A program made the translations under genes and the position numbers. 64,000 bases of DNA from Actinomycetota bacterium (GTDB lineage Bacteria > Actinomycetota > Thermoleophilia > Solirubrobacterales > Solirubrobacteraceae): positions 1 through 64,000 of the forward strand of contig JAFDWH010000016.1 in NCBI GenBank assembly GCA_018268595.1, given 5' to 3'. Numbering within the stretch: the first letter of the stretch is position 1; each line of letters starts with the position of its first letter. This document shows, piece by piece, positions 1 through 64,000 of the stretch. The notes beneath the pieces were generated by a model. The model was given only the letters and a program-made list of their open reading frames with translations. It made no database searches and was not told the origin of the DNA.

Positions 1-18
1 GCGGGATGCCGGCGCCCG

Positions 19-1410
19 CTATCGCGCGACGGTCGCCGAGCCGGCCCACTGTGTGCCGGTCGACGGGTCGGTCCAGACGACGCGCCACTGGCGGCCGGGC
101 TTCGTCGTCGCGCCGCGCTTCCAGTAGCCGCTGCCGCCGTAGCGCTGCGTCGCGAGCTTCTTCCAGCCGCCGCGGCGGTCCTTGACCTGGATCTCCAGCG
201 AGCCGGCGCGCCCGTGCGCCGGGCGCACGAAGCCCCACAGCGCGGCATGCCCGTGCTTGCCCTTCGCGACCACGAGCGGCAGGCGGAAGCCGTAGTAGGC
301 CGGCTTCGGCACATCGCCCTTGTAGAGGAACAGGCCCGACTCGAACTTGCCGTGCGCGCCCGGCGTCGGCGGGTCGTCGCGCAGCAGGTACTGCGAGAAC
401 GACTTCACGCGCGGGTTGGCCCACGCCATGCGCTCGCCGATCGAGCGGAAGTCCGACTGCGTCGCCAGTCTCACGCCGAACTGCGTGTCGGGGTAGCTCT
501 GCACGCCGAACTCGCTGACGTAGACGGGCAGGCGCCGCGGCAGCGCGCCCGCCTTCGCGGCGCGGTCGAGCGCCTTGACGAGGCGCGAGAGCACGCCGAT
601 CGTCACGTCGTCCCGGTTCTGCGGCTGGAAGGTCGGGCCGAACCGCGGCGTGTACGGGTGCATCGCGAAGCCCTGCGTCGGCACCTTGCCGCACTTGCGC
701 GACTTGTGCCAGCGGCTGTCGAGGCACAGCACCTTACGCAGGAACTGGAGCGGGTGGATCGTGCCCTGGTCGCGGAACGTGTTGCCGATCGGCGCCAGCT
801 CGCCGAGCAGGATCGGCGCGTGCACGCCGACGCTGCGCAGGCCGCTGTACGCCTGCAGGTAGAGCTGCCGGTAGATCGTCGCGCTCTGGAGGCCCTTGAT
901 CGGCTTGAGCAGCTTGCCGAGGTTCGGCTCGTTCCAGATCGACCACCACGAGACCTTCGACCCGTAGCGGCGCCCGGCGGCGCTCGCGAACTTGCTGAAC
1001 GCCTCCGCGTCCGGCTTCGTCAAGCCGTCCCGCTTGGCGGCGGTCGCCCAGCGCGGTGCCGGACCCGTGATCGTCAGGTAGACCTTCAGCCCGCGCGCCC
1101 GCGCGCCGTCGATCGCGGCGTCCCAGCGCGCCCAGGCGCCCGCCGGGTAGGCGTTCGGGTCGGTCTGGTTGAACGACGGCGCCCGCGTCGCGTCGGGGTC
1201 GGGCGCGACCTGGCTCCAGATCAGCTGCACGCGGATCGCCGTCGCGCCGAGGTCCTTGATCGTGTCGAGCGCGGCGTTGGGCGAGCCGCTGTAGAGCAGC
1301 TCCGACGGCGCCTCGACGGTCGTGAACTGCCGGCTGCTCGCGTCCGCGAGCGCGGCGGGCAGCAGCAGGGCGATCAACGACACGGCGACGAGCAGGATCC
1401 GATGGCGCAC
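19..1410 (-). CDS. Secreted clan GH-A glycoside hydrolase-like protein
   Basis: Predicted exported (beta/alpha)8-barrel hydrolase of about 463 aa. The GTG start is chosen because AGGAGG lies 8 nt upstream and the protein then opens directly with a basic, hydrophobic signal peptide ending near ALADASS. An ATG 21 nt further upstream has no such site. Barrel landmarks of retaining clan GH-A enzymes are visible: WNEPN (acid/base Glu about 161) and VSEFG (candidate nucleophile Glu about 300). A basic, Trp/Gly-rich C-terminal tail of about 80 residues could form a small beta domain. Substrate is unknown. It lies downstream of the peptide importer operon on the same strand after an 89-nt gap. A second GH-A-like protein is at 51266-52216. 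Confidence 0.72.
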   Translation of the reverse strand: MRHRILLVAVSLIALLLPAALADASSRQFTTVEAPSELLYSGSPNAALDTIKDLGATAIRVQLIWSQVAPDPDATRAPSFNQTDPNAYPAGAWARWDAAIDGARARGLKVYLTITGPAPRWATAAKRDGLTKPDAEAFSKFASAAGRRYGSKVSWWSIWNEPNLGKLLKPIKGLQSATIYRQLYLQAYSGLRSVGVHAPILLGELAPIGNTFRDQGTIHPLQFLRKVLCLDSRWHKSRKCGKVPTQGFAMHPYTPRFGPTFQPQNRDDVTIGVLSRLVKALDRAAKAGALPRRLPVYVSEFGVQSYPDTQFGVRLATQSDFRSIGERMAWANPRVKSFSQYLLRDDPPTPGAHGKFESGLFLYKGDVPKPAYYGFRLPLVVAKGKHGHAALWGFVRPAHGRAGSLEIQVKDRRGGWKKLATQRYGGSGYWKRGATTKPGRQWRVVWTDPSTGTQWAGSATVAR

Positions 1411-1520
1411 GTGGGCGTCCTCCTTCGGCATTGCTTGCGGGTGGGGCCGCTGCGCGGCACAGGCTTCCTAACGCAGCGAGCGGCGCAAGGTAGCGCACGT
1501 CACCGACGAGTTGGAGCTTC

Positions 1521-2621
1521 CTAAGGCACCGGCTGGCCGGCCTGCGGCAGCTCCCGGCCCGCGCCAGCGGGGCTCAGCGGGGAGCGCGTGGCGGCGGCGA
1601 TCTCCTCGTCGGAGACGTTCAGCGGGTGGTGGCAGGCGGCGACGTGACCGCCCGGATACGCGGCCAGCGGCGGCTCGACGCGCGCGCACAGCTCCGTCGC
1701 GCGCGGGCAGCGCGTGCGGAAGCGGCAGCCGCTCGGCGGGTCGATCGGGTTCGGCGGCTCGCCGCGCACGACGTGGCGCTCCCGCGCACGGTTCTCCTTC
1801 GGGTCGGGGATCGGGATCGCGTCGAGCAGCGCGGCCGTGTAGGGGTGGATCGGCTTGACGTACAGCTCCTCAGCGGGCGAGGACTCGACGATCTTGCCGA
1901 GGTACATCACCGCGATGCGGTCGGAGACGTGCCGCACGACCGACAGGTCGTGCGCGACGAACACGTAGCCGAGGCCAAGGTCGTCTTGCAGGTCGTCGAG
2001 CAGGTTGACGACCTGCGCCTGCACCGAGACGTCGAGCGCGGAGACCGGCTCGTCGAGCAGGATCAGGTGCGGGTCGGTCGAGAGAGCGCGCGCGATCCCG
2101 ATCCGCTGGCGCTGCCCGCCGGAGAACTCGTGCGGGAAGCGGTTGACGTGCTCGGCGTGCAGGCCGACGCGCTCCAGCAGCTCGCGCACGCGCGCGCCGA
2201 TGTCCTCCCCGCCGTTCTGCTCGCGCCCCTGCAGGTGCAGCGGCGCGCCGACGATCTGCCCGACGCGCTTACGCGGGTTGAGCGACGACTGCGGGTCCTG
2301 GAAGACCATCTGCAGCTCGCGCCGCACCGGTGTCAGCGCGCGGCGCCCGGCGTGCGTGATGTCGCGCCCGCGGAAGCGGATCGTGCCGGCGGTCGCGTCG
2401 ACGAGCCGCGCGATCGCACGCGCGAGCGTCGTCTTGCCGCAGCCGGACTCGCCGACGACGCCGAGCGTCTCGCCGTCCGCGAGCGCCAGCGACACGTCGG
2501 AGACGGCGTGCACGTGCCCGACCGTGCGGTCGAACAGCACGCCGCGCTTGATCGGGAACTCGACGACGAGGTGCTCGACCTCGAGGAGAGGCTCGGGCGC
2601 CGGCGGGTCGGTCGCGCTCAC
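1521..2621 (-). CDS. oppF: Oligopeptide/dipeptide ABC transporter ATPase, OppF/DppF type
   Basis: Cytoplasmic ATP-hydrolysing subunit of a peptide importer, about 366 aa. Walker A GESGCGKTT, signature SGGQRQRIGIARAL and Walker B LILLDEP are present. The C-terminal oligopeptide-transporter extension has Cys-rich CRFRTRCPRA near RGEPPNPIDPPSG. The GTG start overlaps the stop of oppD by 4 nt (GTGA). A longer reading frame upstream is only the shadow of oppD. As the last gene of the five-gene operon it pairs with OppD to drive the OppB/OppC channel. Confidence 0.93.
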   Translation of the reverse strand: MSATDPPAPEPLLEVEHLVVEFPIKRGVLFDRTVGHVHAVSDVSLALADGETLGVVGESGCGKTTLARAIARLVDATAGTIRFRGRDITHAGRRALTPVRRELQMVFQDPQSSLNPRKRVGQIVGAPLHLQGREQNGGEDIGARVRELLERVGLHAEHVNRFPHEFSGGQRQRIGIARALSTDPHLILLDEPVSALDVSVQAQVVNLLDDLQDDLGLGYVFVAHDLSVVRHVSDRIAVMYLGKIVESSPAEELYVKPIHPYTAALLDAIPIPDPKENRARERHVVRGEPPNPIDPPSGCRFRTRCPRATELCARVEPPLAAYPGGHVAACHHPLNVSDEEIAAATRSPLSPAGAGRELPQAGQPVP

Positions 2622-3694
2622 GCGGCCACCTCCTCGTCCCCGTGCGCGAGCCCGATCTGGCCGCCGACGCGGCGCTTGGTGCGCTTCTGCTCCGGCGTCA
2701 GCCAGCAGCGGTCCGGATGGCCTGCGCGCGCCTCCAGCGGCGGCAGCTCGCCGCAGCGCTCGAACGCGTGCGGGCAGCGCGGCCGGAAGCGACAGCCGTG
2801 CGGCGGGTCGGCGAGCGACGGCGGCGTCCCGGCGATCGCCGGCAGCCGCGGCGGGCGCGGCCGGTCGACGCGCGCGATCGAGCCGAGCAGCCCCCACGTG
2901 TAGGGATGCTGCGGGTCGTAGAACAGCTCGTCGAGCGTTCCCTGCTCGACGATCTGCCCGGCGTACATGACCGCCACGCGGTCGGCCACGTCGGCGACGA
3001 CGCCGAGGTCGTGCGTGATCAGGATCACGCCCGCGTTCGTCTCCGCCCGCAGCCGCCGCACCTCCTCGAGGATCTGCGCCTGGATCGTCACGTCGAGCGC
3101 GGTCGTCGGCTCGTCGGCGATCAGCACGCGCGGGTCGCACGACAGCGCCATCGCGATCATCACGCGCTGGCGCATGCCGCCGCTCAGCTCGTGCGGGTAG
3201 GCGCGCAGCCGCTCCTCGGGACGCGGGATGCCGACGCGCTCCAGCAGCGCCCGCGCGCGCTCGAGCGCCTCGTCTCTGCCGAGGTCGCCGTGCGCGCGGA
3301 TCTGCTCGACCAGCTGCGGGCCGACCCGCAGCACCGGGTTGAGCGCCGTCATCGGGTCCTGGAAGACCATCGCGATCTGTGCGCCGCGGACGCGGCGCAG
3401 CTCGTCGTCCGAGGCGGCCAGCAGGTCGCGGCCGTCGAACGTCGCACGGCCGCCGAAGCGCGCGTTCGGCGAGCGCGTGAGGCCCATCAGCGTCATGCCG
3501 GTGACCGACTTGCCGCAGCCGCTCTCCCCCACGATCGCCAGCACCTCGCCGGCGTCGAGGTGGAAGGAGACGCCGTCGACCGCCTGCACGACCCCTTCCT
3601 CGGTGCGGAACGCGACGCGCAGGTCCTCGACGTCCAGGAGCGGCTTTCGCCCTCCGCTCATCGCAAGCGACGAGCTGCTGGCGACGTCACTCAT
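2618..3694 (-). CDS. oppD: Oligopeptide/dipeptide ABC transporter ATPase, OppD/DppD type
   Basis: First ATPase of the peptide importer, about 358 aa. It has Walker A GESGCGKS, signature [15 protein letters not shown], Walker [13 protein letters not shown], the H-loop ITHDLG and the C-terminal CRFRPRCP motif typical of the Opp/Dpp family. The ATG start overlaps the oppB stop as ATGA, so translation is probably coupled. The N-terminus opens with a short Ser-rich stretch before the ABC domain. Confidence 0.93.
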
Positions 3695-4638
3695 GTCAGT
3701 CGGATCCGCGGGTCGAGCAGCGCAAAGATCACGTCGGTGACGGCGCTCAGCACGACGACGAAGAACGCGCCGAACATCACGACCACCATCACCGGCGGCA
3801 CGTCGAGCTGGGCGATCGACTCGGCCGCGTACTGCCCGACGCCGTGCAGGTTGAAGACCGACTCGGTGAGGATCGCGCCGCCGCCGATCACCGCCGCGAA
3901 GTCGAGGCTCCACAGCGAGACGATCGGGATCAGCGAGTTGCGCAGCACGTGCCGCAGCAGCACGCGCCGCTCCGAGATCCCCTTCGCGCGCGCGGTGCGC
4001 ACATAGTCCTCGTTCATCGTGTCGAGCAGGTTGGAGCGCAGCACGCGCGAGTAGATGCCGATGAACAGCACGCTCAGCACGAGCCACGGCAGGATCATGT
4101 GGTAGAGCCACTGCGGCGGGTCGGACGTGAGCGGCACATAGCCGCCGTTCGGGAACAGCTGCACTCTGAACGCGAGGAAGTAGAGCGCGACGGCGCCGAG
4201 CAGGAACACCGGCGTCGAGACGCCGACGAGCGCCAGCACCGTCAGCGCGCGGTCGGTGAAGCGGCCGGCGCGGATCGCGCTCAGCAGGCCGAACAGCACG
4301 CCGAGGACGAGCCAGATGATCCCCGCGCCGATCGCGAGCGAGAGCGTCGCGGGCAGGTCCTGCTTGATCTGGTCGAGCACGTTGACCTGCTGCGTGTAGG
4401 AGATCACCTCGCCCGAGAAGATCTTCTTCATCGTCGTCAGGTACTGCTGCCAGATCGGCTGGTCGAAGCCCCACGTGCGTCTGATCGCGGCGACCGTCTC
4501 GGGCGTCGAGAGGCGGCCCGCCATCCGCTGCGCCGGGTCGCCGTTCGGGATCACCTGGAAGATCAGGAACGTCAGGACGGAGATCGCGAACAGCACGAGC
4601 ACCATCGAGATCAGGCGGCGCACGACGAAGCGCGTCAT
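3691..4638 (-). CDS. oppB: Peptide ABC transporter permease, OppB/DppB type
   Basis: Integral inner-membrane permease of about 315 aa, starting MTRFVVRRL with an immediate hydrophobic helix (ISMVLVLFAISVLTFLIF), the hallmark of OppB/DppB. The family EAA-like coupling region is visible (DYVRTARAKGISERRVLLRHVLRNS). It forms the transmembrane pore with OppC. ATGA overlaps with both neighbours indicate a single translationally coupled operon. Confidence 0.93.
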   Translation of the reverse strand: MTRFVVRRLISMVLVLFAISVLTFLIFQVIPNGDPAQRMAGRLSTPETVAAIRRTWGFDQPIWQQYLTTMKKIFSGEVISYTQQVNVLDQIKQDLPATLSLAIGAGIIWLVLGVLFGLLSAIRAGRFTDRALTVLALVGVSTPVFLLGAVALYFLAFRVQLFPNGGYVPLTSDPPQWLYHMILPWLVLSVLFIGIYSRVLRSNLLDTMNEDYVRTARAKGISERRVLLRHVLRNSLIPIVSLWSLDFAAVIGGGAILTESVFNLHGVGQYAAESIAQLDVPPVMVVVMFGAFFVVVLSAVTDVIFALLDPRIRLT

Positions 4639-5693
4639 CGCGACGCCTCCTCCGCGTGCTCCTCGAGCCGCACCTTCGCGCGCGGGTCGAGCGCGTCGCG
4701 CACCCCGTCGCCGAACACGTTGATCCCCAGCACGGCGAGGACCAGCATGGCCCCGGGCACGAACGTCAGGTGCATCGCGCTCGGGATCAGGCGGATGCCG
4801 TCGGAGATCATCGTCCCCCACGACGGGTTCGGCGGCTGCACGCCCGCCCCCAGGTAGGACAGCGCCGCCTCCAGCAGGATCGCGTTGGCGATCATCAGCG
4901 GCACGAACACGACGAGCGTCGAGGAGACGTTCGGCAGGATCTCGCTCCACATGATCCGCAGCGGCCCCGCGCCGCCGACGCGCGCGGCGTCGACGAACTC
5001 CTGCTCGCGCAGCCCCAGCACCTGCCCGCGGATCGGCTTGGCGACGTACGGGATGTAGACGACCCCGATGATGAAGGCCGGCACCAGCAGCGAGTTGCCG
5101 TGCAACGCGATCGGGCCGATCGTGATGCCGCCGAGCGCCAGCGACGTGCCGAGCGCGATCCCCAGCAGCACGACCGGATAGGCCCAGATCAGGTCGAGCA
5201 TGCGCGCCAGCACGCCGTCGACGAAGCCGCGGAAGAAGCCCGCGACGATCCCGACGATCGTCGCCAGCGTCATCGTCACGAGCGTCGCGATCCCGCCGAC
5301 CTCGAGCGAGTTGCGCCCGCCGTAGAGCAGGCGCACCGCGATGTCGCGGCCGTTCTGGTCGGCGCCCAGCAGGAAGCGGCCGTGCCACGTCGGGCCGATC
5401 GGCTGACCGGTCGGCGAGACGACGTCCTTCGCGACCCCGCCGACCTTGACCGTCTCGGTGACGTGGTTGTCGTTGGGACCCGTGTGCGCGACGTGCGCCG
5501 CGTACAGCGGCGCACACAGGCACAGCACGACGATCAGCAGGAACAGCGCGCCGAACGCGAGCGCGACCTTGTTGCGCCGTAACCGCCGCAGCGCCAGCCG
5601 GTACGGCCCGATCCCGGCCGGCTGGGCGGGGCCGGCATCCGCGCCGCGGGCCGCGGGGGCCCCGGCGCGGACGGTGGAGTCGACGGTCGCCAT
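4635..5693 (-). CDS. oppC: Peptide ABC transporter permease, OppC/DppC type
   Basis: Second permease, about 352 aa. A Pro/Ala-rich cytoplasmic N-terminus of about 40 residues precedes the first membrane helix (VALAFGALFLLIVVLCLC). The extracytoplasmic loop HWLGTDxxGRD of the family is represented by FLLGADQNGRDIAVRLLYG, and the EAA loop by EQEFVDAARVGGAGPLRIM. The start is 13 nt downstream of the oppA stop, consistent with the order oppA-oppC-oppB-oppD-oppF. Confidence 0.93.
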   Translation of the reverse strand: MATVDSTVRAGAPAARGADAGPAQPAGIGPYRLALRRLRRNKVALAFGALFLLIVVLCLCAPLYAAHVAHTGPNDNHVTETVKVGGVAKDVVSPTGQPIGPTWHGRFLLGADQNGRDIAVRLLYGGRNSLEVGGIATLVTMTLATIVGIVAGFFRGFVDGVLARMLDLIWAYPVVLLGIALGTSLALGGITIGPIALHGNSLLVPAFIIGVVYIPYVAKPIRGQVLGLREQEFVDAARVGGAGPLRIMWSEILPNVSSTLVVFVPLMIANAILLEAALSYLGAGVQPPNPSWGTMISDGIRLIPSAMHLTFVPGAMLVLAVLGINVFGDGVRDALDPRAKVRLEEHAEEASR

Positions 5694-5706
5694 GACGGGT
5701 GTGGGC

Positions 5707-7377
5707 CTATCTCAACTGCAGGCTGGTCCAGTCGTTGAGGTACGTCGGGTGGAACACGGCGGCCCCGAAGTCGAGCCGGTTCGAGAAGAACTTCGGCATC
5801 GTCTCGGTGCCGTACACCGCCACGTACGCTCTGCTCGCGGTGTACTGGTCGAGCGTCGACCAGTCGTTGGCGACGCTGTTGAGCTGCGTGGCGGGGACCG
5901 GGTTCAGTCTGTTCAGCTCGCCCTGGATGTGCGGGTCGTTGACCTTGCTGAAGTTCTGGTTGTTCGTCGGCTGGATCGAGCGCCCGTCCATCAGCAGGTA
6001 GAAGTCGGACGGGTTCGGGAAGTCCTGGATCCAGTCGGCGAAGCCGGTCTGGGGGTCGGTCTTGGCGTTGCCGATCGTCGGGAAGTAGACGGTGTCGGAG
6101 ACGATTCTCTCCTGGGCCTTGAAGCCCAGCTTGTTGAGCAGGTCGGTGTAGTAGTCGACGTACTCGCGCCGCGGGCTGCGCTGCTCGCCCCACACGGTGA
6201 CGGCGGTGCCGGCGGTGCCGGACTGCTGCACCAGTCTCTTCGCGGCGGCGAGGTCGGGGGTCGTGCCGTACGGGCATCTCACGGAGTTGCCCGGGTGGCC
6301 GACGATGCCCTCCGGCAGGAACCAGCAGGTCGGCTTCAGGAAGCCGCTCGCGAGCCGCACCATCGCCTCGCGGTCGATCGCCATGTTGACCGCCTGCCGC
6401 GCCTTCGCGTTGTTGAACGGCGGCTTGGTGACGTTGAGGAAGAAGTAGTAGGTCGACGGGATCGGGACGCGCGCGAAGCGGCTGCTCGCCTGGCTCTCGA
6501 TCTGCGGCAGCAGCGACGGCGGCAGCGTGTCGCCGGCGTCGAACACGTCGGCCTGGTTGTTGAGCACCTGCTGCGCCTCGGACTGCGTGTTCGAGACGAT
6601 CGTCACTCTGATCGTGTCGAGGTGCCCGGTCGGGATGTTGGGGATGCCGAATCTCGCGAACGACGCGTTTCTCGTCAGCGTGAAGCCGCGGTTGACGGAC
6701 ACGCTCGAGTACTTGTACGGCCCGACGCCGGGCGGCGGGGTGTTCGAGAGGTTTCTCATCGCCGTCCCTCTCGGCACGAGGCCGGAGGACGGGAAGGCGA
6801 GCACGTTCGCGAACGCGCCGTAGGGCTGGGTCAGTCTGATGGTGATTCTGCCGGTCGCGTCGTCGGCCTGGATCCCGGAGATCGAGCTGGCTCTGCCGCC
6901 GTCGTAGGCGGAGGCGCCGGCGATGTAGTTCGTGTAGAAGGACTTGCCGCCCCAGTTCACTCTGATCGCGCGCATGATCGTGTAGGGGAAGTCGCTCGCC
7001 TTCACCGGTGTGCCGTTGGAGTAGGTGAGCCCTCTGCGCAGCGTCAGGGTGTAGGTGAGGCCGTCTCTGGAGACGGTCGGCAGCGCGGTCGCGAGACCCG
7101 GGATGAGCTGGCCGCCGGAGGTCCCGTTCGCGTGCCGGTAGGTCAGCAGCGGCGTGTAGATGATCCAGTCGGGCTCGGCCGACTGCGTCGTGTAGCCGAG
7201 CTGCGGGTCGAGGTAGTCGGGCGCGGTGCCCATCAGGACCGTGGCCGTGCCACCCGCTGTTCCGCCGCTCGAGCCGCTGCTCGTCGTGCTGTTGTTGCTT
7301 CCACCGCCGCCGCACCCGGCGGCGACGGTCAGGAGCGCGACCGCGACCGCGGTCGCGCCAAAGGTGCGCACTCGCAT
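5707..7377 (-). CDS. oppA: Peptide-binding lipoprotein, SBP family 5 (OppA-like)
   Basis: Extracytoplasmic solute-binding component of the peptide importer, 556 aa. A lipoprotein signal peptide ends in VAAGC (lipid-anchored Cys22), followed by a Gly/Ser/Thr linker. The body has the SBP_bac_5 pattern: LTYTLTLRRGLTYSNGTPV after the N-terminal region, then KARQAVNMAIDREA and FADWIQDFPNPSDF. GGAGG stands upstream of the ATG. It is the first gene of the operon. Many arginines are encoded by AGA, unusual for such a GC-rich genome. Ligand is not predictable; peptides are the family default. Confidence 0.9.
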   Translation of the reverse strand: MRVRTFGATAVAVALLTVAAGCGGGGSNNSTTSSGSSGGTAGGTATVLMGTAPDYLDPQLGYTTQSAEPDWIIYTPLLTYRHANGTSGGQLIPGLATALPTVSRDGLTYTLTLRRGLTYSNGTPVKASDFPYTIMRAIRVNWGGKSFYTNYIAGASAYDGGRASSISGIQADDATGRITIRLTQPYGAFANVLAFPSSGLVPRGTAMRNLSNTPPPGVGPYKYSSVSVNRGFTLTRNASFARFGIPNIPTGHLDTIRVTIVSNTQSEAQQVLNNQADVFDAGDTLPPSLLPQIESQASSRFARVPIPSTYYFFLNVTKPPFNNAKARQAVNMAIDREAMVRLASGFLKPTCWFLPEGIVGHPGNSVRCPYGTTPDLAAAKRLVQQSGTAGTAVTVWGEQRSPRREYVDYYTDLLNKLGFKAQERIVSDTVYFPTIGNAKTDPQTGFADWIQDFPNPSDFYLLMDGRSIQPTNNQNFSKVNDPHIQGELNRLNPVPATQLNSVANDWSTLDQYTASRAYVAVYGTETMPKFFSNRLDFGAAVFHPTYLNDWTSLQLR

Positions 7378-7429
7378 TCCACAGCCCTCCTCATGGCTAT
7401 GAACGTGAGAGTTCCCGGCCTGAGCAGGG

Positions 7430-8374
7430 CTAATCGCGTGACTCGAAGGTCACCTCGACGCGCTCGCCCTCGCGCCGCTCCTCGACCTTCGCGACGGCTC
7501 GCAGGGCCCGCACGTCGGCGGCGGTGGCGGGGTCGAAGAGGCTGCGCGGCCACAGCCGACGGGCGCGCACGACGTTGGCCTCGGCGGCGTACAGCAGCAT
7601 CTGCGCGCCCAGGTAGAGCCACGACAGCAGGCCGATCACGATCGCGAAGAAGCCGTACGTCTGATGCACGTGCCGGACGCGGCTGACGTAGACGCCGCCG
7701 AGCGTCTGCAGCACGGCCCAGCCGACGGCGGCGAGCGCGATCCCGAGCCACAGGTCGCGCGTGGGGATCGAGGAGGAGGTGTAGAAGCGGAAGACCGCCC
7801 AGAACAGCACGACGTCGAGCAGCGCCGAGACGACGAAGCCGCCGACCGTCAGCAGCGTGCCGCCGAGGCCGCCCACGAGCAGGCCGACCGCCGTCGTGAC
7901 GGCGACGTTCAGCAGCCCGAGCACGACCAGGATCAGCAGGCCGCGCAGGCGCGCGGTGAGGAAGTTGCGCCGCAGCCGGTGCGGCACGTCCCACACCTGG
8001 TCCATCGCCCGCTGGCCGGCGAGCGTGATCCCGAGCCCGGCCCAGATCGCCCCGACGACGCCGATCGCCAGCGCGACCCCGCTGCCGCCGAGCACGTTGT
8101 TCCGCAGGTCCGGTCCGATCACCGGGAACTGGGCGACCGCCGAGTCGACGACGTCTCTGTACGCCGCCGGGTTGTCTCTCAGCACGTAGCCCAGCACCGT
8201 CACCAGCACGAGCATCAGCGGGAACAGCGCGAAGAAGCCGTACCAGGCCATCAGCGCGGCGAGGTTGACCGCATGGTCGTCGGAGAACTTCTTCAGCACG
8301 CCGACCGGGAAGCCGAGCGCGCCGTGGCGCCGCTGCAGGCGGTCGAGTGCGCGCACGGGCGTCAGCGGATCCAC
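7430..8374 (-). CDS. YihY/BrkB family inner-membrane protein
   Basis: Polytopic membrane protein of about 314 aa in the YihY/virulence factor BrkB family. Conserved landmarks are the N-terminal LDRLQRRHGALGFPVGVLKKF lead-in, the first helix NLAALMAWYGFFALFPLML and later YGFFAIVIGLLSWLYLGAQ, with about six helices in all. The GTG at VDPLTP is chosen because the family-conserved part begins shortly after it. In-frame ATG and TTG codons 63-87 nt upstream would add a non-conserved leader and cannot be excluded. Molecular function of the family is unsettled. It ends 52 nt upstream of oppA on the same strand. Confidence 0.85.
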   Translation of the reverse strand: MDPLTPVRALDRLQRRHGALGFPVGVLKKFSDDHAVNLAALMAWYGFFALFPLMLVLVTVLGYVLRDNPAAYRDVVDSAVAQFPVIGPDLRNNVLGGSGVALAIGVVGAIWAGLGITLAGQRAMDQVWDVPHRLRRNFLTARLRGLLILVVLGLLNVAVTTAVGLLVGGLGGTLLTVGGFVVSALLDVVLFWAVFRFYTSSSIPTRDLWLGIALAAVGWAVLQTLGGVYVSRVRHVHQTYGFFAIVIGLLSWLYLGAQMLLYAAEANVVRARRLWPRSLFDPATAADVRALRAVAKVEERREGERVEVTFESRD

Positions 8375-8489
8375 GGCGAAGTTGTACCCGCTCGCGGTCA
8401 CGGGCGGGAGCGGTACATTCCCACACGCAACTCGCATCCGCGCCACACGCGTATTTGCCAATCGTTAAGTGGCCCCGAAAGCTCGTTGC

Positions 8490-8537
8490 GTTTCCAGTCA
8501 CCCAGGCTGTAGACCACACCGCCGCCTCGCTGGAAAC
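8490..8537. promoter_or_regulatory. 8-bp inverted repeat upstream of the XRE regulator
   Basis: GTTTCCAG (8490-8497) and CTGGAAAC (8530-8537) form a perfect inverted repeat with 32 bp between the arms. The right arm ends 11 nt before the ATG of the XRE-family gene. The placement is compatible with an autoregulatory operator. No function is proven. Confidence 0.4.
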
Positions 8538-8548
8538 TGCCGGGCACG

Positions 8549-8860
8549 ATGAAGCCCGAGACGCATTCCCCGGATCACGCGCGCCTGGGCCGCGCGGTGC
8601 GCGAGCTACGGGCCCGTCGCGGCCTCTCGCAGGAGGAGCTCGGCTATCGCGCCGGGCTGCACCGCAATTACGTCGGCGCGATCGAGCGTGGCGAGATCAA
8701 TCCGACGTTCCGCGTGCTGCTCAAGCTCGAGCGCGGACTGCAGCTCCCGCTCTCCGAGATCATCCAGCTGTGGGAGAGACGCGCGACCGACACCGTCACT
8801 CCGCGGCTGCGGCGGCCCCCGCAGGCGCCACCGACGCGCCGGCGCAGATCGCCCGAGTGA
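8549..8860 (+). CDS. XRE-family helix-turn-helix regulator
   Basis: Small DNA-binding protein of 103 aa. The HTH_3 domain spans about residues 12-72: LGRAVRELRARRGLSQEEL, then the recognition helix region HRNYVGAIERGEINPTF and LLKLERGLQLPLSEI. The Arg/Pro-rich tail of about 25 residues is probably disordered. It is divergent from the YihY gene and precedes the baeRF-like gene by 30 nt on the same strand. A perfect inverted repeat in its promoter region may be its own operator. Confidence 0.85.
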   Translation: MKPETHSPDHARLGRAVRELRARRGLSQEELGYRAGLHRNYVGAIERGEINPTFRVLLKLERGLQLPLSEIIQLWERRATDTVTPRLRRPPQAPPTRRRRSPE

Positions 8861-8890
8861 CCGCCCGCCGCGCGGGGTACGCACCCCCCA

Positions 8891-9952
8891 GTGCAGCTGA
8901 ACGACCTCGACCACGAGCGTCTGCGTCGCCTCGCCGCGATGCGGCCGCCGGACGGCACGCAGGCGAAGGTCCTCAGCGTGTACGTGGACCTCGACCCCAC
9001 CACCTTCGGCACGCAGCCGGCGCGCGCGAGACAGATCGGCTCGCTGCTCGACGAGGCCGACCGCCTGACGCGCCGCGACGGGCTCGACCACGCCGTGCAC
9101 GCGGCGCTGTGCGAGGACGTCGAGCGGGTGCGCGCGTACCTGCGCGGCGACGGCTTCGCGAAGGGCGCGCACGCGCTCGCGATCTTCGCGTGCGGCCCGG
9201 CCGGCCTGTTCGAGACGCTGCGACTGCCGGAACCGGTCCCCAGCCGCGTCGTCGTCGAGGACGGTCCGTGGCTCGACCCGCTCGTCGGGCACCGTCGCCG
9301 GCGCCGCTGCGTGGCGCTCGTCAGCCGCCGCACGCTGCGCGCGCTGCTCGACGGCCCCGCCGGGGAGCTGCGCGAGGTCGCCGACCTGACGGACGACGTG
9401 CACGGGCGCCACGACCAGGGCGGCTGGTCGCAGGCGCGCTACCAGCGCTCGATCGAGGAGGAGGTGCGCGCCCACCTCGAGCACGCCGCCACGACCCTGT
9501 TCGCGTTGCACCGGCGCACGCCGTTCGACGCGCTCGCGGTCGGCACCGCGCCGGAGCTGTGGCCGGACTTCGAGCGGGCGCTCCACCCCTACCTGCGCGA
9601 GCGCACGCTCGGCCGCTTCGACGTCGAGGTCGAGCACGCGACAGTCGAGCAGGCGCTCGCCGCCGCCCAGCCGCTGTTCGAGGCGGCCGAGCGGCGTCGC
9701 GTCGACGAGCTGCTCGCGCGCCTGGCGGCCGGGATCGGCACCGGCGACCGGGCGGTCGCCGGCTTCGAGCAGGTGCGCAGAGCACTCGACGAGCGGCGGA
9801 CCGAGACGCTGCTGTACGACGCGGGCCTGGCGCAGCCGGGCCTCGACGCCGCGATCGCCGACGCGCTCCTGCAGTCGGCCGAGGTCGTCGCGCTGCACGA
9901 GCGGCCGGAGCTGGGGCCGCTGGGCGGGATCGCCGCCGTCTTGCGCTTCTGA
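8891..9952 (+). CDS. baeRF-like (bacterial eRF1-related) protein
   Basis: 353-aa cytoplasmic protein resembling the baeRF/Rv2629-like group, distant relatives of eukaryotic release factor eRF1 and of Vms1/VLRF1 peptidyl-tRNA hydrolases. Supporting features are the N-terminal KVLSVYVDLDPT strand with a charged helical region (residues about 1-130), the central RRRRCVALVSRRTLRALL block, and the C-terminal sequence ending LGGIAAVLRF typical of that group. Start is GTG. The family assignment rests on recognised motifs, not a search. A ribosome-rescue or stress role is inference. Confidence 0.62.
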   Translation: MQLNDLDHERLRRLAAMRPPDGTQAKVLSVYVDLDPTTFGTQPARARQIGSLLDEADRLTRRDGLDHAVHAALCEDVERVRAYLRGDGFAKGAHALAIFACGPAGLFETLRLPEPVPSRVVVEDGPWLDPLVGHRRRRRCVALVSRRTLRALLDGPAGELREVADLTDDVHGRHDQGGWSQARYQRSIEEEVRAHLEHAATTLFALHRRTPFDALAVGTAPELWPDFERALHPYLRERTLGRFDVEVEHATVEQALAAAQPLFEAAERRRVDELLARLAAGIGTGDRAVAGFEQVRRALDERRTETLLYDAGLAQPGLDAAIADALLQSAEVVALHERPELGPLGGIAAVLRF

Positions 9953-10021
9953 GCGTGCGCGTCGCGCCCTCGGGGTATGTCGCTCGACGTAGCCACCCGA
10001 GACGCGATGGAGGCGAATGCG

Positions 10022-10531
10022 ATGACGGTCCGACCGAGCTCCCAGGGGATCCTCTCCGACGAGCACGCGGAGAAGCGCGGGGAGATCATCGACCTGCTCA
10101 AGAAGGCGTACTGGATGGAGCTCGAGACGGTGATGAGCTATCTCGCGAACTCCATCAACCCCGACGGGGTGCGCGCGCAGGAGATCGTCGAGTCGCTCGC
10201 CCAGGACGTTCAGGAGGAGCTGGGCCACGCGCAGCGGTTCGCGCAGCGGATCAAGGAGCTGTACGGCGTCGTGCCGGGCTCGCTCGACTTCGCCGCCGAG
10301 CAGTCCTACCTCCAGCCGCCCGAGCATCAGACCGACATCGTGCACGTGATCCGCGGCGTGATCGAGGCCGAGACGGGCGCGATCGAGCACTACAACCGCA
10401 TCATCGAGGTGACCGACGGCGTCGACTGGGTCACGCAGGACATGGTGATCGAGATCCTCCACGACGAGGAGGGCCACCGGCGCCTGTTCGAGGGCTACCT
10501 GCGCGAGTACGAGGCGGAGGGCCTCGCTTGA
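10022..10531 (+). CDS. Ferritin-like di-iron protein (bacterioferritin/DUF-type)
   Basis: 169-aa four-helix protein. Two ExxH pairs place the di-iron ligands: E66-LG-H69 (EELGH) in helix 2 and EEGH in helix 4 (HDEEGH), with further Glu in WMELE (33/35) and VIEAETGAIEHY. The ATG at MTVRPSS is preferred because GGAGG lies 8 nt upstream. An in-frame ATG 45 nt earlier lacks a ribosome site. Probably iron storage or oxidation, or protection from peroxide. Lies 69 nt after the baeRF-like gene. Confidence 0.82.
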   Translation: MTVRPSSQGILSDEHAEKRGEIIDLLKKAYWMELETVMSYLANSINPDGVRAQEIVESLAQDVQEELGHAQRFAQRIKELYGVVPGSLDFAAEQSYLQPPEHQTDIVHVIRGVIEAETGAIEHYNRIIEVTDGVDWVTQDMVIEILHDEEGHRRLFEGYLREYEAEGLA

Positions 10532-10628
10532 GCGGGACGGCGGCCCGGCGGCGCGAGCCGCCGCGGCGGGGCCTGCATTACGACGTTCACATCCGGTGGG
10601 GCGAAATCGCTATCGTGGCTGAGGCGCG

Positions 10629-10967
10629 ATGAAGCTCCTCGAGCTCACGACAGAAACCGACGGTGCCACGGTGCGGCTCGTCCTCACCGGCGAGCTCGAC
10701 ATCGCCGGCGCCGCGCGCGTCGAGCAGGAGCTCGAGCGGATCGAGCGCGAGGCGCCCGCGACGCTCGTGCTGGACCTGCGCGAGCTGGCGTTCATGGACT
10801 CGACGGGCCTGCGCGTGATCGTCGCGGCGGACGAGCGCGCCCGCGAGCAGGAGCGCCGGCTGGTCGTCGTGCGCGGCTCCGCCACCGTGCAGCGCATCAT
10901 CGAGATGACGCGCCTGCACGAGCGGCTCGAGATCGTCGACGACCCGGCCGCGGTCGAAGCGGGCTAG
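10629..10967 (+). CDS. STAS-domain anti-anti-sigma factor
   Basis: 112-aa single STAS domain of the SpoIIAA/RsbV type. LVLTGELDIAGA opens the core strand and FMDSTGLRVI carries the conserved phospho-acceptor Ser58. Such proteins release a sigma factor by binding its anti-sigma kinase when dephosphorylated. No anti-sigma kinase or sigma gene is adjacent, so the partner is unknown. TATCGT lies 12 nt before the ATG and GAGG is present in the short leader. Confidence 0.88.
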   Translation: MKLLELTTETDGATVRLVLTGELDIAGAARVEQELERIEREAPATLVLDLRELAFMDSTGLRVIVAADERAREQERRLVVVRGSATVQRIIEMTRLHERLEIVDDPAAVEAG

Positions 10968-11037
10968 CAGCGCCCAGGCGTGCCGGAGGCGTCGCCGCGC
11001 CCGGGGGCGCAGCCGCGCAGGCGCGCCCGCGGCGCGC

Positions 11038-11361
11038 TCAGGCGTCGCCCTCGCGCCACTCGTCGTCGGCCAGCTCGCTGCTGCGCTCGTGGTCGGCGTC
11101 GCCGCCGTCGCCGGCGCCCTCGTCCTCCGGCCGGCCGGCGTCGTGCATGATCGCGTGGGCCGACTGCTGGTCGCCGTGCGAGGCGTGCTCGATCAGCGCG
11201 TCCTCCGCCTCCTCGAAGCCCTCCGACTCGCCTCCCCCGCCCTCCACGACCGGACGCCGGGCGGGATCGAGGCGCTCGTCGCCGGCGACGCCGCCGATGC
11301 GGGCGGCCTCGGCCGCGGCGGCCTCGGTCTCCTCCTGCTCGTAGCGCGGATCCACGGTCAT
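11038..11361 (-). CDS. Small acidic hypothetical protein
   Basis: Protein of 107 aa, strongly acidic and rich in Glu, Ala and Asp, with no signal peptide, membrane segment or recognised domain. The ATG is supported by GGAGG immediately upstream (CCGAGGAGGACCG), so the gene is probably real. A longer frame reaching 11490 lacks support. Composition suggests a largely disordered polypeptide. It is convergent with the STAS gene. Confidence 0.6.
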   Translation of the reverse strand: MTVDPRYEQEETEAAAAEAARIGGVAGDERLDPARRPVVEGGGGESEGFEEAEDALIEHASHGDQQSAHAIMHDAGRPEDEGAGDGGDADHERSSELADDEWREGDA

Positions 11362-11488
11362 CGGTCCTCCTCGGTCGCGGTCGTGCCTGCCAGGTACCCG
11401 TCTGCCCATCCTGCCATGCCCGGCGGCCGCGCACGCCCGCTCGGCGATTTCACCGACTGGTGTCACATGCTCCGCCAGAGTGAACTTC

Positions 11489-11506
11489 ACCGTTTCCTTG
11501 AACGGT
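11489..11506. promoter_or_regulatory. 6-6-6 dyad between divergent small genes
   Basis: ACCGTT-TCCTTG-AACGGT is a perfect inverted repeat in a locally AT-richer stretch between the acidic hypothetical gene (minus) and the MerR-like gene (plus). It may be a regulator site. Nothing more can be said from sequence. Confidence 0.3.
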
Positions 11507-11614
11507 TAAGAGGTGCAAACTGGTGACAATTTCAGGTTTCGTGGAGTTTCCGGCTGTTTTTATTCATGTTTCAGCTTGGCACACCGCGTTGCGCTCGTTT
11601 ACGGTGACGACCGG

Positions 11615-11869
11615 ATGAGCGGCTATGCGACAAGCCATGCCTCGCGCGACGCCGCGGAGCTCTCCTGCTCCGAGGCGGCCGACGTCCTCGGCATCCCGCC
11701 GGCGGCGCTCGAGCGCTGGGCGGAGCGGCTCGCGTTCCCGCACGCCGAGGGCGCCGGCGGCACCGCCCGCTTCCGCCGCACCGAGATCGAGGCGCTGCGC
11801 GACGCGCTCGTGCGCACGCACTCGGTCGAAGGCGCCGTGCGCGCCGCACGCGAGCGCACGCAGCGCTGA
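11615..11869 (+). CDS. MerR-type/excisionase-like helix-turn-helix protein
   Basis: 84-aa DNA-binding protein with one winged-HTH of MerR type: CSEAADVLGIPPAALERWAERLAFP followed by the wing and RRTEIEALRDAL. There is no effector domain, so it is a minimal regulator. The chosen ATG has TACGGT 9 nt upstream, a spacing seen at many starts in this window and compatible with a leaderless transcript. The longer GTG-started frame runs through AT-rich, non-coding-looking sequence. Confidence 0.7.
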   Translation: MSGYATSHASRDAAELSCSEAADVLGIPPAALERWAERLAFPHAEGAGGTARFRRTEIEALRDALVRTHSVEGAVRAARERTQR

Positions 11870-11890
11870 CGCAGGCGAACAGGGCGCCTG

Positions 11891-11932
11891 TCTCGGGGCT
11901 CCGCGTCAGCGGCAACGCGCGGAGCCCCGAGA
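11891..11932. terminator. Bidirectional hairpin terminator
   Basis: A perfect 15-bp GC-rich stem (TCTCGGGGCTCCGCG and its complement) with a 12-nt loop lies between the convergent MerR-like gene and modC. No T-tract follows on either side, which is common for actinobacterial terminators. The position between converging genes supports the call. Confidence 0.7.
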
Positions 11933-11983
11933 GAGGTGCCGTGCGCGCCGTGCGCCGGCGCGACGCGGCGCGGCGGCGCATGC

Positions 11984-13057
11984 TCAGCGCGGCAGCACGC
12001 GCGTCGCGGCCGCCTTCCAGCTCGCGACCGCGCGGGCGCCCGGCGCGAGCCCGAGCCGCGCCGCCGAGGCGCCCGTCAGCTCGGCGGCGAGCGGCTGCGG
12101 CGCGGCGAGCCCCACGCGAACGCGGTTGCCGAGCGCCGTCACCGACGTGACCTCCACCTCCAGCCGGTTGCGCGCCGAGCCGGCGGGTGCGCTGCCGGCC
12201 GGCTCGAGCGCGATCTCCCACGGATGCACCGCGACCGCGACGTCGCCGCTCTCCGCGTGCGCGGCGAGCGCGACGACCTCGCCGCCGCCGTCCAGCAGCA
12301 CGCGCGTGAGCCCCTCCGCGTCGCGGCGCGCACGGCCGCGCAGCACGACCGCGCCCGTCAGATCCGCGACGAACGCTGACGCCGGCGCCGCGGCCAGCTC
12401 GGCGGCGCTGCCGCGCTGCACGATCCGCCCCGCGTCCAGCACTGCGACCGCGTCGCCGAGCAGCGCCGCCTCGGCGAAGTCGTGCGTGACAAGGATCGCC
12501 GGCACCTGCAGCTCGCGCAGCAGCACCGCCAGCTCGCGGCCGGCCGCGGCGGCGGAGCGGGCGTCGAGCGCGGCCAGCGGCTCGTCGAGCAGCAGCGCGC
12601 GCGGCCGCGCGGCGAGCGCGCGCGCGAGCGCGACGCGCTGGCGCTCCCCGCCGGACAGCGTCGCGGGGCGCGCGTCGGCGAGCGCCGCCATGCCGAAGCG
12701 CTCAAGCAGCGCGATGGCCGCGGTGCGGCGCTCGCGACGGGCGAGCTCGCGCGGCAACCCGTAGGCGACGTTGCGCCACGCGCTCAGATGGCCGAACAGC
12801 GCGTAGTCCTGGAAGACGTAGCCGCAGCGGCGCCGCTCCGGCGCCAGCTCGACGCGCGCCGCCGTGTCGAGCCACGTCTCGCCGCCGCAGACGACGCGCC
12901 CGCGCGCCGGCGTCAGCAGGCCGGCGACCGCGCGGAGCACGCTCGTCTTGCCGGCGCCCGACGGCCCGGCGAGCGCCAGGCACTCGCCGTCGGCCACCGC
13001 GAGCGCGAGGTCGAGGCGCAGCGCCCCGACCTGCGCCTCAAGCGCGAGCGAGAGCAT
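11984..13057 (-). CDS. modC: Molybdate ABC transporter ATPase ModC
   Basis: 357-aa ATPase of the molybdate importer. Walker A is GPSGAGKTS, the signature LSGGERQRVALARALA, Walker B ALLLDEPLAALD, H-loop VTHDFAEA. The C-terminal about 120 residues form a TOBE/Mop-type regulatory domain (NRLEVEVTSVTALGNRVRVGL). The N-terminus overlaps modB by 20 nt. Last gene of the modE-like/modA/modB/modC operon. Confidence 0.9.
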   Translation of the reverse strand: MLSLALEAQVGALRLDLALAVADGECLALAGPSGAGKTSVLRAVAGLLTPARGRVVCGGETWLDTAARVELAPERRRCGYVFQDYALFGHLSAWRNVAYGLPRELARRERRTAAIALLERFGMAALADARPATLSGGERQRVALARALAARPRALLLDEPLAALDARSAAAAGRELAVLLRELQVPAILVTHDFAEAALLGDAVAVLDAGRIVQRGSAAELAAAPASAFVADLTGAVVLRGRARRDAEGLTRVLLDGGGEVVALAAHAESGDVAVAVHPWEIALEPAGSAPAGSARNRLEVEVTSVTALGNRVRVGLAAPQPLAAELTGASAARLGLAPGARAVASWKAAATRVLPR

Positions 13058-13889
13058 CGTGCGTCAGCAGCTTGGTCGACAGCAGCAGCGCCCCGGAGAC
13101 CGCGACGAGCACCGCCGAGAGCGCGAGCGCGCCGTCGAAGTCGGTCGCGAAGTCGGCGTAGATCGCGAGCGGGGCCGTCTGCGTGATGCCGCGGAACGAG
13201 CCGGCGAACATCAGCGTCGCGCCGAACTCGCCGAGCGCGCGGCCCCACGCGAGCGCCAGCCCGGCGCCGAGGCCCGGCAGCGCCGCCGGCACGGCGACGC
13301 GCGCGAACGTGCGCGCCTCCCCCGCCCCCAGCGTGCGCGACGCCTCCAGCCAGCGCCGGTCGACGGCCGCGAACGCGGCCTGCGCGGCGCGCAGGTGGAA
13401 CGGCGCCGCGACGAAGATCAGCGCCACGACGACGCCGGCGGTCTGCAGCACGAGCTGGATCCCGGCGTCCTGGAGCGCGCCGCCCAGCAGCCCGTTCGGG
13501 CCGAGCGCCGCCAGCAGCCCGATCCCGGCGACCGCCGGCGGCAGCACGAGCGGCAGCTCCACGAGCGTCACGACGAGCGCGCGCCCGCGGAAGGCGCGCG
13601 TCGCGAGCAGGTAGGCGGCCGGCGTCCCGACGAGCAGGATCGCGGCGATCGCGATCGTCGTCGTCTCGATGCTGAGGCGCAGCGCGTCGCGCGCGGCCGG
13701 GTCGCCGAGCGCGGCGAGCAGCTCGCCGGGGCTGCTGTGCACGAAGATCGCGACGACCGGCAGCGTCAGGAACGTCAGCGCGACGGCGAGCGCGAGCGCG
13801 AGCAGCGCGCCGAACCAGCTCGGCCGCCGCCCGCGCGCGCTTCCCGCCGCCCGGCTGATCCTGCGCGCGCTGCCCGCCGCCCGGCTCAT
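13038..13889 (-). CDS. modB: Molybdate ABC transporter permease ModB
   Basis: 283-aa membrane permease with about five or six helices and the family EAA region (WLEASRTLGAGEARTFARVAVPAALPG). ATGA overlap with modA. The extreme N-terminus is odd: residues about 2-10 (SRAAGSARR) are repeated directly as SRAAGSARG, produced by a roughly 30-bp tandem duplication at 13829-13888 that includes the start region. The rest is a normal ModB. Confidence 0.88.
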   Translation of the reverse strand: MSRAAGSARRISRAAGSARGRRPSWFGALLALALAVALTFLTLPVVAIFVHSSPGELLAALGDPAARDALRLSIETTTIAIAAILLVGTPAAYLLATRAFRGRALVVTLVELPLVLPPAVAGIGLLAALGPNGLLGGALQDAGIQLVLQTAGVVVALIFVAAPFHLRAAQAAFAAVDRRWLEASRTLGAGEARTFARVAVPAALPGLGAGLALAWGRALGEFGATLMFAGSFRGITQTAPLAIYADFATDFDGALALSAVLVAVSGALLLSTKLLTHDALARA

Positions 13890-14662
13890 CCCCCCGGCGG
13901 CGGCGCGAACCCGGCCGCGCGCAGCTCGGCCGCGCCCTTCCCGCGCAGCAGCCCGGCGATGAAGCGCCGCGCCGCCGCCGCGTGCTGCGTGCCGTTCACG
14001 ACGGCGACCTCGTACGCGACGCTCGGCTGCAGCGCAGCCGGCAGCTCGATCGCCTTCAGCTTGCCGTTCGTCGCGTCCACGTCGGTGACGTACACGAAGC
14101 CGGCGTCGACGGCGCCCTGCGTGAGCTTGCCGACGATCCCCTTCACGTCGGGCTCCTCCGATCTGACGTTCGCGAGCACGGCCGCCGCGCGCCGCGCGCC
14201 GAGTCGGGCGAGCACGTCGCGCGTGTAGGAGCCGATCGGCACGCCGGCCGAGCCGATCGCGAGCGTCGCGCCCGGCTGCGCGAGGTCGGCGACGGAGGCG
14301 ACCTTCGCGCCCGTCGCGGGGACCGCGAGCACGAGCCGGTTGCCGGCGAACGCGACCGGTCTGCCGACGAGCCCCTCCGCGTGCAGCTGCTCGGGGAATC
14401 TCGGGCTGGCGGCGGCGAACACATCGGGCTTCACGCCCTGTCCGATCTGCGCCGCCAGCTCGTCCGAGCCCGCGAACGAGAAGCGCACCGCGCCGCCGTC
14501 GAACGCTCTGCCGTAGGCGGTGAAGGCGTCCGTCAGCGAGGAGGCCGCCGAGACGACGAGCGCTCCGCCGCTGCCGCCGTTCCCGCTCGAGCTGCTCCCG
14601 CATGCGCTCGTCGCCCCCGCCGCGATCGTCGCGAACAGCAGCGCCGTCAGACGCTTCCTCAC
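13886..14662 (-). CDS. modA: Molybdate-binding lipoprotein ModA
   Basis: 258-aa periplasmic-type binding protein anchored as a lipoprotein (signal peptide ending ATSAC, Cys21, then Ser/Gly linker). ModA landmarks: VVSAASSLTDAF near the N-terminus, RFSFAGSDELAAQI, DVFAAAS and the late DAGFVYVTDVDA segment. The start is GTG and lies 1 nt from the stop of the upstream regulator, so the two are co-transcribed. Confidence 0.92.
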   Translation of the reverse strand: MRKRLTALLFATIAAGATSACGSSSSGNGGSGGALVVSAASSLTDAFTAYGRAFDGGAVRFSFAGSDELAAQIGQGVKPDVFAAASPRFPEQLHAEGLVGRPVAFAGNRLVLAVPATGAKVASVADLAQPGATLAIGSAGVPIGSYTRDVLARLGARRAAAVLANVRSEEPDVKGIVGKLTQGAVDAGFVYVTDVDATNGKLKAIELPAALQPSVAYEVAVVNGTQHAAAARRFIAGLLRGKGAAELRAAGFAPPPGG

Positions 14663-14663
14663 C

Positions 14664-15056
14664 TCAGTCCCTTCGGTCGATCATCACGGACGTGGCCTTC
14701 ACCGCCGCGGTCGCGACGACGCCGGGTCTCAGGCCCAGCTCCTCGACCGAGTCGCGCGTGATCGCGGCCGTCACGAGGAACGGGCCGGCCTCCAGCTCGA
14801 CGAGCGCCATCACGCCGTCGACCTCGACCGAGCGCACGACGCCGGTGAAGCGGTTGCGGGCGGACAGGCGGTCGTCGGTGCGGTGTCGGCGCGGATGCGC
14901 GCTCAGGCGCTCGACCTCGGCGCGCGGCACGAGGCGGCGGTTGCGCTCGTCGCGGACGGTTCTGAGTCTCCCGGCGCGGTCCCAGCGGCGCAGCGTGTCG
15001 GCGCTGACGCCGAGCGCGCTCGCCGCCTCGCCGATCGTCAGGGTGCGCCCGGCCAT
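14664..15056 (-). CDS. MerR-type HTH fused to molybdate-binding Mop/TOBE domain (ModE-like)
   Basis: Regulator of about 130 aa. Residues about 4-50 are a MerR/excisionase HTH (LTIGEAASALGVSADTLRRWDRAGRLR). Residues about 65-130 are a Mop/TOBE fold (ARNRFTGVVRSVEVDGVMALVELEAG ending in TSVMI) as in ModE and molbindins. It leads the molybdate uptake operon and is therefore probably its molybdate-responsive regulator. A dyad at 15059-15077 abuts its start, suggesting autoregulation. An ATG 12 nt further upstream is possible but would fall inside the dyad. Confidence 0.82.
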   Translation of the reverse strand: MAGRTLTIGEAASALGVSADTLRRWDRAGRLRTVRDERNRRLVPRAEVERLSAHPRRHRTDDRLSARNRFTGVVRSVEVDGVMALVELEAGPFLVTAAITRDSVEELGLRPGVVATAAVKATSVMIDRRD

Positions 15057-15058
15057 GT

Positions 15059-15077
15059 GCCTAAGCATTGCATAGGC
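15059..15077. promoter_or_regulatory. Dyad operator candidate of the molybdate operon
   Basis: GCCTAAGC-ATT-GCATAGGC is an 8-3-8 inverted repeat with one mismatched pair, ending 3 nt from the ATG of the ModE-like regulator. Its size and location fit a homodimeric MerR-type or ModE-type repressor site controlling the mod operon. Confidence 0.5.
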
Positions 15078-15105
15078 ACTGTCGGCTGGGCGGTGCGGTT
15101 GCGGC

Positions 15106-16482
15106 TCAGCAGACCGGCTGCACTCTTGCGTGCTTCGGCGGCGCGCTCGCGCGCGCGACCGCCGTGCCCGCGAGCGCGCGGCGCACGTCGTCGAGCAGCA
15201 GGTCGACCATGTCGCGGCTGAAGCTCTCCTTCACGACCATCCGCAGCACCGCGACGTGCTCCGCGTTCGGCGGCAGCGAGTAGGCCGGCACGATCCAGCC
15301 GCGCTCGCGCAGGCGGTCCGACAGCGCGTAGACGTCGTGCGCCTCGGGGTCGGTCGCGCGCACGACGACGACGGGGAACGTCTCGCGGTCGTGCAGCGCC
15401 TCGAACGCGCCCGTCGCGAGCAGGCCCTCGGTCAGCGCCTGCGCGTTGTCGACCATCGCCTGCGCGATCCGCGCGTAGCCCGCTCTGCCGAGCCGGAGGA
15501 AGTTGAAGTACTGCAGGATCACGCTGTTGCTCGGCCGCGAGAAGTTGAGCGAGTAGTTCGGCATGTCGCCGCCGAGGTAGTTGATGTGGAACACCAGCTC
15601 GCTCGGCAGGTCGGATCTGTCGCGGAAGATGATCGTCCCCATACCCGGGTAGACGAGCCCGAACTTGTGGTTGGAGACGTTGATCGAGCGCACGCTCGGG
15701 AGGCGGAAGTCCCATGCCAGGTCGGGCCGCGTGAAGGGCGCGAGGAAGCCGCCGCTGGCGGCGTCGACGTGCAGCGGGACGTGCCAGCCGCGGTCGGCTC
15801 TGAGGCCCTGCAGCAGCGCGTCGATCTCCGCCAGCTCGTCGATCTGGCCGGTGAAGGTCGTGCACAGCAGCGCGCCGACGGCGATCGTGTTCTCGTCGAC
15901 GTTCGCGGCGACGTCGGCGGCGGACAGCGTGTACGCGCCCTCCGTCATCGGCACGACGCGCGGCTCGACGTCGAAGTAGCGCGTGAACTTCTCCCAGCAG
16001 GTGTGCACGTCGGCGCCGATCACGAGGTTCGGCCGGTCGGCCGGCAGGCCGGCTGCTGCGCGCCGGTCGCGCCACGACTGGCGGTGCGCGAGCATCGCGA
16101 GCATGATCGCCTCGGACGAGCCGATCGTCGCGGTGCCGACCGGCTCCGCCTCGTGCGGCGCGTGGAACAGGCGGCCGACCATCGTCACGACGCGCTCGTG
16201 GATCGCCTCCGTCTGCGGGTACTCGTCCTGGTCGATCATGTTCTTGCCGAGCGTCTCGGCCGCCAGCTTCTGCGCGGCCGGCTCCATCCACGGCGTGACG
16301 AACGAGGCGAGGTTGAGCGCGGGGTTGCCGTCGAGGTTCAGCTCGTCGTGCACGAGGCAGTAGGCCGCCTCCGCGTCCATCCCCTGCGCGGGGATCGCGA
16401 ACTTCGGCACCGGCCGGTCGACCCAGCGGCCCGCATACGCGGTCGCGTGGACGTCGTCGGCCCCGGTCCTGACCTTGTGCAT
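15106..16482 (-). CDS. gadB: Glutamate decarboxylase (PLP-dependent)
   Basis: 458-aa group II decarboxylase that converts glutamate to GABA, consuming a proton. The PLP lysine is K273 in SNHKFG, and the Asp that pairs with the pyridine nitrogen is D240 (HVDAASGG). Other GAD landmarks are TATIGSSEAIML and the C-terminal region AYSLPPNAEHVAVLR. The ATG has GGAGG upstream; the longer frame to 16641 is unsupported. No GABA antiporter is adjacent, so a role in acid resistance is not shown. Confidence 0.93.
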   Translation of the reverse strand: MHKVRTGADDVHATAYAGRWVDRPVPKFAIPAQGMDAEAAYCLVHDELNLDGNPALNLASFVTPWMEPAAQKLAAETLGKNMIDQDEYPQTEAIHERVVTMVGRLFHAPHEAEPVGTATIGSSEAIMLAMLAHRQSWRDRRAAAGLPADRPNLVIGADVHTCWEKFTRYFDVEPRVVPMTEGAYTLSAADVAANVDENTIAVGALLCTTFTGQIDELAEIDALLQGLRADRGWHVPLHVDAASGGFLAPFTRPDLAWDFRLPSVRSINVSNHKFGLVYPGMGTIIFRDRSDLPSELVFHINYLGGDMPNYSLNFSRPSNSVILQYFNFLRLGRAGYARIAQAMVDNAQALTEGLLATGAFEALHDRETFPVVVVRATDPEAHDVYALSDRLRERGWIVPAYSLPPNAEHVAVLRMVVKESFSRDMVDLLLDDVRRALAGTAVARASAPPKHARVQPVC

Positions 16483-16558
16483 CTGCGCTCCTCCGTGTCG
16501 GCGTCGATGAAGTCGGTCTCCCCGCGCGCCGGTGCCGGCTACACCTGCGAGCGGTCTT

Positions 16559-17524
16559 TCATCCACGTGCAAGACCGAGCAGGCGATGCGCCGTCGGTGA
16601 GCCGGGATAGACGCCACCCCGCATACAAACCACAACGGCAACGCCGAGCGACTCGAGGAACGCTGTTCGCTCGCCGGCCAGCGCTGCGTCGGTCACCAGA
16701 CACAGACGATCGTTGTGATCGCCGTATGCGTACCGATACTCGAGCAGCTGCGCCAGGCCGCTCCGAACGCGCGTCAGGTCAGTGCCAGAACGGATCGTCT
16801 TTGCCTCAAAGATCGCGCGTCTGCCCGCTGGGTCGCGCGCCCACAGATCGATCGCAGCCGGGATCTCGTTCAGCTCGGTCCAACCGCTGTCGTGCAGATG
16901 TTCGTAGAGCGTGACGAGGATCTGCTGATGGCCGCTGGTCGCCTTCTCCTGCAGCCGCGCGGTCTCCTCAGGTGCCGCGGGTTGGCCTGCCGGAGCGGGC
17001 GGCGTGGGGATGCGCGTCGGATCGAATGGCCGCGCCACAGATGCCCGCCGCGCGGCTCCGGGGCTATACGGAAGCGTGCTGACGCGCTCGGCGGTCGCGG
17101 CCGCACGCGCGTCAAAGCGCAACTGGAAGCGCCAGACGGTGCGACTTCTACCGTGGAGGTCAAGCGCCATCTCTTGCCACTTGTCGATGCACGTCGCCTG
17201 GCCGAGATAGGTCAACGCCCGCGGCGCCGCAGGCTCAAAGACGTGCAGCGTGCGCGCGTTCTCGCCAACGTCCCGATTTTGCGCCGTGTACTCCTGGTCG
17301 CCCTGTTTGCCCCGGCCCGTATAGATCAGATCACTGCCCTGCCACGAGTCGCCGTAGTCGAACGAGCGTGCCCCAGGAAACGTGATCAGCAGTAAGGCGT
17401 CGTGCTCGGGTCGGCTGATCATCCCGCCGGCAATGCCGGGGTACTCGGGCCGGAAGTCGAACTGGCGTCCCAGCTCGGTCCAGCTATAGACCTGCCCAGG
17501 ACGAAGTGTGTGGTTCCCCGCCAC
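16559..17524 (-). CDS. Solitary SRA-like / PD-(D/E)XK nuclease (type IV restriction-like)
   Basis: 321-aa two-domain protein. Residues about 7-100 match the N-terminal SRA-like domain of ScoMcrA/HNH-type modified-DNA endonucleases: GQVYSWTEL, GIAGGM, then FDYGDSW, YTGRGKQGDQEY and LHVFEP. After a Pro-rich linker, residues about 195-305 form a PD-(D/E)XK nuclease core: D226, E240-A-K242 and QLLEYR. This suggests cleavage of DNA carrying a modified base. GC content and codon use are visibly lower than in the neighbours, suggesting transfer. Start GTG lies 36 nt after the upstream stop. No methyltransferase is adjacent. Confidence 0.72.
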   Translation of the reverse strand: MAGNHTLRPGQVYSWTELGRQFDFRPEYPGIAGGMISRPEHDALLLITFPGARSFDYGDSWQGSDLIYTGRGKQGDQEYTAQNRDVGENARTLHVFEPAAPRALTYLGQATCIDKWQEMALDLHGRSRTVWRFQLRFDARAAATAERVSTLPYSPGAARRASVARPFDPTRIPTPPAPAGQPAAPEETARLQEKATSGHQQILVTLYEHLHDSGWTELNEIPAAIDLWARDPAGRRAIFEAKTIRSGTDLTRVRSGLAQLLEYRYAYGDHNDRLCLVTDAALAGERTAFLESLGVAVVVCMRGGVYPGSPTAHRLLGLARG

Positions 17525-17560
17525 ATACCAATGGTGCCGTCCCAGTCAGACGTTGTTTTT

Positions 17561-18205
17561 TTATGCCAGCCGCGTACGCAGGCTCTCCGCCTGCTGGCGC
17601 TCCACGTCCTCGACCGTGAGCGTGGGGTCGGCGCGGCGCATGTGGGCGTGGGAGACCTCGGCGGGGGTCGGCTGGTCGGCGGGCGCGGGCCAGGTCGCTG
17701 GGTCCCACAGTCTCGAGCGCACGAACGCCTTCGGGCAGTGCGCGTAGACCTCGTCGGCGCGCACGACGATCGCGGTCTTCGGCGGCTTGCCGACGGGCGT
17801 CAGGCGGTCGAGCAGCGCCGGATCGTCGCTCACGCACGCCGCGCCGTTGACGCGCAGCGTCTGGTCGCGGCCCGGGATCAGGAAGATCAGGCCCGCGTGG
17901 CCGCTCGCGACGACGTTGCGCAGCGTGTCGAGGCGGTTGTTGCCGGTCGCGTCGGGGATCGCCAGGTGGTCGTCGTCGAGCACCGTCACGAAGCCCGGCT
18001 GGCCGCCGCGCGGCGTCACGTCGCAACGCCCGTCCGTGTCGTGCGAGGCGACCAGCACGAGCGGCGCGACCGCGATCAGCCGCCGCGCCATCGCGTCGAG
18101 CGCGCTCAGCTCCTTGCGCACCGCGCGCGCCAGCGGCTGCTCGTACAGCTCGCGCAGGCGCGCCTCGCTTCCGATCGCGCCGGCGAAGGGATCGAGCTCG
18201 GCCAT
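17561..18205 (-). CDS. PPOX-type flavoprotein (pyridoxamine 5'-phosphate oxidase-related)
   Basis: 214-aa FMN-binding split-barrel protein. Features: the lead helix KELSALDAMARRLIA, FVTVLDDDHLAIPDATGNNRLDT (dimer/FMN strand), GLIFLIPGRDQTLRVNG and a C-terminal helical tail. It resembles the MSMEG_1061-type FMN-dependent subgroup. Substrate unknown. CATCAT stands 7 nt before the ATG, compatible with a leaderless start. Confidence 0.8.
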   Translation of the reverse strand: MAELDPFAGAIGSEARLRELYEQPLARAVRKELSALDAMARRLIAVAPLVLVASHDTDGRCDVTPRGGQPGFVTVLDDDHLAIPDATGNNRLDTLRNVVASGHAGLIFLIPGRDQTLRVNGAACVSDDPALLDRLTPVGKPPKTAIVVRADEVYAHCPKAFVRSRLWDPATWPAPADQPTPAEVSHAHMRRADPTLTVEDVERQQAESLRTRLA

Positions 18206-18234
18206 GCGACCGATGATGTCAGCGCGCCGGCCGC

Positions 18235-18807
18235 TCAGCGCCGGTCGCGCGCCCGCAACCAGGCGACCACGTCGGCGGCGTTGCGGTCGGGCGGGAAGAC
18301 GGGATAGAACGCCTTCGCGACGGCGCCGTCCACGAAGATCAGCGTGATGCGCTTGTACAGCCGCATCCCGCCGGCCGCGAACGTCGGCAGCCGCAGCGCC
18401 GCCGCGAGCCGCAGATCGGGGTCGGAGACGAGCGCGAACGGCAGCCGTTCGCGTGCCGCGAACTCCGCCTGCTCCGCGGCCGGCTGCGCGCTCAGCCCCA
18501 GCACCTCGGCCCCCGCCGCCCGCAGCTCCGCGTGGTGGTCGCGGAACGCGCAGCTCTGCGGCGTGCAGCCGCGCGCGCCGGGGATCGCGTCCCACCCGTC
18601 CGGGGAGGGCTCGCCGGGCGTCCCCGTGCGCGGGTAGACGTAGAGCACGAGCGTGCCGGCCGCCGCCGCGGCCGCCGCCAGGTCGACCGTGCCGCCGCTC
18701 GTCGCCGCCAGCGCCAGCGCCGGCAGCCGCAGCCCCGGCAGGTGCGCCGCCGCCCCGTCGTCGACCGGCACGGGCAGGTCGGGCGGCAGCGCGTGGAGGT
18801 CCGTCAC
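18235..18807 (-). CDS. Peroxiredoxin (AhpC/TSA, BCP-like)
   Basis: 190-aa thioredoxin-fold peroxidase. The peroxidatic site is GCTPQSCAFRDH (Cys81, second Cys86), preceded by LVLYVYPRTGTPGEP. It reduces peroxides with electrons probably from a thioredoxin; a thioredoxin-domain gene lies just beyond the neighbouring hydrolase. GTG start overlaps the hydrolase stop as GTGA. Confidence 0.86.
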   Translation of the reverse strand: MTDLHALPPDLPVPVDDGAAAHLPGLRLPALALAATSGGTVDLAAAAAAAGTLVLYVYPRTGTPGEPSPDGWDAIPGARGCTPQSCAFRDHHAELRAAGAEVLGLSAQPAAEQAEFAARERLPFALVSDPDLRLAAALRLPTFAAGGMRLYKRITLIFVDGAVAKAFYPVFPPDRNAADVVAWLRARDRR

Positions 18808-19625
18808 GTCGCCTCCGCGACCAGCTCGGCGATCGCCCGCGAGAGCTGCCCGCCCTGCCAGGCGATCGGCGATCTGCCCGCCTCCTCGACGACCAGCCGC
18901 GCGCCCGGGATCGCGGAGGCGTACGCCTCGCCGACGGCGAGCGGATGGCCGGGGTCGGCCTCGTCGCGGTCCGCGACGACGAGCGCCGGCACGTCCAGCG
19001 CCGCCAGCTCGCGCAGCGACGCGAACGGCTGCGAGCGCGGGACCTGCTGCAGCGCGTCCGCCACGGCGAGCAGGTCCTCGTGCTGGGCCATCCGCTGGCG
19101 CAGCACGGTGCGCACCGTGTCGACCCACGCCGGCGGCACCTGCTCCTCCACCCGGTAGGCCGCGACGAAGCCCTCGATCCCGTCGCGCCGCAGCCCGTCC
19201 GCGAGCGCGTCCCAGCGCTCCAGGTCCGGCGGCGCGTCCGGGTCGAATGCCGGCGTCACGACGACCACGCCGGCGACCCGCTCCGGCGCCTGCAGCGCGA
19301 CCCGCAGCAGCGTATGCGCCCCCATCGACGCGCCCGCCAGCACCGCCCGCCGCACGCCGCTCGCGTCCATCACCGCGAGCAGGTCGGCGGCCAGGTCCTC
19401 GTAGCGGTACGACGCCGCCGGCGACGAGCTGCCGTGCCCGCGCGCGTCGTAGGAGACGACGCGGTGCCCGCCGCGCTCCAGCGCCTTCGAGCCCATCACG
19501 ACGTAGCGGCGCGTCGCCGTCAGCCCGTGCAGCAGCACGACCGGCGGGCCGTCCGCCGCACCCGCCTGCTCGACGGCAAGTCGCACGGCGGGCGGGGACC
19601 CGGTCTCCACGATCCGCTCGGTCAT
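18804..19625 (-). CDS. Alpha/beta hydrolase
   Basis: Cytoplasmic hydrolase of about 273 aa. Oxyanion strand VVLLHGLTA, nucleophile elbow GASMGA (Ser), and later PALVVADRDEADPGHP supply the usual fold landmarks. A C-terminal His is less clear. Translationally coupled to the peroxiredoxin gene. The ATG at MTERIVET is preferred; the ATG 33 nt upstream would overlap the divergent thioredoxin gene. Substrate unknown. Confidence 0.8.
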   Translation of the reverse strand: MTERIVETGSPPAVRLAVEQAGAADGPPVVLLHGLTATRRYVVMGSKALERGGHRVVSYDARGHGSSSPAASYRYEDLAADLLAVMDASGVRRAVLAGASMGAHTLLRVALQAPERVAGVVVVTPAFDPDAPPDLERWDALADGLRRDGIEGFVAAYRVEEQVPPAWVDTVRTVLRQRMAQHEDLLAVADALQQVPRSQPFASLRELAALDVPALVVADRDEADPGHPLAVGEAYASAIPGARLVVEEAGRSPIAWQGGQLSRAIAELVAEAT

Positions 19626-19656
19626 CGCCGGAGTCGTATCACTACCCTCAATGCTC

Positions 19657-20397
19657 ATGATCTTCGACGTCACCGAACAGGACTTCGAGGCCCAGGTCGT
19701 CGAGCGCTCGCGCACGCTGCCGGTCGTCGTCGACTTCTGGGCCGAGTGGTGCGGGCCGTGCCGTCAGCTCGGCCCCGTGCTGGAGCAGGCCGTCACCGCA
19801 CGCGACGGCAAAGTCGCGCTCGCGAAGCTCGACACGGACGCCAACCCGGCGATCTCGCGCGCCTTCGGGATCCAGGGGATCCCGGCCGTGAAGGCGTTCA
19901 AGGACGGCCGCGTCGTCGCCGAGTTCGTCGGCGCGCAGCCGAGAGCGAGCGTCGAGCAGTTCCTCGACGCGCTGCTGCCGAGCGCGGCGGACGCGCTCGT
20001 CGAGACGGGCGACGAGGCGTCGCTGCGGCAGGCGCTCGCGCTGGAGCCGAACCGCGCCGACGCGCTCGTGCCGCTCGCGCGCCTGCTGCACGCGCGCGGC
20101 GAGGACGACGAGGCGCTGGCGCTGCTCGAGCGCGCGCCGGGGGACTTCGGCGCCGCCGGCCTGAAGGCGCACATCGAGCTGCAGCGCACCGGCGCGCCCG
20201 ACCTGTCCGACGCCTTCGCCGCGCTCGACGCGGGCGAGACCGAGCGCGCGCTCGAGCTGCTGATCGCCGCGCTGCCGAGCGCCGACGGCGCCAAGGACGA
20301 GATCCGCAAGGTCGTCGTCGGGATCCTCGACGAGCTGGGCGTCGAGCACCCGCTCGCGCGCGACGCGCGCCGCAGACTCGCCGCCGCGCTCTACTGA
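19657..20397 (+). CDS. Thioredoxin-TPR chaperone, YbbN/CnoX-like
   Basis: About 246 aa. An N-terminal thioredoxin domain (residues about 1-105) has the intact active site WCGPC (Cys32/35), then a helical TPR-like region (about 125-246: ALALEPNRADALVPLARLL, EALALLERAPGDF). This is the CnoX/YbbN architecture, which links redox repair to chaperonins. ATG 19657 is chosen over 19651 because TACCCT lies 8 nt upstream, a probable leaderless promoter. Confidence 0.88.
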   Translation: MIFDVTEQDFEAQVVERSRTLPVVVDFWAEWCGPCRQLGPVLEQAVTARDGKVALAKLDTDANPAISRAFGIQGIPAVKAFKDGRVVAEFVGAQPRASVEQFLDALLPSAADALVETGDEASLRQALALEPNRADALVPLARLLHARGEDDEALALLERAPGDFGAAGLKAHIELQRTGAPDLSDAFAALDAGETERALELLIAALPSADGAKDEIRKVVVGILDELGVEHPLARDARRRLAAALY

Positions 20398-20409
20398 GCG
20401 CCCTCTAGG

Positions 20410-21510
20410 TCACACGGGCAGCGTCATCTGATCGGCCGGCGGCGACGCGGCGCCGGCGGCGGCGTCCTCGTCCGCGAACGACGCCATCCGCACGCCGAGC
20501 AGCCGCACCGGCCGCGGCGGCGCGTAGGCGCGCAGCAGCTCGAGCGCGACGTCCGTCACGAGCCCGACGTCGCACGTCGGCGTCTCGATCGTGCGCGCGC
20601 GCGTGACGTTGGTCCAGTCGTCGAGCCGCACCTTGATGCCGATCGTGCGCCCGCGCCGGCCGCGTGCCGCGAGCCCCTCGCACAGCTCGCGCGCGAGCCG
20701 CCGCAGGATCTCCTCCAGCTCGGCCATGGAAGCGACGTCCTCGTCGAAGGTGCGCTCGTTCGAGCGCGACTTGAGCACGCGCGCGGTGGTGACCGGCGAG
20801 TCGTCGTGGAACCACGCCCTGCGATGCAGCTCGCGCCCCTGGCGCGCGCCGAGGCGCGCCGCCAGCTCCCCCTCCGGCACCTGCTGCAACGCCCCGATCG
20901 TCTCGATCCCCAGCGCGCGCAGCCGCTCCGCCGTCTTCGGCCCGACCCCCGGCAGCCGGCTCGGCGGGTCGCCGGCGAAGCGGCGCGCCGCCTCCTCGCG
21001 CCCCATCGCGACGAACCCTCTCGGCTTGCCGGCGTCGCTGCAGATCTTCGCGATCAGACGGTTGGGCGCGACCCCGACCGACAGCGAGATGCCGGTGCGC
21101 TCCAGCACCTCCGCCACCAGCTCGCGCAGCACGCGCAGCGGCTTCTCAGTCCCGCTGAGGTCGGCATACGCCTCGTCGAGGCCCAGGTGCTGGAGGGCGC
21201 CGAGCTGCTCGGTCACGATCTCCCACACCGCCCGCGATGTCGCGCGGTAGGCCTCGAAGTCGGGCGGCAGCACGATCGCGTGCGGGCACAGCCGCCGCGC
21301 CTGCGAGGCGGGCATCGCCGAGCCGACGCCGTATCTGCGCGCCTCGTAGGAGGCGGTCGTGACGACGGCGCGCGGGCCGGAGCCGGCGACGATCACCGCC
21401 TTGCCGCGCAGCTCCGGGCGGCGCAGCAGCTCGACCGACGCGTAGAAGGCGTCGCAGTCGAGGTGCGCGATCACGCGCTTGGGCGCAGCTGGCGGCGTCC
21501 CCTCGGACAT
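20410..21510 (-). CDS. dinB: DNA polymerase IV (Y-family)
   Basis: 366-aa translesion polymerase. Catalytic carboxylates lie in HLDCDAFYASVE and LGLDEAYADLSG. The helix-hairpin-helix thumb is LPGVGPKTAERLRALGI, followed by a little-finger domain. The C-terminus ends QMTLPV, a beta-clamp-binding motif. TACCCT stands 9 nt before the ATG (probable leaderless start). Convergent with the thioredoxin gene, with only 12 nt between them. Confidence 0.94.
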   Translation of the reverse strand: MSEGTPPAAPKRVIAHLDCDAFYASVELLRRPELRGKAVIVAGSGPRAVVTTASYEARRYGVGSAMPASQARRLCPHAIVLPPDFEAYRATSRAVWEIVTEQLGALQHLGLDEAYADLSGTEKPLRVLRELVAEVLERTGISLSVGVAPNRLIAKICSDAGKPRGFVAMGREEAARRFAGDPPSRLPGVGPKTAERLRALGIETIGALQQVPEGELAARLGARQGRELHRRAWFHDDSPVTTARVLKSRSNERTFDEDVASMAELEEILRRLARELCEGLAARGRRGRTIGIKVRLDDWTNVTRARTIETPTCDVGLVTDVALELLRAYAPPRPVRLLGVRMASFADEDAAAGAASPPADQMTLPV

Positions 21511-21578
21511 GCAGCCCCGAGGGTACGCCGCCGGCCGGCCGGATGCACGAACAGGTGTTCGCTGCGGAGCCGTTCCCC

Positions 21579-22565
21579 CTACCGCGTGCTCCACACGACG
21601 CCGACGCCGTCGAACCCGAGCCGGCGCGCGGTCGCGCCCGTCAGGTCCCATTCGCGGCCGCCGACATACGGCCCGCGGTCGACGACGGGGACGGTCACCT
21701 CCCGCCCGCGGTAGCGCAGCGTCACCTGCGTGCCGCACGGCAGCGTCTTGTTGGCGACGCCGAGCGTGTCGTAGCCGAGCGTGCCGCCGCACGCGAGCGC
21801 GCCGCCGTAGAGCGCGTACCACGACGCGAGCCCGGGACGGAACGCCCGCAGCGTCCCGGCGCCGGCGCGCGCGCCGGCGTTGCGGCCGTCGCCCGCGAAG
21901 CGGACGCGCAGGCGCTGCGAGCCGGCCACGTGCGTCGCCACGCGCGCGTCGAAGTGGCCGTTCGCCCGCGTGCGAACGTGCGCGACCGCATGCCAGCGAC
22001 CGCGCGCGCCCGCCTCGATGACGACGCGCCGGCCGCGCGTGCGCGGCAGCAGCGTGCCACGGACGCGGACCGCCTGGCCGGCGCGCACGTCGTGGCCGCG
22101 GCGGTCGACGACGAGCCGTCCGGCGACCGTGACGCGACGCGAGGCGCCGGCGGCGCTCGCTTCTGCGCGCGCCGGGCCCGACGTGGCGGCGGGCGCCGCG
22201 TCGGGCAGCAGCGCGGCGCGCAGCGCGCCCGAGCGCTTCAACGCGACGCGGAAGCGGTAGCGACCGCCGGCTTCGACGGTCGTCTCCGCGAGCGCCCGCC
22301 AGGCGCCGCCGCGCGGCGCGTACTGCAGAGCGATCCGCCTCCCCGCCTGCGACGCCGCCACGCGGCCCCGCACATCGGCCGGCTGACCGAAGCGGAGAGT
22401 CGCGTCCCGCAGCGCCGGCGGGCGCAGGACCGGCGACTGGGACGCCTCCGGCGCGGGCGCCGCCTGGGCGAGCGCCAGCGCCGTCACGGACAGGGTGCTG
22501 CCGAGTGCGAGCGCACCGGCCACGGCCTTCCGCGGCACGGCGCGGCCCGCGAGTTGCAAGCGCAA
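21579..22565 (-). CDS. RlpA-like double-psi beta-barrel secreted protein
   Basis: 328-aa exported wall protein. N-terminal signal peptide (ALALGSTLSVTALALAQA), two Ig-like/beta repeats (about 60-130 and 135-235, each with GRVAASQAGRRI or GTLLPRTRGRRV type strands), then an RlpA/DPBB domain at the C-terminus: ASWYALYGG, ACGGTLGYDTLGVANKTLPCGT, VPVVDRGPYVGGREWDL. It probably binds or cleaves peptidoglycan. The TTG start has GGAGG 10 nt upstream and sits directly behind a c-di-AMP riboswitch. Confidence 0.85.
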   Translation of the reverse strand: MRLQLAGRAVPRKAVAGALALGSTLSVTALALAQAAPAPEASQSPVLRPPALRDATLRFGQPADVRGRVAASQAGRRIALQYAPRGGAWRALAETTVEAGGRYRFRVALKRSGALRAALLPDAAPAATSGPARAEASAAGASRRVTVAGRLVVDRRGHDVRAGQAVRVRGTLLPRTRGRRVVIEAGARGRWHAVAHVRTRANGHFDARVATHVAGSQRLRVRFAGDGRNAGARAGAGTLRAFRPGLASWYALYGGALACGGTLGYDTLGVANKTLPCGTQVTLRYRGREVTVPVVDRGPYVGGREWDLTGATARRLGFDGVGVVWSTR

Positions 22566-22591
22566 CAGGGTCGAGCCTCCTTCGAGCGACC

Positions 22592-22815
22592 TTGGCGCCT
22601 ACGGGGTTAGCTGACGGGCTCGCGACGACGCGTGAAGCGCCCCGCGGCACGCCCGCAGGCGCACCGCTGGACACACGACGACGTCGCTACGGCGGCAGCA
22701 GCCGCCGATTCGCCCCCTCGGCCGGACCGTCACATGGTGATGCGAGGCCCGGCCCGGCGCCGCATCACAGCGGCGCCATGGTTCCCCCGCTCGCCCCCGC
22801 ACCGTGCGGGGGCGA
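22592..22815 (-). ncRNA. c-di-AMP riboswitch (ydaO-yuaA type)
   Basis: The leader of the RlpA-like gene carries the ydaO-yuaA signature. Read on the minus strand, AGCCCGTCAGCTAACCCCG followed by TAGGCGCC lies at about 22594-22620. Upstream are GGGGGCGAATCGGC (22704-22717) and GCGGGGGAACC (22780-22790). A strong hairpin of CGCCCCCGC with its complement (22792-22814) closes the 5' side. c-di-AMP riboswitches often control wall-remodelling genes in actinobacteria and usually turn expression off when bound. Exact ends are approximate. The remainder of the 335-bp gap shows no gene. Confidence 0.9.
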
Positions 22816-22900
22816 TTCGGCAGGTCGAAGGGCCCAGGCTAGCGGACCCGAACATTCGTCGTGTGTGCCCGATCTCACACAGGCACCCACGACGGGCGCG

Positions 22901-23815
22901 TCAGAACGGCTGGCGCGTGTTCGACACGTAGGGCTGCGTGAACTGGAGCTTGAAGCCGCTGCTCTGCGGGTCGATCGCAACGATCCCGAAGCGCACGCGG
23001 TCCGTCGGCCGTTCCGACAGGTTGTTCGCCGCGGTCGAGGAGCCGACCTTGACGCCGTCGAGGTAGAGCTCGGTCGTCGAGCCGGAGCTGGAGTCGATCT
23101 GCTGGTGCAGCTCGAGCGTGAACCAGCGGCCCTCGGGGGCGGTCACGCCGCCGATCAGGCTGCGCGTCGGCCACGACCCGTCGTACGTGTCGCACTCGGC
23201 GTGCAGCTTGCTGTCGCCGCTCCACAGGGCGACGCCGCAGGTGTTGGCGGAGGAGCCGTAGATCGGCCAGTTGTCGCGCCGCATCAGGCTCACGTAGCCG
23301 GCGTTCGAGGAGAAGCCGGACGGCAGGTAGTAGCGCGCGCCCATCCAGGTGTCCTGACCCTCCTTGATCTGCGGCTGGTCGTAGTCGAAGATGCCGCGGG
23401 CGTAGCCGTTCGTGCTGCCGCCGTTGTAGCCGACGGTGAAGATCCCGTTCGACTCGGAGATCGTGCCGTTGAGCGTCGCCTGCTGGTCGAAGCCCGACAG
23501 CGAGGGCGCCGTCAGCGTCGGGAACGGCGCGGTCGTGGGCGGCGGGCTCGTCGTCGTCGAGGCCGCCGCGATCTGGTCGGGCTGGAACGAGTTGACCGCC
23601 GCCCGCGAGCCGTCGAGCGCGACGACGACATGGCTCGCGTCCGGGACCGCTACGACGGTGCCCTTCTCACCGGTGCTGTTCACCGTAACGCGGTCGGCGA
23701 CGGTGAACGACGACGTCGAGCTTATGGCGCGCGTGTGCGCGCCGAGCAAGACGAGAGCGGCCGCGGCCAGCACCGCGATGGCGATGGCGGGGCGGAGGAC
23801 TACGTGGCGGGTCAT
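22901..23815 (-). CDS. Secreted polysaccharide lyase-like (concanavalin-fold) protein
   Basis: 304-aa exported protein. Signal peptide or anchor at residues about 8-28 (LRPAIAIAVLAAAALVLLGA), a small N-terminal beta region, a Ser/Thr/Pro linker (STTTSPPPTT), then a jelly-roll domain with YARGIFDYDQP, DTWMGARYYLPSGF and PEGRWFTLELHQQI. These features recall heparin-lyase-I-like/PL14-PL20 lyases and related lectins. Catalytic residues cannot be assigned with certainty, and binding rather than cleavage is possible. Confidence 0.62.
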   Translation of the reverse strand: MTRHVVLRPAIAIAVLAAAALVLLGAHTRAISSTSSFTVADRVTVNSTGEKGTVVAVPDASHVVVALDGSRAAVNSFQPDQIAAASTTTSPPPTTAPFPTLTAPSLSGFDQQATLNGTISESNGIFTVGYNGGSTNGYARGIFDYDQPQIKEGQDTWMGARYYLPSGFSSNAGYVSLMRRDNWPIYGSSANTCGVALWSGDSKLHAECDTYDGSWPTRSLIGGVTAPEGRWFTLELHQQIDSSSGSTTELYLDGVKVGSSTAANNLSERPTDRVRFGIVAIDPQSSGFKLQFTQPYVSNTRQPF

Positions 23816-24160
23816 TGCATCTCCTCAGCGCAGGCGCGAGCGGACGAGCACGAGACTCTGGCGCGGGCGCGTCTGCGCTTTGTCACGTTGTCGTTACGCC
23901 ACAACAAGCAGCAGCGTACGACGGGGGACCCCGATTCCCTCGATATGCGAAGCGACGCAGGGCCGACCCGTCGCGTCGCCGCCTCCCTAAGCGAACCTGC
24001 GAATCGTGGCCGGAGGCAGTGTTACGTCAACTGCCGAGTGCGATACAAGCACATTCGGAAAAGGAAGTGCAAGTTGGGGGTCTCCCGGTGGCACTTGTGC
24101 CGTCTGCCACGATCGTCCTCTGACGGGGCCTGTTTCGCGCTGCTGCCACAATGGGGTGCG
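23816..24160. promoter_or_regulatory. 345-bp divergent intergenic region
   Basis: Lies between the secreted lyase-like gene (minus) and wax synthase (plus). It holds a perfect dyad GGCAGT-9nt-ACTGCC at 24015-24035, a second inverted repeat AAGTGC/GCACTT at 24065-24096 enclosing GGG/CCC, and CACAAT 8 nt before the wax synthase ATG. It is locally AT-richer. No RNA gene or riboswitch is recognised. Confidence 0.45.
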
Positions 24161-25636
24161 ATGGCGAACCGCAACCGCCTGACGGGGCTCGACAGCTCCT
24201 TCCTGCACCTCGAGCACGACGCCGCGACGCACATGCACGTCGCCTCGTGCATGGTCTTCGACGGCCCCCCGCCGACGCACGACGAGCTGGTCGCGCACGT
24301 CGAGGCGCGCCTGCACCTCGTGCCGCGCTACCGCCAGCGGCTCGCGTTCGTCCCGTTCGGCCAGGGCCGCCCGGTGTGGGTCGACGACCCGCACTTCAAC
24401 TCGCGCTACCACGTCCAGCAGCACGCGCTGCCGAGGCCGGGCAGCGACGAGCAGCTCAAGCACCTCGCCGGGCGCGCCTTCTCGCAGCAGCTCGACCGCA
24501 ACAAGCCGCTGTGGGAGCTGTGGCTCGTCGAGGGCCTCGAAGGCGGCCGCTTCGCGATCCTCGCGAAGACCCACCACGCGCTCGTCGACGGGATCTCCGG
24601 GGTCGACATCACGACCGTCCTGTTCGACGTCTCGCCCGAGCCCGCGCCGACGCCGGCGCCCGAGCAGCCGTGGGTCCCCCGCCCGCTGCCGAGCAGGGCA
24701 CAGCTGCTCGCCGACGCGCTGCTGGAGCGCGCGACCGTCCCGGCCGAGGTCGTGCGCGGCGTGCGCGCGGCGGTGCGCCGCCCGCGCCGCGTCGCCAGGG
24801 AGCTGTTCGGCGACGTCAGAGCAATCGGCTCGTTCACGCTGCCGGGCGCGCGCAGCGCCCCGCCGAGCCCGCTCAACGTGCCGATCGGGCCGCACCGCCG
24901 CTTCACCTGGGTCGAGGAGGAGCTGGACCGCATCAAGGCGATCAAGAACGCGCTCGGCGGGACCGTCAACGACGTCGTGCTGACGACCGTCGCGGGCGGG
25001 CTCGGGCGCTACCTGCGCGCTCACGGCCAGCCCACGATCGACCTGCGGCTGCGCGCGATGATCCCCGTCTCGGTGCGCAGCGAGGAGGCGCGCGGCGCGC
25101 TCGGCAACCAGGTCGCGGCGGTGTGGGCGAGCCTGCCCGTCGGCGAGACCGACCCGGTCGAGCGGCTCGCGTTCGTGCGCGGCGAGATGGAGGGCCTCAA
25201 GGAGTCCCACCAGGCCGTCGGCGCGCGCCTGCTGACCGAGCTGACGGGCTTCGCGCCGCCGACCGTGATGGCGCAGGCGGCGCGGCTCCAGGCGCGTCAG
25301 CGCTACTTCAACCTCGTCGTCACGAACGTGCCCGGGCCGCAGTTCCCGCTGTACGTGCTGGGGCGCCGGATGCGCTCGATCTACCCGCTCGTGCCGCTCG
25401 CGCAGAACCTCGCGCTCGGCGTCGCGATCATCAGCTACGACGGCCACCTCGCGTTCGGGCTCAACGCCGACTTCGACGCGCTGCCGGACCTCGAGCTGCT
25501 CGCGACGCAGCTCGGCGAGGCGCTCGAAGAGCTGGCCGTCGCGGCGGGCCTGCCGCCGCGCCGTCCCGCCCGCCGGCGGCGCGCGACCGCGAGCGAGAAC
25601 GGCCGCACGACGGCCGCGTCCGGCGCCGCGAGCTGA
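24161..25636 (+). CDS. Wax ester synthase/diacylglycerol acyltransferase (WS/DGAT)
   Basis: 491-aa acyltransferase making triacylglycerol or wax ester from acyl-CoA. The catalytic HHxxxDG motif is HHALVDG (His138/139, Asp143). Other family blocks are MxxLDxxFL-like RLTGLDSSFLHLE at the N-terminus, NDVVLTTVAGGL, and NLVVTNVPGPQFPLYV near the C-terminus. CACAAT stands 8 nt before the ATG. Frames extending far upstream in the same register are not coding. A single storage-lipid enzyme with no other lipid gene alongside. Confidence 0.93.
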   Translation: MANRNRLTGLDSSFLHLEHDAATHMHVASCMVFDGPPPTHDELVAHVEARLHLVPRYRQRLAFVPFGQGRPVWVDDPHFNSRYHVQQHALPRPGSDEQLKHLAGRAFSQQLDRNKPLWELWLVEGLEGGRFAILAKTHHALVDGISGVDITTVLFDVSPEPAPTPAPEQPWVPRPLPSRAQLLADALLERATVPAEVVRGVRAAVRRPRRVARELFGDVRAIGSFTLPGARSAPPSPLNVPIGPHRRFTWVEEELDRIKAIKNALGGTVNDVVLTTVAGGLGRYLRAHGQPTIDLRLRAMIPVSVRSEEARGALGNQVAAVWASLPVGETDPVERLAFVRGEMEGLKESHQAVGARLLTELTGFAPPTVMAQAARLQARQRYFNLVVTNVPGPQFPLYVLGRRMRSIYPLVPLAQNLALGVAIISYDGHLAFGLNADFDALPDLELLATQLGEALEELAVAAGLPPRRPARRRRATASENGRTTAASGAAS

Positions 25637-25686
25637 CGCCGCGCCGCTCCGTCGGCCGGACGTGCGATCGTCCAGCGCGCCTGCGC

Positions 25687-26202
25687 ATGGAGCCGACCCC
25701 GCCCCCCACGCCGCATCGCCGCCTGCGCCGTCTCGGCGTCGGGTTGCTGACGGTCGTGGTCGCGCTCGGCGGGTTCGTGCTGGTGGTGCTGTTCTTCGAG
25801 GGCCGCGACAGCTCGCAGGTGCCGGACGCCGCCGGCGGCGCGAACGCGCCCGGGCAGGTCGTCTCCGACCAGCGGCGCCCGCGGACGCCGGCGCGAATCG
25901 GGCGCGACGCCACTCGCCTGAGCGAGGATCAGGTGCTGCACGCGCTCGAGCTCGGCGACGTCGTGCTGCTGTACGGCACGCCTGCGCCGCCGCCCCCGCT
26001 GGTGGCGCTGCAGCGCCGGGTCAGCGGCCGCTTCGACCCGGTGCTGGCGGCCAACGGCGCCGCGGTGATCCTGGCGCGTCAACCGGGTCAAGCTGGCGTG
26101 ACCGCGCTCGCGTGGCGCCGGATCCTGCGCGCGTCGAGCCCCTCCGATCCGACGCTGGAGGACTTCGCCGACCACTGGCTCGGCCGCGGCCGCGTGCCAT
26201 GA
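25687..26202 (+). CDS. Membrane-anchored hypothetical protein
   Basis: 171 aa: a short Pro/Arg-rich cytoplasmic N-terminus, one membrane helix (GVGLLTVVVALGGFVLVVLFF, about 21-41), then an extracytoplasmic domain with ALELGDVVLLYGTPAPPPP and LAANGAAVILARQPGQAG. I do not recognise the family with confidence. It lies 50 nt after wax synthase and 9 nt before nadE on the same strand, so co-transcription is likely. Confidence 0.65.
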   Translation: MEPTPPPTPHRRLRRLGVGLLTVVVALGGFVLVVLFFEGRDSSQVPDAAGGANAPGQVVSDQRRPRTPARIGRDATRLSEDQVLHALELGDVVLLYGTPAPPPPLVALQRRVSGRFDPVLAANGAAVILARQPGQAGVTALAWRRILRASSPSDPTLEDFADHWLGRGRVP

Positions 26203-26211
26203 TCGGGTGAG

Positions 26212-27951
26212 ATGGCACGTCCGAACGGCCCCCTGCACCTCGCGCTCTGCCAGATGAACGCGACCGTCGGCGACATCGCCGGCAACGAGCGCGCCATCTG
26301 CGACGCGATCGAGCGATCCCGGCGCGCCGGCGCTCAGCTCGTGCTGTTCCCGGAGCTGGCGCTCACCGGCTACCCGCCGGAGGACCTGCTGCTGAAGGAG
26401 CACTTCCTGCGCGACGCGCGCGCGGCGCTCGACCGCATCGCCGCCGGCACCGAGGGGATCGTCGCGCTCGTCGGCTTCCCCGAGCGCGAGGACGACGTCT
26501 ACAACGCGTTGGCGGTGATCGCCGACGGCGCGGTGCAGGCCGTCTACCGCAAGGTCCACCTGCCGAACTACGGCGTCTTCGACGAGCAGCGCTACTTCCA
26601 GAGCGGCACCGGCCCGGCGCTGATCGAGCTCGGCGGGCACAAGCTCGGCCTGACGATCTGCGAGGACATCTGGGAGCCCGGCCCGCCGGCCTCGGCCGAG
26701 GCGCGCGCCGGCGCCACGTTGCTCGTGAACGTGTCGGCCTCGCCCTACCACGCCGGCAAGGGGCTCGAGCGCGAGCGGATGCTCGCGCAACGCGCGCGCG
26801 ACAACCTGTGTGCGATCGCCTTCTGCGCGCTCGTCGGCGGCCAGGACGAGCTGGTGTTCGACGGCCACTCGCTCGTGCTCGACCACCACGGCGAGGTGGT
26901 GGCACGCGCCGCCCAGTTCGGCGAGGAGCTGTTGCTGGCGACGATCGACGTCGAGGCGGCGCAGACGCAGCGGCTGCGCGACGCGCGCCAGCGCGCGCCC
27001 GCGCGCGAGGCGCGCGCGACGGTGCCGACGCTCGCACGGCTGGCGCTGCCGGCGCCGGCGGCCGCGGCCGACCACGTCGGCGGCACCGTCGCGCCGCTGC
27101 TGTCGCCCCCCGCCGAGGTCTACGCCGCGCTCGTCACCGGCCTGCGCGACTACGTGCGCAAGAACGGCTTCGCGCGCGTCGTGCTGGGCCTCTCCGGCGG
27201 GATCGACTCCGCGCTCGTGGCGTGCATCGCGGCCGACGCGCTGGACCCCGACGGCGTCGCGGTCGTCGTGATGCCCTCGCCGTACTCCTCGGCGGAGACG
27301 CAGGCCGACGCGCGCACGCTCGCCGGCAGACTCGGCGTCGAGCTGCTCGAGCTGCCGATCGAGCCGGCGATGCGCGCCTACGAGCAGACGCTGGCGGACG
27401 CGTTCGCCGGCACCGAGCCGGGGCTCGCGGAGGAGAACGTGCAGGCGCGCATCCGCGGCAACCTCGTGATGGCGCTGTCGAACAAGTTCGGCTGGCTCGT
27501 GCTGGCGACCGGCAACAAGTCGGAGATGTCGGTCGGCTACTCGACGCTCTACGGCGACCTCGCCGGCGGCCTCGCGGTCATCAAGGACTGCCCCAAGACG
27601 ACGGTCTACGAGCTGGCGCGGTGGGTCAACGAGGCGGCCGGCGAGGAGCGCATCCCGGCCTCGATCGTCGAGCGCGCGCCGAGCGCCGAGCTGCGCCCCG
27701 ACCAGCGCGACGAGGACTCGCTCCCCCCCTACGCGGTGCTCGACCCGATCCTCGACGCCTACGTCGAGGACGACCTCGGCCGCGAGCAGCTGCTGCTGCG
27801 CGGCTTCGACGCCGCCGCCGTCGACCGCGTGATCGCGCTCGTCGACCGCGCCGAGTACAAGCGCCGCCAGGCGCCCCCCGGCATCAAGGTCACGAGCCGC
27901 GCGTTCGGCCGCGACCGGCGTGTGCCGATCACGAACCGCTACGGCGGCTGA
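26212..27951 (+). CDS. nadE: Glutamine-dependent NAD+ synthetase
   Basis: 579-aa two-domain enzyme making NAD+ from deamido-NAD+. The N-terminal nitrilase-type glutaminase has the triad E48 (FPELALTGY), K114 (YRKVHLPN) and C150 (TICEDIW). The C-terminal synthetase has the PP-loop LGLSGGIDSAL, then ATGNKSEMSVGYSTLYGD and PPGIKVTSRAFGRDRR. CATGAT stands 8 nt before the ATG (probable leaderless promoter). Confidence 0.96.
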   Translation: MARPNGPLHLALCQMNATVGDIAGNERAICDAIERSRRAGAQLVLFPELALTGYPPEDLLLKEHFLRDARAALDRIAAGTEGIVALVGFPEREDDVYNALAVIADGAVQAVYRKVHLPNYGVFDEQRYFQSGTGPALIELGGHKLGLTICEDIWEPGPPASAEARAGATLLVNVSASPYHAGKGLERERMLAQRARDNLCAIAFCALVGGQDELVFDGHSLVLDHHGEVVARAAQFGEELLLATIDVEAAQTQRLRDARQRAPAREARATVPTLARLALPAPAAAADHVGGTVAPLLSPPAEVYAALVTGLRDYVRKNGFARVVLGLSGGIDSALVACIAADALDPDGVAVVVMPSPYSSAETQADARTLAGRLGVELLELPIEPAMRAYEQTLADAFAGTEPGLAEENVQARIRGNLVMALSNKFGWLVLATGNKSEMSVGYSTLYGDLAGGLAVIKDCPKTTVYELARWVNEAAGEERIPASIVERAPSAELRPDQRDEDSLPPYAVLDPILDAYVEDDLGREQLLLRGFDAAAVDRVIALVDRAEYKRRQAPPGIKVTSRAFGRDRRVPITNRYGG

Positions 27952-27957
27952 GCGCCG

Positions 27958-28317
27958 CTACCCGAAGACGGGGAAGCGGTAGGGCCGCGTGCGGTCCAGC
28001 ATCGGGTTGAAGCCGATCTGGATGAGGCCGGCCCACATGCCGTCTCTCAGATTGTCTGAGATCGTCCAGACCCACGGGTGACAGCCGGCCTCGAACGTCC
28101 GGACGGAGTAGAAGCGCGTCCAGTGCCTCGTGCCGACCGGCGCGATCGCCAGGAGGTCCCGCACGTGGTGCGTTCTGGGCGTGCACACGCGGTACTTGAA
28201 GGTGATGTGGTCGCCGGCGTCGTAGGCCTGGAAGTGCGAGATCGTGAGCGCCGACGCGGTCGGCGCCGCGAGCGCGAGCGCGCTGACGAGCACGAGGGAG
28301 AGCAGTGAGCGGCGCAT
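27958..28317 (-). CDS. Small secreted hypothetical protein
   Basis: 119 aa with a clear signal peptide (LLSLVLVSALALAAPTASA), leaving a mature domain of about 95 residues with two cysteines (YRVCTP and AGCHPWVW) that could form a disulfide. No recognised family. TAGGGT lies 10 nt before the ATG. Convergent with nadE, 6 nt apart. Confidence 0.7.
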   Translation of the reverse strand: MRRSLLSLVLVSALALAAPTASALTISHFQAYDAGDHITFKYRVCTPRTHHVRDLLAIAPVGTRHWTRFYSVRTFEAGCHPWVWTISDNLRDGMWAGLIQIGFNPMLDRTRPYRFPVFG

Positions 28318-28403
28318 GCGGCGCGGAACCCTATGGGATGGCGGGAGCGGTTTTCAACCGGAAGCCGGTGCGCTTGCAGCGGGGACGCGAGCAGGGCTCG
28401 GCG

Positions 28404-28799
28404 TCAGCGCGCCGGGCGCACGGCGATCGTCATGCGCGTGGTCGCGCACAGGCGGTCGGCGTCGTCGCGGATCTCGACGTCCCACAGCCACGTCGTGCGG
28501 CCTCTGTGGAACGGGCGGGCGGTCGCGTGGATCGTGCCCTCGAGGATCGGCCGCAGGAAGCTCGTGTAGTTCGACAGGCCCATCGCGTGCATGCCCTGCT
28601 CGTGCACGCCGATGAACGTCCCCATCGAGGCGAGCGACTCGGCCATCGACGCGTAGACGCCGCCGTGGACGAGCCCGAACGGCTGCTTCAGCTCGGGCCT
28701 GACCGGCACGCTCGCGGTGAGCGAGCCGTCGTCCTTCACCGACACGTCGTGCATGCCGATGAGCCCGTCGAAGGTGGGGGGCTGCGGGGCGGCGCTCAC
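28404..28799 (-). CDS. PaaI-family hotdog thioesterase
   Basis: 131-aa acyl-CoA thioesterase-type hotdog fold. The family motif QPFGLVHGGVYASMAESLAS gives the central helix with the HGG turn, followed by VHEQGMHAMGLSNYTSFLRP and the C-terminal strands. GTG at VSAAPQ is chosen because TATCGT lies 8 nt upstream, a leaderless arrangement. The longer frame would run into the divergent promoter. Confidence 0.85.
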   Translation of the reverse strand: MSAAPQPPTFDGLIGMHDVSVKDDGSLTASVPVRPELKQPFGLVHGGVYASMAESLASMGTFIGVHEQGMHAMGLSNYTSFLRPILEGTIHATARPFHRGRTTWLWDVEIRDDADRLCATTRMTIAVRPAR

Positions 28800-28874
28800 G
28801 GCGCGCAACGATAGTGCCGGCCGCGGCCGGCAAGCGGGTCTGCCGGGCATCGCGGTCCTCTACGCTTGGACGCA

Positions 28875-29945
28875 GTGAGCGGCCTGGAGACGCTTCCCCC
28901 CGACCAGCGCGCCGTCCTGCAACTGATCCTCGTGCAGGGTCGCGGCTACGACGAGCTCGCCGCGACGCTGCGGCTCGACCCCGCCGCCGTGCGCGAGCGT
29001 GCCCACGCCGGCGCCCGCGCGCTCGTGCCCGACGCGCCCGCCGGCGACGTCGGCGGCCGCGTCGTCGACTACCTGCTCGGCCAGCAGGACGACGGCGAGC
29101 GGATCGTCACGTTCGCCGAGCTGGGCGACACGCCGGCCGCGCGCCGCTGGGCGCAGGCGCTGCGCGAGCGCCTGTCCGACGTCGCGCCCGCCGAGCTGCC
29201 GGAGGTGCCGGCGGCCGAGCCGGTCGCGGCCGCGGTCAACGGCAGCGGCATGGCAACGGCCGCGCCCGACCCGGCCGCCACGACGGCGGCGATCGCCGCG
29301 ATCCCGCCGGCGCCGGCGCCCACCTCGCGCGCGGACGCGCCGGCCGCAACCCCGCCGGCCCGCCCGCCGCGCGCGCCTCGCCCGAGCGCCCCCGGCGGGC
29401 CGCGCCCCTCGCGACTCGGCGGCGCGATCCTGATCGCCGGCGTCGTCGCGCTCGCGATCGTGCTGGCGATCGTGCTGATCGGCGGCGACTCGGGCGGCGG
29501 CTCGCCGGCCTCCACGAGCGCCGCGCCGACGACGTCGGCGAGAGCGCCCGCGCGCACCGCGACAACGCCCGCCAGCAGAGCGCAGGCGAGAACAGTCGGC
29601 GGCGCGGTTCTCAGACCGGCGAGCGGCGACGCGCTCGGCGCCGCGCTGATCCAGCAGGCGAGCAACGGCAGACGCCTGCTCGCGGTCGAGGCGGCGAGAA
29701 TGCCCGGCAACGCGGCCCAGGACTTCTACGGCATCTGGCTGCAGGGCCCGTCCGGCAGCCGCTTCCTCGGCTTCGTGCCCAACCAGGTGAGAGCGGGCGG
29801 CAGCTTCACCGTCAGCTCGGCGCTCGCCAGAGACGTCGACCTGAAGGCCTACACGAGCGTCCTCGTGACGACCGAGGGATCGACCGCCGTCCCCACCACC
29901 CCCGGCGCGACCGTCCTCAGCGGCGCGCTCAGACTGGCAGGCTGA
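28875..29945 (+). CDS. Sigma-70 region 4-like HTH fused through a membrane helix to an anti-sigma-K-like domain
   Basis: About 356 aa. Residues about 1-50 look like sigma region 4: LPPDQRAVLQLILVQGRGYDELAATLRLDPAAVRERAHAGARAL. A disordered Ala/Pro linker leads to one membrane helix (about 180-200: GAILIAGVVALAIVLAIVLIG). Residues about 230-356 resemble the RskA C-terminal fold (QDFYGIWLQGPSGSRFLGFV). The gene may sense envelope state and act on transcription. TACGCT lies 8 nt before the GTG. Many AGA arginine codons occur in its C-terminal half. It precedes the secretion ATPase by 30 nt and is probably co-transcribed. Confidence 0.7.
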   Translation: MSGLETLPPDQRAVLQLILVQGRGYDELAATLRLDPAAVRERAHAGARALVPDAPAGDVGGRVVDYLLGQQDDGERIVTFAELGDTPAARRWAQALRERLSDVAPAELPEVPAAEPVAAAVNGSGMATAAPDPAATTAAIAAIPPAPAPTSRADAPAATPPARPPRAPRPSAPGGPRPSRLGGAILIAGVVALAIVLAIVLIGGDSGGGSPASTSAAPTTSARAPARTATTPASRAQARTVGGAVLRPASGDALGAALIQQASNGRRLLAVEAARMPGNAAQDFYGIWLQGPSGSRFLGFVPNQVRAGGSFTVSSALARDVDLKAYTSVLVTTEGSTAVPTTPGATVLSGALRLAG

Positions 29946-29975
29946 GCCGGCGACCGCTGCCCACGCCTGCGGCAG

Positions 29976-32900
29976 ATGACGACGACGGCAGCAGGACGCC
30001 ACAGCGGGTCGCACGAGCATCTGCACGTGCGCCTGACCGTGCGCGGCGCCGGTCTGCCCTCGCACGACGTCGAGCTCGCGGCGCGAGCGGACGCCACGGC
30101 GCGGGCGATCTCGGACGCGCTCGCGGCGCATCTCGGGCGCGGGCCGACCGGCGCGCTCCATTGCGTGCGCCTCGGTCCGCTGGCGCCCGATCGCCCGCTC
30201 GGACAGCTCGGCCTGCGCGACGGCGACATCGTCGGACTCGAGCCGCTGCCGCCCGGCGGCGACACGCTCGCGCGCGCCGACGCGCCGCCGGCCGAGCTGG
30301 TCGTGGTCGCGGGGCCGGCGGCCGGCACGCGCATCCCGCTCGCACCCGGCGCCCATGCGCTCGGCCGCGACCCGGCCGCCGCCGACGTCGTGCTCGCCGA
30401 CCCCTCGATCTCCGGCCGCCACGTCGTGCTCGACGTCGCGGCGGACGGCTCCGCCGCCGCGACCGACGCCGGCTCGACGAACGGCACCGCGATCGACGGC
30501 GTCCGCCTCGGCGCCGGCGAGCGCCGCGCGCTCGCCCCCGACGACCTGCTGGAGGTGGGCCGCTCGCTCGTCGGCGTGCGCCCCTACCGCCGACCGGACG
30601 CGACGATCGTCGAGGCGCGCGGCAGCCGCATCGCGTTCAACCGCCCGCCGCGCGTCTCGCGCGCGTTCGACGCAGCGACGTTCCGCGTCGAGGCGCCGCC
30701 GCAGGCGCCGCGCGGCGTGCGCTTCCCGCTCGTGGCGGCGGTCGTGCCGCTGCTGATGGGCGTCACGCTGTGGGTCTTCCTGCGCTCGCCGACGATGCTG
30801 GCGATGGCGCTGTTCAGCCCGCTGATGATGGCCGGCTCGGCGATCGGCGACCGCCGCAGCGGTCGCCGTGAGCACGCCGAGCAGCGCGCCGGCTTCGAGG
30901 CGCGCGTGGCCGAGCTCGAGCATGAGCTGGCGGCGGCCCGCGCGCGCGAGGTCGCCGACCGGCGCGCGGCCGCGCCCGACGCCGCCGAGCTGGCGGTGCG
31001 CGCGCGGCGGCGGCTGCCGGAGCTGTGGGAGCGCCGCCCCGCCGACGCGGACTTCCTCGACGTGCGCGTCGCAATCGCTGACCAGGAGTCGGTCACGGCC
31101 GTCGCGTTCGGAGACGGCGGCGACGCGGCGCTGCGCGCGCGCGTCGAGCAGCTCGTCGCGCGCCATCGGACCGTGCCGAACGTGCCGCTGCGCGTGCGGG
31201 TGCGCGAGGTCGGCGCGCTCGGCATCTGCGGCGACGCGCGCGGCGGCGAGGCGCTCGCGCGCTGGATCGTCGCGCAGGCGGCCGTCCTGCACAGCCCGCG
31301 CGACCTCGTCGTCGCCGCCGCGCTCGGCGCGGGCCGCGCTGACGCGTGGTCCTGGCTCGGTTGGCTCCCCCACGTCTCGAGCGAGACGTCGCCGCTCGAC
31401 GGCCCGCACGTCGCCGTCGGCGACGAGGCCGCACGCGACCTCGTGCGACGCGTGCGCCAGCTCGCGCACGACCGCCACGAGGAGCCGGAGCGGCGCGGCC
31501 GCGGGCGCCGCCGCACCGCGCTGCTGCTGCTCGTCGACGACGAGGTCGCGACCGAGCCGGCGGTCGTCGACGAGCTGCTCGCTGACTGCGGCGAGGTCGA
31601 CCTCGCGGTCGTCTGGCTCGCGCGCGAGCGGCGCGAGCTGCCCGGCGGCTGCGGCGCGATCGCCGAGCTCGCCTCCGACCGCGCCGTCGCACGGGTGACG
31701 TGGGCGGCGTCGGGACGCGAGCTCGACGACGCGAGCGTCGACGGCATCCCGCCCGACGTCGCCGAGTCGATCGCGCGCGCGCTCGCGCCGGTGGTCGACG
31801 TGAGCGCGGGCGGCGCCGCGGCCGAGGTGCCCCGCCACGTCTCGCTCGTCGAGCTGCTCGACCTGGTCGAGCCGACCGCCGAGCAGATCGTCGGGCGCTG
31901 GGAGGACCGCGACCCGAGCGCGCTGCGGGCGACGCTCGGCGCCGCGGCGGGCGCGCCGTTCGCGATCGACCTGCGCACCGACGGGCCGCACGCGCTGATC
32001 GCCGGGACGACCGGCGCCGGCAAGAGCCTGCTGCTGCAGTCGCTGGTGGTCTCGCTCGCGGCGAGCCACCCGCCCGACCGGCTCGCCTTCCTGCTGGTCG
32101 ACTACAAGGGCGGCGCGGCCTTCAAGGACTGTCGCCGCCTGCCCCACAGCGTGGGCATGGTCACCGACCTCGACGAGCATGAGGTGCGGCGCGTGCTCGT
32201 CTCGCTCAACGCCGAGCTGCGCGAGCGCGAGCGCGTGCTGCGCGACGCCGACGCACGCGACCTCGCGGAGCTGGAGCGACGCGACCCGGCGGCCGCCCCG
32301 CCGAGCCTCGCGATCGTGATCGACGAGTTCGCGACGCTTGCGAGAGAGGTGCCGGAGTTCGTCGACGGGATCGTCGACGTCGCGCAGCGGGGGCGCAGCC
32401 TCGGCGTGCACGCGGTGCTGGCGACGCAGCGTCCGGGCAACGCGGTCACCGACAACATCCGCGCCAACACGAGCCTGCGGATCGCGCTGCGGGTCGCGAG
32501 AGCAGAGGACAGCGAGGACGTGATCGGCGCGCCGGACGCCGCGCGCCTGCTGCCGTCCTTCAGAGGCCGCGCGCTCGCGCGCAGCGGGCCGGGCGAGCTG
32601 ACGCCGTTCCAAGTCGGCTACGTCGGCGCGCGCACCACCGCGCGGCGCGCGCGGGCGCCGATCGAGGTCGCCGACCTCGCGTTCGGCGTGCGCCGCGACG
32701 GCGCCGCCGCGGCGGACCTCGGGGCGAGCGACGAGACGGACCTCGACCTGCTGGTCGCGGCGATCCGCGCGGCGGCCGAGCGCGCCGGGATCGCCCCGCC
32801 GGCGCGGCCGTGGCTGCCGCCGTTGCCCGACGCGCTGGAGCTCGACCCGCCGGCGGTGGGCGCGAAGGCCGACGACCCCGTCGTGGTCGGGTTGGTCGAC

Positions 32901-34364
32901 GAGCCGCGCCGCCAGCGCCAGACGCCGTTCGCGGTGGACCTGCCGCGCGACGGCAACCTGCTCGTGTTCGGCGCCTCGGGCTCCGGCAAGACGACGCTGC
33001 TGCGCACGCTCGCGCTCGCGCTCGCGGAGGCCGCCCCGCCGACCGACCTGCAGCTCTACGGACTCGACTTCGCCGGCCGCGGGCTGGCCGCGCTGGAGAC
33101 GCTGCCCCACTGCGGCTCGATCGTCCCCGGCGAGGACGAGGAGCGCGTCGGCCGGCTGCTGGCGCTGCTGCGGCGCACGATCGACCGCCGCGCCCGCCTG
33201 TTCGCCGCCGCCGGCGCGGCGACGCTCGGCGACTACCGGCGCCTGCGCCCCGACGCGGCCGAGCCGCGCATCGTCCTGCTCGTCGACTCCTACGCCGGCT
33301 TCGTCGACGCCTACGACAAGGTCGACCTCGGCGCGCTCGTCGACGCGCTGCCGCGGCTCGTCGCCGACGGACGCGCCGCCGGCGTGCACGTCGTCATCAC
33401 CGCCGATCGGCGTCAGGCGGTCCCCACGGCGATCGCGTCGATCGTCACGCGGCGCGTGATCCTGCGGATGGCGGTCGAGGAGGAGTACGCGGCGCTCGGG
33501 CTCGACCGCCGCGAGACGCACGGGGCGACGCTGCCGCCCGGGCGCGGCTTCCTCGACGACGGCCGCGAGGTGCAGATCGCGGTGCCGGGCGGCGCGATCG
33601 ACCCCGAGCGCCAGGTGCGCGCGCTCGCGCACGCCGCCGAGCGGCTCGCCGCCGCGCATCGCCCGGAGCTGGCGGCTCCGCCGGTGACCGCGATGCCGCT
33701 CGACGTGCCGCGCGCGACGCTGCCGGGGACGTCGCGACCGCTGCACGCGCCGCTCGGCGTCGAGGAGCACGAGCTGGCGCCGTTCGAGCTGTCGCTGGAG
33801 GCCATGCACTTCGCGGTGATCGGTCCGTACCGCAGCGGCCGCACGAGCGCGCTCGCGACGCTGGTCGCCGCGCTGCGCGCCTCGACGCCGGGGCTGCGGA
33901 CGCACCTGCTCGCGCCGCGGCGCTCCGGCCTGCTCGACGACGGCGGATGGACGTCGGTCGCGCGCGGGACGGAGGCGTGCGAGGCGCGCGTGGGCGAGCT
34001 GCTCGACGCGCTCGTGACGCGCGCCGAGGAGTGCGACGGCGAGCCGGAGCTGCTCGTGATCGACGACGGCGGCGAGCTGGCGGAGTCGAGCTGCGCGCCG
34101 GAGCTGGAGCAGCTCCTCAAGCGCGGGCGCGACCGCGACCTGCGCGCGCTCGTGGCGCTGGAGACCGGCCACGCGCGCCACTACGCCGCCTGGATCCGCG
34201 AGCTGCGCAAGGACGGCCATGGCCTGCTGCTCGACCCCAGCTACGAGCTCGACGGCGAGCTGCTCGGCGTCCGCCTCCCCCGCCGCGCGAACGCCGTCTT
34301 CCCGCCCGGCCGCGGCTACGCCGTCGTCGACGGCGCGGTCACGCTCGTGCAGGTGGCGCGTTAG
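29976..34364 (+). CDS. Type VII secretion FtsK/SpoIIIE ATPase with ubiquitin-like and FHA domains (EccC/EssC-like)
   Basis: 1462-aa membrane ATPase. Residues about 16-95 resemble an EsaB/YukD ubiquitin-like fold (ending LGQLGLRDGDIVGLEPL). About 107-185 is an FHA domain (LGRDP, SISGRHVVL, STNGTAIDG). Two membrane helices lie at about 250-290, followed by three FtsK domains. ATPase 1 has Walker A GTTGAGKS (677-684) and Walker B with D783-E784. ATPase 2 has GASGSGKT (999-1006) and D1104. ATPase 3 is degenerate, GPYRSGRTS with Arg for Lys (1283-). An FHA on the motor recalls Firmicutes EssC. The stop codon overlaps the convergent neighbour. Confidence 0.9.
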   Translation: MTTTAAGRHSGSHEHLHVRLTVRGAGLPSHDVELAARADATARAISDALAAHLGRGPTGALHCVRLGPLAPDRPLGQLGLRDGDIVGLEPLPPGGDTLARADAPPAELVVVAGPAAGTRIPLAPGAHALGRDPAAADVVLADPSISGRHVVLDVAADGSAAATDAGSTNGTAIDGVRLGAGERRALAPDDLLEVGRSLVGVRPYRRPDATIVEARGSRIAFNRPPRVSRAFDAATFRVEAPPQAPRGVRFPLVAAVVPLLMGVTLWVFLRSPTMLAMALFSPLMMAGSAIGDRRSGRREHAEQRAGFEARVAELEHELAAARAREVADRRAAAPDAAELAVRARRRLPELWERRPADADFLDVRVAIADQESVTAVAFGDGGDAALRARVEQLVARHRTVPNVPLRVRVREVGALGICGDARGGEALARWIVAQAAVLHSPRDLVVAAALGAGRADAWSWLGWLPHVSSETSPLDGPHVAVGDEAARDLVRRVRQLAHDRHEEPERRGRGRRRTALLLLVDDEVATEPAVVDELLADCGEVDLAVVWLARERRELPGGCGAIAELASDRAVARVTWAASGRELDDASVDGIPPDVAESIARALAPVVDVSAGGAAAEVPRHVSLVELLDLVEPTAEQIVGRWEDRDPSALRATLGAAAGAPFAIDLRTDGPHALIAGTTGAGKSLLLQSLVVSLAASHPPDRLAFLLVDYKGGAAFKDCRRLPHSVGMVTDLDEHEVRRVLVSLNAELRERERVLRDADARDLAELERRDPAAAPPSLAIVIDEFATLAREVPEFVDGIVDVAQRGRSLGVHAVLATQRPGNAVTDNIRANTSLRIALRVARAEDSEDVIGAPDAARLLPSFRGRALARSGPGELTPFQVGYVGARTTARRARAPIEVADLAFGVRRDGAAAADLGASDETDLDLLVAAIRAAAERAGIAPPARPWLPPLPDALELDPPAVGAKADDPVVVGLVDEPRRQRQTPFAVDLPRDGNLLVFGASGSGKTTLLRTLALALAEAAPPTDLQLYGLDFAGRGLAALETLPHCGSIVPGEDEERVGRLLALLRRTIDRRARLFAAAGAATLGDYRRLRPDAAEPRIVLLVDSYAGFVDAYDKVDLGALVDALPRLVADGRAAGVHVVITADRRQAVPTAIASIVTRRVILRMAVEEEYAALGLDRRETHGATLPPGRGFLDDGREVQIAVPGGAIDPERQVRALAHAAERLAAAHRPELAAPPVTAMPLDVPRATLPGTSRPLHAPLGVEEHELAPFELSLEAMHFAVIGPYRSGRTSALATLVAALRASTPGLRTHLLAPRRSGLLDDGGWTSVARGTEACEARVGELLDALVTRAEECDGEPELLVIDDGGELAESSCAPELEQLLKRGRDRDLRALVALETGHARHYAAWIRELRKDGHGLLLDPSYELDGELLGVRLPRRANAVFPPGRGYAVVDGAVTLVQVAR

Positions 34365-35956
34365 GCGCGTGGGGAGAGCGCTGCGAGCAGCCGTTCGATC
34401 AGCGCGCTGGGGTCGACGGGCACGAACGTCACGACGCCGGTCGGTGCCTCGTCGTCGCCCTCCACCGCGGTCTCGTCGATCTCCCAGCAGCCTGCCGCGC
34501 CGGCATGCGCGAACGCCAGCTCCTCGCCCTCGACGAGGACGCCCGCGGTGCGTTGGACAGCCGCGCGCACCAGCACGAGCTCCGGCATCTGCACGAACGG
34601 CTCGGCGTCGTCCTCGAGCGGCCACGCGATCGGATCGCCACCGGCTCGCGCCGTGTCGAGCGCGCTGAAGCGCGCGATCGCCGCGCGCAGACCGGCCGCG
34701 TCGGTCACGTCGATCGTCCCGCCCGCCGTGCCGGAGCTGCGATCGAGCGCCAGCACGCCGCCGGCGAGCGAGCAGCGCAGCTCGCGGGTTCCGCCCGCAT
34801 CGGTCCGTTCGAGGCACACGACCAGCTCCGGTTCAAGCCACGCCCGCAGGGCAGCCGCAGACGGACCGGCAAGGCGCGGCGGATCGCCCGCGACAAGCTC
34901 GCGGGCGGCGAGCGACGCGAGTCCCTCGGCGAGCGCGGCGCGCAGCTCGGCGTGCGCCGGGTCGGCGGGCTCCTCGGCCGGCAGCGGGCGGCCGTCGTCG
35001 CACAGCACGTCCACGAGCGCGAGCAGCTCCGCGCCGTCGAGCGCCAGTCGGCCGTCCGCGCCGAGCAGGTCGGGGGCATCCTCGGCGGCGACGAGCTCCC
35101 ATCCGTCCTGCGCGCCATCGCCGTCGAGCAGGTAGGCGACGAGGTCCGCGGCCTCCGCTGCGGTGACCGGACCGATGAGCGTCCCCGGCTCCTCCGCGTC
35201 GACGTCCTCGGCGATCAGCAGGCGCGCGCCGTAGCGGCCGGCGAACGCCAGCTTGCGTGCCGGCTCCGCATCCGCGGCCTCGGGGCCTCCGAGCGGCCAG
35301 GCTGCCAGCAGCAGGCGCTCCCGCTGCGCGAGCACCGCGCGGAAGGGCAGGCAGGCCGGGCCGAGCGCGAGTCCGCCGTCGGCTGGGGCCAGCAGCGCGT
35401 CGGCCACCAGCGCGTCGAGCGTCGCCTCCGCCTCGCCTGCGTCGAGGCCGAGCTCGGCGAGCGCCGTGGCGAGCTCCTCGCGCGGAACCGCCCGCTCCGC
35501 GTCGACACCGGCCGCGACACAGCGCACGAGCGTCGCCAGGACGGCGTCGGGCACCGCGTGGGCGGGCGTGCCCTCGGCGCCGGACGTGACCAGCAGCTCC
35601 GCCAGTTGGGCTTCGAACGCGGCGCGTGGCAGCGGCTCCGAGATCCGCAGCCCCCCGTCCTCCGCGCGCAGCGCGACCGCCCATTCGTCAGCGAGGAAGA
35701 CGTCAAGGCGCAGCGCCGGCGCGAGCGTGCGATCGACCAGCGCCACGCGCAGATGCGGGCGGCAGAGCAGCGCGAGCGCGCGTGCGAGCGCAGGAGGTGC
35801 GTCCACCGGTGCGGCATCGGATGCGCCGGAGAACGCGTGCAGCGGGCTGTGTGCGCTCGGCTGCAGCCGCGCTGCCGCGAGCAGCCCGCGCAGCTCCGCG
35901 GGTGTGAGCGGGAACGCTTCGACCGGCTGCTCCGCGTATCCGCTCGAAGCGCTCAT
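34361..35956 (-). CDS. ESX-locus hypothetical protein, 531 aa
   Basis: Large acidic, Ala/Leu-rich soluble protein without signal peptide or membrane helix. It seems to contain two repeated halves, each mixing helical segments with beta strands (VALRAEDGGLRISEPL; LVVCLERTDAGGTRELRCSLAGGVLALD). I do not recognise the family. Its place as last gene of the WXG100 operon suggests a chaperone or accessory role like that of EspG, but I see no convincing EspG motifs. ATGA overlap with the upstream gene; convergent 4-nt overlap with the ATPase gene. Confidence 0.7.
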   Translation of the reverse strand: MSASSGYAEQPVEAFPLTPAELRGLLAAARLQPSAHSPLHAFSGASDAAPVDAPPALARALALLCRPHLRVALVDRTLAPALRLDVFLADEWAVALRAEDGGLRISEPLPRAAFEAQLAELLVTSGAEGTPAHAVPDAVLATLVRCVAAGVDAERAVPREELATALAELGLDAGEAEATLDALVADALLAPADGGLALGPACLPFRAVLAQRERLLLAAWPLGGPEAADAEPARKLAFAGRYGARLLIAEDVDAEEPGTLIGPVTAAEAADLVAYLLDGDGAQDGWELVAAEDAPDLLGADGRLALDGAELLALVDVLCDDGRPLPAEEPADPAHAELRAALAEGLASLAARELVAGDPPRLAGPSAAALRAWLEPELVVCLERTDAGGTRELRCSLAGGVLALDRSSGTAGGTIDVTDAAGLRAAIARFSALDTARAGGDPIAWPLEDDAEPFVQMPELVLVRAAVQRTAGVLVEGEELAFAHAGAAGCWEIDETAVEGDDEAPTGVVTFVPVDPSALIERLLAALSPRA

Positions 35957-36873
35957 GCGCCCGAGACGAGCCGCATGTACCGCTGCATCAGCGGGCCGTA
36001 GTCGCCTCTGCGGGCCGCGTCCATCGGTCCGCTGAGCCCGTCATGGTGGGTGGCCCATCCCTCGGCCGCCGAGACGTCGACGTCGAACGCCCCGCCGATC
36101 GTGTCGCTGGCGGCGCCGTCGGTGACGACGTCGACGATCGCGACACCGGGGATGAAGCCGGCGGCGGTCTTCAGAACGGCGCTTGTCGCCCGGCCGACGG
36201 GCGTTCGCGCATGCGAGGCGTTGTAGCCCTCGTACAGCGAGAGCGGGACCATCGCCTTGAGCGCAAGCCGTCCGGCCGCGCGGAGTGTGAAGCGGCCGCC
36301 GCGTCCGACCACCGTGCGCGCCATCCGGCCGGTCGAGCGCCACACACCCGCGCCGGCGCGCCGCGCGTCGGACGTGACTGATCGCCAGGTCGACGCGCTC
36401 CCGCGCGCGAGCCCGCGCAGCACCTCGAGGTCACCCCGCAAGATGCTCTTGATGCCGTTGCGATAGCCCCACCGACGACCGCCCATGACCCACTTCATGA
36501 AGCTGAAGCGGCCCTTCGGGAACGCCCGGCTGCGGATGCGGAAGCGGCGATCGGTGACCGACAGCAGGAAGTCGAGCACGAGGCTGTCGACGCGCAGCGC
36601 TCGATGCAGGAAGCCGTCTGCATCCGCCGCCTTGGCCGCGACCGCACGGCCGGCGAGCCGGGCGCCCTCGGCCCCGTAGCGGGCGGCCACACCGCCGAGC
36701 CGCCCACCGCTGCGCGCGAGCGTGCCGGCCACGTCCGCGGCGAGGTCGGGTGGCATCACCGTCGCCGCATCGGGGGCGAGGCGAGCCGTCACCACACTCA
36801 GCTCGCCCGCGTTGCGCTCAAGCGTGCCGGCCGTGCGGAGCATCGCTCCCGGGTCGAGGAGGATGCGCGTCAC
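35953..36873 (-). CDS. Large ESX-like protein, candidate type VII substrate
   Basis: 306 aa. Residues about 1-90 form an Ala-rich helical hairpin like ESX/WXG proteins (MLRTAGTLERNAGELSVV, then RSGGRLGGVAARYGAEGARLAG). The middle is basic and aromatic (FPKGRFSFMKWVMGGRRWGYRNG). The C-terminus has GFIPGVAIVDVVTDGAASDTIGG, a hydrophobic glycine-rich segment seen in LXG-like or polymorphic-toxin proteins. No catalytic motif is recognised. Starts 7 nt after the stop of the upstream WXG-like gene; ATGA overlap downstream. Confidence 0.6.
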   Translation of the reverse strand: MTRILLDPGAMLRTAGTLERNAGELSVVTARLAPDAATVMPPDLAADVAGTLARSGGRLGGVAARYGAEGARLAGRAVAAKAADADGFLHRALRVDSLVLDFLLSVTDRRFRIRSRAFPKGRFSFMKWVMGGRRWGYRNGIKSILRGDLEVLRGLARGSASTWRSVTSDARRAGAGVWRSTGRMARTVVGRGGRFTLRAAGRLALKAMVPLSLYEGYNASHARTPVGRATSAVLKTAAGFIPGVAIVDVVTDGAASDTIGGAFDVDVSAAEGWATHHDGLSGPMDAARRGDYGPLMQRYMRLVSGA

Positions 36874-36880
36874 GGCAGCC

Positions 36881-37240
36881 TCAGTGCAGCGCGTCGTGCG
36901 CCGCCTGCTCGAGCCGGGCCTTCACCCGTGCGAAGTCGCGATGCCACTGGGCCTGCTGCGCCGCGACACGCGCCGCGACCTGTCGCATACGTCCCGCCAG
37001 CGCATGCAGCTCGTCGACCGCATGGCACGCGTCTTGGTTGCAGCTCTCCATCTCGGAGCGCCAGCGCTCCGCCGCCGGCCCCTCGAAAGCGGTGCCGGCG
37101 ACCTCGCGCTCGACGTGCGTCGCACGGTCGGCGATCTCGTCGGCGTCCGCCTCGATGCGCGCGGCGTGCGCCCGAATCGCGTCGGGATCGCCGATCGGCA
37201 GATGGCCGATGTGGGCGATGACCTGTTGCGCGGTCACCAT
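36881..37240 (-). CDS. WXG100-like (ESX) protein, FxG variant
   Basis: 119-aa helical-hairpin protein. The turn is AFEGPAAERWRSEME, an FEG in place of WxG, flanked by two long amphipathic helices (DPDAIRAHAARIEADADEIADRA and VDELHALAGRMRQVAARVAAQ). Such proteins are secreted as dimers through type VII systems or guide substrates. It lies 39 nt downstream of a canonical WXG100 gene and is a likely heterodimer partner. Confidence 0.78.
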   Translation of the reverse strand: MVTAQQVIAHIGHLPIGDPDAIRAHAARIEADADEIADRATHVEREVAGTAFEGPAAERWRSEMESCNQDACHAVDELHALAGRMRQVAARVAAQQAQWHRDFARVKARLEQAAHDALH

Positions 37241-37279
37241 CGGCGTGACCGGTCCACCGCGTTACGCTCGCGCCTCGCC

Positions 37280-37546
37280 TCAGCCGCCCGCGCTCGTGAG
37301 CGCGTCGGCGCGGCCCTTGATCTCCACGGAGCAGTCGCGCAGGCCCTGCGCCACCTGGTTGAAGGTCGAGCGGAACTCGCCCTCCCACTGCGCGCGGAAG
37401 CGCTGGGCGGCGCCGCCCTCCCAGTCGGTGCCGGCGAGCTGGGAGCTGATGCGCGCGACGAGCGCGTCGATCTCCGCCGCCTCGGCGTCGAACTTCGAGC
37501 CCATCGTCTGCATCTGCTCGATCGTCCCGCCAATCCTGCCGCTCAT
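37280..37546 (-). CDS. WXG100-family type VII secretion target (EsxA-like)
   Basis: 88 aa, typical size for EsxA/B. The WxG turn is DWEGGAAQRFRAQWEGEF at about residues 42-59, between helices TIEQMQTMGSKFDAEAAEIDAL and FNQVAQGLRDCSVEIKG. The ATG has AGGAGG upstream. First gene of the minus-strand ESX operon (four genes). It is divergent from the pseudokinase gene, which starts 104 nt away. Confidence 0.9.
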   Translation of the reverse strand: MSGRIGGTIEQMQTMGSKFDAEAAEIDALVARISSQLAGTDWEGGAAQRFRAQWEGEFRSTFNQVAQGLRDCSVEIKGRADALTSAGG

Positions 37547-37650
37547 CCGCGCCTCCTGGTCGTGTGCTGCCGCGTGGGCGGCCGACAAACTACTCAGGCA
37601 CGGTGCCACGTGCAACCGCTATCCAGCGTGTTGCCGCATGATTCCGTGCC

Positions 37651-39528
37651 ATGGACGACGGCCCGACCCCCGACCTGCGTCCCGGAGCGCGCGTCGGCTC
37701 CTACGAGCTGGAGCTGGTGCTCGCGAGCGGCGTCACGTCGACGACGTTCCGCGCCCGCCACGTCTCGCTCGGGCGCCCGGTCGCGCTGCGCGTCTTCCAC
37801 GCGCACGCGTTCGCGGCCGAGCCCGGCGCACGCGAGCGCGCGCAGGCGCAGGCGGTGCAGGCCGGCCGCCTCGAGCACCCGGGCATCGCCGCCGTCTACG
37901 ACGCCGGGCCGGCGGGCGCGGGCATGTTCGTCGCCTCCGCGCTCCACGAGGGGCCCACGCTCGCGGAGGCGATCGCGGCGGGCGACGTGCACCCGGAGCG
38001 CTGCGCGCAGATCGTCGCCGCGGTCGCCGACGCGCTCGCGCACGCCCACGACGCCGGCATCGTCCACCGCGAGGTGCGCCCGGAGGCGATCGTGCTCGGC
38101 CGCTGGGGCAACCCCGTGCTGCGTGACTTCGGCGTGATGCGCTGGAGCGGCCGGACGGGGCTCGCGACGCGCGCGGAGCTGGCGGAGACGTTGCGCTACG
38201 CAGCGCCGGAGCTCGTGCTGGGGCAGCCGGCGACGCCCGCCACCGATCTCTACGGCCTCGCCGCGAGCGCCCTCTGCTGCCTCACCGGCGCGCCGCCGGC
38301 GGACGGGACCAGCGTGGCCGAGCTGCTCGCACGGCGCACCGCCGGCCCGCCGCCGCACCTGCTCGCGCCGACCGAGGAGCTGCCGGACCTGCTCGCGGCG
38401 GCGATGGCGAGCGACCCGGCGCAGCGCACGCTCGGGCTCGCCGCCTTCGCGCAGCGGCTGACCGCCGGGGTCGCGCGCCTGCCGGCCGAGCTGCGCCGTG
38501 CGCCGTCGCCCCTGCGCTGCTCCGCAGCGCACGGGGCCGGGAGCCCGCCGGCAGCCGCACCGGCGACGCCGCCGCTGTCACCCACTCCGCCGCCCCGAGC
38601 GGATGCGACGCGTGTAGACCGCATGCGGGCGCTCTCGCCCCCGCCGGCGCCGACGGTGCGCGGCGACCGGCGAGCGCTGGTCGCGGCGACCGCGCTCGCG
38701 GCGACCGCGGCGCTCGCCGCATTCGGGCTCGGACGCGCCACGGCGCCCGGTCCGCCCCCGCCCGTCCGCGTCGGCTCCTTCGAGCTCGTCACCGCGCCGC
38801 TCTGGCAGGCAGGCGGGGGCGGCGTCGCCGGCGCGCGCGTGACGGCGCCGGTGCGCCTGCGGGGCGACCGCGCCACGGCGACGGTCGGGCTGCTGCCCCG
38901 CGCCGACGCCCCGCAGGATCCGCTCGCCGCGCTGCCGCGTGCGGCGCGCGGGCCGTTCGTACGCCCGCCGCGTCCGCTGCAAGCGGGCACGCGCCTCCTG
39001 CTGCGCTACGCGACCGCCGACGCAGCGGCGTCCGCCGCGGTCGCCTTCGCGCTGCCGACGAGCCGCGGGACGTTGCTCGCCGAGTGCGACGCCGACACGC
39101 CCGAGCGCGCCTGCGCGGCGCTGCTGGCCGGCGTCCGCCTCGGCGGCGCGCGGCCGCAGCTCCTCGTCCCCGACGCCCACACGGCCGCCACCGCCGCCGA
39201 TGCGCTGCGGGAGCTGGAGGTGCAACGCGGCACTGCCGCCGCCGAGCTGATCGGCGACGCGGCGACGCGCGCGACGGCCGCGAGCCGTCTCGCGGGCGCC
39301 TACCGCGCGGCGGCGGAGCGCGTCTCGGCCCCACGGACCGCCGTGCTCGTCGGCCTGCGCGGCGCGCTCGCCGCGTGCGCCGACGCCTACGACGCGCTGG
39401 CGAGTGCCCTCGACCGCGGCTCCGCGGCCGGCTACCGCGCCGCGCGCGCTCGCGCCTTGTCGGCCGACCGGCGGCTCGCGGCGGCCGTCCGGGCGCTCGG
39501 CCCGCTCGGATTCCAGTTGGAGGCGTGA
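37651..39528 (+). CDS. Membrane Ser/Thr pseudokinase
   Basis: 625 aa. Kinase-like domain at about 15-280, then a Pro linker, a membrane helix (LVAATALAATAALAAFGLG, about 340-360) and an extracytoplasmic domain. Key residues are changed: Arg47 for the beta-3 Lys (VALRVF), Gln67 for the alpha-C Glu, HREVRPEAI (139-147) for HRDxKPxN, and a degraded Gly loop (LASGVTSTTF). Only DFG (159-161) remains. The C-terminal domain is homologous to that of the intact kinase at 43115-45034. Catalytic activity is unlikely; a scaffold or sensor role is inferred. CATGAT lies 8 nt before the ATG. Confidence 0.85.
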   Translation: MDDGPTPDLRPGARVGSYELELVLASGVTSTTFRARHVSLGRPVALRVFHAHAFAAEPGARERAQAQAVQAGRLEHPGIAAVYDAGPAGAGMFVASALHEGPTLAEAIAAGDVHPERCAQIVAAVADALAHAHDAGIVHREVRPEAIVLGRWGNPVLRDFGVMRWSGRTGLATRAELAETLRYAAPELVLGQPATPATDLYGLAASALCCLTGAPPADGTSVAELLARRTAGPPPHLLAPTEELPDLLAAAMASDPAQRTLGLAAFAQRLTAGVARLPAELRRAPSPLRCSAAHGAGSPPAAAPATPPLSPTPPPRADATRVDRMRALSPPPAPTVRGDRRALVAATALAATAALAAFGLGRATAPGPPPPVRVGSFELVTAPLWQAGGGGVAGARVTAPVRLRGDRATATVGLLPRADAPQDPLAALPRAARGPFVRPPRPLQAGTRLLLRYATADAAASAAVAFALPTSRGTLLAECDADTPERACAALLAGVRLGGARPQLLVPDAHTAATAADALRELEVQRGTAAAELIGDAATRATAASRLAGAYRAAAERVSAPRTAVLVGLRGALAACADAYDALASALDRGSAAGYRAARARALSADRRLAAAVRALGPLGFQLEA

Positions 39529-39577
39529 CGTCGCACCGGTTGACGCTGCACTGTCGCTCACCCACAATCGCTCGCCG

Positions 39578-39793
39578 ATGAGACGCCTGCCCGACATCTC
39601 GCGCCGACTGCTGGCGGGGACGCTCGCCGCGACGCTCGCGCTGGGGAGCGCGGCGTTCCTGCTCGGGCGCGCACTCGGCGGTGCGGATCCCCCGCAGCTC
39701 GCCGCGCCGCGCCTGACCCCCGTGGCGCCCGCGAAGGGCGACGCGCTCGTGATGCCGGCGCCGATCGCGATCCCGCGAGCGGCGGGCCGTTGA
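39578..39793 (+). CDS. Small membrane-anchored Pro-rich protein
   Basis: 71 aa: one hydrophobic N-terminal helix (LLAGTLAATLALGSAAFLLG, about 11-30), then a Pro/Ala-rich extracytoplasmic tail. CACAAT lies 9 nt before the ATG. The stop overlaps the TTG start of the next ESX-like gene. A similar architecture recurs in the protein at 42044-42403. Function unknown. Confidence 0.6.
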   Translation: MRRLPDISRRLLAGTLAATLALGSAAFLLGRALGGADPPQLAAPRLTPVAPAKGDALVMPAPIAIPRAAGR

Positions 39794-40116
39794 GCGACGC
39801 CGCGACGGTCGGCGACCCGGAGGCGATGCGCGCCCTCGCGCGCGAGCTGCTCGGCCGCGCGCAGCTCGTGCGCGGGCTTGCAGCGCCCGCCGTCGGGCGG
39901 CTCGAGGCAGCCGTGTTCGAAGGTCCGGCCGCGACGCGCCTGCGCGGTGAGGCGACCCGCCTCGCCGCCGCGCTCGCCGCCGCCGCCGGCGACCTCGCAG
40001 GGGTCGCCGGGGCGCTGCTCGCAGACGCCGCCGGTCTCGAGGGGCAGAACGACGCGCTGCGGCGCGAGGCGGAGGCGGCCGCAGCGACGCAGGCGCCGAA
40101 CGGGCAGGGCGCATGA
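39790..40116 (+). CDS. WXG100-like (ESX) protein, FxG variant
   Basis: 108 aa, Ala-rich helical hairpin with turn AVFEGPAATRLRGEATRLAAAL in the WXG position. The TTG start overlaps the preceding stop (TTGA), and the gene overlaps the next as ATGA, so all three are one transcript. Likely a type VII substrate or partner. The absence of Trp makes sequence-only detection weaker than for the canonical gene at 37280-37546. Confidence 0.68.
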   Translation: MSDAATVGDPEAMRALARELLGRAQLVRGLAAPAVGRLEAAVFEGPAATRLRGEATRLAAALAAAAGDLAGVAGALLADAAGLEGQNDALRREAEAAAATQAPNGQGA

Positions 40117-40478
40117 GGAACGCGGTCCAGCCGACCGACGTGCGTGCGGCGGGGCTCGCGTTCGCGGCCGCGCGCGACGACGCGGGGCAGGCGGCCGCCG
40201 GCCTGAGCGCCGTCGCGCTGCCGGCGATGCCGCCGGCGATGGCGGCGAGCCACCGGCACGCGCTCGCGGCCGCGGCAACGCGCCTGAGGGGCCTAACCGC
40301 GGTCTGTCATTGCACCGCTGCGCGGTGTTGTTCTGCCAGTATCTCGGTCCCTTGCGCCGGCGGCTCCCCCTCGTCCTCTCCGCGCTCGCGGTCGCGATCT
40401 CGCTCACGGGCGTTGGCGCGGCCGATGCGGTGCGCGCCGTCAGGCGTGCGCTGTTCGCGCAGAACGCCGGCGCGGTGA
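40113..40478 (+). pseudogene. Truncated ESX-like gene, 3' end replaced
   Basis: The frame opens by ATGA overlap with the preceding ESX-like gene and encodes about 60 plausible residues (DVRAAGLAFAAARDDAGQAAAGL ... HRHALAAAATRLRGL). It then abruptly becomes Cys/Ser/Arg-rich (CHCTAARCCSAS) where it enters the antisense-like frame of the collagen-like gene. An ESX protein would need another helix of about 30 residues. The gene appears broken by loss or replacement of its 3' part. A very short functional product is possible. Confidence 0.5.
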
Positions 40479-41038
40479 ACGGGATCAAGGCGTCGCGCAC
40501 GCCCCGCCCCGGGCGCCTGCTCGCGCTCGACCAGGCCGGGCACCTGCCTGCGAGCGTCTTCAGCCCGAGCATGCGCGGTCCGCGGGGACCGCAGGGCCCG
40601 CCCGGGCCGGTGGCCACGATCACGAACCCGTACGTCTTCCGCGCGCACGCGGTCGCCGCGCAGGACACGCCGGCACCGGGCAGCATCCGCGTGCTGCTCG
40701 GCGGCGAGGACTTCGACCCGCACGGCGACTTTGACGCCGGCTCCTCAACCTACGTCGCGCCGGTCGACGGGACCTACCTGCTGATGGGCGCCGTCGCGCT
40801 GTCGAGCGCCGCGACCGGACGCGTCTTCGCGCAGCTCACGTCGAGTCGCGCCGGCATGCGCATCCGCGGCGACGACGACTCCGCGACGCCCTACCACGTG
40901 GCCGTCGTGACGGGCCTGATGCGCTTGCGCCGCGGCGACACCGTCGAGCTCGACCTGTACACCGCGCAGGCCAACACGATCATCGCGACAGAGGCGCTGA
41001 CGCAGTTCTCGGGCGCCCTGCTCGCCGCGGACGGCTGA
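40352..41038 (+). CDS. Collagen-like secreted protein with C1q-like head
   Basis: About 228 aa. Signal/anchor helix (PLVLSALAVAISLTGVGA), then the short block DAVRAVRRALFAQNAGAV-NGIKASRTP shared with the protein at 42403-43101, a short collagen run (GPRGPQGPPGP), and a C-terminal beta domain with AGSSTYVAPVDGTYLLMGAVAL typical of C1q/TNF-like jelly rolls. The start is uncertain: TTG here, or GTG/TTG at 40325/40328. No ribosome site is seen. Predicted cell-surface trimer. Confidence 0.72.
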   Translation: MRRRLPLVLSALAVAISLTGVGAADAVRAVRRALFAQNAGAVNGIKASRTPRPGRLLALDQAGHLPASVFSPSMRGPRGPQGPPGPVATITNPYVFRAHAVAAQDTPAPGSIRVLLGGEDFDPHGDFDAGSSTYVAPVDGTYLLMGAVALSSAATGRVFAQLTSSRAGMRIRGDDDSATPYHVAVVTGLMRLRRGDTVELDLYTAQANTIIATEALTQFSGALLAADG

Positions 41039-41078
41039 CCTTCGCACGGTGGACGATCGCCCGCGTACACTGCGCCGG

Positions 41079-42047
41079 ATGTCGGGGTCTTGGGGTGCGC
41101 GCGCGTCGCGCCTGCTGACGCTCCTGCTGCTCCTCGCGGCCGCCGGCGCACCGGTCGCGCTCGCGGCAGCCGACACCGTCCTGGTGGGGACCCCGGGCAA
41201 CGACGTGATCGTCGGCGGGAGCGCCGACGAGGCGATCTACGGAGGCGCCGGCAACGACACGCTGTCGGGCGGCGCCGGGAACGACGAGCTCGACGGCGGC
41301 CCCGGTGCCGACATCCTCAACGGCGGGCCGGGAAGCGACGTCGTCTCCTACTCCGGCACGCTGCCCGTCAAGGTCACGCTCGACGGCGTGGCCAACGACG
41401 GCACTGCCGGCGAGGGCGACAACGTCGGCAGCGACGTCGAGGACATCTTCGGCGGCGACGGCGACGACAAGCTCGTCGGCAGCCGCGCCGCCAACACGAT
41501 CGACGGCGGCGCGGGCGACGACACGATCGACGGCGGCGCCGGCAGCGACCGCATCTACGGCGGCGCCGGCAACGACACGATCGACGCGCGCGACGGCGGT
41601 CCTGACCGGGTCGACTGCGGGCCGGGCGTCGACGAGGCGATCGTCGACGCGGTCGACGTCGTCGTCGGCTGCGAGCACCAGGCGCTGCCGCCCTCGACGC
41701 CGCCGATGCGCCTCTCGAAGCTGTTCCCCCAGGACGGACGCATCGGCTCGCTGCTGCTCGCGGGGGTCCTGCAGGGCTCGCGCGTCGTCGTCGCCTGCCG
41801 CACGCAGTGCCGTCCGGCCGGCTCCCCGCGTCGCGCGATCGTGCGCCTGCGCCACGCGCACCCCCGTGACGGCGCCATCCGACTCGCGTTGCCGCATGCG
41901 CCGGGACTCGTCGCCGGCACGACGTTCGAGATCGGCGTCGCCGCGCCGCGCGCGAGCATCCGCTGCAGCGTCTATCGCCTCTCCGTCCCGCTCCGCACCG
42001 TCGCGACGGTGCGCACGGCGTGCACGACCGTCGCGGCATCGAGATGA
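41079..42047 (+). CDS. Secreted RTX (haemolysin-type Ca2+-binding) repeat protein
   Basis: 322 aa. Signal peptide (LLTLLLLLAAAGAPVALA), then about eight GGxGxD nonapeptide-type repeats in two blocks (GGAGNDTLSGGAGNDELDGG; GGAGDDTIDGGAGSDRIYGG) at about 45-185, which should form a Ca2+-bound beta roll. A C-terminal domain of about 120 residues contains two cysteine-bearing strands (VACRTQCRPAG; RCSVYRLSV) and no known enzymatic motif. TACACT lies 7 nt before the ATG: probable leaderless promoter. No type I exporter is nearby. Confidence 0.85.
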   Translation: MSGSWGARASRLLTLLLLLAAAGAPVALAAADTVLVGTPGNDVIVGGSADEAIYGGAGNDTLSGGAGNDELDGGPGADILNGGPGSDVVSYSGTLPVKVTLDGVANDGTAGEGDNVGSDVEDIFGGDGDDKLVGSRAANTIDGGAGDDTIDGGAGSDRIYGGAGNDTIDARDGGPDRVDCGPGVDEAIVDAVDVVVGCEHQALPPSTPPMRLSKLFPQDGRIGSLLLAGVLQGSRVVVACRTQCRPAGSPRRAIVRLRHAHPRDGAIRLALPHAPGLVAGTTFEIGVAAPRASIRCSVYRLSVPLRTVATVRTACTTVAASR

Positions 42048-42403
42048 CCGCCGCCGCACCGCCCCGTCGACGCCCGCTCGTGCCAGCGCTGCTCGGCGCC
42101 CTCGCCGCGCTCACGCTGTTCGCCGCCGGCTACCTGCTCGCGCCGGCGGGCAGCGGGCATGCCGTAGAAGCGCGCCGCTTCGCGCCGCTGCCGAGCGCCG
42201 CGCCGCCGCGGATCGCACTGCCGCGGCCGTTGCGCACGCTCCCGCCGCTGCCCGCGCCACCGCGCTCGGCCCCAGCCCCCGTGAGCGCGCCGGCCTACAG
42301 CCCGGCCGCCCCGGTGGCCGCTCCCGCGCCCGCACCGCAGCCCTCCCACCCGTCGAGCCCGCCGCTGCCGCCGGTTCCCTCATGCATCGGACCGGACTGC
42401 TGA
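42044..42403 (+). CDS. Small membrane-anchored Pro/Ala-rich protein
   Basis: 119 aa: N-terminal membrane helix (LVPALLGALAALTLFAAGYLLA, about 12-33) and a long Pro/Ala-rich extracytoplasmic stalk ending SCIGPDC, where two Cys could form a disulfide. ATGA overlap with the RTX gene. The stop shares one base with the start of the collagen-like gene (TGATG). Same layout as the 71-aa protein at 39578-39793, suggesting a duplicated unit. Confidence 0.65.
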   Translation: MTAAAPPRRRPLVPALLGALAALTLFAAGYLLAPAGSGHAVEARRFAPLPSAAPPRIALPRPLRTLPPLPAPPRSAPAPVSAPAYSPAAPVAAPAPAPQPSHPSSPPLPPVPSCIGPDC

Positions 42404-43101
42404 TGCGAGGCCGCGGGAGAGCGCGGCGCCTGCTGCGGGCGCTGAGCGACGCGCGCGTGATCGCATGCGTCGCGCTGTTGGTGGCGCTCACCGGCGTGAC
42501 GCCGGCCGACGCCGTGCGCGCCGCACGCAACGCGCTGTTCGCGCGCAACGCCGGCGCCGTCGACGGGATCAGCGCGAGCCGCACGCCGCACGCCCGTCGC
42601 CTCCTGCCGCTCGGCGCCGACGGGCGCTTCCCCGCGAGCGTCGTGCCGCCCGGCCCGCGCGGGCCGCGCGGCGTGCAGGGGCCGGCGGGAGCGCGTGGAC
42701 CGTCCGACGCCCGCGTCGACAGCCGCGCCGACGTCCCGATCTCACCCAACCTGCGCGTGCCGGTCGAGGTCGGGGCGCTGCCCGGGCTCGCGCCCGGCAG
42801 CTATCTCGTGCTGTTCACGAGCGCCGCGCACTACCGCGAGCCGAACCGCGACATGTACGTCGTCTGCGAGACGCGCCTGAACGGCAGAGTGATCAAGTCG
42901 ACGCACGTCATCGTCGGCGAGGTCGCCGAGGCGGACGGCAACGTCGGCATCAGCAGCACGGTCCCCGTCACGATCAGCGACCGCAGCGACCTGTCCGTCA
43001 CCTGCTGGGGCGATCAGACGGCGACGAGCCCCGACGGGCGGGCCGTGATGATCCAGCCGACGCTGTCCGCGCTCAGCGTCGGCAGCCTCACGCTCGGCTG
43101 A
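42403..43101 (+). CDS. Collagen-like secreted protein
   Basis: 232 aa. Basic N-terminus, membrane/signal helix (VIACVALLVALTGVTPA), the shared block DAVRAARNALFARNAGAV-DGISASRTP, a collagen run (GPRGPRGVQGPAGARGP), then a beta-rich C-terminal head of about 130 residues with YLVLFTSAAHY, VVCETRLNGRVI and LSVTCWGDQ. Translationally coupled to the preceding small membrane protein. The head differs from that of the protein at 40352. Confidence 0.78.
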   Translation: MRGRGRARRLLRALSDARVIACVALLVALTGVTPADAVRAARNALFARNAGAVDGISASRTPHARRLLPLGADGRFPASVVPPGPRGPRGVQGPAGARGPSDARVDSRADVPISPNLRVPVEVGALPGLAPGSYLVLFTSAAHYREPNRDMYVVCETRLNGRVIKSTHVIVGEVAEADGNVGISSTVPVTISDRSDLSVTCWGDQTATSPDGRAVMIQPTLSALSVGSLTLG

Positions 43102-43114
43102 CCGGCGGCACGCG

Positions 43115-45034
43115 ATGCTCCAGGTCGGCGAGACGCTCGCGGGCTACCGCGTCGAGGAGATGGTCGGGATCGGCGGCATGGCGATCGTCTACCGCGCACG
43201 CCAGCTCTCGCTCGACCGCGCGGTCGCCCTCAAGGTCCTCTCCTCGACGCTCGTCGGCAACCGCGCGTTCCGCGAGCGCTTCCGGCTCGAGGGACGCCAT
43301 GCGGCCGCGCTCGAGCACCCCAACATCATCCCGGTCTACGAGGCCGGCGAGTCGAACGGGTTGATGTTCATCGCGATGCGGCTGGTCGACGGGCCGACGC
43401 TCGCCGAGTTGACGACGAGCCCCGGCATCAGCGGCGGGGAGACGCTGCGGATCCTCGGCGCGATCGCCGGCGCGCTGGACGCCGCGCACGGCGCCGGCCT
43501 CGTCCATCGCGACGTGAAGCCGCAGAACATCCTGCTGACCCGCGGCGAGCACCCGTACCTCACCGACTTCGGCATCACGAAGGGGCCGCAGAGCGCCGGG
43601 CTGACGCGCACCGGCGACTTCGTCGGCAGCCTCACCTGCGTGGCGCCCGAGCAGATCGAGGGCAAGGAGGTGACGGCCGCGACCGACGTGTACGCGCTCG
43701 CCTGCGTGCTGTTCCACTGCCTCACGGGAACCCAGCCGTACCCGCGCGACACCGACGCCGCGCTGATGCATGCGCATCTCACCGCTCCGCCACCGACGTT
43801 CGCCGACCTGGGGATCGACGCGCCGCCCGCGCTCGACGCCGTCTTCCGCGCCGGCCTCGCGAAGGACCCTGCGCAGCGGCCGCCGTCGGCGTCGGCGCTC
43901 GTCGAGGCGTGCACCGCGGCGTTGGCGGAGCTCGGCGACGCGACGCTCCGGCGCAGCCCCGCCCTGCCGCCGCCAGCCGACGCAGCGGAGGAGCCGGCGG
44001 CGCCCGCTGCACAGGCGGCTGCGCCGCCGCCGACACCGCAGGCGCCGGTGTCCCCGCCGTCGCCGGTGTCCCCCACGGCCGCCGACCACCGCCACGCCGC
44101 CGCACCGGCGTCAGCGCCGGCTGCGGCGTCGTCCGCCCGCCGGCCGACGCGACACCTGCTCGCAGCCGGCGCGCTGCTCGCCGCGCTCGCGCTGGCGCTC
44201 GCCGGATGGGCGCTCGGCCACGGCGCCGACGCGCCGCCGCCCGGCGTCGCCCGCTCGGCCGCGGTCCAGGTGCGCTACGAACGCAAGGTCTGGGCTCCCG
44301 CGGAGGCCCGCGGCGCGATCGACGGCCTGCCGCTGGAGCACCCGGTCGCGCTGCGCAGCGCGGACGGCACGCGGCTGCTCGCGGGGCGCCTGCACGCTCC
44401 CGCCCCCGGCTTCGACCCGCTGCCCGCCGCGCTCGCGCGCCGGCTCGCCGCGCAGGCACCGGCGCGCCGCGTCCACTGGGGGGCGCGCGCAGCCGTCGTG
44501 CACGCCGGCCGCGTGCGCGCCGGTGGCGCGCTGTGGCTCGCGCTGCTGCCGGACGAGCGCGGCTGGACCGCCGTCGCCTGCGAGGCGCCGCGTGCACGCG
44601 CGAGCGCCGGCTGCGAGACGGTCGCGACGGCGCTGCGCGCGCGCGACGCGGAGCCGGTCCCGCTGGGTCCCTCGGCCGCCACGGCGGCCGCGGTGAACGC
44701 CGCCGTCAAGCGAATCGACGCGGCCGCGCGCACGGGGCTCGCAGCGCATGCGACGACGGCGCGCGCCCGCGCCGCCCGCGGGCTCGCGCGCGCGTACGCC
44801 GCCGCAGCGCACGACCTCGGGCGCTTCCACGCGCGCGCGCAGGAGCACGCGCTGGTCGGCGCGCTCACGGCGGCGCTGCACAGCCAGGCGGGCGCGTTCG
44901 CGCGCCTCGCGCGAGCCGCCGCGCGCACGGAGCGACCGGCATACAATCAGGCGCGTCTCGCACTGAGAAGCGGTGCAAAACGGCTCGACGCGGCGCTGCG
45001 CGCGTTCGGGCAAGCCGGCTACCGCACCCGCTGA
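43115..45034 (+). CDS. Transmembrane Ser/Thr protein kinase (PknB-type)
   Basis: 639 aa. Complete Hanks-type kinase at about 10-270: Gly loop VGIGGMAIVY, Lys40 (VALKVL), Glu59, HRDVKPQN (131-138), DFG (151-153), then the activation segment with a possible phospho-site (GLTRTGDFVGS) and APEQIEG. Pro-rich linker, membrane helix (LLAAGALLAALALALAGWALG, about 350-370) and a 250-residue extracytoplasmic domain homologous to that of the pseudokinase. No PASTA repeats. Candidate targets include the FHA-bearing secretion ATPase and the GarA-like protein. Confidence 0.93.
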   Translation: MLQVGETLAGYRVEEMVGIGGMAIVYRARQLSLDRAVALKVLSSTLVGNRAFRERFRLEGRHAAALEHPNIIPVYEAGESNGLMFIAMRLVDGPTLAELTTSPGISGGETLRILGAIAGALDAAHGAGLVHRDVKPQNILLTRGEHPYLTDFGITKGPQSAGLTRTGDFVGSLTCVAPEQIEGKEVTAATDVYALACVLFHCLTGTQPYPRDTDAALMHAHLTAPPPTFADLGIDAPPALDAVFRAGLAKDPAQRPPSASALVEACTAALAELGDATLRRSPALPPPADAAEEPAAPAAQAAAPPPTPQAPVSPPSPVSPTAADHRHAAAPASAPAAASSARRPTRHLLAAGALLAALALALAGWALGHGADAPPPGVARSAAVQVRYERKVWAPAEARGAIDGLPLEHPVALRSADGTRLLAGRLHAPAPGFDPLPAALARRLAAQAPARRVHWGARAAVVHAGRVRAGGALWLALLPDERGWTAVACEAPRARASAGCETVATALRARDAEPVPLGPSAATAAAVNAAVKRIDAAARTGLAAHATTARARAARGLARAYAAAAHDLGRFHARAQEHALVGALTAALHSQAGAFARLARAAARTERPAYNQARLALRSGAKRLDAALRAFGQAGYRTR

Positions 45035-45044
45035 CCCCCTCCCC

Positions 45045-45692
45045 ATGCCGATCCGCCCCAGACTCTCCTACGCGAACGTGATGTCGACGCTCGCGGTCTT
45101 CCTCGCGCTCGGCGGAACGTCCTACGCGGTCGCCCGCAACAGCATCGGCACGCGCGAGCTGAAGGACAACGCGGTCACGTCGCGCAAGGTGCGCGACGGC
45201 GCGATCGGCCGCGCCGACCTCGCGCGCGGGATCGTGCAACCCGGCCCGCGCGGCCCGCGCGGCGCGCAGGGGCCGGTCGGACCCGTCGGGCCGAGCGAGG
45301 TCGTGCAGGTCGCCAACGAGGTGCACGTGCCGATCCCCTCCCAGGCCGGCGGCCAGGCAGTGCCCGCGACGGTCACGCTCAAGCCCGGCGCATGGGTCCT
45401 CGAGGCGGAGGCATCGGTCATCTACCAACCGCCCAGCCCGGGCAGCGAGTGGTACTCATGCCTCCTGCGCACCGCCGCCGGCCAGACGCTCGGCCGCGGC
45501 CTCGAGCGCGTTGGAACCGACGCGCTCGGCGCGCTCGCGGGCAACATCGCCGTCCGCGGCGCCGCGACGTTCGACACGCCGACCCAGGTGCTCTTCCTCT
45601 GCGAGCACCCCTCCACGATTCCAGGGCCTCCCGCGCACACGGAGTCCGCGACGCTCACCGCGACGCACGTCGGCTCCGTCGAGCTGCACTAG
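45045..45692 (+). CDS. Collagen-like secreted protein
   Basis: 215 aa. Signal/anchor helix near the start (VMSTLAVFLALGGTSYAVA), then the short-motif block NSIGTRELKDNAVTSRKVRDGAIGRADL, a collagen run (GPRGPRGAQGPVGPVGP), and a C-terminal beta domain of about 130 residues. The pre-collagen block differs from the other two collagen-like proteins here, so it is a separate subfamily. 10 nt after the kinase stop; convergent with the SRPBCC gene. Confidence 0.8.
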   Translation: MPIRPRLSYANVMSTLAVFLALGGTSYAVARNSIGTRELKDNAVTSRKVRDGAIGRADLARGIVQPGPRGPRGAQGPVGPVGPSEVVQVANEVHVPIPSQAGGQAVPATVTLKPGAWVLEAEASVIYQPPSPGSEWYSCLLRTAAGQTLGRGLERVGTDALGALAGNIAVRGAATFDTPTQVLFLCEHPSTIPGPPAHTESATLTATHVGSVELH

Positions 45693-46147
45693 CCGTCGGC
45701 AGCGTCGCCGGCCACCGCCCGCTCCAGCCCCTCCAGCGCCTCGCCGAGCTGCCGCCGCGCCGCACGCCCGAACAGGAACGGCACGAGCCGCGACCAGCCG
45801 CGCAGCTGCTGGCGCAGCTCGATCGTCGCCGCCGTCGCCGCGCCGCCGTCCGCCGGCGCCAGCTCGATCGCCGTCTGCGCCCGCGCCAGCAGCCCCTCGA
45901 ACGGGGTCCCCGCCAGCTCCTGCTCCCACCGCAGCAGCCGCAGCTCGACCGTCTCGACGATGCGGAAGTCGGCGCGCACGGGCCGCCCGCGCGCGCTGAT
46001 CATCACCTGCGTGAAGCGGCCGTCGCGGGCGCCCTCGACGCGCTGCACGCGCGGCCACCAGCGCGCCTGGTGCCACGGGTCCGCGACGACGTCCCAGACG
46101 ACCTGCGGCGAGGCGGCGAGCGTGCGGCTGACGCGCGTCGTCGGCAA
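45689..46147 (-). CDS. SRPBCC (START-like) family protein
   Basis: 152-aa helix-grip protein of the polyketide cyclase/dehydrase type: TRVSRTLAASPQVVWDVVADPWHQARWWPRV at the N-terminus and a long C-terminal helix (GRAARRQLGEALEGLERAV). It probably binds a hydrophobic ligand. The start is TTG; a GTG-like start further in is possible. The 3' end overlaps the collagen-like gene on the opposite strand by 4 nt. Confidence 0.8.
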   Translation of the reverse strand: MPTTRVSRTLAASPQVVWDVVADPWHQARWWPRVQRVEGARDGRFTQVMISARGRPVRADFRIVETVELRLLRWEQELAGTPFEGLLARAQTAIELAPADGGAATAATIELRQQLRGWSRLVPFLFGRAARRQLGEALEGLERAVAGDAADG

Positions 46148-46170
46148 GGCGCGCGCGTCCCTTCCGGCGT

Positions 46171-46962
46171 TCAGCCCGCGATGTTGCGCAGGTCGCGTAT
46201 CAGCAGCAGGTGCTTCAGGTAGGTCGCGACGGCGGCGAGGTTCTCGAGCGTCTCGACCGCCTCTCTGCGCCGCTCCGGGTTGCGCGAGCGCAGCGCCGGG
46301 GCGAGGATCTGCTGCAAGAGCGCCGCCTCGCGGTCGGCGGAGGTGCGGAAGACGCGCAGGTTGCGCCCGGCGACGCCGTACCTGGCCAGCTCGGCGACCG
46401 CGCGCACGATCTCGCGCTCGGTCTCGTCGTAGTAGCGCACGCCCGCGCGCTGCTCGCCTCTGATGACGCCGAACTCCTCCAGCTCGTGCACGAGTCTCGG
46501 CTGCGCGCCGGTCTCCTCGACGACGTCGTCGAGCGAGTAGACCGCGCCCGGCCCCTTCACCGCGACGGCCGTGCGCCGCAGGTGGCGGATGTCCGGTCTC
46601 TGCGAGGCGGCGGCGCCGCCGCTGCCGACGTCGCCGTCGGCGGCGCGGCCGCCCGCCAGCTCCTGGCGGATCACGCGCAGCGGCAGGAACTCGTCGCGCT
46701 GCAGCCGCAGGATCGTGCGCAGCCGCTGCACGTCGTTCTGCGTGTACAGGCGGTAGCCGCCCTGCGTGCGGCGCGGGGTCAGCAGCTTCTGGTCCTCGAG
46801 GTAGCGGATCTTCGAGATCGAGATGTCGGGGAACTCCTGCTTGAGCGCCTTGCAGACCGCGCCGATCGTGAGCGACTTCTGGCGCGGACGCGGCGCCTCC
46901 TCGGCGGCCTGCTCGCCGGCCGCCGGCTCGACGCTCGTGTCGGGAGTCGGTGCGGACGCCAT
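46171..46962 (-). CDS. ftsR: MerR-family regulator, FtsR/Rv1828-like
   Basis: 263 aa. N-terminal MerR winged HTH at about 30-105 (LTIGAVCKALKQEFPDISISKIRYLEDQKLLTP, YTQNDVQRLRTILRLQ), then a second domain of about 130 residues starting VYSLDDVVEETGAQPRLVHELEEFGVI. This two-domain form and its position directly behind a GarA-like gene match Mycobacterium Rv1828 and Corynebacterium FtsR, which regulate cell division and metabolism. TGATG overlap with the GarA-like gene. Confidence 0.82.
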   Translation of the reverse strand: MASAPTPDTSVEPAAGEQAAEEAPRPRQKSLTIGAVCKALKQEFPDISISKIRYLEDQKLLTPRRTQGGYRLYTQNDVQRLRTILRLQRDEFLPLRVIRQELAGGRAADGDVGSGGAAASQRPDIRHLRRTAVAVKGPGAVYSLDDVVEETGAQPRLVHELEEFGVIRGEQRAGVRYYDETEREIVRAVAELARYGVAGRNLRVFRTSADREAALLQQILAPALRSRNPERRREAVETLENLAAVATYLKHLLLIRDLRNIAG

Positions 46963-47432
46963 CAGCGCGACAGGTAGGCGAGCTTGTACTTGCCGATCTG
47001 CAGCTCGTCGCCGTCCTGCAGCCGGTGCGACTCGATCCGCGCGCGGTTCACGTAGGTGCCGTTGAGCGAGCCGCAGTCGTCGAGGTACCAGTCGTCGCCG
47101 CGGCGCACGAGCAGTGCGTGGTCGCGCGAGACGGTCACGTCGTCGAGGAACACGTCGCTGTCGGGGCGGCGGCCGATCGTGAGGCGCTCGCCGTCGATCG
47201 CGAAGCTCTCGCCGGCGCGCCCGCCGCCGGAGCGGATCACCAGCGCGGCGCCACGCGCGACGACCTGGTCGAGCTGCACCGGCTCGATCTCGCCCGTCTC
47301 GCCGATGCGGTACGTGGCGGTCGTCTCGTGGTTCGCGCCGCCTTCGGCGACGGCCAGGAAGGCGCCGCACTTCTGGCAGTAGTTGGCTCCGATCGCGTTC
47401 GCGAAGCCGCACTCGGGGCAGTGGAGCGCCAC
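46962..47432 (-). CDS. garA: GarA-like FHA protein with N-terminal zinc ribbon
   Basis: 156 aa. Zinc ribbon Cys5/8/19/22 (CPECG, YCQKCG), then HETTATYR with the T-T pair at 37-38 that corresponds to the kinase-phosphorylated ETT motif of GarA/OdhI, and an FHA domain at about 80-150 (LTIGRRPDSDVFL, SRDHAL, LNGTYVN). GarA/OdhI inhibit 2-oxoglutarate dehydrogenase when unphosphorylated and fold onto themselves when phosphorylated. The zinc ribbon is an addition to the mycobacterial form. GTG start with AGGAGG upstream. Next to an ftsR-like gene, as in mycobacteria. Confidence 0.85.
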   Translation of the reverse strand: MALHCPECGFANAIGANYCQKCGAFLAVAEGGANHETTATYRIGETGEIEPVQLDQVVARGAALVIRSGGGRAGESFAIDGERLTIGRRPDSDVFLDDVTVSRDHALLVRRGDDWYLDDCGSLNGTYVNRARIESHRLQDGDELQIGKYKLAYLSR

Positions 47433-47466
47433 GGGTCCTCCTGCGCTGGGCCGGCGCGGCCGCGCG

Positions 47467-47730
47467 CTACTCCTCGTCTTCCGGCTTCGGCCCGCGGCCG
47501 GCGAGGATGTTCGTGAGCTTCTCGACGTCCGCGCCGGAGAAAACGTCCTCCCCGCCTTCGTGCTTCTTGCGCAGGCGGTTGACCAGCTCGGCGCGCAGGA
47601 TGTCGATCTTGCCGTGGAGGATGCGGCGTCTATAGCTGATTTCCAGCTCCTCCTCGGTGAGCTGCTGGATGAGGTCCTTCAGCTCCTGATCGCTCAGCGA
47701 GCCAAGGTCCGGGAAGGTGTCCATCGTCAC
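47467..47730 (-). CDS. rsiG: RsiG-like c-di-GMP-binding anti-sigma protein
   Basis: 87-aa antiparallel coiled-coil protein. The c-di-GMP signature of RsiG, E-x3-S-x2-R-x3-Q-x3-D, is present as E28-S32-R35-H39-D43 (ELEISYRRRILHGKID) with His for Gln. In Streptomyces, RsiG holds the sporulation sigma factor WhiG when loaded with c-di-GMP; single-motif homologues act as homodimers. The partner sigma is not in the window. The GTG start has GGAG 7 nt upstream; an ATG two codons later is the alternative. Confidence 0.82.
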   Translation of the reverse strand: MTMDTFPDLGSLSDQELKDLIQQLTEEELEISYRRRILHGKIDILRAELVNRLRKKHEGGEDVFSGADVEKLTNILAGRGPKPEDEE

Positions 47731-47794
47731 GCTGTGTCTCCGATCCTCATGCTGGGACCGGCGAGTATAGCCGCGCGCGAGCGCAACCTCAACG

Positions 47795-48463
47795 TCAGCT
47801 TGAGGGTCTGGCTCGCAGCGCGCGACGGCCGTCGCGGACGTACAGCGCGGTCGCCGTCAGCGCGAGCGCCAGCCCGGCGTACAGCAACACCTCGCCGAGC
47901 GTCTGCAAGCCGCACAGCGGGAAGAACAGGCCGCCCATCACGGGCGCGACGGCGAGCCGGCCCGGCCAGTTGATGCGGACGTCGACGCCGCGCTTCAGCC
48001 CCTGCCGCGCGAGCGCGAGCATCAGCAGCTCGCGCGCGACCAGCACCGCGAGCGCCCAGCGCGGCAGCAGGCAGAAGTGCCAGTTGACGATCACGCCGCT
48101 GATCACGAGCAGGCGGTCGGTGACCGGGTCCATCAGCGCGCCGAGGCGGCTGTACTGGCGCGTGATGCGCGCGGCCATCCCGTCGGCGTAGTCGCCCCAG
48201 CCGATGACCGCGAACAGGATCGCCTGCGGCGCCCCGACGCCGTCGTCGCTGGAGAGCGCGACCACGAGGAAGACGGGGATCAGCAGCAGGCGCGCGAAGC
48301 CGATCGCGTTGGGGACCGTCCACGGGTTGAGCGGGGCGCCCGCGACGGTCGCGGCCGGCGGCGGGCCGGAGCGGTCGAGCCCGAGCAGGCGGCGGACCGT
48401 GAGCGGGCGTGCGGCCCCCGGGTCGGCGGGCTCCGCCGGTCTCCCTACGGGAGCGTCCGCCAC
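47795..48463 (-). CDS. pgsA: CDP-alcohol phosphatidyltransferase (PgsA-like)
   Basis: 222-aa membrane enzyme. The CDP-alcohol transferase motif is complete: DGMAARITRQYSRLGALMDPVTD (D-G-x2-A-R-x8-G-x3-D-x3-D). About five membrane helices. Probably phosphatidylglycerophosphate synthase, transferring phosphatidyl from CDP-DAG to glycerol-3-phosphate. The GTG start lies inside the end of proS (19-nt overlap), giving a short Pro-rich N-terminus before NPWTVPNAIGFARLLLIPVF. Confidence 0.87.
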   Translation of the reverse strand: MADAPVGRPAEPADPGAARPLTVRRLLGLDRSGPPPAATVAGAPLNPWTVPNAIGFARLLLIPVFLVVALSSDDGVGAPQAILFAVIGWGDYADGMAARITRQYSRLGALMDPVTDRLLVISGVIVNWHFCLLPRWALAVLVARELLMLALARQGLKRGVDVRINWPGRLAVAPVMGGLFFPLCGLQTLGEVLLYAGLALALTATALYVRDGRRALRARPSS

Positions 48464-50127
48464 AGGTCGAGCACCGCCTCGGCAGCGCCGTCGAGCGGGA
48501 CGCTGCGGGTCTCGCGGCCGCGGCGCACCTGCAGCTCCAGCTCGCCGCCGGACAGCGTGCGCTTGCCGACGGTGATGCGCAGCGGGCAGCCGAGCAGCTC
48601 GGCGTCGGCGAACTTCTGGCCGGGCGCGAGGTCGCGGTCGTCGTAGAGCACGTCGGCGCCGAGCGCGCGCAGCTCGCCGTAGAGCCGCTCGGCGTACGCC
48701 TGCTCCTCGCTGCCGGCTCTGCCGAGCGAGACCAGCTCCAGCTCGAACGGCGCGAGCGCGCGCGGCCACGCGATGCCGGCTTCGTCGGCCGTCTGCTCGA
48801 CGGCGGCGGCGACGATGCGCGCCGGGCCGATCCCGTAGGAGCCCATCACGATCGGGCGGCTCGTGCCCGACTCGTCGAGGTAGGTCGCGCCGAGCGGCTC
48901 GGAGTAGCGCGTGCCGAGCTTGAAGATGTTGCCGACCTCGATCGCCGCCTCGATGCGGATCGCGTTGCCGCCGACCGTGTCGCCCGCCTCGACCGTGCGC
49001 ACGTCGGCGCGCTCGAACGCGAAGTCGCGGCCCGGCTCGACGCCGCGCAGGTGGAAGTCGGGGCGGTTGGCGCCAGTCACGTAGCCGCCGTCGGTCACCG
49101 CGTCGTCGAGCAGCACGGGCGCGTTCGCGCCGACCGGGCCGATGTAGCCGGCGGGGCCGATCTTCTGCGCGAACTCGTCGGGCTGCGCGGGACGGCAGGG
49201 CGCGCCGAGCGCGTTGCGCAGCTTGATCTCGTTGACGCGGTGATCGCCGCGCACGACGACGAGCACGAGCCCGCGGCCCTCGGCGATCACCGGGTAGGCC
49301 TTCAGCAGCGCGCCGTGCGGGACGCCGAGGTTGGCCGCGACCTCCTCGACGGTGGTGAGGCCGGGCGTGTGGACCTCCTCCGGCTTGTCGAGCGGGGCGG
49401 GCAGCGCGACCGGCTGCGGGTCGGCGCTCGCGATCTCGACGTTGGCGGCGTAGCCGGGCGCGAGCGCGACGGCGTCCTCGCCGGCGGCGCACGGCGCCAT
49501 GTACTCGTGCGCGCCGGAGCCGCCCATCATCCCGACATCGGACTCGACGCGGTACCACTCCAAGCCGGTGCGCTCGAAGATGCGGTCGTAGGCGCCGACG
49601 TGCTTCTCGTAGGAGGCGTTCAGGCCCTCCTCGTCGCGGTCGAAGGTGTAGGAGTCCTTCATGATGAACTCGCGCGTGCGCAGCACGCCGGCGCGCGGAC
49701 GCGGCTCGTCGCGCTCCTTGACCTGGAAGTGGTAGAGGATCAGCGGCAGGTCGCGGTAGGAGCGCACGAGCTGCGCGACGTGCGTCGTGACGACCTCCTC
49801 GTGCGTCATCGCGAGCACCATCTCGGCGCCCTTGCGGTCCTGCAGCTTAAACAGCTCGTCGATCCCGTAGCGGCCGGTGCGCTTCCAGATCTCGCCGGGG
49901 TTGAGGACCGGCATCAGCAGCTCCTGCCCGCCGATCGCGTTCAGCTCCTCACGGATGATCTGCACGACCTTCTGATGCGCGCGCCAGCCGGCCGGCATCC
50001 ACGTCCACAGCCCGGTGCCGAGCTGGCGCACCAGCCCGGCGCGGACCATCAGCTTGTGCGAGATCGCCTCCGCATCCGCGGGGGCCTGCTTCTCGGTCGG
50101 CAGCAGATAAGTGGACAGGCGCGTCAT
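48445..50127 (-). CDS. proS: Prolyl-tRNA synthetase
   Basis: 560-aa class II synthetase. Motif 1 region LVRQLGTGLWTWMPAGWRAHQKV, motif 2 RYRDLPLILYHFQVKERDEPRPRAGVLRTREF, motif 3 VMGSYGIGPARIVAA. The editing (INS) insertion lies between motifs 2 and 3, as in bacterial-type ProRS. The C-terminal anticodon domain ends the protein. TAGGCT stands 9 nt before the ATG (probable leaderless promoter). Confidence 0.96.
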   Translation of the reverse strand: MTRLSTYLLPTEKQAPADAEAISHKLMVRAGLVRQLGTGLWTWMPAGWRAHQKVVQIIREELNAIGGQELLMPVLNPGEIWKRTGRYGIDELFKLQDRKGAEMVLAMTHEEVVTTHVAQLVRSYRDLPLILYHFQVKERDEPRPRAGVLRTREFIMKDSYTFDRDEEGLNASYEKHVGAYDRIFERTGLEWYRVESDVGMMGGSGAHEYMAPCAAGEDAVALAPGYAANVEIASADPQPVALPAPLDKPEEVHTPGLTTVEEVAANLGVPHGALLKAYPVIAEGRGLVLVVVRGDHRVNEIKLRNALGAPCRPAQPDEFAQKIGPAGYIGPVGANAPVLLDDAVTDGGYVTGANRPDFHLRGVEPGRDFAFERADVRTVEAGDTVGGNAIRIEAAIEVGNIFKLGTRYSEPLGATYLDESGTSRPIVMGSYGIGPARIVAAAVEQTADEAGIAWPRALAPFELELVSLGRAGSEEQAYAERLYGELRALGADVLYDDRDLAPGQKFADAELLGCPLRITVGKRTLSGGELELQVRRGRETRSVPLDGAAEAVLDLWRTLP

Positions 50128-50193
50128 CGGGCGGGAAGCCTAGTGGCTCGACCTCCCGCCCGCCTCCTGTCCGTCGACCTGTCGCGATACCGC

Positions 50194-51111
50194 CTACGTC
50201 GTCGCTCTCAGAGTTCCAGAGAATCTTCTTTCTGCGATTCTCACGGTCAACGTGTCGCTCACAGCCCTCCCGGCTTCGGTCGGCGCCGAGAGAATGACGT
50301 TGATGTTGCAGGTGCCTCTGGCTTCCAACGTCCTCGATCTGCACCCGTTCGGGTCCGTTATCGCGAAATATCTCTGCGATGTCACGACGATTTCTTCGAT
50401 TCTCCCCCCAGCGGACGAACCAATCGTGACGGTTCTCTGCACGAGTTCCCCAGCTCTGACGGTGCCGAACACAAGTGGATTTGGGGTGAAACCGTTTATA
50501 ACTTCGTTACCAGGTAGGAACGTTACTACTTGACTCGGACTCGGGGCCGAAAACGAAACGGTCGGTAGGTATACGAAGCCGCATTCAAAAAGCGGCATCG
50601 ACCCTCTGCCGAGGGCATATTCGTTGTTCCCTAGCCCTTCGAGTGGAAATGTGACTCCCAAACCTTCAAACCTACATTCTTCACCAGTGCTCAATCTTGC
50701 CCTGATACTGACGATAAAAAGGCTGCTCAGCTGTAGCATAGCTCCAGCTGGCGCCGTGTCGCTCGACGAGGACCACCTCATTGACACCGGGAAGCCCAAG
50801 ATCGCGGTGATCGAACCCCTCGTACAGCTACCAGAACTCAGGCTTGAGAGACTTCCAAAGGACGGTTCTTCTCCTTCTCTGACAGCCACTAGTCCTTCGG
50901 CGAATGAACCGCTCAATGTGATAGGACATTCCACCACCACCGTGCCTTCTCCAGATCTCGTAACTCTGAAGGTGCCCGTTTGAGTCACTGATCTACCTGG
51001 GCTAAACGACATACCAGTGAGAGCCCATGCGCCTGGCACCTGAGCCGCCATGACGACGAGCAGGACCAACAGCAGCAGCATGCTCCAGCGACGAAGACGA
51101 TTTCCTCGCAT
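50194..51111 (-). CDS. Secreted protein with Hydin-like (choice-of-anchor) domain, atypical composition
   Basis: 305 aa. Signal peptide (MLLLLVLLVVMAAQVPGAWA) and a mature beta-rich protein. The C-terminal about 100 residues match ASH/Hydin-type Ig-like domains (PLVFGTVRAGELVQRTVTIG; RGTCNINVILSAP). Conserved cysteine pairs are spaced through the body. The start is backed by AAGGAGG. GC content is strikingly lower than in the neighbours on both sides, and codon use includes many A/T-ending codons, so recent acquisition is likely. Function unknown. Confidence 0.75.
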   Translation of the reverse strand: MRGNRLRRWSMLLLLVLLVVMAAQVPGAWALTGMSFSPGRSVTQTGTFRVTRSGEGTVVVECPITLSGSFAEGLVAVREGEEPSFGSLSSLSSGSCTRGSITAILGFPVSMRWSSSSDTAPAGAMLQLSSLFIVSIRARLSTGEECRFEGLGVTFPLEGLGNNEYALGRGSMPLFECGFVYLPTVSFSAPSPSQVVTFLPGNEVINGFTPNPLVFGTVRAGELVQRTVTIGSSAGGRIEEIVVTSQRYFAITDPNGCRSRTLEARGTCNINVILSAPTEAGRAVSDTLTVRIAERRFSGTLRATT

Positions 51112-51265
51112 CGCTTCCCTCCTTTGTCGTGTCGGTCCCCACAAACGGGCGTCACCCGCCCGGCACGCGGAACCGGAGCGCCCCCCCGAGGCCGCTCACG
51201 GCACAAACTACCAGTAACTGGGGTTATGGGCCAGCAGCAGCACTACCGCCACCGCTACGGCGCGC

Positions 51266-52216
51266 TCAGCGGAACTTCGCGATGTTCGCGAGCAGGACGC
51301 CGAACACGGGCCGTGGGAGGCCGTGGGCGTCGAGGATCGCGGAGTCCCAGCGGTTCGTCGGCGCGGACGCGAACCACTGGTAGAGGTAGACGCGGTCGAC
51401 CTTGCGGCGGTAGAGGTCCGCCTGCTTGAAGATCGCCTGCATCGCGCGCTTCTGGCGCGTGAGCGAGGGGCGGAAGGACTGGCGCGCGTTCTGCGGCTGG
51501 AAGCGGAACAGGCCGGCCGTCTCGGTCAGCCAGATCTTCCCCGGCAGGATCTTCGCCGCTCTGCGCATCGAGCTGTTGCGGTCCTTCACGAAGCGGTTCG
51601 TGTCGGTGTAGTTGTGCAGCCCCCACACCTTCGGGACCGCCAGGTGACGGTCTCTGAACGCTCTCAGCACCGCCGCGGAGTACGACGCCATGTTCGGCAG
51701 GTCCTGGATGTCCGCCCCCAGCACGATGCAGCCGCGGCAGTTCGCCTTCACGATCTGGTAGTAGGCGACGACCGCCTCGGGGTAGCGCGCAGTCGGCTGC
51801 GTGAGGTTGTTGACCTCGTTCCACGGCTGGTAGATGCGCACCCACGGGTAGCGCTTGCGGAACGCGCGGAAGTCCCGCTTGTACGCCGCCGCGCTGATCG
51901 GTCTGCAGCCTTTCGCGCGCCCGATGTTCGGGCATCTCATCTTCGCCGGCGGGTTGAACGCGACGACGACCTCCATCCCGGCCGCCTGCGCGGCGTCCAT
52001 CCACGCGTCGACCGCCGCGCGCTGCTTGAAGACCGAGTCGATCGGCGTGATGTAGCGCGTGCGCGTCGGCGCGAGCTGCTCGAAGAACTGGTTCGTGAAC
52101 AGCGCCGGACTCTGGTCGGCGACGCCGACGACGTAGGCGCCGCTCGTCGCGGGCGCGGCGAGCGCGGCGCAGACGAGCGCGAGCAGGGCGAGCAGCAGCG
52201 TGCGACGGGGGATCAC
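51266..52216 (-). CDS. Secreted clan GH-A glycoside hydrolase-like protein
   Basis: About 316 aa. The GTG start places a signal peptide (LLLALLALVCAALAAPATSG) at the N-terminus and has TACAGT 9 nt upstream; an in-frame ATG 42 nt further out is the alternative. Barrel landmarks: PWNEVN (acid/base Glu about 134) and WLTETAG (nucleophile Glu about 232). Similar in layout to the protein at 19-1410 but shorter, lacking its C-terminal tail. Substrate unknown. Confidence 0.7.
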   Translation of the reverse strand: MIPRRTLLLALLALVCAALAAPATSGAYVVGVADQSPALFTNQFFEQLAPTRTRYITPIDSVFKQRAAVDAWMDAAQAAGMEVVVAFNPPAKMRCPNIGRAKGCRPISAAAYKRDFRAFRKRYPWVRIYQPWNEVNNLTQPTARYPEAVVAYYQIVKANCRGCIVLGADIQDLPNMASYSAAVLRAFRDRHLAVPKVWGLHNYTDTNRFVKDRNSSMRRAAKILPGKIWLTETAGLFRFQPQNARQSFRPSLTRQKRAMQAIFKQADLYRRKVDRVYLYQWFASAPTNRWDSAILDAHGLPRPVFGVLLANIAKFR

Positions 52217-52298
52217 GGACGCCGCACTGTAGCGGCGGCGCCGGTCGAGGATGCGCATCCCTCGTGAACCCGCTCGGCGCGTGCGAGTTGCGCTCCGC

Positions 52299-53078
52299 TC
52301 AGGCGCTCCCGGCCAATAGCAGCGCCGCGACGCCCTCCGGGTCGTCGCTCATCGGGATGTGCCCGCAGCGGGGCAGCGGCACGTGCCGGGCGCGCGGCAG
52401 CAGCGTGCGGGCGCGCTTCGCCTGGCGCGGGATCAGCAGCCGGTCGCGCGTGCCCCAGCCGATCGTCACCGGCACCGCCAGCTCGGCGCCGTCGCGGAAG
52501 GCGTAGCCGCGCGTGTGCGGCAGCGTCGCCTGCCAGCCGGGGGCGCGTGCGAGCTGGACGAGGTCCTCGACCGCCTCCTCCCCAACGCGCTTGCGCGGAC
52601 GGCCGTACATCAGCCCGATCGTCGCCTGGCGGCCCGCCGGCGAGCGCACGATCCGCCGCATCTGTGCGCCGAGGCGCGTCGCCGCGAAGTGCGTCACGTG
52701 CAGCATCGCGCGCCCGTAACGCGCCTCCGCGGGGCTCCAGAAGCCGATCGGCGAGAGCGCGGTGGCGCTCGCGACCGCGCCCATGCGCGCCAGCTCCAGC
52801 GCGATCCCGCCGCCGAGCGAGTTGCCGGCCACGTGCGGCCGTTCGAGCCCGACCTCGGTCCACCAGTCGACGAGCGCGCCCGCGAGCGCCTGCACGCTCG
52901 GCGCTTCGCCCGCGGGCAGCACCGGCGAGTCGCCGAAGCCCGGCAGGTCGACGCACAGCACGTCACGCTCGCCGGCGAGCAGCGGCACGACCGGCTTCCA
53001 CGCGCCGCGCCGCGAGCCGATCCCGTGGACCAGCACGAGCGGCGGCCCGGAGCCGCTGCGGTCGTAGGCGAGCTGCAT
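52299..53078 (-). CDS. Alpha/beta hydrolase
   Basis: 259 aa. LVLVHGIGSRRGAW gives the oxyanion loop, GNSLGG the nucleophile Ser, IGWGTRDRLLIP the acid strand and CGHIPMSDDP the catalytic His. Cytoplasmic, with no signal peptide. The ATG at MQLAYDRSGSG is chosen because the fold starts there; the longer frame upstream is unsupported. Substrate unknown. Confidence 0.82.
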   Translation of the reverse strand: MQLAYDRSGSGPPLVLVHGIGSRRGAWKPVVPLLAGERDVLCVDLPGFGDSPVLPAGEAPSVQALAGALVDWWTEVGLERPHVAGNSLGGGIALELARMGAVASATALSPIGFWSPAEARYGRAMLHVTHFAATRLGAQMRRIVRSPAGRQATIGLMYGRPRKRVGEEAVEDLVQLARAPGWQATLPHTRGYAFRDGAELAVPVTIGWGTRDRLLIPRQAKRARTLLPRARHVPLPRCGHIPMSDDPEGVAALLLAGSA

Positions 53079-53118
53079 CGGGCGCACGCTAGCGGCGGGG
53101 CCCGCCGCCCGCGCCGCC

Positions 53119-53541
53119 TCAGGCCAGCTCGCGCGCGGCCACCACCGGCAGACCCGCCTCGATGCCACGCTGGCGCATGCCGCCGTCGTTCGTCACCACC
53201 GTCCCGCCGACGCGTGTCGCGAGCGCGACGTAGATCGCGTCGTAGGCGGTGAATCCGTGCGCGAGCGCAAGGGCGAGCGCCTGCGGCACCAGCTCGTCGG
53301 TCCGGTGCAGGCGGAGCGACTCGACGGGCACGTCCTCCATCGCGGCCATCGCCTCCTCGGCTGCGAGATCGCCCATGCGCACGCGCTTCCACATCACGTT
53401 CGCGACTTCGAGCAAGGCGAAGTCCGGAGCATGGAGATCGGAGCCTTCGATGCGCGCGAGCGCCGCAGCGATCGCCTCCGTGGCGGGCTCCCGAAGCTGG
53501 AGCGCGGCGAGCACGCTGGCGTCCAGCACGTACGCCGCCAT
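53119..53541 (-). CDS. vapC: PIN-domain ribonuclease toxin, VapC-like
   Basis: 140 aa. Acidic metal-binding residues of PIN nucleases are in place: D7 (LDASVL), E45 (LLEVAN), D101 (AYDAIYVAL) and D119 (TNDGG). It follows the antitoxin gene by 3 nt, the standard VapBC arrangement. Probably cleaves RNA when VapB is degraded. Confidence 0.88.
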   Translation of the reverse strand: MAAYVLDASVLAALQLREPATEAIAAALARIEGSDLHAPDFALLEVANVMWKRVRMGDLAAEEAMAAMEDVPVESLRLHRTDELVPQALALALAHGFTAYDAIYVALATRVGGTVVTNDGGMRQRGIEAGLPVVAARELA

Positions 53542-53544
53542 GCG

Positions 53545-53784
53545 CTACCGGTCGCGATCTTCGCGGATGAGCTCGGCCGCAGAGTCCGCAACCGGCGCGT
53601 GGCGCTCACGCATCGCGCGCGCTCGCTCGAGCCACTCGGAGATCGTCAGCCCACGGCGCTCCGGCAGCTCCGCACGCAGCAGCTCGATCGCGGTCGCACC
53701 GATCGAGCGACGCGAGCTGCGAGCCTCCTCGCGCAGGCGCTCATACAGGTCGTCGGGCACGTCGCGCACGTAGAGCGTCGCCAT
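53545..53784 (-). CDS. vapB: VapB-like ribbon-helix-helix antitoxin
   Basis: 79 aa. N-terminal RHH fold (ATLYVRDVPDDLYERLREEARSS; SIGATAIELLRAEL) for DNA binding, and an acidic, probably disordered C-terminus that would wrap around VapC. Two identical 8-bp palindromes sit immediately upstream of its ATG, fitting tandem RHH-dimer binding and autorepression. Confidence 0.86.
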   Translation of the reverse strand: MATLYVRDVPDDLYERLREEARSSRRSIGATAIELLRAELPERRGLTISEWLERARAMRERHAPVADSAAELIREDRDR

Positions 53785-53792
53785 GCGGAGGA

Positions 53793-53811
53793 TGCTAGCA
53801 AGCTGCTAGCA
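53793..53811. promoter_or_regulatory. VapB operator: two TGCTAGCA palindromes 11 bp apart
   Basis: TGCTAGCA occurs at 53793-53800 and 53804-53811, each self-complementary, 11 bp centre to centre (one helical turn), starting 9 nt from the vapB start. This is the geometry expected for two RHH dimers binding one face of the DNA. Confidence 0.65.
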
Positions 53812-53817
53812 ATTCGC

Positions 53818-55110
53818 TCACGTGCGCGTGAAGCGCCGACCGGCGGTCGGCGAGACCGCCTCGTCGAGGCGCGTGCGCGCGGCGACCGTCTCGAGCAGCG
53901 TGCCGGACATCTCGTCGGCCTGCTCGGCCTGCTTGGCCTTCTCGAGCGCGGCGAGGCGCTCGGGCGTCATCTCGCCCGCGTTCTCGTCCTCGATCGCCTG
54001 CAGCCAGGCCGCGCCCTCGGCGGCCTCCTGCGCATCGACGTCGATGCGCTTTGCGCCGGAGCCGACGTACTTGTCGATCTCCTCGAACAAGGTGTCGACG
54101 AGCTGCTCGGTCGGGACCTTGCGCAGCGCTCTGCCGCGGCTGAAGATCAGGCCCTCGTTCTTCGCGCCGGTGATGCCGAAGTCGGCGTGCGAGGCCTCGC
54201 CGATGCCGTTCACGGCACACCCCAGCACCGCCACCTCGATCGGCTCCTCGTACGCCTCCAGGCGCTTCTCGATGTCCGCCACGACGGTGTCCATGTCGAA
54301 CTGCAGCCGCCCGCACGTCGGGCAGGCGATCAGCACCGGCCCGCGCTCGCGCAACTGGAGCGCCTTGAGGATCTCCCAGGCGACCTTCACCTCCTCCTCC
54401 GCATGGAAGGTGGAGAGCGAGATGCGGATCGTGTCGCCGATCCCGTCGGCCAGCAGCGTGCCGAGGCCGACCGCGCTCTTCAACGAGCCCGACCACTTCG
54501 TGCCCGCCTCGGTGATGCCGAGGTGCAGCGGGTATGGGATCCGCTCGCTCAGCAGGCGGTTCGACGCGATCGTGTTCGGCACGTTCGTCGACTTGATCGA
54601 GACCTTGAGGTTCTCGAACTCCAGCCGCTCCATCAGCTCGACGAACTCGACCGCGGCCGTCACCAGCGCCTCGACGCTGTTCTCGCGCTCCAGCGCGTGC
54701 AGGTGCTTCGGCAGCGAGCCCGAGTTGACGCCGATCCGCAGCGGGGTCCCCAGCTCTCTCGCGCGGGCGGCCACCTGCGCGACCTTGTCGGGGCCGCCGA
54801 TGTTGCCGGGGTTGAGCCGCACGCAGTGCGCGCCGGCGTCCAGAGCCTTCAGCGCGAGCGTGTGGTTGAAGTGGATGTCGGCGATGATCGGGATCGGCGA
54901 CTCTCTGACGATCGTCTTGAGCGCCTCGACGTCCTGCTCGCGCGGGACCGCGCAGCGCACGATGTCGGCGCCCGCCTCGGCGACGCGCTTGATCTGCGCC
55001 AGCGTGGCGGCGAGGTCCGCCGTCTCCGTCTTCGTCATCGTCTGCACCGCGACGGGCGCACCGCCGCCGATCGGCACCGAGCCGACGTGGATCTGCCGCT
55101 GCGAGGCCAT
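53818..55110 (-). CDS. ispG: 4-hydroxy-3-methylbut-2-enyl-diphosphate synthase (IspG/GcpE)
   Basis: 430-aa Fe-S enzyme of the MEP isoprenoid pathway. VPIGGGAPVAVQTMTKTETAD opens the barrel, HFNHTLALKA and GVNSGSLPKH follow, and the C-terminal cluster Cys lie in CPTCGRLQFD and GCAVNGIGE. A C-terminal extension of about 80 residues beyond the core is acidic and low in complexity. TACACT stands 9 nt before the ATG, so it has its own promoter although it follows rseP. Confidence 0.96.
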   Translation of the reverse strand: MASQRQIHVGSVPIGGGAPVAVQTMTKTETADLAATLAQIKRVAEAGADIVRCAVPREQDVEALKTIVRESPIPIIADIHFNHTLALKALDAGAHCVRLNPGNIGGPDKVAQVAARARELGTPLRIGVNSGSLPKHLHALERENSVEALVTAAVEFVELMERLEFENLKVSIKSTNVPNTIASNRLLSERIPYPLHLGITEAGTKWSGSLKSAVGLGTLLADGIGDTIRISLSTFHAEEEVKVAWEILKALQLRERGPVLIACPTCGRLQFDMDTVVADIEKRLEAYEEPIEVAVLGCAVNGIGEASHADFGITGAKNEGLIFSRGRALRKVPTEQLVDTLFEEIDKYVGSGAKRIDVDAQEAAEGAAWLQAIEDENAGEMTPERLAALEKAKQAEQADEMSGTLLETVAARTRLDEAVSPTAGRRFTRT

Positions 55111-55138
55111 CTGCCCTTGAGTGTACGAGGCGCGCCCG

Positions 55139-56218
55139 TCAGCGCACGTTGAAGCCGCCGTTCTGGAAGCGGCCGATGTCGTTCGTGAGCCCGATCACGA
55201 ACAGCATGATCACGAGCGCGAAGCCGATGACGCTCGCGCGCTCCATGATCGCGAACGGGATCGCCCGCCCGCGCACCTTCTCCGCCAGCGCCCAGAAGAT
55301 GTGGCCGCCGTCGAGCGGCAGGAACGGGAACAGGTTGATGATCGCGAGCGACAGCGAGATCAGCGCGAGGATCTCCAACGCGCGCTCCGTGCTGAAGCCG
55401 ATCGACTGGCGCGTCACCTCGTAGGCGCCGACGACGCTGCCGACCTGCTTGCGCTCTCTCGCCTGGAAGATGTGCGCGAAGACGGACAGCGTCCTGTTGG
55501 TGACGTCCCACATGCCGCTGGCGCTCGCGCCGGCCGCCGCGACCGGCCCGAGGTCGCGCGTGCCGCTCACGTAGGTGAAGCCGAGCCGCGTGCGCTCGAT
55601 CCCTCTCGTCGCGTCGTAGCGCGGGCGGACGTCGAACGTCAGCCGCGTCCCGTCGCGCAGCACCACGAGACGCGCCGGCGTCGTCGCGACGCAGCCGGCG
55701 ACCGGCCGGCCGGCGCATCTGTGGCTCGCGACCTGTCTCGCCATCGCCGTGACGTCGCCGCGGACGCCGTCGACCGAGACGAGTCTGTCGCCCGGCTGCA
55801 GGTAGCGCGCGGCAGGCTGCTCGAGGTTGTGCGAGCTGACGACCTGGCTCGTCGTCGCCTCGCCGTTGACGAGGAACAGCGCCCACAGGATCAGGAACGC
55901 GAGCAGCACGTTGACCGCCGGCCCCGCGGCGATCACGACGACCCGCTTCCACACCGGCTGGCGGTAGTAGCTGCGCGCGGCGACCTCAGGCGGGAGCGTC
56001 TCCCGCGGGTTCATGCCGCTGATTCTCACGTAGCCGCCGAGCGGGATCGGGCCGATCCCGTACTCGGTCTCGCCGCGCCGGAACGACACGAGCGGTCTGC
56101 CGAAGAAGAGGCTGAAGCGCTCGACGCGCATCCCGACCGCCTTCGCGGCGGCGAAGTGGCCGCCCTCGTGGAGGATGATCAGCACCGCGAAGCCGGCGAA
56201 CGCGAGCAGCCAGCTCAT
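55139..56218 (-). CDS. rseP: RseP-type site-2 membrane metalloprotease (M50)
   Basis: 359 aa. Zinc-binding HEGGH at residues 17-21 in the first membrane helix, a PDZ domain in the middle (PAARYLQPGDRLVSVDGV) and the third ligand region NLFPFLPLDGGH near the C-terminus. Cleaves membrane anti-sigma or signal proteins within the bilayer. ATGA overlap with dxr. A possible client is the membrane sigma/anti-sigma fusion at 28875, but this is speculative. Confidence 0.94.
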   Translation of the reverse strand: MSWLLAFAGFAVLIILHEGGHFAAAKAVGMRVERFSLFFGRPLVSFRRGETEYGIGPIPLGGYVRISGMNPRETLPPEVAARSYYRQPVWKRVVVIAAGPAVNVLLAFLILWALFLVNGEATTSQVVSSHNLEQPAARYLQPGDRLVSVDGVRGDVTAMARQVASHRCAGRPVAGCVATTPARLVVLRDGTRLTFDVRPRYDATRGIERTRLGFTYVSGTRDLGPVAAAGASASGMWDVTNRTLSVFAHIFQARERKQVGSVVGAYEVTRQSIGFSTERALEILALISLSLAIINLFPFLPLDGGHIFWALAEKVRGRAIPFAIMERASVIGFALVIMLFVIGLTNDIGRFQNGGFNVR

Positions 56219-57378
56219 GCCTTCGCCGCCCGCTGCTCGACCAGCTCGGCCGCCGCCGCGCGCGCGTCGCGGTCGGCCGCATAGAGCGTCTGGAAGGCGT
56301 GGATGCGCCCGGCCGGCACGGTCTGCAGCGACTGCTCGATCACCTCGGCGATCTCGTGGAAGCGCAACCGGCCGGTGAGGAACGCGTGCACCGCGACCTC
56401 GTTGGCGGCGTTGAGGATGCACGGCGCGGTCCCGCCCGCCTCCCCCGCCTCGCGCGCGAGCCGCAGGCACGCGAACGTGCCGGTGTCGGGCGGCTCGAAG
56501 GTGAGCTGGCCGAGCTGCGCGAGGTCGAGCGGCTGCACCGGCAGCTCGACGCGGTCGGGGTGGTGCAGCGCGTAGGCGATCGGCACGCGCATGTCGGGGT
56601 AGCCGAGGTGCGCGAGCGTCGCGCCGTCGCACAGCTGGATCAGGCTGTGGACGATCGACTGCGGGTGCACGACGACGTCGATCTGGTCGTAGGGCGTGCC
56701 GAACAGGTGGTGCGCCTCGATCAGCTCGAGGCCCTTGTTCATCAGCGTGGCCGAGTCGATCGTGATCTTGCCGCCCATCGCCCACGTCGGGTGCGCGAGC
56801 GCCTGCTCGACGGTCACGTCGCGCAGCTCGTGCGCGCTGCGGCCGCGGAACGGGCCGCCGGAGGCGGTCAGGACGAGCTTGTCGACCGTCCCCGGCCGCT
56901 CCCCGGCCAGCAGCTGGTGGATCGCCGAGTGCTCGGAGTCGACCGGGACGATCTGCGCGCCGGTCGCCTCGGACAGCTGCGTGACCAGCTCGCCGCCGAC
57001 GACGAGCGACTCCTTGTTGGCGAGCGCGAGGTCGATCCCCTCGCCGAGCGCGGCGACCGTTGGGCCGAGGCCGGCGGAGCCGACGAGCGCGTTGAGGACG
57101 AGGTCGGCCTCCGACTCGACCACGAGCCGCACGAGCCCCTCCGCGCCGGCCAGCACCTCGCCGTCGGTCCACTGCTCGGCGGCGCGTGCGGCGGCGTCGC
57201 CGTCGGCGAGCGCGATCCGCGCGACGCCCAGCTCGCGCGCCTGCGCGACGAGCGCGTCCGCAGACGACTCGGCCGAGATGCCGACGACCTCCAGCTCGCC
57301 TGCGGCCTGCGCGACGACGTCGAGCGCCTGCGTGCCGATCGAGCCCGTCGAGCCGAGGATGAGGAGGCGGCGGGGCAT
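56215..57378 (-). CDS. dxr: 1-deoxy-D-xylulose-5-phosphate reductoisomerase
   Basis: 387-aa NADPH enzyme of the MEP pathway. N-terminal GSTGSIGTQAL nucleotide-binding loop, LANKESLVVGGELV, PVDSEHSAI (metal Asp/Glu) and LTASGGPFRG, then MGGKITIDSATLMNKGLE. TAGAAT lies 10 nt before the ATG, together with AAGGG. Lies between cdsA and rseP, as in many bacteria. Confidence 0.96.
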   Translation of the reverse strand: MPRRLLILGSTGSIGTQALDVVAQAAGELEVVGISAESSADALVAQARELGVARIALADGDAAARAAEQWTDGEVLAGAEGLVRLVVESEADLVLNALVGSAGLGPTVAALGEGIDLALANKESLVVGGELVTQLSEATGAQIVPVDSEHSAIHQLLAGERPGTVDKLVLTASGGPFRGRSAHELRDVTVEQALAHPTWAMGGKITIDSATLMNKGLELIEAHHLFGTPYDQIDVVVHPQSIVHSLIQLCDGATLAHLGYPDMRVPIAYALHHPDRVELPVQPLDLAQLGQLTFEPPDTGTFACLRLAREAGEAGGTAPCILNAANEVAVHAFLTGRLRFHEIAEVIEQSLQTVPAGRIHAFQTLYAADRDARAAAAELVEQRAAKA

Positions 57379-57414
57379 GGGGCCCTTGATTCTAGGTGCG
57401 CGGCTTTGCGCGGC

Positions 57415-58281
57415 CTAAGCCAGCGCGTGCCACACGTAGTAGCCCACGACCGCCGCGAACAGGGCGGCGTCGACGCGGTCCAGGGCGCCGCCGTGGGCGC
57501 CGAACGCGGCGCCGGTGTCCTTCACGCCGACGTCACGCTTGACGAACGACTCGAACAGGTCGCCGATCGGCGCGGCGATCGCGACGCCGAGGCCGAGCAG
57601 CAGCGCGTCGGTCGTCGAGAGCCAGTCCTGGTACAGGCCCGCGATCACGACGGCCGCGACCGCCGTCAGCATCCCGATCGCCAGGCCCTCGACCGTCTTG
57701 TTCGGCGAGATGCGCGGCGCCAGCGGGCGGCGGCCGAACGCCTTGCCGCCGAAGTACGCGCCCGTGTCGCCGACGAACGTCCCCACCAGCACGTCGATCA
57801 CGATCGCGTTGCCGTGCGGCAGCCCGCGCAGCAGCACTGCGTGCGCGAGCGCGAAGCCGATCCAGTAGATCCCGAACAGCGTGCTCGCCATCGCCAGCGA
57901 GGCGTGCTCGCGGCTCGGCCCCCACGCGGTCAGCCCGAACAGCACCGGCACGGCCGCGACCGCCGCCAGCAGGATGTGGAACTGCGTCCCCCACAGCGCC
58001 GCCGCCAGCAGTCCCGCCAAAGCGAGGAAGCCGGCAAGCCGCACCGGTCTGACCGCTCTCAGCAGCTCGTACAGCTCGTGCAGGCAGAGGCAGCCGACCG
58101 CCAGCAGCGCGAGCGCCCACACCGCACCGCCGATCGCGTTGACGACGATCACCGCGATCGCGGCGGGGATCGCGACGACGACGCGCCCGCCGAGGTCCGA
58201 GCCGCCGTGCCGGCGCGCCAGCCTGCGCGCGCGCCGCTCGCTCGGCGGCGGCCTGCGGCGCGTCGGCCGGCCGGCGCTCAC
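57415..58281 (-). CDS. cdsA: Phosphatidate cytidylyltransferase
   Basis: 288-aa membrane enzyme making CDP-diacylglycerol. The family signature is seen at the C-terminal end: SFVKRDVGVKD ... HGGALDRVD. About seven or eight helices follow an Arg-rich N-terminus. GTG start overlaps uppS as GTGA. Confidence 0.93.
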   Translation of the reverse strand: MSAGRPTRRRPPPSERRARRLARRHGGSDLGGRVVVAIPAAIAVIVVNAIGGAVWALALLAVGCLCLHELYELLRAVRPVRLAGFLALAGLLAAALWGTQFHILLAAVAAVPVLFGLTAWGPSREHASLAMASTLFGIYWIGFALAHAVLLRGLPHGNAIVIDVLVGTFVGDTGAYFGGKAFGRRPLAPRISPNKTVEGLAIGMLTAVAAVVIAGLYQDWLSTTDALLLGLGVAIAAPIGDLFESFVKRDVGVKDTGAAFGAHGGALDRVDAALFAAVVGYYVWHALA

Positions 58282-58982
58282 GCCACCCGCCCCCCGAACC
58301 GCCGCTGGCGCGTCGCGTACTCGGCGAGCGCCGCCTCGAACGCGTCGCGGTCGAAGTCGGGCCACAGCTCGGGCCGCGAGACGAACTCCGAGTAGGCGGT
58401 CTGCCACAGCAGGTAGTTCGACAGCCGCTGCTCGCCGCTCGTGCGGATCACCAGCTCCGGGTCGTGCATGTCGGGCGCGTAGAGGTGCCGGCGGAACTCC
58501 TCCTCGGTCGTGCCGCTGAAGGAGCGCGCCGCGTCGACGATCTCCGCGCGGCCGCCGTAGTTGAACGGGATGAAGAAGGTGATGCGGTCGTTGCCGGCGG
58601 TGAGCGCCTCGGCCCACTCCATCCGTCTGACGATCTCGCGTGGCACGGGCGCTTCGCGCCGGCCGATGAAGCGCAGGCGCACGCCCTCCTCGTGCAACTC
58701 GGGCGTCTCGCGGTCGATGTACTCGGCGAACATCGTCACGAGCGCCTTCACCTCCTCGAGCGAGCGCGACCAGTTCTCGGTCGAGAAGGCGTAGATCGTC
58801 AGCTCCTCGACCCCCAGGTCGACGGCGTCGCGCAGCCGCGCCTTGACGTTCTCCGCGCCGGCGCGGTGGCCGTCTGTCACGGTGAGGCCGCGCTGCTCCG
58901 CCCAGCGACCGTTCCCGTCGGTGATGATGGCGACGTAGCGGGGGCGCGCGGCGCCGGCTTCGTCGGAGTCGGACACGCCCAC
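58278..58982 (-). CDS. uppS: Isoprenyl (undecaprenyl) diphosphate synthase
   Basis: 234-aa cis-prenyltransferase supplying the lipid carrier for wall synthesis. Catalytic Asp is in IITDGNGRWA, followed by GHRAGAENV, YAFSTENWSR and, near the end, VIRTSGEQRLSNYLLWQTAYSE. GTG start; a second GTG two codons in is possible. Downstream of frr by 7 nt. Confidence 0.94.
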   Translation of the reverse strand: MGVSDSDEAGAARPRYVAIITDGNGRWAEQRGLTVTDGHRAGAENVKARLRDAVDLGVEELTIYAFSTENWSRSLEEVKALVTMFAEYIDRETPELHEEGVRLRFIGRREAPVPREIVRRMEWAEALTAGNDRITFFIPFNYGGRAEIVDAARSFSGTTEEEFRRHLYAPDMHDPELVIRTSGEQRLSNYLLWQTAYSEFVSRPELWPDFDRDAFEAALAEYATRQRRFGGRVA

Positions 58983-58989
58983 GCGCGCG

Positions 58990-59547
58990 TCAGACCTCGA
59001 GGATCTCTTCCTCTTTGTGCTTCAGCAGGCCGTCGAGCTCGTGGACCTTCTCGTCGGTCAGTCTCTGAAGCTCCCCCTCGGCGCGATGCTCGTCGTCGGC
59101 GCCGGCCTCGCCGGCGTCGCGCAGCTCGCGCAGGTCGTGCATCACGTCGCGGCGGATGTTGCGGATCGCGACGCGCCCCTCCTCGGCGATCCCGCGCACG
59201 ACCTTGACGAGCTGCTTGCGCCGCTCCTCGGTCAGCTCGGGGATCGAGAGCCGGATCATGTTGCCGTCGTTGCTCGGCGTCAGGCCGACGTCGGATTCGA
59301 GGATCGCCTTCTCGATCGTCTTGATCGAGCTCTTGTCGTACGGCTGGATCGACAGCAGGCGCGCTTCGGGGGCGCCGATCGTCGCGAGCTGTCTGAGCGG
59401 CGTCGCGGCGCCGTAGTAGTCGACCATGATGCGGTCGAGCAGCGCGGGCGTCGCGCGACCGGTGCGCACCGAGCCGAACTCGTGGCGGGTCGACTCGACC
59501 GACTTCGTCATGCGCTCGCGCGCGTCTGCCAGCAGCTCTTCGATCAT
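58990..59547 (-). CDS. frr: Ribosome recycling factor
   Basis: 185-aa two-domain L-shaped factor. [26 protein letters not shown] is the conserved first helix; [24 protein letters not shown] is the other signature. ATGA overlap with pyrH. The ATG with the usual family N-terminus is chosen over one 33 nt upstream. Confidence 0.96.
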
Positions 59548-60317
59548 GTCCTCACCAGGGTTCCGACGCGGTCTCCGCACACTATCCGGTCGATGTTCGA
59601 CTCGTCGTTCATGTTGAAGACGACGATCGGCAGTCTGTTCTCCATGCAGAGCGTGAGCGCTGTCGTGTCCATCACGCGCAGTCGCCGCTCGACCGCCTCC
59701 ATGTGCGAGATCTCGGGGATGAACTCGGCGGTCGGGTCGAGCGCCGGGTCGGCGCTGTAGACGCCCTCCACCCCGTTCTTCGCCATCAGGATCACCTCGG
59801 CGTGCATCTCGGTCGCGCGCAGCGCCGCCGCCGTGTCGGTCGTGAAGAACGGGTTGCCGGTGCCGGCCGCGAAGATCACGACGCGGCCCTTCTCGAGGTG
59901 GCGGATCGCGCGCCGGCGGATGTACGGCTCGGCGACCTCGGAGATCTCGATCGCCGACAGCACGCGCGTCGGCGCGCCTTCCTTCTCGAGCGCGTCCTGC
60001 AGCGGCAGCGCGTTCAGCAGCGTCGCGAGCATGCCCATGTAGTCGCCCGTCGCGCGGTCCATGCCGGCGGCCTGGGCGGCGACGCCGCGGAAGATGTTGC
60101 CGGCGCCGACGACGACGCAGACCTGCACGCCGCGCGCGTGGACGCGCGCGATCTGGCTCGCGACCGCCTGGATCCGCTCCGGGTCGGCGCCGTACTCCTG
60201 GCTGCCGAGCAGCGCCTCGCCCGACAGCTTCAGCATGATCCGCGTGAACGCGGGCGCCGCGCCCTCGGGCTGCTCCGAGGGCGCGGGCACGACGGCCGGT
60301 TCGGGCTCAGTCGCCAA
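59544..60317 (-). CDS. pyrH: UMP kinase
   Basis: Amino-acid-kinase-fold enzyme phosphorylating [36 protein letters not shown], and [20 protein letters not shown]. The start is uncertain. The TTG used here gives a 25-residue Pro/Glu-rich leader and overlaps tsf by 11 nt; a GTG at 60290 would shorten it. Family members usually begin just before the [10 protein letters not shown] segment. 257 aa as given. Confidence 0.93.
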
Positions 60318-60903
60318 CGGCGAACCGCGTGAAGCGGCGGATCACGATGTTCTCGCCCGTTCTGGCGGCGAGCGCGGCGCGGATCTCCTCGATCGTGCGC
60401 CCCTCGTACTTCTCGCCGTTGACGTGCGCCTGCTTCAGGAGGACGACCTCCTTCAGCCACGAGTCGACCTTGCCTCTGACGATGTTGCCGCGGATGTTCT
60501 CCGGCTTGTCGGCGAACTGCTCCTCGGCGATGCGCGTCTCGCGCTCGACGTCCTCCGCCGGCACGCCGTCCTCGTCGACCGCGACCGGAGCGGCCGCCGC
60601 GACGTGCAGCGCGAGGTCCCGTGCGAACGCGACGAAGTCGTCGTTGCGCGCGACGAAGTCGGTCTCGCAGTCGACCTCGACGAGCACGCCGATCTTGCCG
60701 TTGGCGTGGATGTAGGACTGCACGGTGCCCTCGGTGGCCGCGCGCTCGCCGCGCTTCTCGGCCTTCGCGACGCCCTTCACGCGCAGCGCCTCGATCGCCT
60801 TCTCGATGTCGCCGTCCGCCTCGACGAGGGCCTTCTTGCACTCCATCATCCCTGCGCCGGTGCGCTCGCGCAGGGCCTTCACGTCTTGGGCGGTGATGCT
60901 CAT
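60307..60903 (-). CDS. tsf: Elongation factor Ts
   Basis: 198 aa, the short bacterial form. TDF motif region [19 protein letters not shown] at the N-terminus and [14 protein letters not shown] in the core. Exchanges GDP on EF-Tu. ATGA overlap with rpsB. Confidence 0.96.
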
Positions 60904-61922
60904 GCGGTGGGCTCCCCCCCGGAGCCGGCGTCGGTGGTGGTGGTCGTCGTCGTCGCGGCGGCGGTCGGCTCGGCGGGCGCCTCGGGCGCCGGCGCGGCCT
61001 CGGCGGGCGCCGCCGGGGCGGCGGCAGCCGCGGCCTGCTGCGCCTGCGCGGCGGCGGCCTGCTCGGCGGCGCGCTTGGCCTCCTCGGCCTCTCTGCGCGC
61101 CTGCTCCTCGGCCTCGCGCTTGGCGGCCTCCTCGGCCTCGCGCTTCGCCTTCTCCTCGGCCTCGCGCTTGGCGCGCGCCTCGGCCTCGATGCGGGCCTTC
61201 TCCTCCGCCTCCTTGCGCGCGCGCTCCTCCTCCTCGCGGAAGATGCGGTTGCCCTCGCCGATCACGTCGCCGAGCGCGCCGGCGATCACGGCGCACGAGC
61301 GGATCGCGTCGTCGTTGCCGGGGATCACGTAGTCGATCCCGTCCGGGTCGCAGTTCGTGTCGACGAGCCCGATGATCGGGATGCGCAGGACCTGCGCTTC
61401 GCGCACGGCGATCGCCTCGGTCTTGAGGTCGACGACGAAGATCGCGTCGGGGACGCGCTGCATGTTCTTGACGCCGCCGAGGTTCGCCTGCAGCTTCGCG
61501 AGGTCGGCCTGCGCGGCCAGGCGCTCGCGCGTCGGCAGCAGCGCGAGCTGCCCCTCCGCCTCGTAGCGCTCGAGGTCGTGCAGCCGTCTGATGCGGCCGG
61601 AGATCGTGCCGAAGTTCGTCAGCAGCCCGCCGAGCCAGCGGTGGTTGACGTACGGCATGCCGGACGCCTCGGCGGACGCTCTGATCGCGTCACGGGCCTG
61701 CTTCTTGGTGCCGACGAACAGCACGGTGCCGCCGCGGTGGGCGAGCGCGGAGGCGAACTCGCGCGCCTCCTGCAGCAGCTCGTCGGTCTGCAGCAGGTCG
61801 ATGATGTAGATGCCGGCGCGCTCGCCGAAGATGAAGCGGCGCATCTTCGGGTTCCAGCGGCGCGTCTGATGGCCGAAGTGGACGCCGGCCTCCAGCAGCT
61901 CCTTGATGCCTACCTGAGCCAC
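60900..61922 (-). CDS. rpsB: Ribosomal protein S2 with long charged C-terminal tail
   Basis: 340 aa. Residues about 1-230 are a normal S2 ([56 protein letters not shown]). The last about 110 residues are an added tail: an Arg/Glu/Ala coiled-coil-like repeat ([21 protein letters not shown]) and then an Ala/Pro/Thr-rich stretch. GTG start with AAGGGAG upstream. First gene of the rpsB-tsf-pyrH-frr-uppS-cdsA-dxr-rseP run. Confidence 0.95.
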
Positions 61923-62051
61923 GGTGTGCTCCCTTGTGTGGTGGTGCGAGATGCCCGGCCGGAGACGTCGCGGTCCCGGCGCACGATGCGCCGGTCAGGG
62001 TCGCGAGGCCCCGTGTCGACCGGGGTAGACGACAGATCGCGCGGGATTCTA
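61923..62051 (-). promoter_or_regulatory. rpsB promoter and leader
   Basis: TAGAAT (62046-62051, minus) is a good -10 element, giving a leader of about 115 nt. The leader contains hairpins CCCCGGTCGACACGGGG and CCGGCGCATCGTGCGCCGG (61976-61994) and then AAGGGAG. An S2-autoregulatory fold is possible but not identified. Confidence 0.5.
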
Positions 62052-62978
62052 GACGGTTCCGGCGCTCAGCCGATCGAGCACGGCCTGCAGGTCCGGCGGC
62101 AGCGGCGAGGTCACGTCGACCCGCTCGTCCGTGACCGGGTGGTCGAACGCGAGCCGGGTCGCGTGCAGGAACTGGCGCGCGAGGCCGAACGCGCCGCCGG
62201 CCGCGCCCGTGCCGGCCGCCGGTCCATATTCCGGGTCCCCCGCGACCGGATGCCCGATCGCCTGCAGGTGCACCCGGATCTGGTGCGTGCGGCCGCTCTC
62301 GAGCGCCACGCGCAGCAGCGTCCAGCCGGCGTAGGCGTGCTCCAGCTCGAAGTGCGTGCGCGCCGCGCGCGGGACGTCCGTGTCGGTCGACATGCGCGTG
62401 CGCACGCGCCGGTCGCGCCCGATCGGGGCGTCGATCGTGCCGCTGCGCGCCGGCGGGCAGCCCTCCACGAGCGCGAGGTACTCGCGCCGCAGCGCGCGTC
62501 TGCGGATCAGCTCCTGCAGCGCGCGGTGCACCGGCTCGGACTTCGCGACCACGAGCAGCCCGGAGGTGTCCTTGTCGAGCCGGTGGACGATCCCCGCCCG
62601 TGCGGCGTCCTCCCCGCCCGCGGCGCGGCCGGCGAGCGCCTCCGCGAGCGTCGCGCCGCGGTGCCCGCGCGCCGGGTGGACGACGACGCCGGCCGGCTTG
62701 TCGACGACGAGCAGGTGCGCGTCCTCGAAGGCGACCGCGAACGGCACCGGCTCGTCCGCGCCGGCGGCCGCGTCGGCGCCCGGCTGCGGCGCGACCTCGA
62801 TCCGCTCGCCCGCCGCCACACGGTGGCGCTTCGGCCGCGGCTCACCGTCGACCGTCACGAGCCCGGCGTCGATCGCGCGCTGCGCGGCGCTGCGCGAGCC
62901 GAGCGGCCCCGCGAGCAGCTGGTCGAGCCGCTCGCCCGCGGCGGCGGCGTCGACCTCAATCGCCAGCGGCTCTTCCAC
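62049..62978 (-). CDS. rluD: RluD-family 23S rRNA pseudouridine synthase
   Basis: 309 aa. N-terminal S4 domain (ERLDQLLAGPLGSRSAAQRAIDAGLVTVDG) and the catalytic motif GIVHRLDKDTSGLLVV (Asp). C-terminal GRTHQIRVHLQAIGHPV. The start overlaps lspA by 23 nt. Confidence 0.93.
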   Translation of the reverse strand: MEEPLAIEVDAAAAGERLDQLLAGPLGSRSAAQRAIDAGLVTVDGEPRPKRHRVAAGERIEVAPQPGADAAAGADEPVPFAVAFEDAHLLVVDKPAGVVVHPARGHRGATLAEALAGRAAGGEDAARAGIVHRLDKDTSGLLVVAKSEPVHRALQELIRRRALRREYLALVEGCPPARSGTIDAPIGRDRRVRTRMSTDTDVPRAARTHFELEHAYAGWTLLRVALESGRTHQIRVHLQAIGHPVAGDPEYGPAAGTGAAGGAFGLARQFLHATRLAFDHPVTDERVDVTSPLPPDLQAVLDRLSAGTV

Positions 62979-63450
62979 CGAGCTCGAGCACCAGCACGAG
63001 CGCCGCGACGCCGCCGGTGATGCACATGTCCGCGACGTTGAAGGCCGGCCAATGCGGAAAGTGGATGAAGTCCGTCACGTAGCCCTGGTGCACGCGGTCG
63101 ACCAGGTTGCCGACCGCGCCGCCCAGCACGAGCCCTGTCGGCAGCCACAGCAGCGGCCGCTCGGCATGCCGCACGAAGTACGCGAGCAGCAGCGCGAGCG
63201 CCGCGAGCGTCACGACCAGCACGATCGCGCCGCCACCACCGAGGAAGCCGAACGCGACGCCTCTGTTGTGCACGTTCACGAGCGACAACGGGCCGACGAC
63301 GTCGTGCTGCTCGCCGGGGTCGATCGAGGAGCGCACGAGCGCCTTCGTCGCCTGGTCGGCCAGCAGCACGGCCAGCACGACGAGCCCCGCGAACGCCCAC
63401 CGCGCCCCGCGCGCCGGGCTCGAGACGGCGGCTTCCCCCACGGCCGCCAT
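62956..63450 (-). CDS. lspA: Lipoprotein signal peptidase (signal peptidase II)
   Basis: 164-aa, four-helix membrane aspartic protease. Conserved boxes: VLLADQATKAL, LVNVHNRGVAFGFL, GGAVGNLVDRV (catalytic Asp) and FNVADMCI (catalytic Asp). It processes lipoproteins such as the OppA and ModA proteins of this window. TGATG overlap with the yggT gene. Confidence 0.95.
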   Translation of the reverse strand: MAAVGEAAVSSPARGARWAFAGLVVLAVLLADQATKALVRSSIDPGEQHDVVGPLSLVNVHNRGVAFGFLGGGGAIVLVVTLAALALLLAYFVRHAERPLLWLPTGLVLGGAVGNLVDRVHQGYVTDFIHFPHWPAFNVADMCITGGVAALVLVLELGGRAAGD

Positions 63451-63767
63451 CAACCCTGGATCAGCGAGACGACGAGGCGCCACACGATGATCAGCACGAA
63501 CGTCGCGACCATCGGGCTGAGGTCGAGCGGGCCGAACATCGGCAGCACGCGGCGGAAGATCCGCAGGTAGGGCTCGACCACCTGACGCAGGAACTCGACG
63601 ATCGCGTTCCACCAGCGCGAGTACGGCGGCCGGATCCCGACCGAGTACATGATGCTGATCACGACGTAGGCGAAGATGCAGATCAGGTAGACGGTGAACA
63701 GCGCGTCGACGTAGCGGGCGATGTCGCTGCGCACGGTCGCCAGCGCCACGAGCGCGCCCGCGCTCAC
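63450..63767 (-). CDS. YggT-family membrane protein
   Basis: 105 aa, two hydrophobic helical hairpins: VYLICIFAYVVISIMYSVG and FVLIIVWRLVVSLIQG, with the family segment EPYLRIFRRVLPMFGPLDLSP. GTG start overlaps the proC stop (GTGA). Often found next to division and wall genes; molecular role not settled. Confidence 0.9.
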   Translation of the reverse strand: MSAGALVALATVRSDIARYVDALFTVYLICIFAYVVISIMYSVGIRPPYSRWWNAIVEFLRQVVEPYLRIFRRVLPMFGPLDLSPMVATFVLIIVWRLVVSLIQG

Positions 63768-64000
63768 CGTCTCCCCCCGTGCACGGCCGCGTCGGCCGCC
63801 GCCTGGAAGGCGGCGCGCAGGCCGCCGTCCTCCAGCGCCGCGAGGCCGCGCGCCGTCACGCCGCCCGGCGAGGTGACGGAGCGGCGCAGCGCGAGCGTGT
63901 CGAAGCCGCGCGCGGCGAGCAGCGCCGCCGAGCCCTCGGTCGTCGCAGTCACCAGCTCGACCGCCGTCTGCGGCGACATCCCGAGCCGCACGGCGGCGTC
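63764..64000 (-). CDS. proC: Pyrroline-5-carboxylate reductase, C-terminal part (cut by window edge)
   Basis: Only the C-terminal dimerisation domain is present: MSPQTAVELVTATTEGSAALL and VTSPGGVTARGLAALEDGGLRAAF, which are characteristic of ProC. The start lies beyond the window. The last step of proline synthesis; overlap with yggT suggests one operon. Confidence 0.88.
   Translation of the reverse strand, partial: DAAVRLGMSPQTAVELVTATTEGSAALLAARGFDTLALRRSVTSPGGVTARGLAALEDGGLRAAFQAAADAAVHGGRR

What the first reader, a model, noticed from the sequence alone, without database searches (positions are those of the whole stretch)
47467..47730. RsiG with His in place of the signature Gln, embedded in a pgsA-rsiG-garA-ftsR run
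E28-S32-R35-H39-D43 fits the c-di-GMP motif except Q to H. The gene lies between pgsA and a GarA/FtsR pair, a setting different from a sigma-factor operon. If it still binds c-di-GMP, a sigma factor elsewhere in a non-sporulating lineage would be controlled by it.
Basis: partly seen in the sequence, partly recalled or inferred. Interest (0 to 1): 0.55.

Follow-up and report, generated by a model that had tools for sequence, protein, structure and literature searches.

The report
FtsR-boxed operon for c-di-GMP anti-sigma RsiG
The gene is an ordinary small RsiG, a c-di-GMP-dependent brake on a sigma factor, and its histidine is normal for its lineage; what looks new is that it sits in an old, conserved operon with garA and the cell-division regulator ftsR, whose promoter carries what looks like FtsR's own binding site.

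Summary
Confirmed: 47467-47730 (minus strand) encodes an 87-aa single-motif RsiG with E28-S32-R35-H39-D43. The His is no deviation: 85 of 88 readable single-motif RsiGs of the class have it, and the His-type RsiG of Conexibacter woesei is known to bind c-di-GMP and WhiG (PMC8325347). The window's genome shares its genus with Conexibacter arvalis; its RsiG is 84-87% identical to two congeners. A WhiG elsewhere (contig C10) keeps the three sigma2 c-di-GMP contacts; the flagellar paralogue does not. The gene order is not odd: 118 of 122 genomes with single-motif RsiG have garA and ftsR downstream, against 0 of 34 twin-motif genomes outside the class. New here: the rsiG promoter overlaps a palindrome matching the C. 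glutamicum FtsR site (17/25); it is the genome's only exact match to that site's core pattern, and a weaker one precedes ftsZ. Such boxes recur upstream of rsiG across the class, hardly ever upstream of garA, ftsR, pgsA or proS. Most likely rsiG-garA-ftsR is an FtsR-controlled operon.

The parts
47467..47730 (-). rsiG, single-motif RsiG-like anti-sigma factor, 87 aa (85 aa if the start is ATG 47724)
47602..47649 (-). codons 28-43: c-di-GMP motif E(X)3S(X)2R(X)3H(X)3D
   Evidence: sequence; motif definition from PMC8325347
47764..47792 (-). promoter-like TTGAGG-17-TATACT before rsiG; the only promoter-like site in 46000-50500 (0.1 expected)
47784..47808 (-). FtsR-type box GACCCTCAAGCTGACGTTGAGGTTG overlapping the -35 hexamer and the pgsA stop codon; 17/25 to the C. 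glutamicum ftsZ FtsR site
46962..47432 (-). garA/odhI-like gene: N-terminal zinc ribbon, ETT motif, FHA domain; AGGAGG before its GTG
   Evidence: the meaning of ETT is recalled
46171..46962 (-). ftsR, MerR-type regulator; its ATG overlaps the garA stop (TGATG)
47795..48427 (-). CDP-alcohol phosphatidyltransferase (pgsA-like); domain begins near 48322
48445..50127 (-). proS, prolyl-tRNA synthetase, upstream neighbour

Best explanation
The gene is the organism's single-motif RsiG. Two copies form an antiparallel coiled coil that binds a c-di-GMP dimer and holds the WhiG-type sigma factor (contig C10, 136419-137096) inactive when c-di-GMP is high. It is the first gene of an operon rsiG-garA-ftsR with its own housekeeping-type promoter. 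FtsR, the product of the third gene, binds the palindrome over the -35 hexamer and so sets the level of RsiG, GarA and itself, as it also controls ftsZ. Shown here: family, motif, partner gene with contact residues, gene order and its conservation, promoter and box and their conservation. Shown by others for relatives: c-di-GMP binding, dimer, WhiG binding; FtsR binding to this type of site at ftsZ in C. glutamicum. Inferred: that the genes are co-transcribed, that FtsR binds this box, and the sign of control (repression is my guess, because the box covers the -35).
For: RsiG family and motif; 84-87% identity to congeners L044 and L043; published His-type RsiG of C. woesei binds c-di-GMP and WhiG. 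WhiG: NCBIfam equivalog 373.6 against 343, with K52, G56, R57 aligned to Sv WhiG K57, G61, R62; FliA in the flagellar cluster has K, Y, K. RsiG and FliA/WhiG co-occur in 148 of 199 class genomes, RsiG alone 8, sigma alone 7, neither 36. 13 GGDEF domains in the genome. garA and ftsR downstream in 85 of 89 class and 33 of 33 other single-motif genomes, 0 of 34 twin-motif genomes outside the class. Box: the only exact match in the genome to the core pattern; an 18/25 site 179 nt before the presumed ftsZ start; at least 16/25 upstream of rsiG in 47 of 89 class single-motif genomes (shuffles 0.28%), 10 of 33 other single-motif (2.4%), 3 of 12 class twin-motif, 0 of 34 other twin-motif; controls in the class garA 1 of 100, ftsR 0 of 97, pgsA 0 of 69, proS 0 of 42.
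Against: No binding was measured for these proteins or this DNA. Among the nine strong FtsR ChAP-Seq regions of C. glutamicum none lies at odhI/ftsR, so control of its own operon is not known for FtsR. Many class members score under 16/25 (42 of 89) and the deepest single-motif families mostly score 12-14, near background. The yardstick is one published site, not a matrix. The WhiG regulon could not be found: 17 promoter-pattern hits against 10 for the reversed pattern, none with fewer than 2 mismatches. RsiG without WhiG in 8 genomes (6 of them under 90% complete) and WhiG without RsiG in 7. A fold search with the single-chain model found no match with E <= 0.001.
Confidence: 0.6

Rival explanations
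1. The anti-sigma switch is real, but the palindrome is the site of another dimeric regulator, or only a conserved promoter; the garA-ftsR neighbourhood is inherited gene order without regulatory meaning.
For: No FtsR binding at odhI/ftsR in C. glutamicum. The right half of the box contains the -35 hexamer, which would be conserved anyway.
Against: The left half CCCTCAA is conserved too, with fixed spacing; the core pattern taken from the C. glutamicum site has its only exact genome match here and a weaker one before ftsZ, the known FtsR target; upstream regions of four neighbouring genes nearly always lack it.
Confidence: 0.3
2. The His variant has lost c-di-GMP binding, and the protein is a c-di-GMP-independent anti-sigma factor or a relic.
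For: RsiGCw binds more weakly than RsiGRr (25 against 12 uM); the Gln is the residue first described.
Against: The other four motif residues are kept; His is kept in 85 of 88 class and 26 of 33 other single-motif genomes and in 80 of 80 named loci; RsiGCw with His binds at 1.7 uM with WhiG.
Confidence: 0.04
3. RsiG here holds the flagellar sigma factor (contig C5) rather than WhiG.
For: Both are FliA/WhiG-type and the C5 factor lies among flagellar genes.
Against: C5 lacks the G and R c-di-GMP contacts and misses the WhiG equivalog cut-off (208.9 of 343).
Confidence: 0.06

Closest known systems
RsiG of Conexibacter woesei (RsiGCw; PMC8325347)
   Different: Binding was measured for RsiGCw, not for this protein; garA does not occur in the text and no FtsR box is described there in what I read.
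RsiG of Rubrobacter radiotolerans (PDB 7lq2-7lq4)
   Different: Gln in the motif in 7 of 10 f22 members.
RsiG of Streptomyces venezuelae (PDB 6pfj, 6pfv)
   Same: Fold family, motif, WhiG partner.
   Different: Twin-motif monomer, sporulation role; twin-motif rsiG outside the class is not next to garA-ftsR (0 of 34).
odhI-ftsR cluster and the FtsR site at ftsZ in Corynebacterium glutamicum (PMC6683498)
   Same: garA/odhI-ftsR pair; similar 25-bp inverted repeat at ftsZ.
   Different: The paper calls the region upstream of odhI variable; no rsiG is mentioned in the passages read, and no FtsR peak at its own operon.

Membership tests
RsiG, single-motif type | Sequence family RsiG (PF22802) | tested here: met
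   72.6 bits against cut-off 27
RsiG, single-motif type | One E(X)3S(X)2R(X)3[Q/H](X)3D motif in a small protein | tested here: met
   E28 S32 R35 H39 D43, 87 aa; the Q/H form is stated in PMC8325347
RsiG, single-motif type | Long coiled-coil helix with Gly-linked N- and C-terminal extensions | tested here: met
   Model with helices 12-56 and 64-75, mean pLDDT 84; monomer model only
RsiG, single-motif type | Antiparallel homodimer | not testable with these tools
   Only single chains can be modelled; the PDB fold search gave no match with E <= 0.001
RsiG, single-motif type | Binds c-di-GMP | not testable with these tools
   Shown for RsiGCw and RsiGRr in PMC8325347
RsiG, single-motif type | WhiG in the genome with the three sigma2 c-di-GMP contact residues | tested here: met
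RsiG, single-motif type | WhiG-type promoters before type IV pilus or c-di-GMP genes (as in Rubrobacter) | tested here: inconclusive
   Pattern hits hardly above the reversed control, 17 against 10; their neighbours were not examined
FtsR regulon | FtsR equivalog encoded | tested here: met
   217.9 bits against 150
FtsR regulon | FtsR-type 25-bp inverted repeat before ftsZ | tested here: met
   18/25, 179 nt before the presumed ftsZ start codon
FtsR regulon | FtsR bound at the target promoter | not testable with these tools
   Needs EMSA or ChIP-seq

The most novel reading that the evidence does not exclude
In the deep-branching actinobacteria rsiG, garA and ftsR form one ancient self-regulated circuit: the cell-division regulator FtsR sets the dose of the c-di-GMP-armed anti-sigma factor and of the 2-oxoglutarate-flux switch GarA, so division, carbon/nitrogen state and the WhiG programme are tied together. 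The tie was cut in the lineages where rsiG became twin-motif and left the locus.
Probability: 0.5. Interest if true: 0.65.

Novelty: new member of a known kind. Interest (0 to 1): 0.45.

Why it matters
The protein itself adds little to what is published. Its operon does: it gives a concrete candidate link, the first that I found, between FtsR, whose signal is unknown, GarA, whose tie to FtsR was only suspected from gene order, and c-di-GMP control of a sigma factor. The FtsR-type box at the rsiG promoter makes this testable with one gel shift and one deletion.

Tried and rejected
Promoter search for the WhiG regulon in the own genome gave no clear signal (17 hits against 10 for the reversed pattern).

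A monomer AlphaFold model is a long helix and its Foldseek search gave nothing useful.

Independent origin of twin-motif RsiGs inside the class (f4 and f7 keep halves most like local single-motif RsiGs; two of three f4 proteins keep an internal ATG before the second half) looks likely from identity and free trees. It is not proven: the large quick tree was badly searched (trees with the C-halves held together scored better), and on the smaller careful tree AU tests did not reject a shared C-half origin (p 0.30 and 0.25). The f10 twins stay unplaced; one test on them did not finish.

Rejected: His as a degenerate site; FliA as partner; the gene run as unusual.

The first genome pattern for the FtsR box had a wrong spacer (8 instead of 7 N) and was redone. 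The 18-position consensus was read off these sequences themselves, so its score is circular; searches use the C. glutamicum site instead. In one search random 250-nt stretches gave at least 16/25 in 8 of 682. Library searches: RsiG with FtsR, 0 papers; 'RsiG-like', 0 papers; RsiG with Thermoleophilia, 1 paper; RsiG with GarA by word start, 55 papers, 20 listed, none relevant by title; FtsR, autoregulation, c-di-GMP, any two, 191 papers, 10 listed, none holding FtsR. Papers: PMC8325347, Results read in full plus passages; PMC6683498, section 11 plus passages; PMC13232838, abstract and outline only.

Full report
What is there. The ORF at 47467-47730 lies on the minus strand and encodes an 87-residue protein. 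Pfam calls it RsiG (PF22802, E 2.1e-20) and the nearest solved chains are the RsiG of Rubrobacter radiotolerans and of Streptomyces venezuelae. It is the only RsiG in the genome. Upstream are proS and a pgsA-like gene, downstream a zinc-ribbon/FHA protein of the GarA/OdhI type and FtsR. garA has AGGAGG before its GTG, and the ftsR ATG overlaps the garA stop.

The histidine. Loci were fetched for 101 of the 156 class genomes with a match (156 of 199 searched) and for 67 other genomes of the phylum sample (200 of 296 with a match, the class included). One RsiG per genome was read. Of 89 single-motif class genomes one (G192) is cut by a contig end; 85 of the other 88 have His at the position (80 with Asp and 5 with Glu at the last motif residue) and 3 have Gln. 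One of the 80 (G009) is listed under an overlapping chance match and I counted it by its second, true motif. Of 33 single-motif genomes outside the class, 26 have His and 7 Gln, all 7 in one family (f22). All 80 kept loci of the named collection (80 of 174 relatives) have His. PMC8325347 reports that His replaces Gln often, that RsiG of Conexibacter woesei has His, and that it binds c-di-GMP at 25 uM alone and 1.7 uM with its WhiG. The window's genus contains Conexibacter arvalis: contig length and coordinates of G111 fit NZ_JACHNU010000004.1. The window protein is 87% identical to that RsiG and 84% to the one in G198, a genome whose size I recall as that of C. woesei. So binding is expected, by homology; it was not tested here.

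The partner. The genome holds two FliA/WhiG-type factors over the family cut-off. The one on C10 meets the WhiG equivalog cut-off (373.6 of 343), and its K52, G56, R57 align with the c-di-GMP contacts K57, G61, R62 of S. venezuelae WhiG. The one on C5 lies among flagellar genes (named by eye) and has K, Y, K there. In 40 further class genomes the best sigma factor keeps the K-G-R contacts in 36 (three K-G-K, in the f4 genomes; one R-G-R), whether or not RsiG was found, so those residues do not separate the RsiG-less genomes. RsiG and the sigma family co-occur strongly (148 both, 8, 7, 36; n 199; Fisher p 8e-25; relatedness not corrected). Thirteen GGDEF domains suggest that c-di-GMP is made. 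What WhiG controls here is unknown.

The neighbourhood. Of 122 genomes with single-motif RsiG, 118 have garA and ftsR downstream on the same strand: 85 of 89 in the class and 33 of 33 outside it, in 15 families. The four exceptions are G114 and G117 (garA but no ftsR in range), G192 (contig end) and G073 (the scored copy is a paralogue; its other copy has both). Of 12 class genomes scored as twin-motif, 9 have both, one (G135) has garA and then the contig ends, and two (G083, G125) carry an off-locus twin besides a copy at the garA locus. Of 34 twin-motif genomes outside the class, none has either gene in range; nine of these stretches reach only about 1.2-1.4 kb downstream. The garA/odhI-ftsR pair is known to be conserved in actinobacteria, and the region upstream of odhI is described as variable (PMC6683498). 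The words garA and FHA do not occur in PMC8325347. All 80 named loci have rsiG-garA-ftsR, 77 of them with the pgsA-like gene on the same strand in the stretch. That gene is close by in the window's order and in f5, about 2.6 kb away in f11 and some of f7, and not in range in f6, f8 and f9.

The operator. The only promoter-like site in 46000-50500 is TTGAGG-17-TATACT before rsiG (0.1 expected). A palindrome, CCTCAAGCTGACGTTGAGG, covers its -35. The 25-bp FtsR site of the C. glutamicum ftsZ promoter (PMC6683498) aligns with it without gaps, 17 of 25, the best match in the 64-kb window (next 15). A pattern of the core of that site (ACCCTNAA, 7 bases, TTGAGG; up to two mismatches) has one exact match in the genome, at this promoter; its mirror image counts as the one-mismatch hit, and 13 two-mismatch sites follow; the reversed control pattern has 8 hits. 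One of the two-mismatch sites lies before ftsZ, FtsR's known target, 179 nt before the presumed start codon and 18 of 25 to the published site. Upstream of rsiG a match of at least 16/25 occurs in 47 of 89 class single-motif genomes (0.28% in dinucleotide shuffles), 3 of 12 class twins (8 of 12 at 15 or more), 10 of 33 single-motif genomes outside the class (2.4%) and 0 of 34 twins outside the class (0.6%). Before garA it occurs in 1 of 100 class genomes, before ftsR 0 of 97, before pgsA 0 of 69, before proS 0 of 42; outside the class before ftsR 3 of 33 and before garA 0 of 33; in random stretches 8 of 682. Related genomes are not independent, but the contrast between genes of the same genomes is not touched by that.

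Reading. The protein is a new member of a known kind. The operon with its FtsR-type box is the part that I found in no paper of the library. The sign of control is open: the box overlaps the -35, which favours repression, but MerR-type regulators can also activate. In C. glutamicum FtsR has no strong peak at its own operon, so this control may be particular to the lineages that keep rsiG there.

Side results. Twin-motif RsiGs occur at the garA locus in three families of the class (f4, f7, f10), where PMC8325347 knew only single-motif forms; whether these duplications are independent is unsettled. RsiG-like helices also occur fused to Clp_N domains and to RsbW-like ATPase domains, and as short two-motif proteins.

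Noticed in passing
L374 2320-3174 +, L373 2426-3688 - (G077); L377 1967-2671 +, L376 2492-2920 - (G178): RsiG-like domain at the C-terminus of ClpC-type N-domains (Clp_N), in one G077 copy with an intact E-S-R-H-D motif: a possible c-di-GMP-sensing Clp adaptor.
   Followed up: partly
L145 1411-2133 - (G122), L148 1477-2784 - (G055), L149 817-1662 + (G073), L383 458-1642 - (G109): RsbW-like HATPase_c_2 domain with a C-terminal RsiG-like helix in family f5; the RsiG match is over the Pfam cut-off in G122 and G073, below it in G055, and not listed by Pfam for G109 (own profile 41 bits).
   Followed up: partly
L384 111-356 -, L385 2390-2791 -, L386 2495-2716 -, L387 2354-2719 +, L388 531-890 -: Short proteins with two RsiG-like motifs about 35 residues apart, like a bare hairpin, in family f7; L388 was not run against Pfam and L387 is just under its cut-off.
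   Followed up: partly
L079 3959-4573 -, L074 3731-4540 +, L075 3959-4555 - (f4); L083-L087 (f7); L231, L232 (f10): Twin-motif RsiGs at the pgsA-garA-ftsR locus inside the class; in L079 and L075 the second half still begins with ATG after a GGGAG, like a fossil or internal start.
   Followed up: partly
L096 3609-3881 -, L187 3686-3931 -, L190 5090-5389 +, L200 3359-3646 -: A small gene (81-99 aa) between rsiG and garA in several deep lineages; the three searched (not L190) had no Pfam match over cut-off and no NCBIfam match.
   Followed up: partly
window 43115-45034 +: ORF that reads like a Ser/Thr protein kinase (by eye) close to the garA operon; the GarA-like protein carries an ETT motif of the kind that such kinases modify (recalled), so it could be its kinase.
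   Followed up: no
L234, L233 (G083, G125): Off-locus twin-motif RsiGs, closest to L213 of family f18 outside the class, in genomes that also keep a copy at the garA locus: probably acquired.
   Followed up: partly
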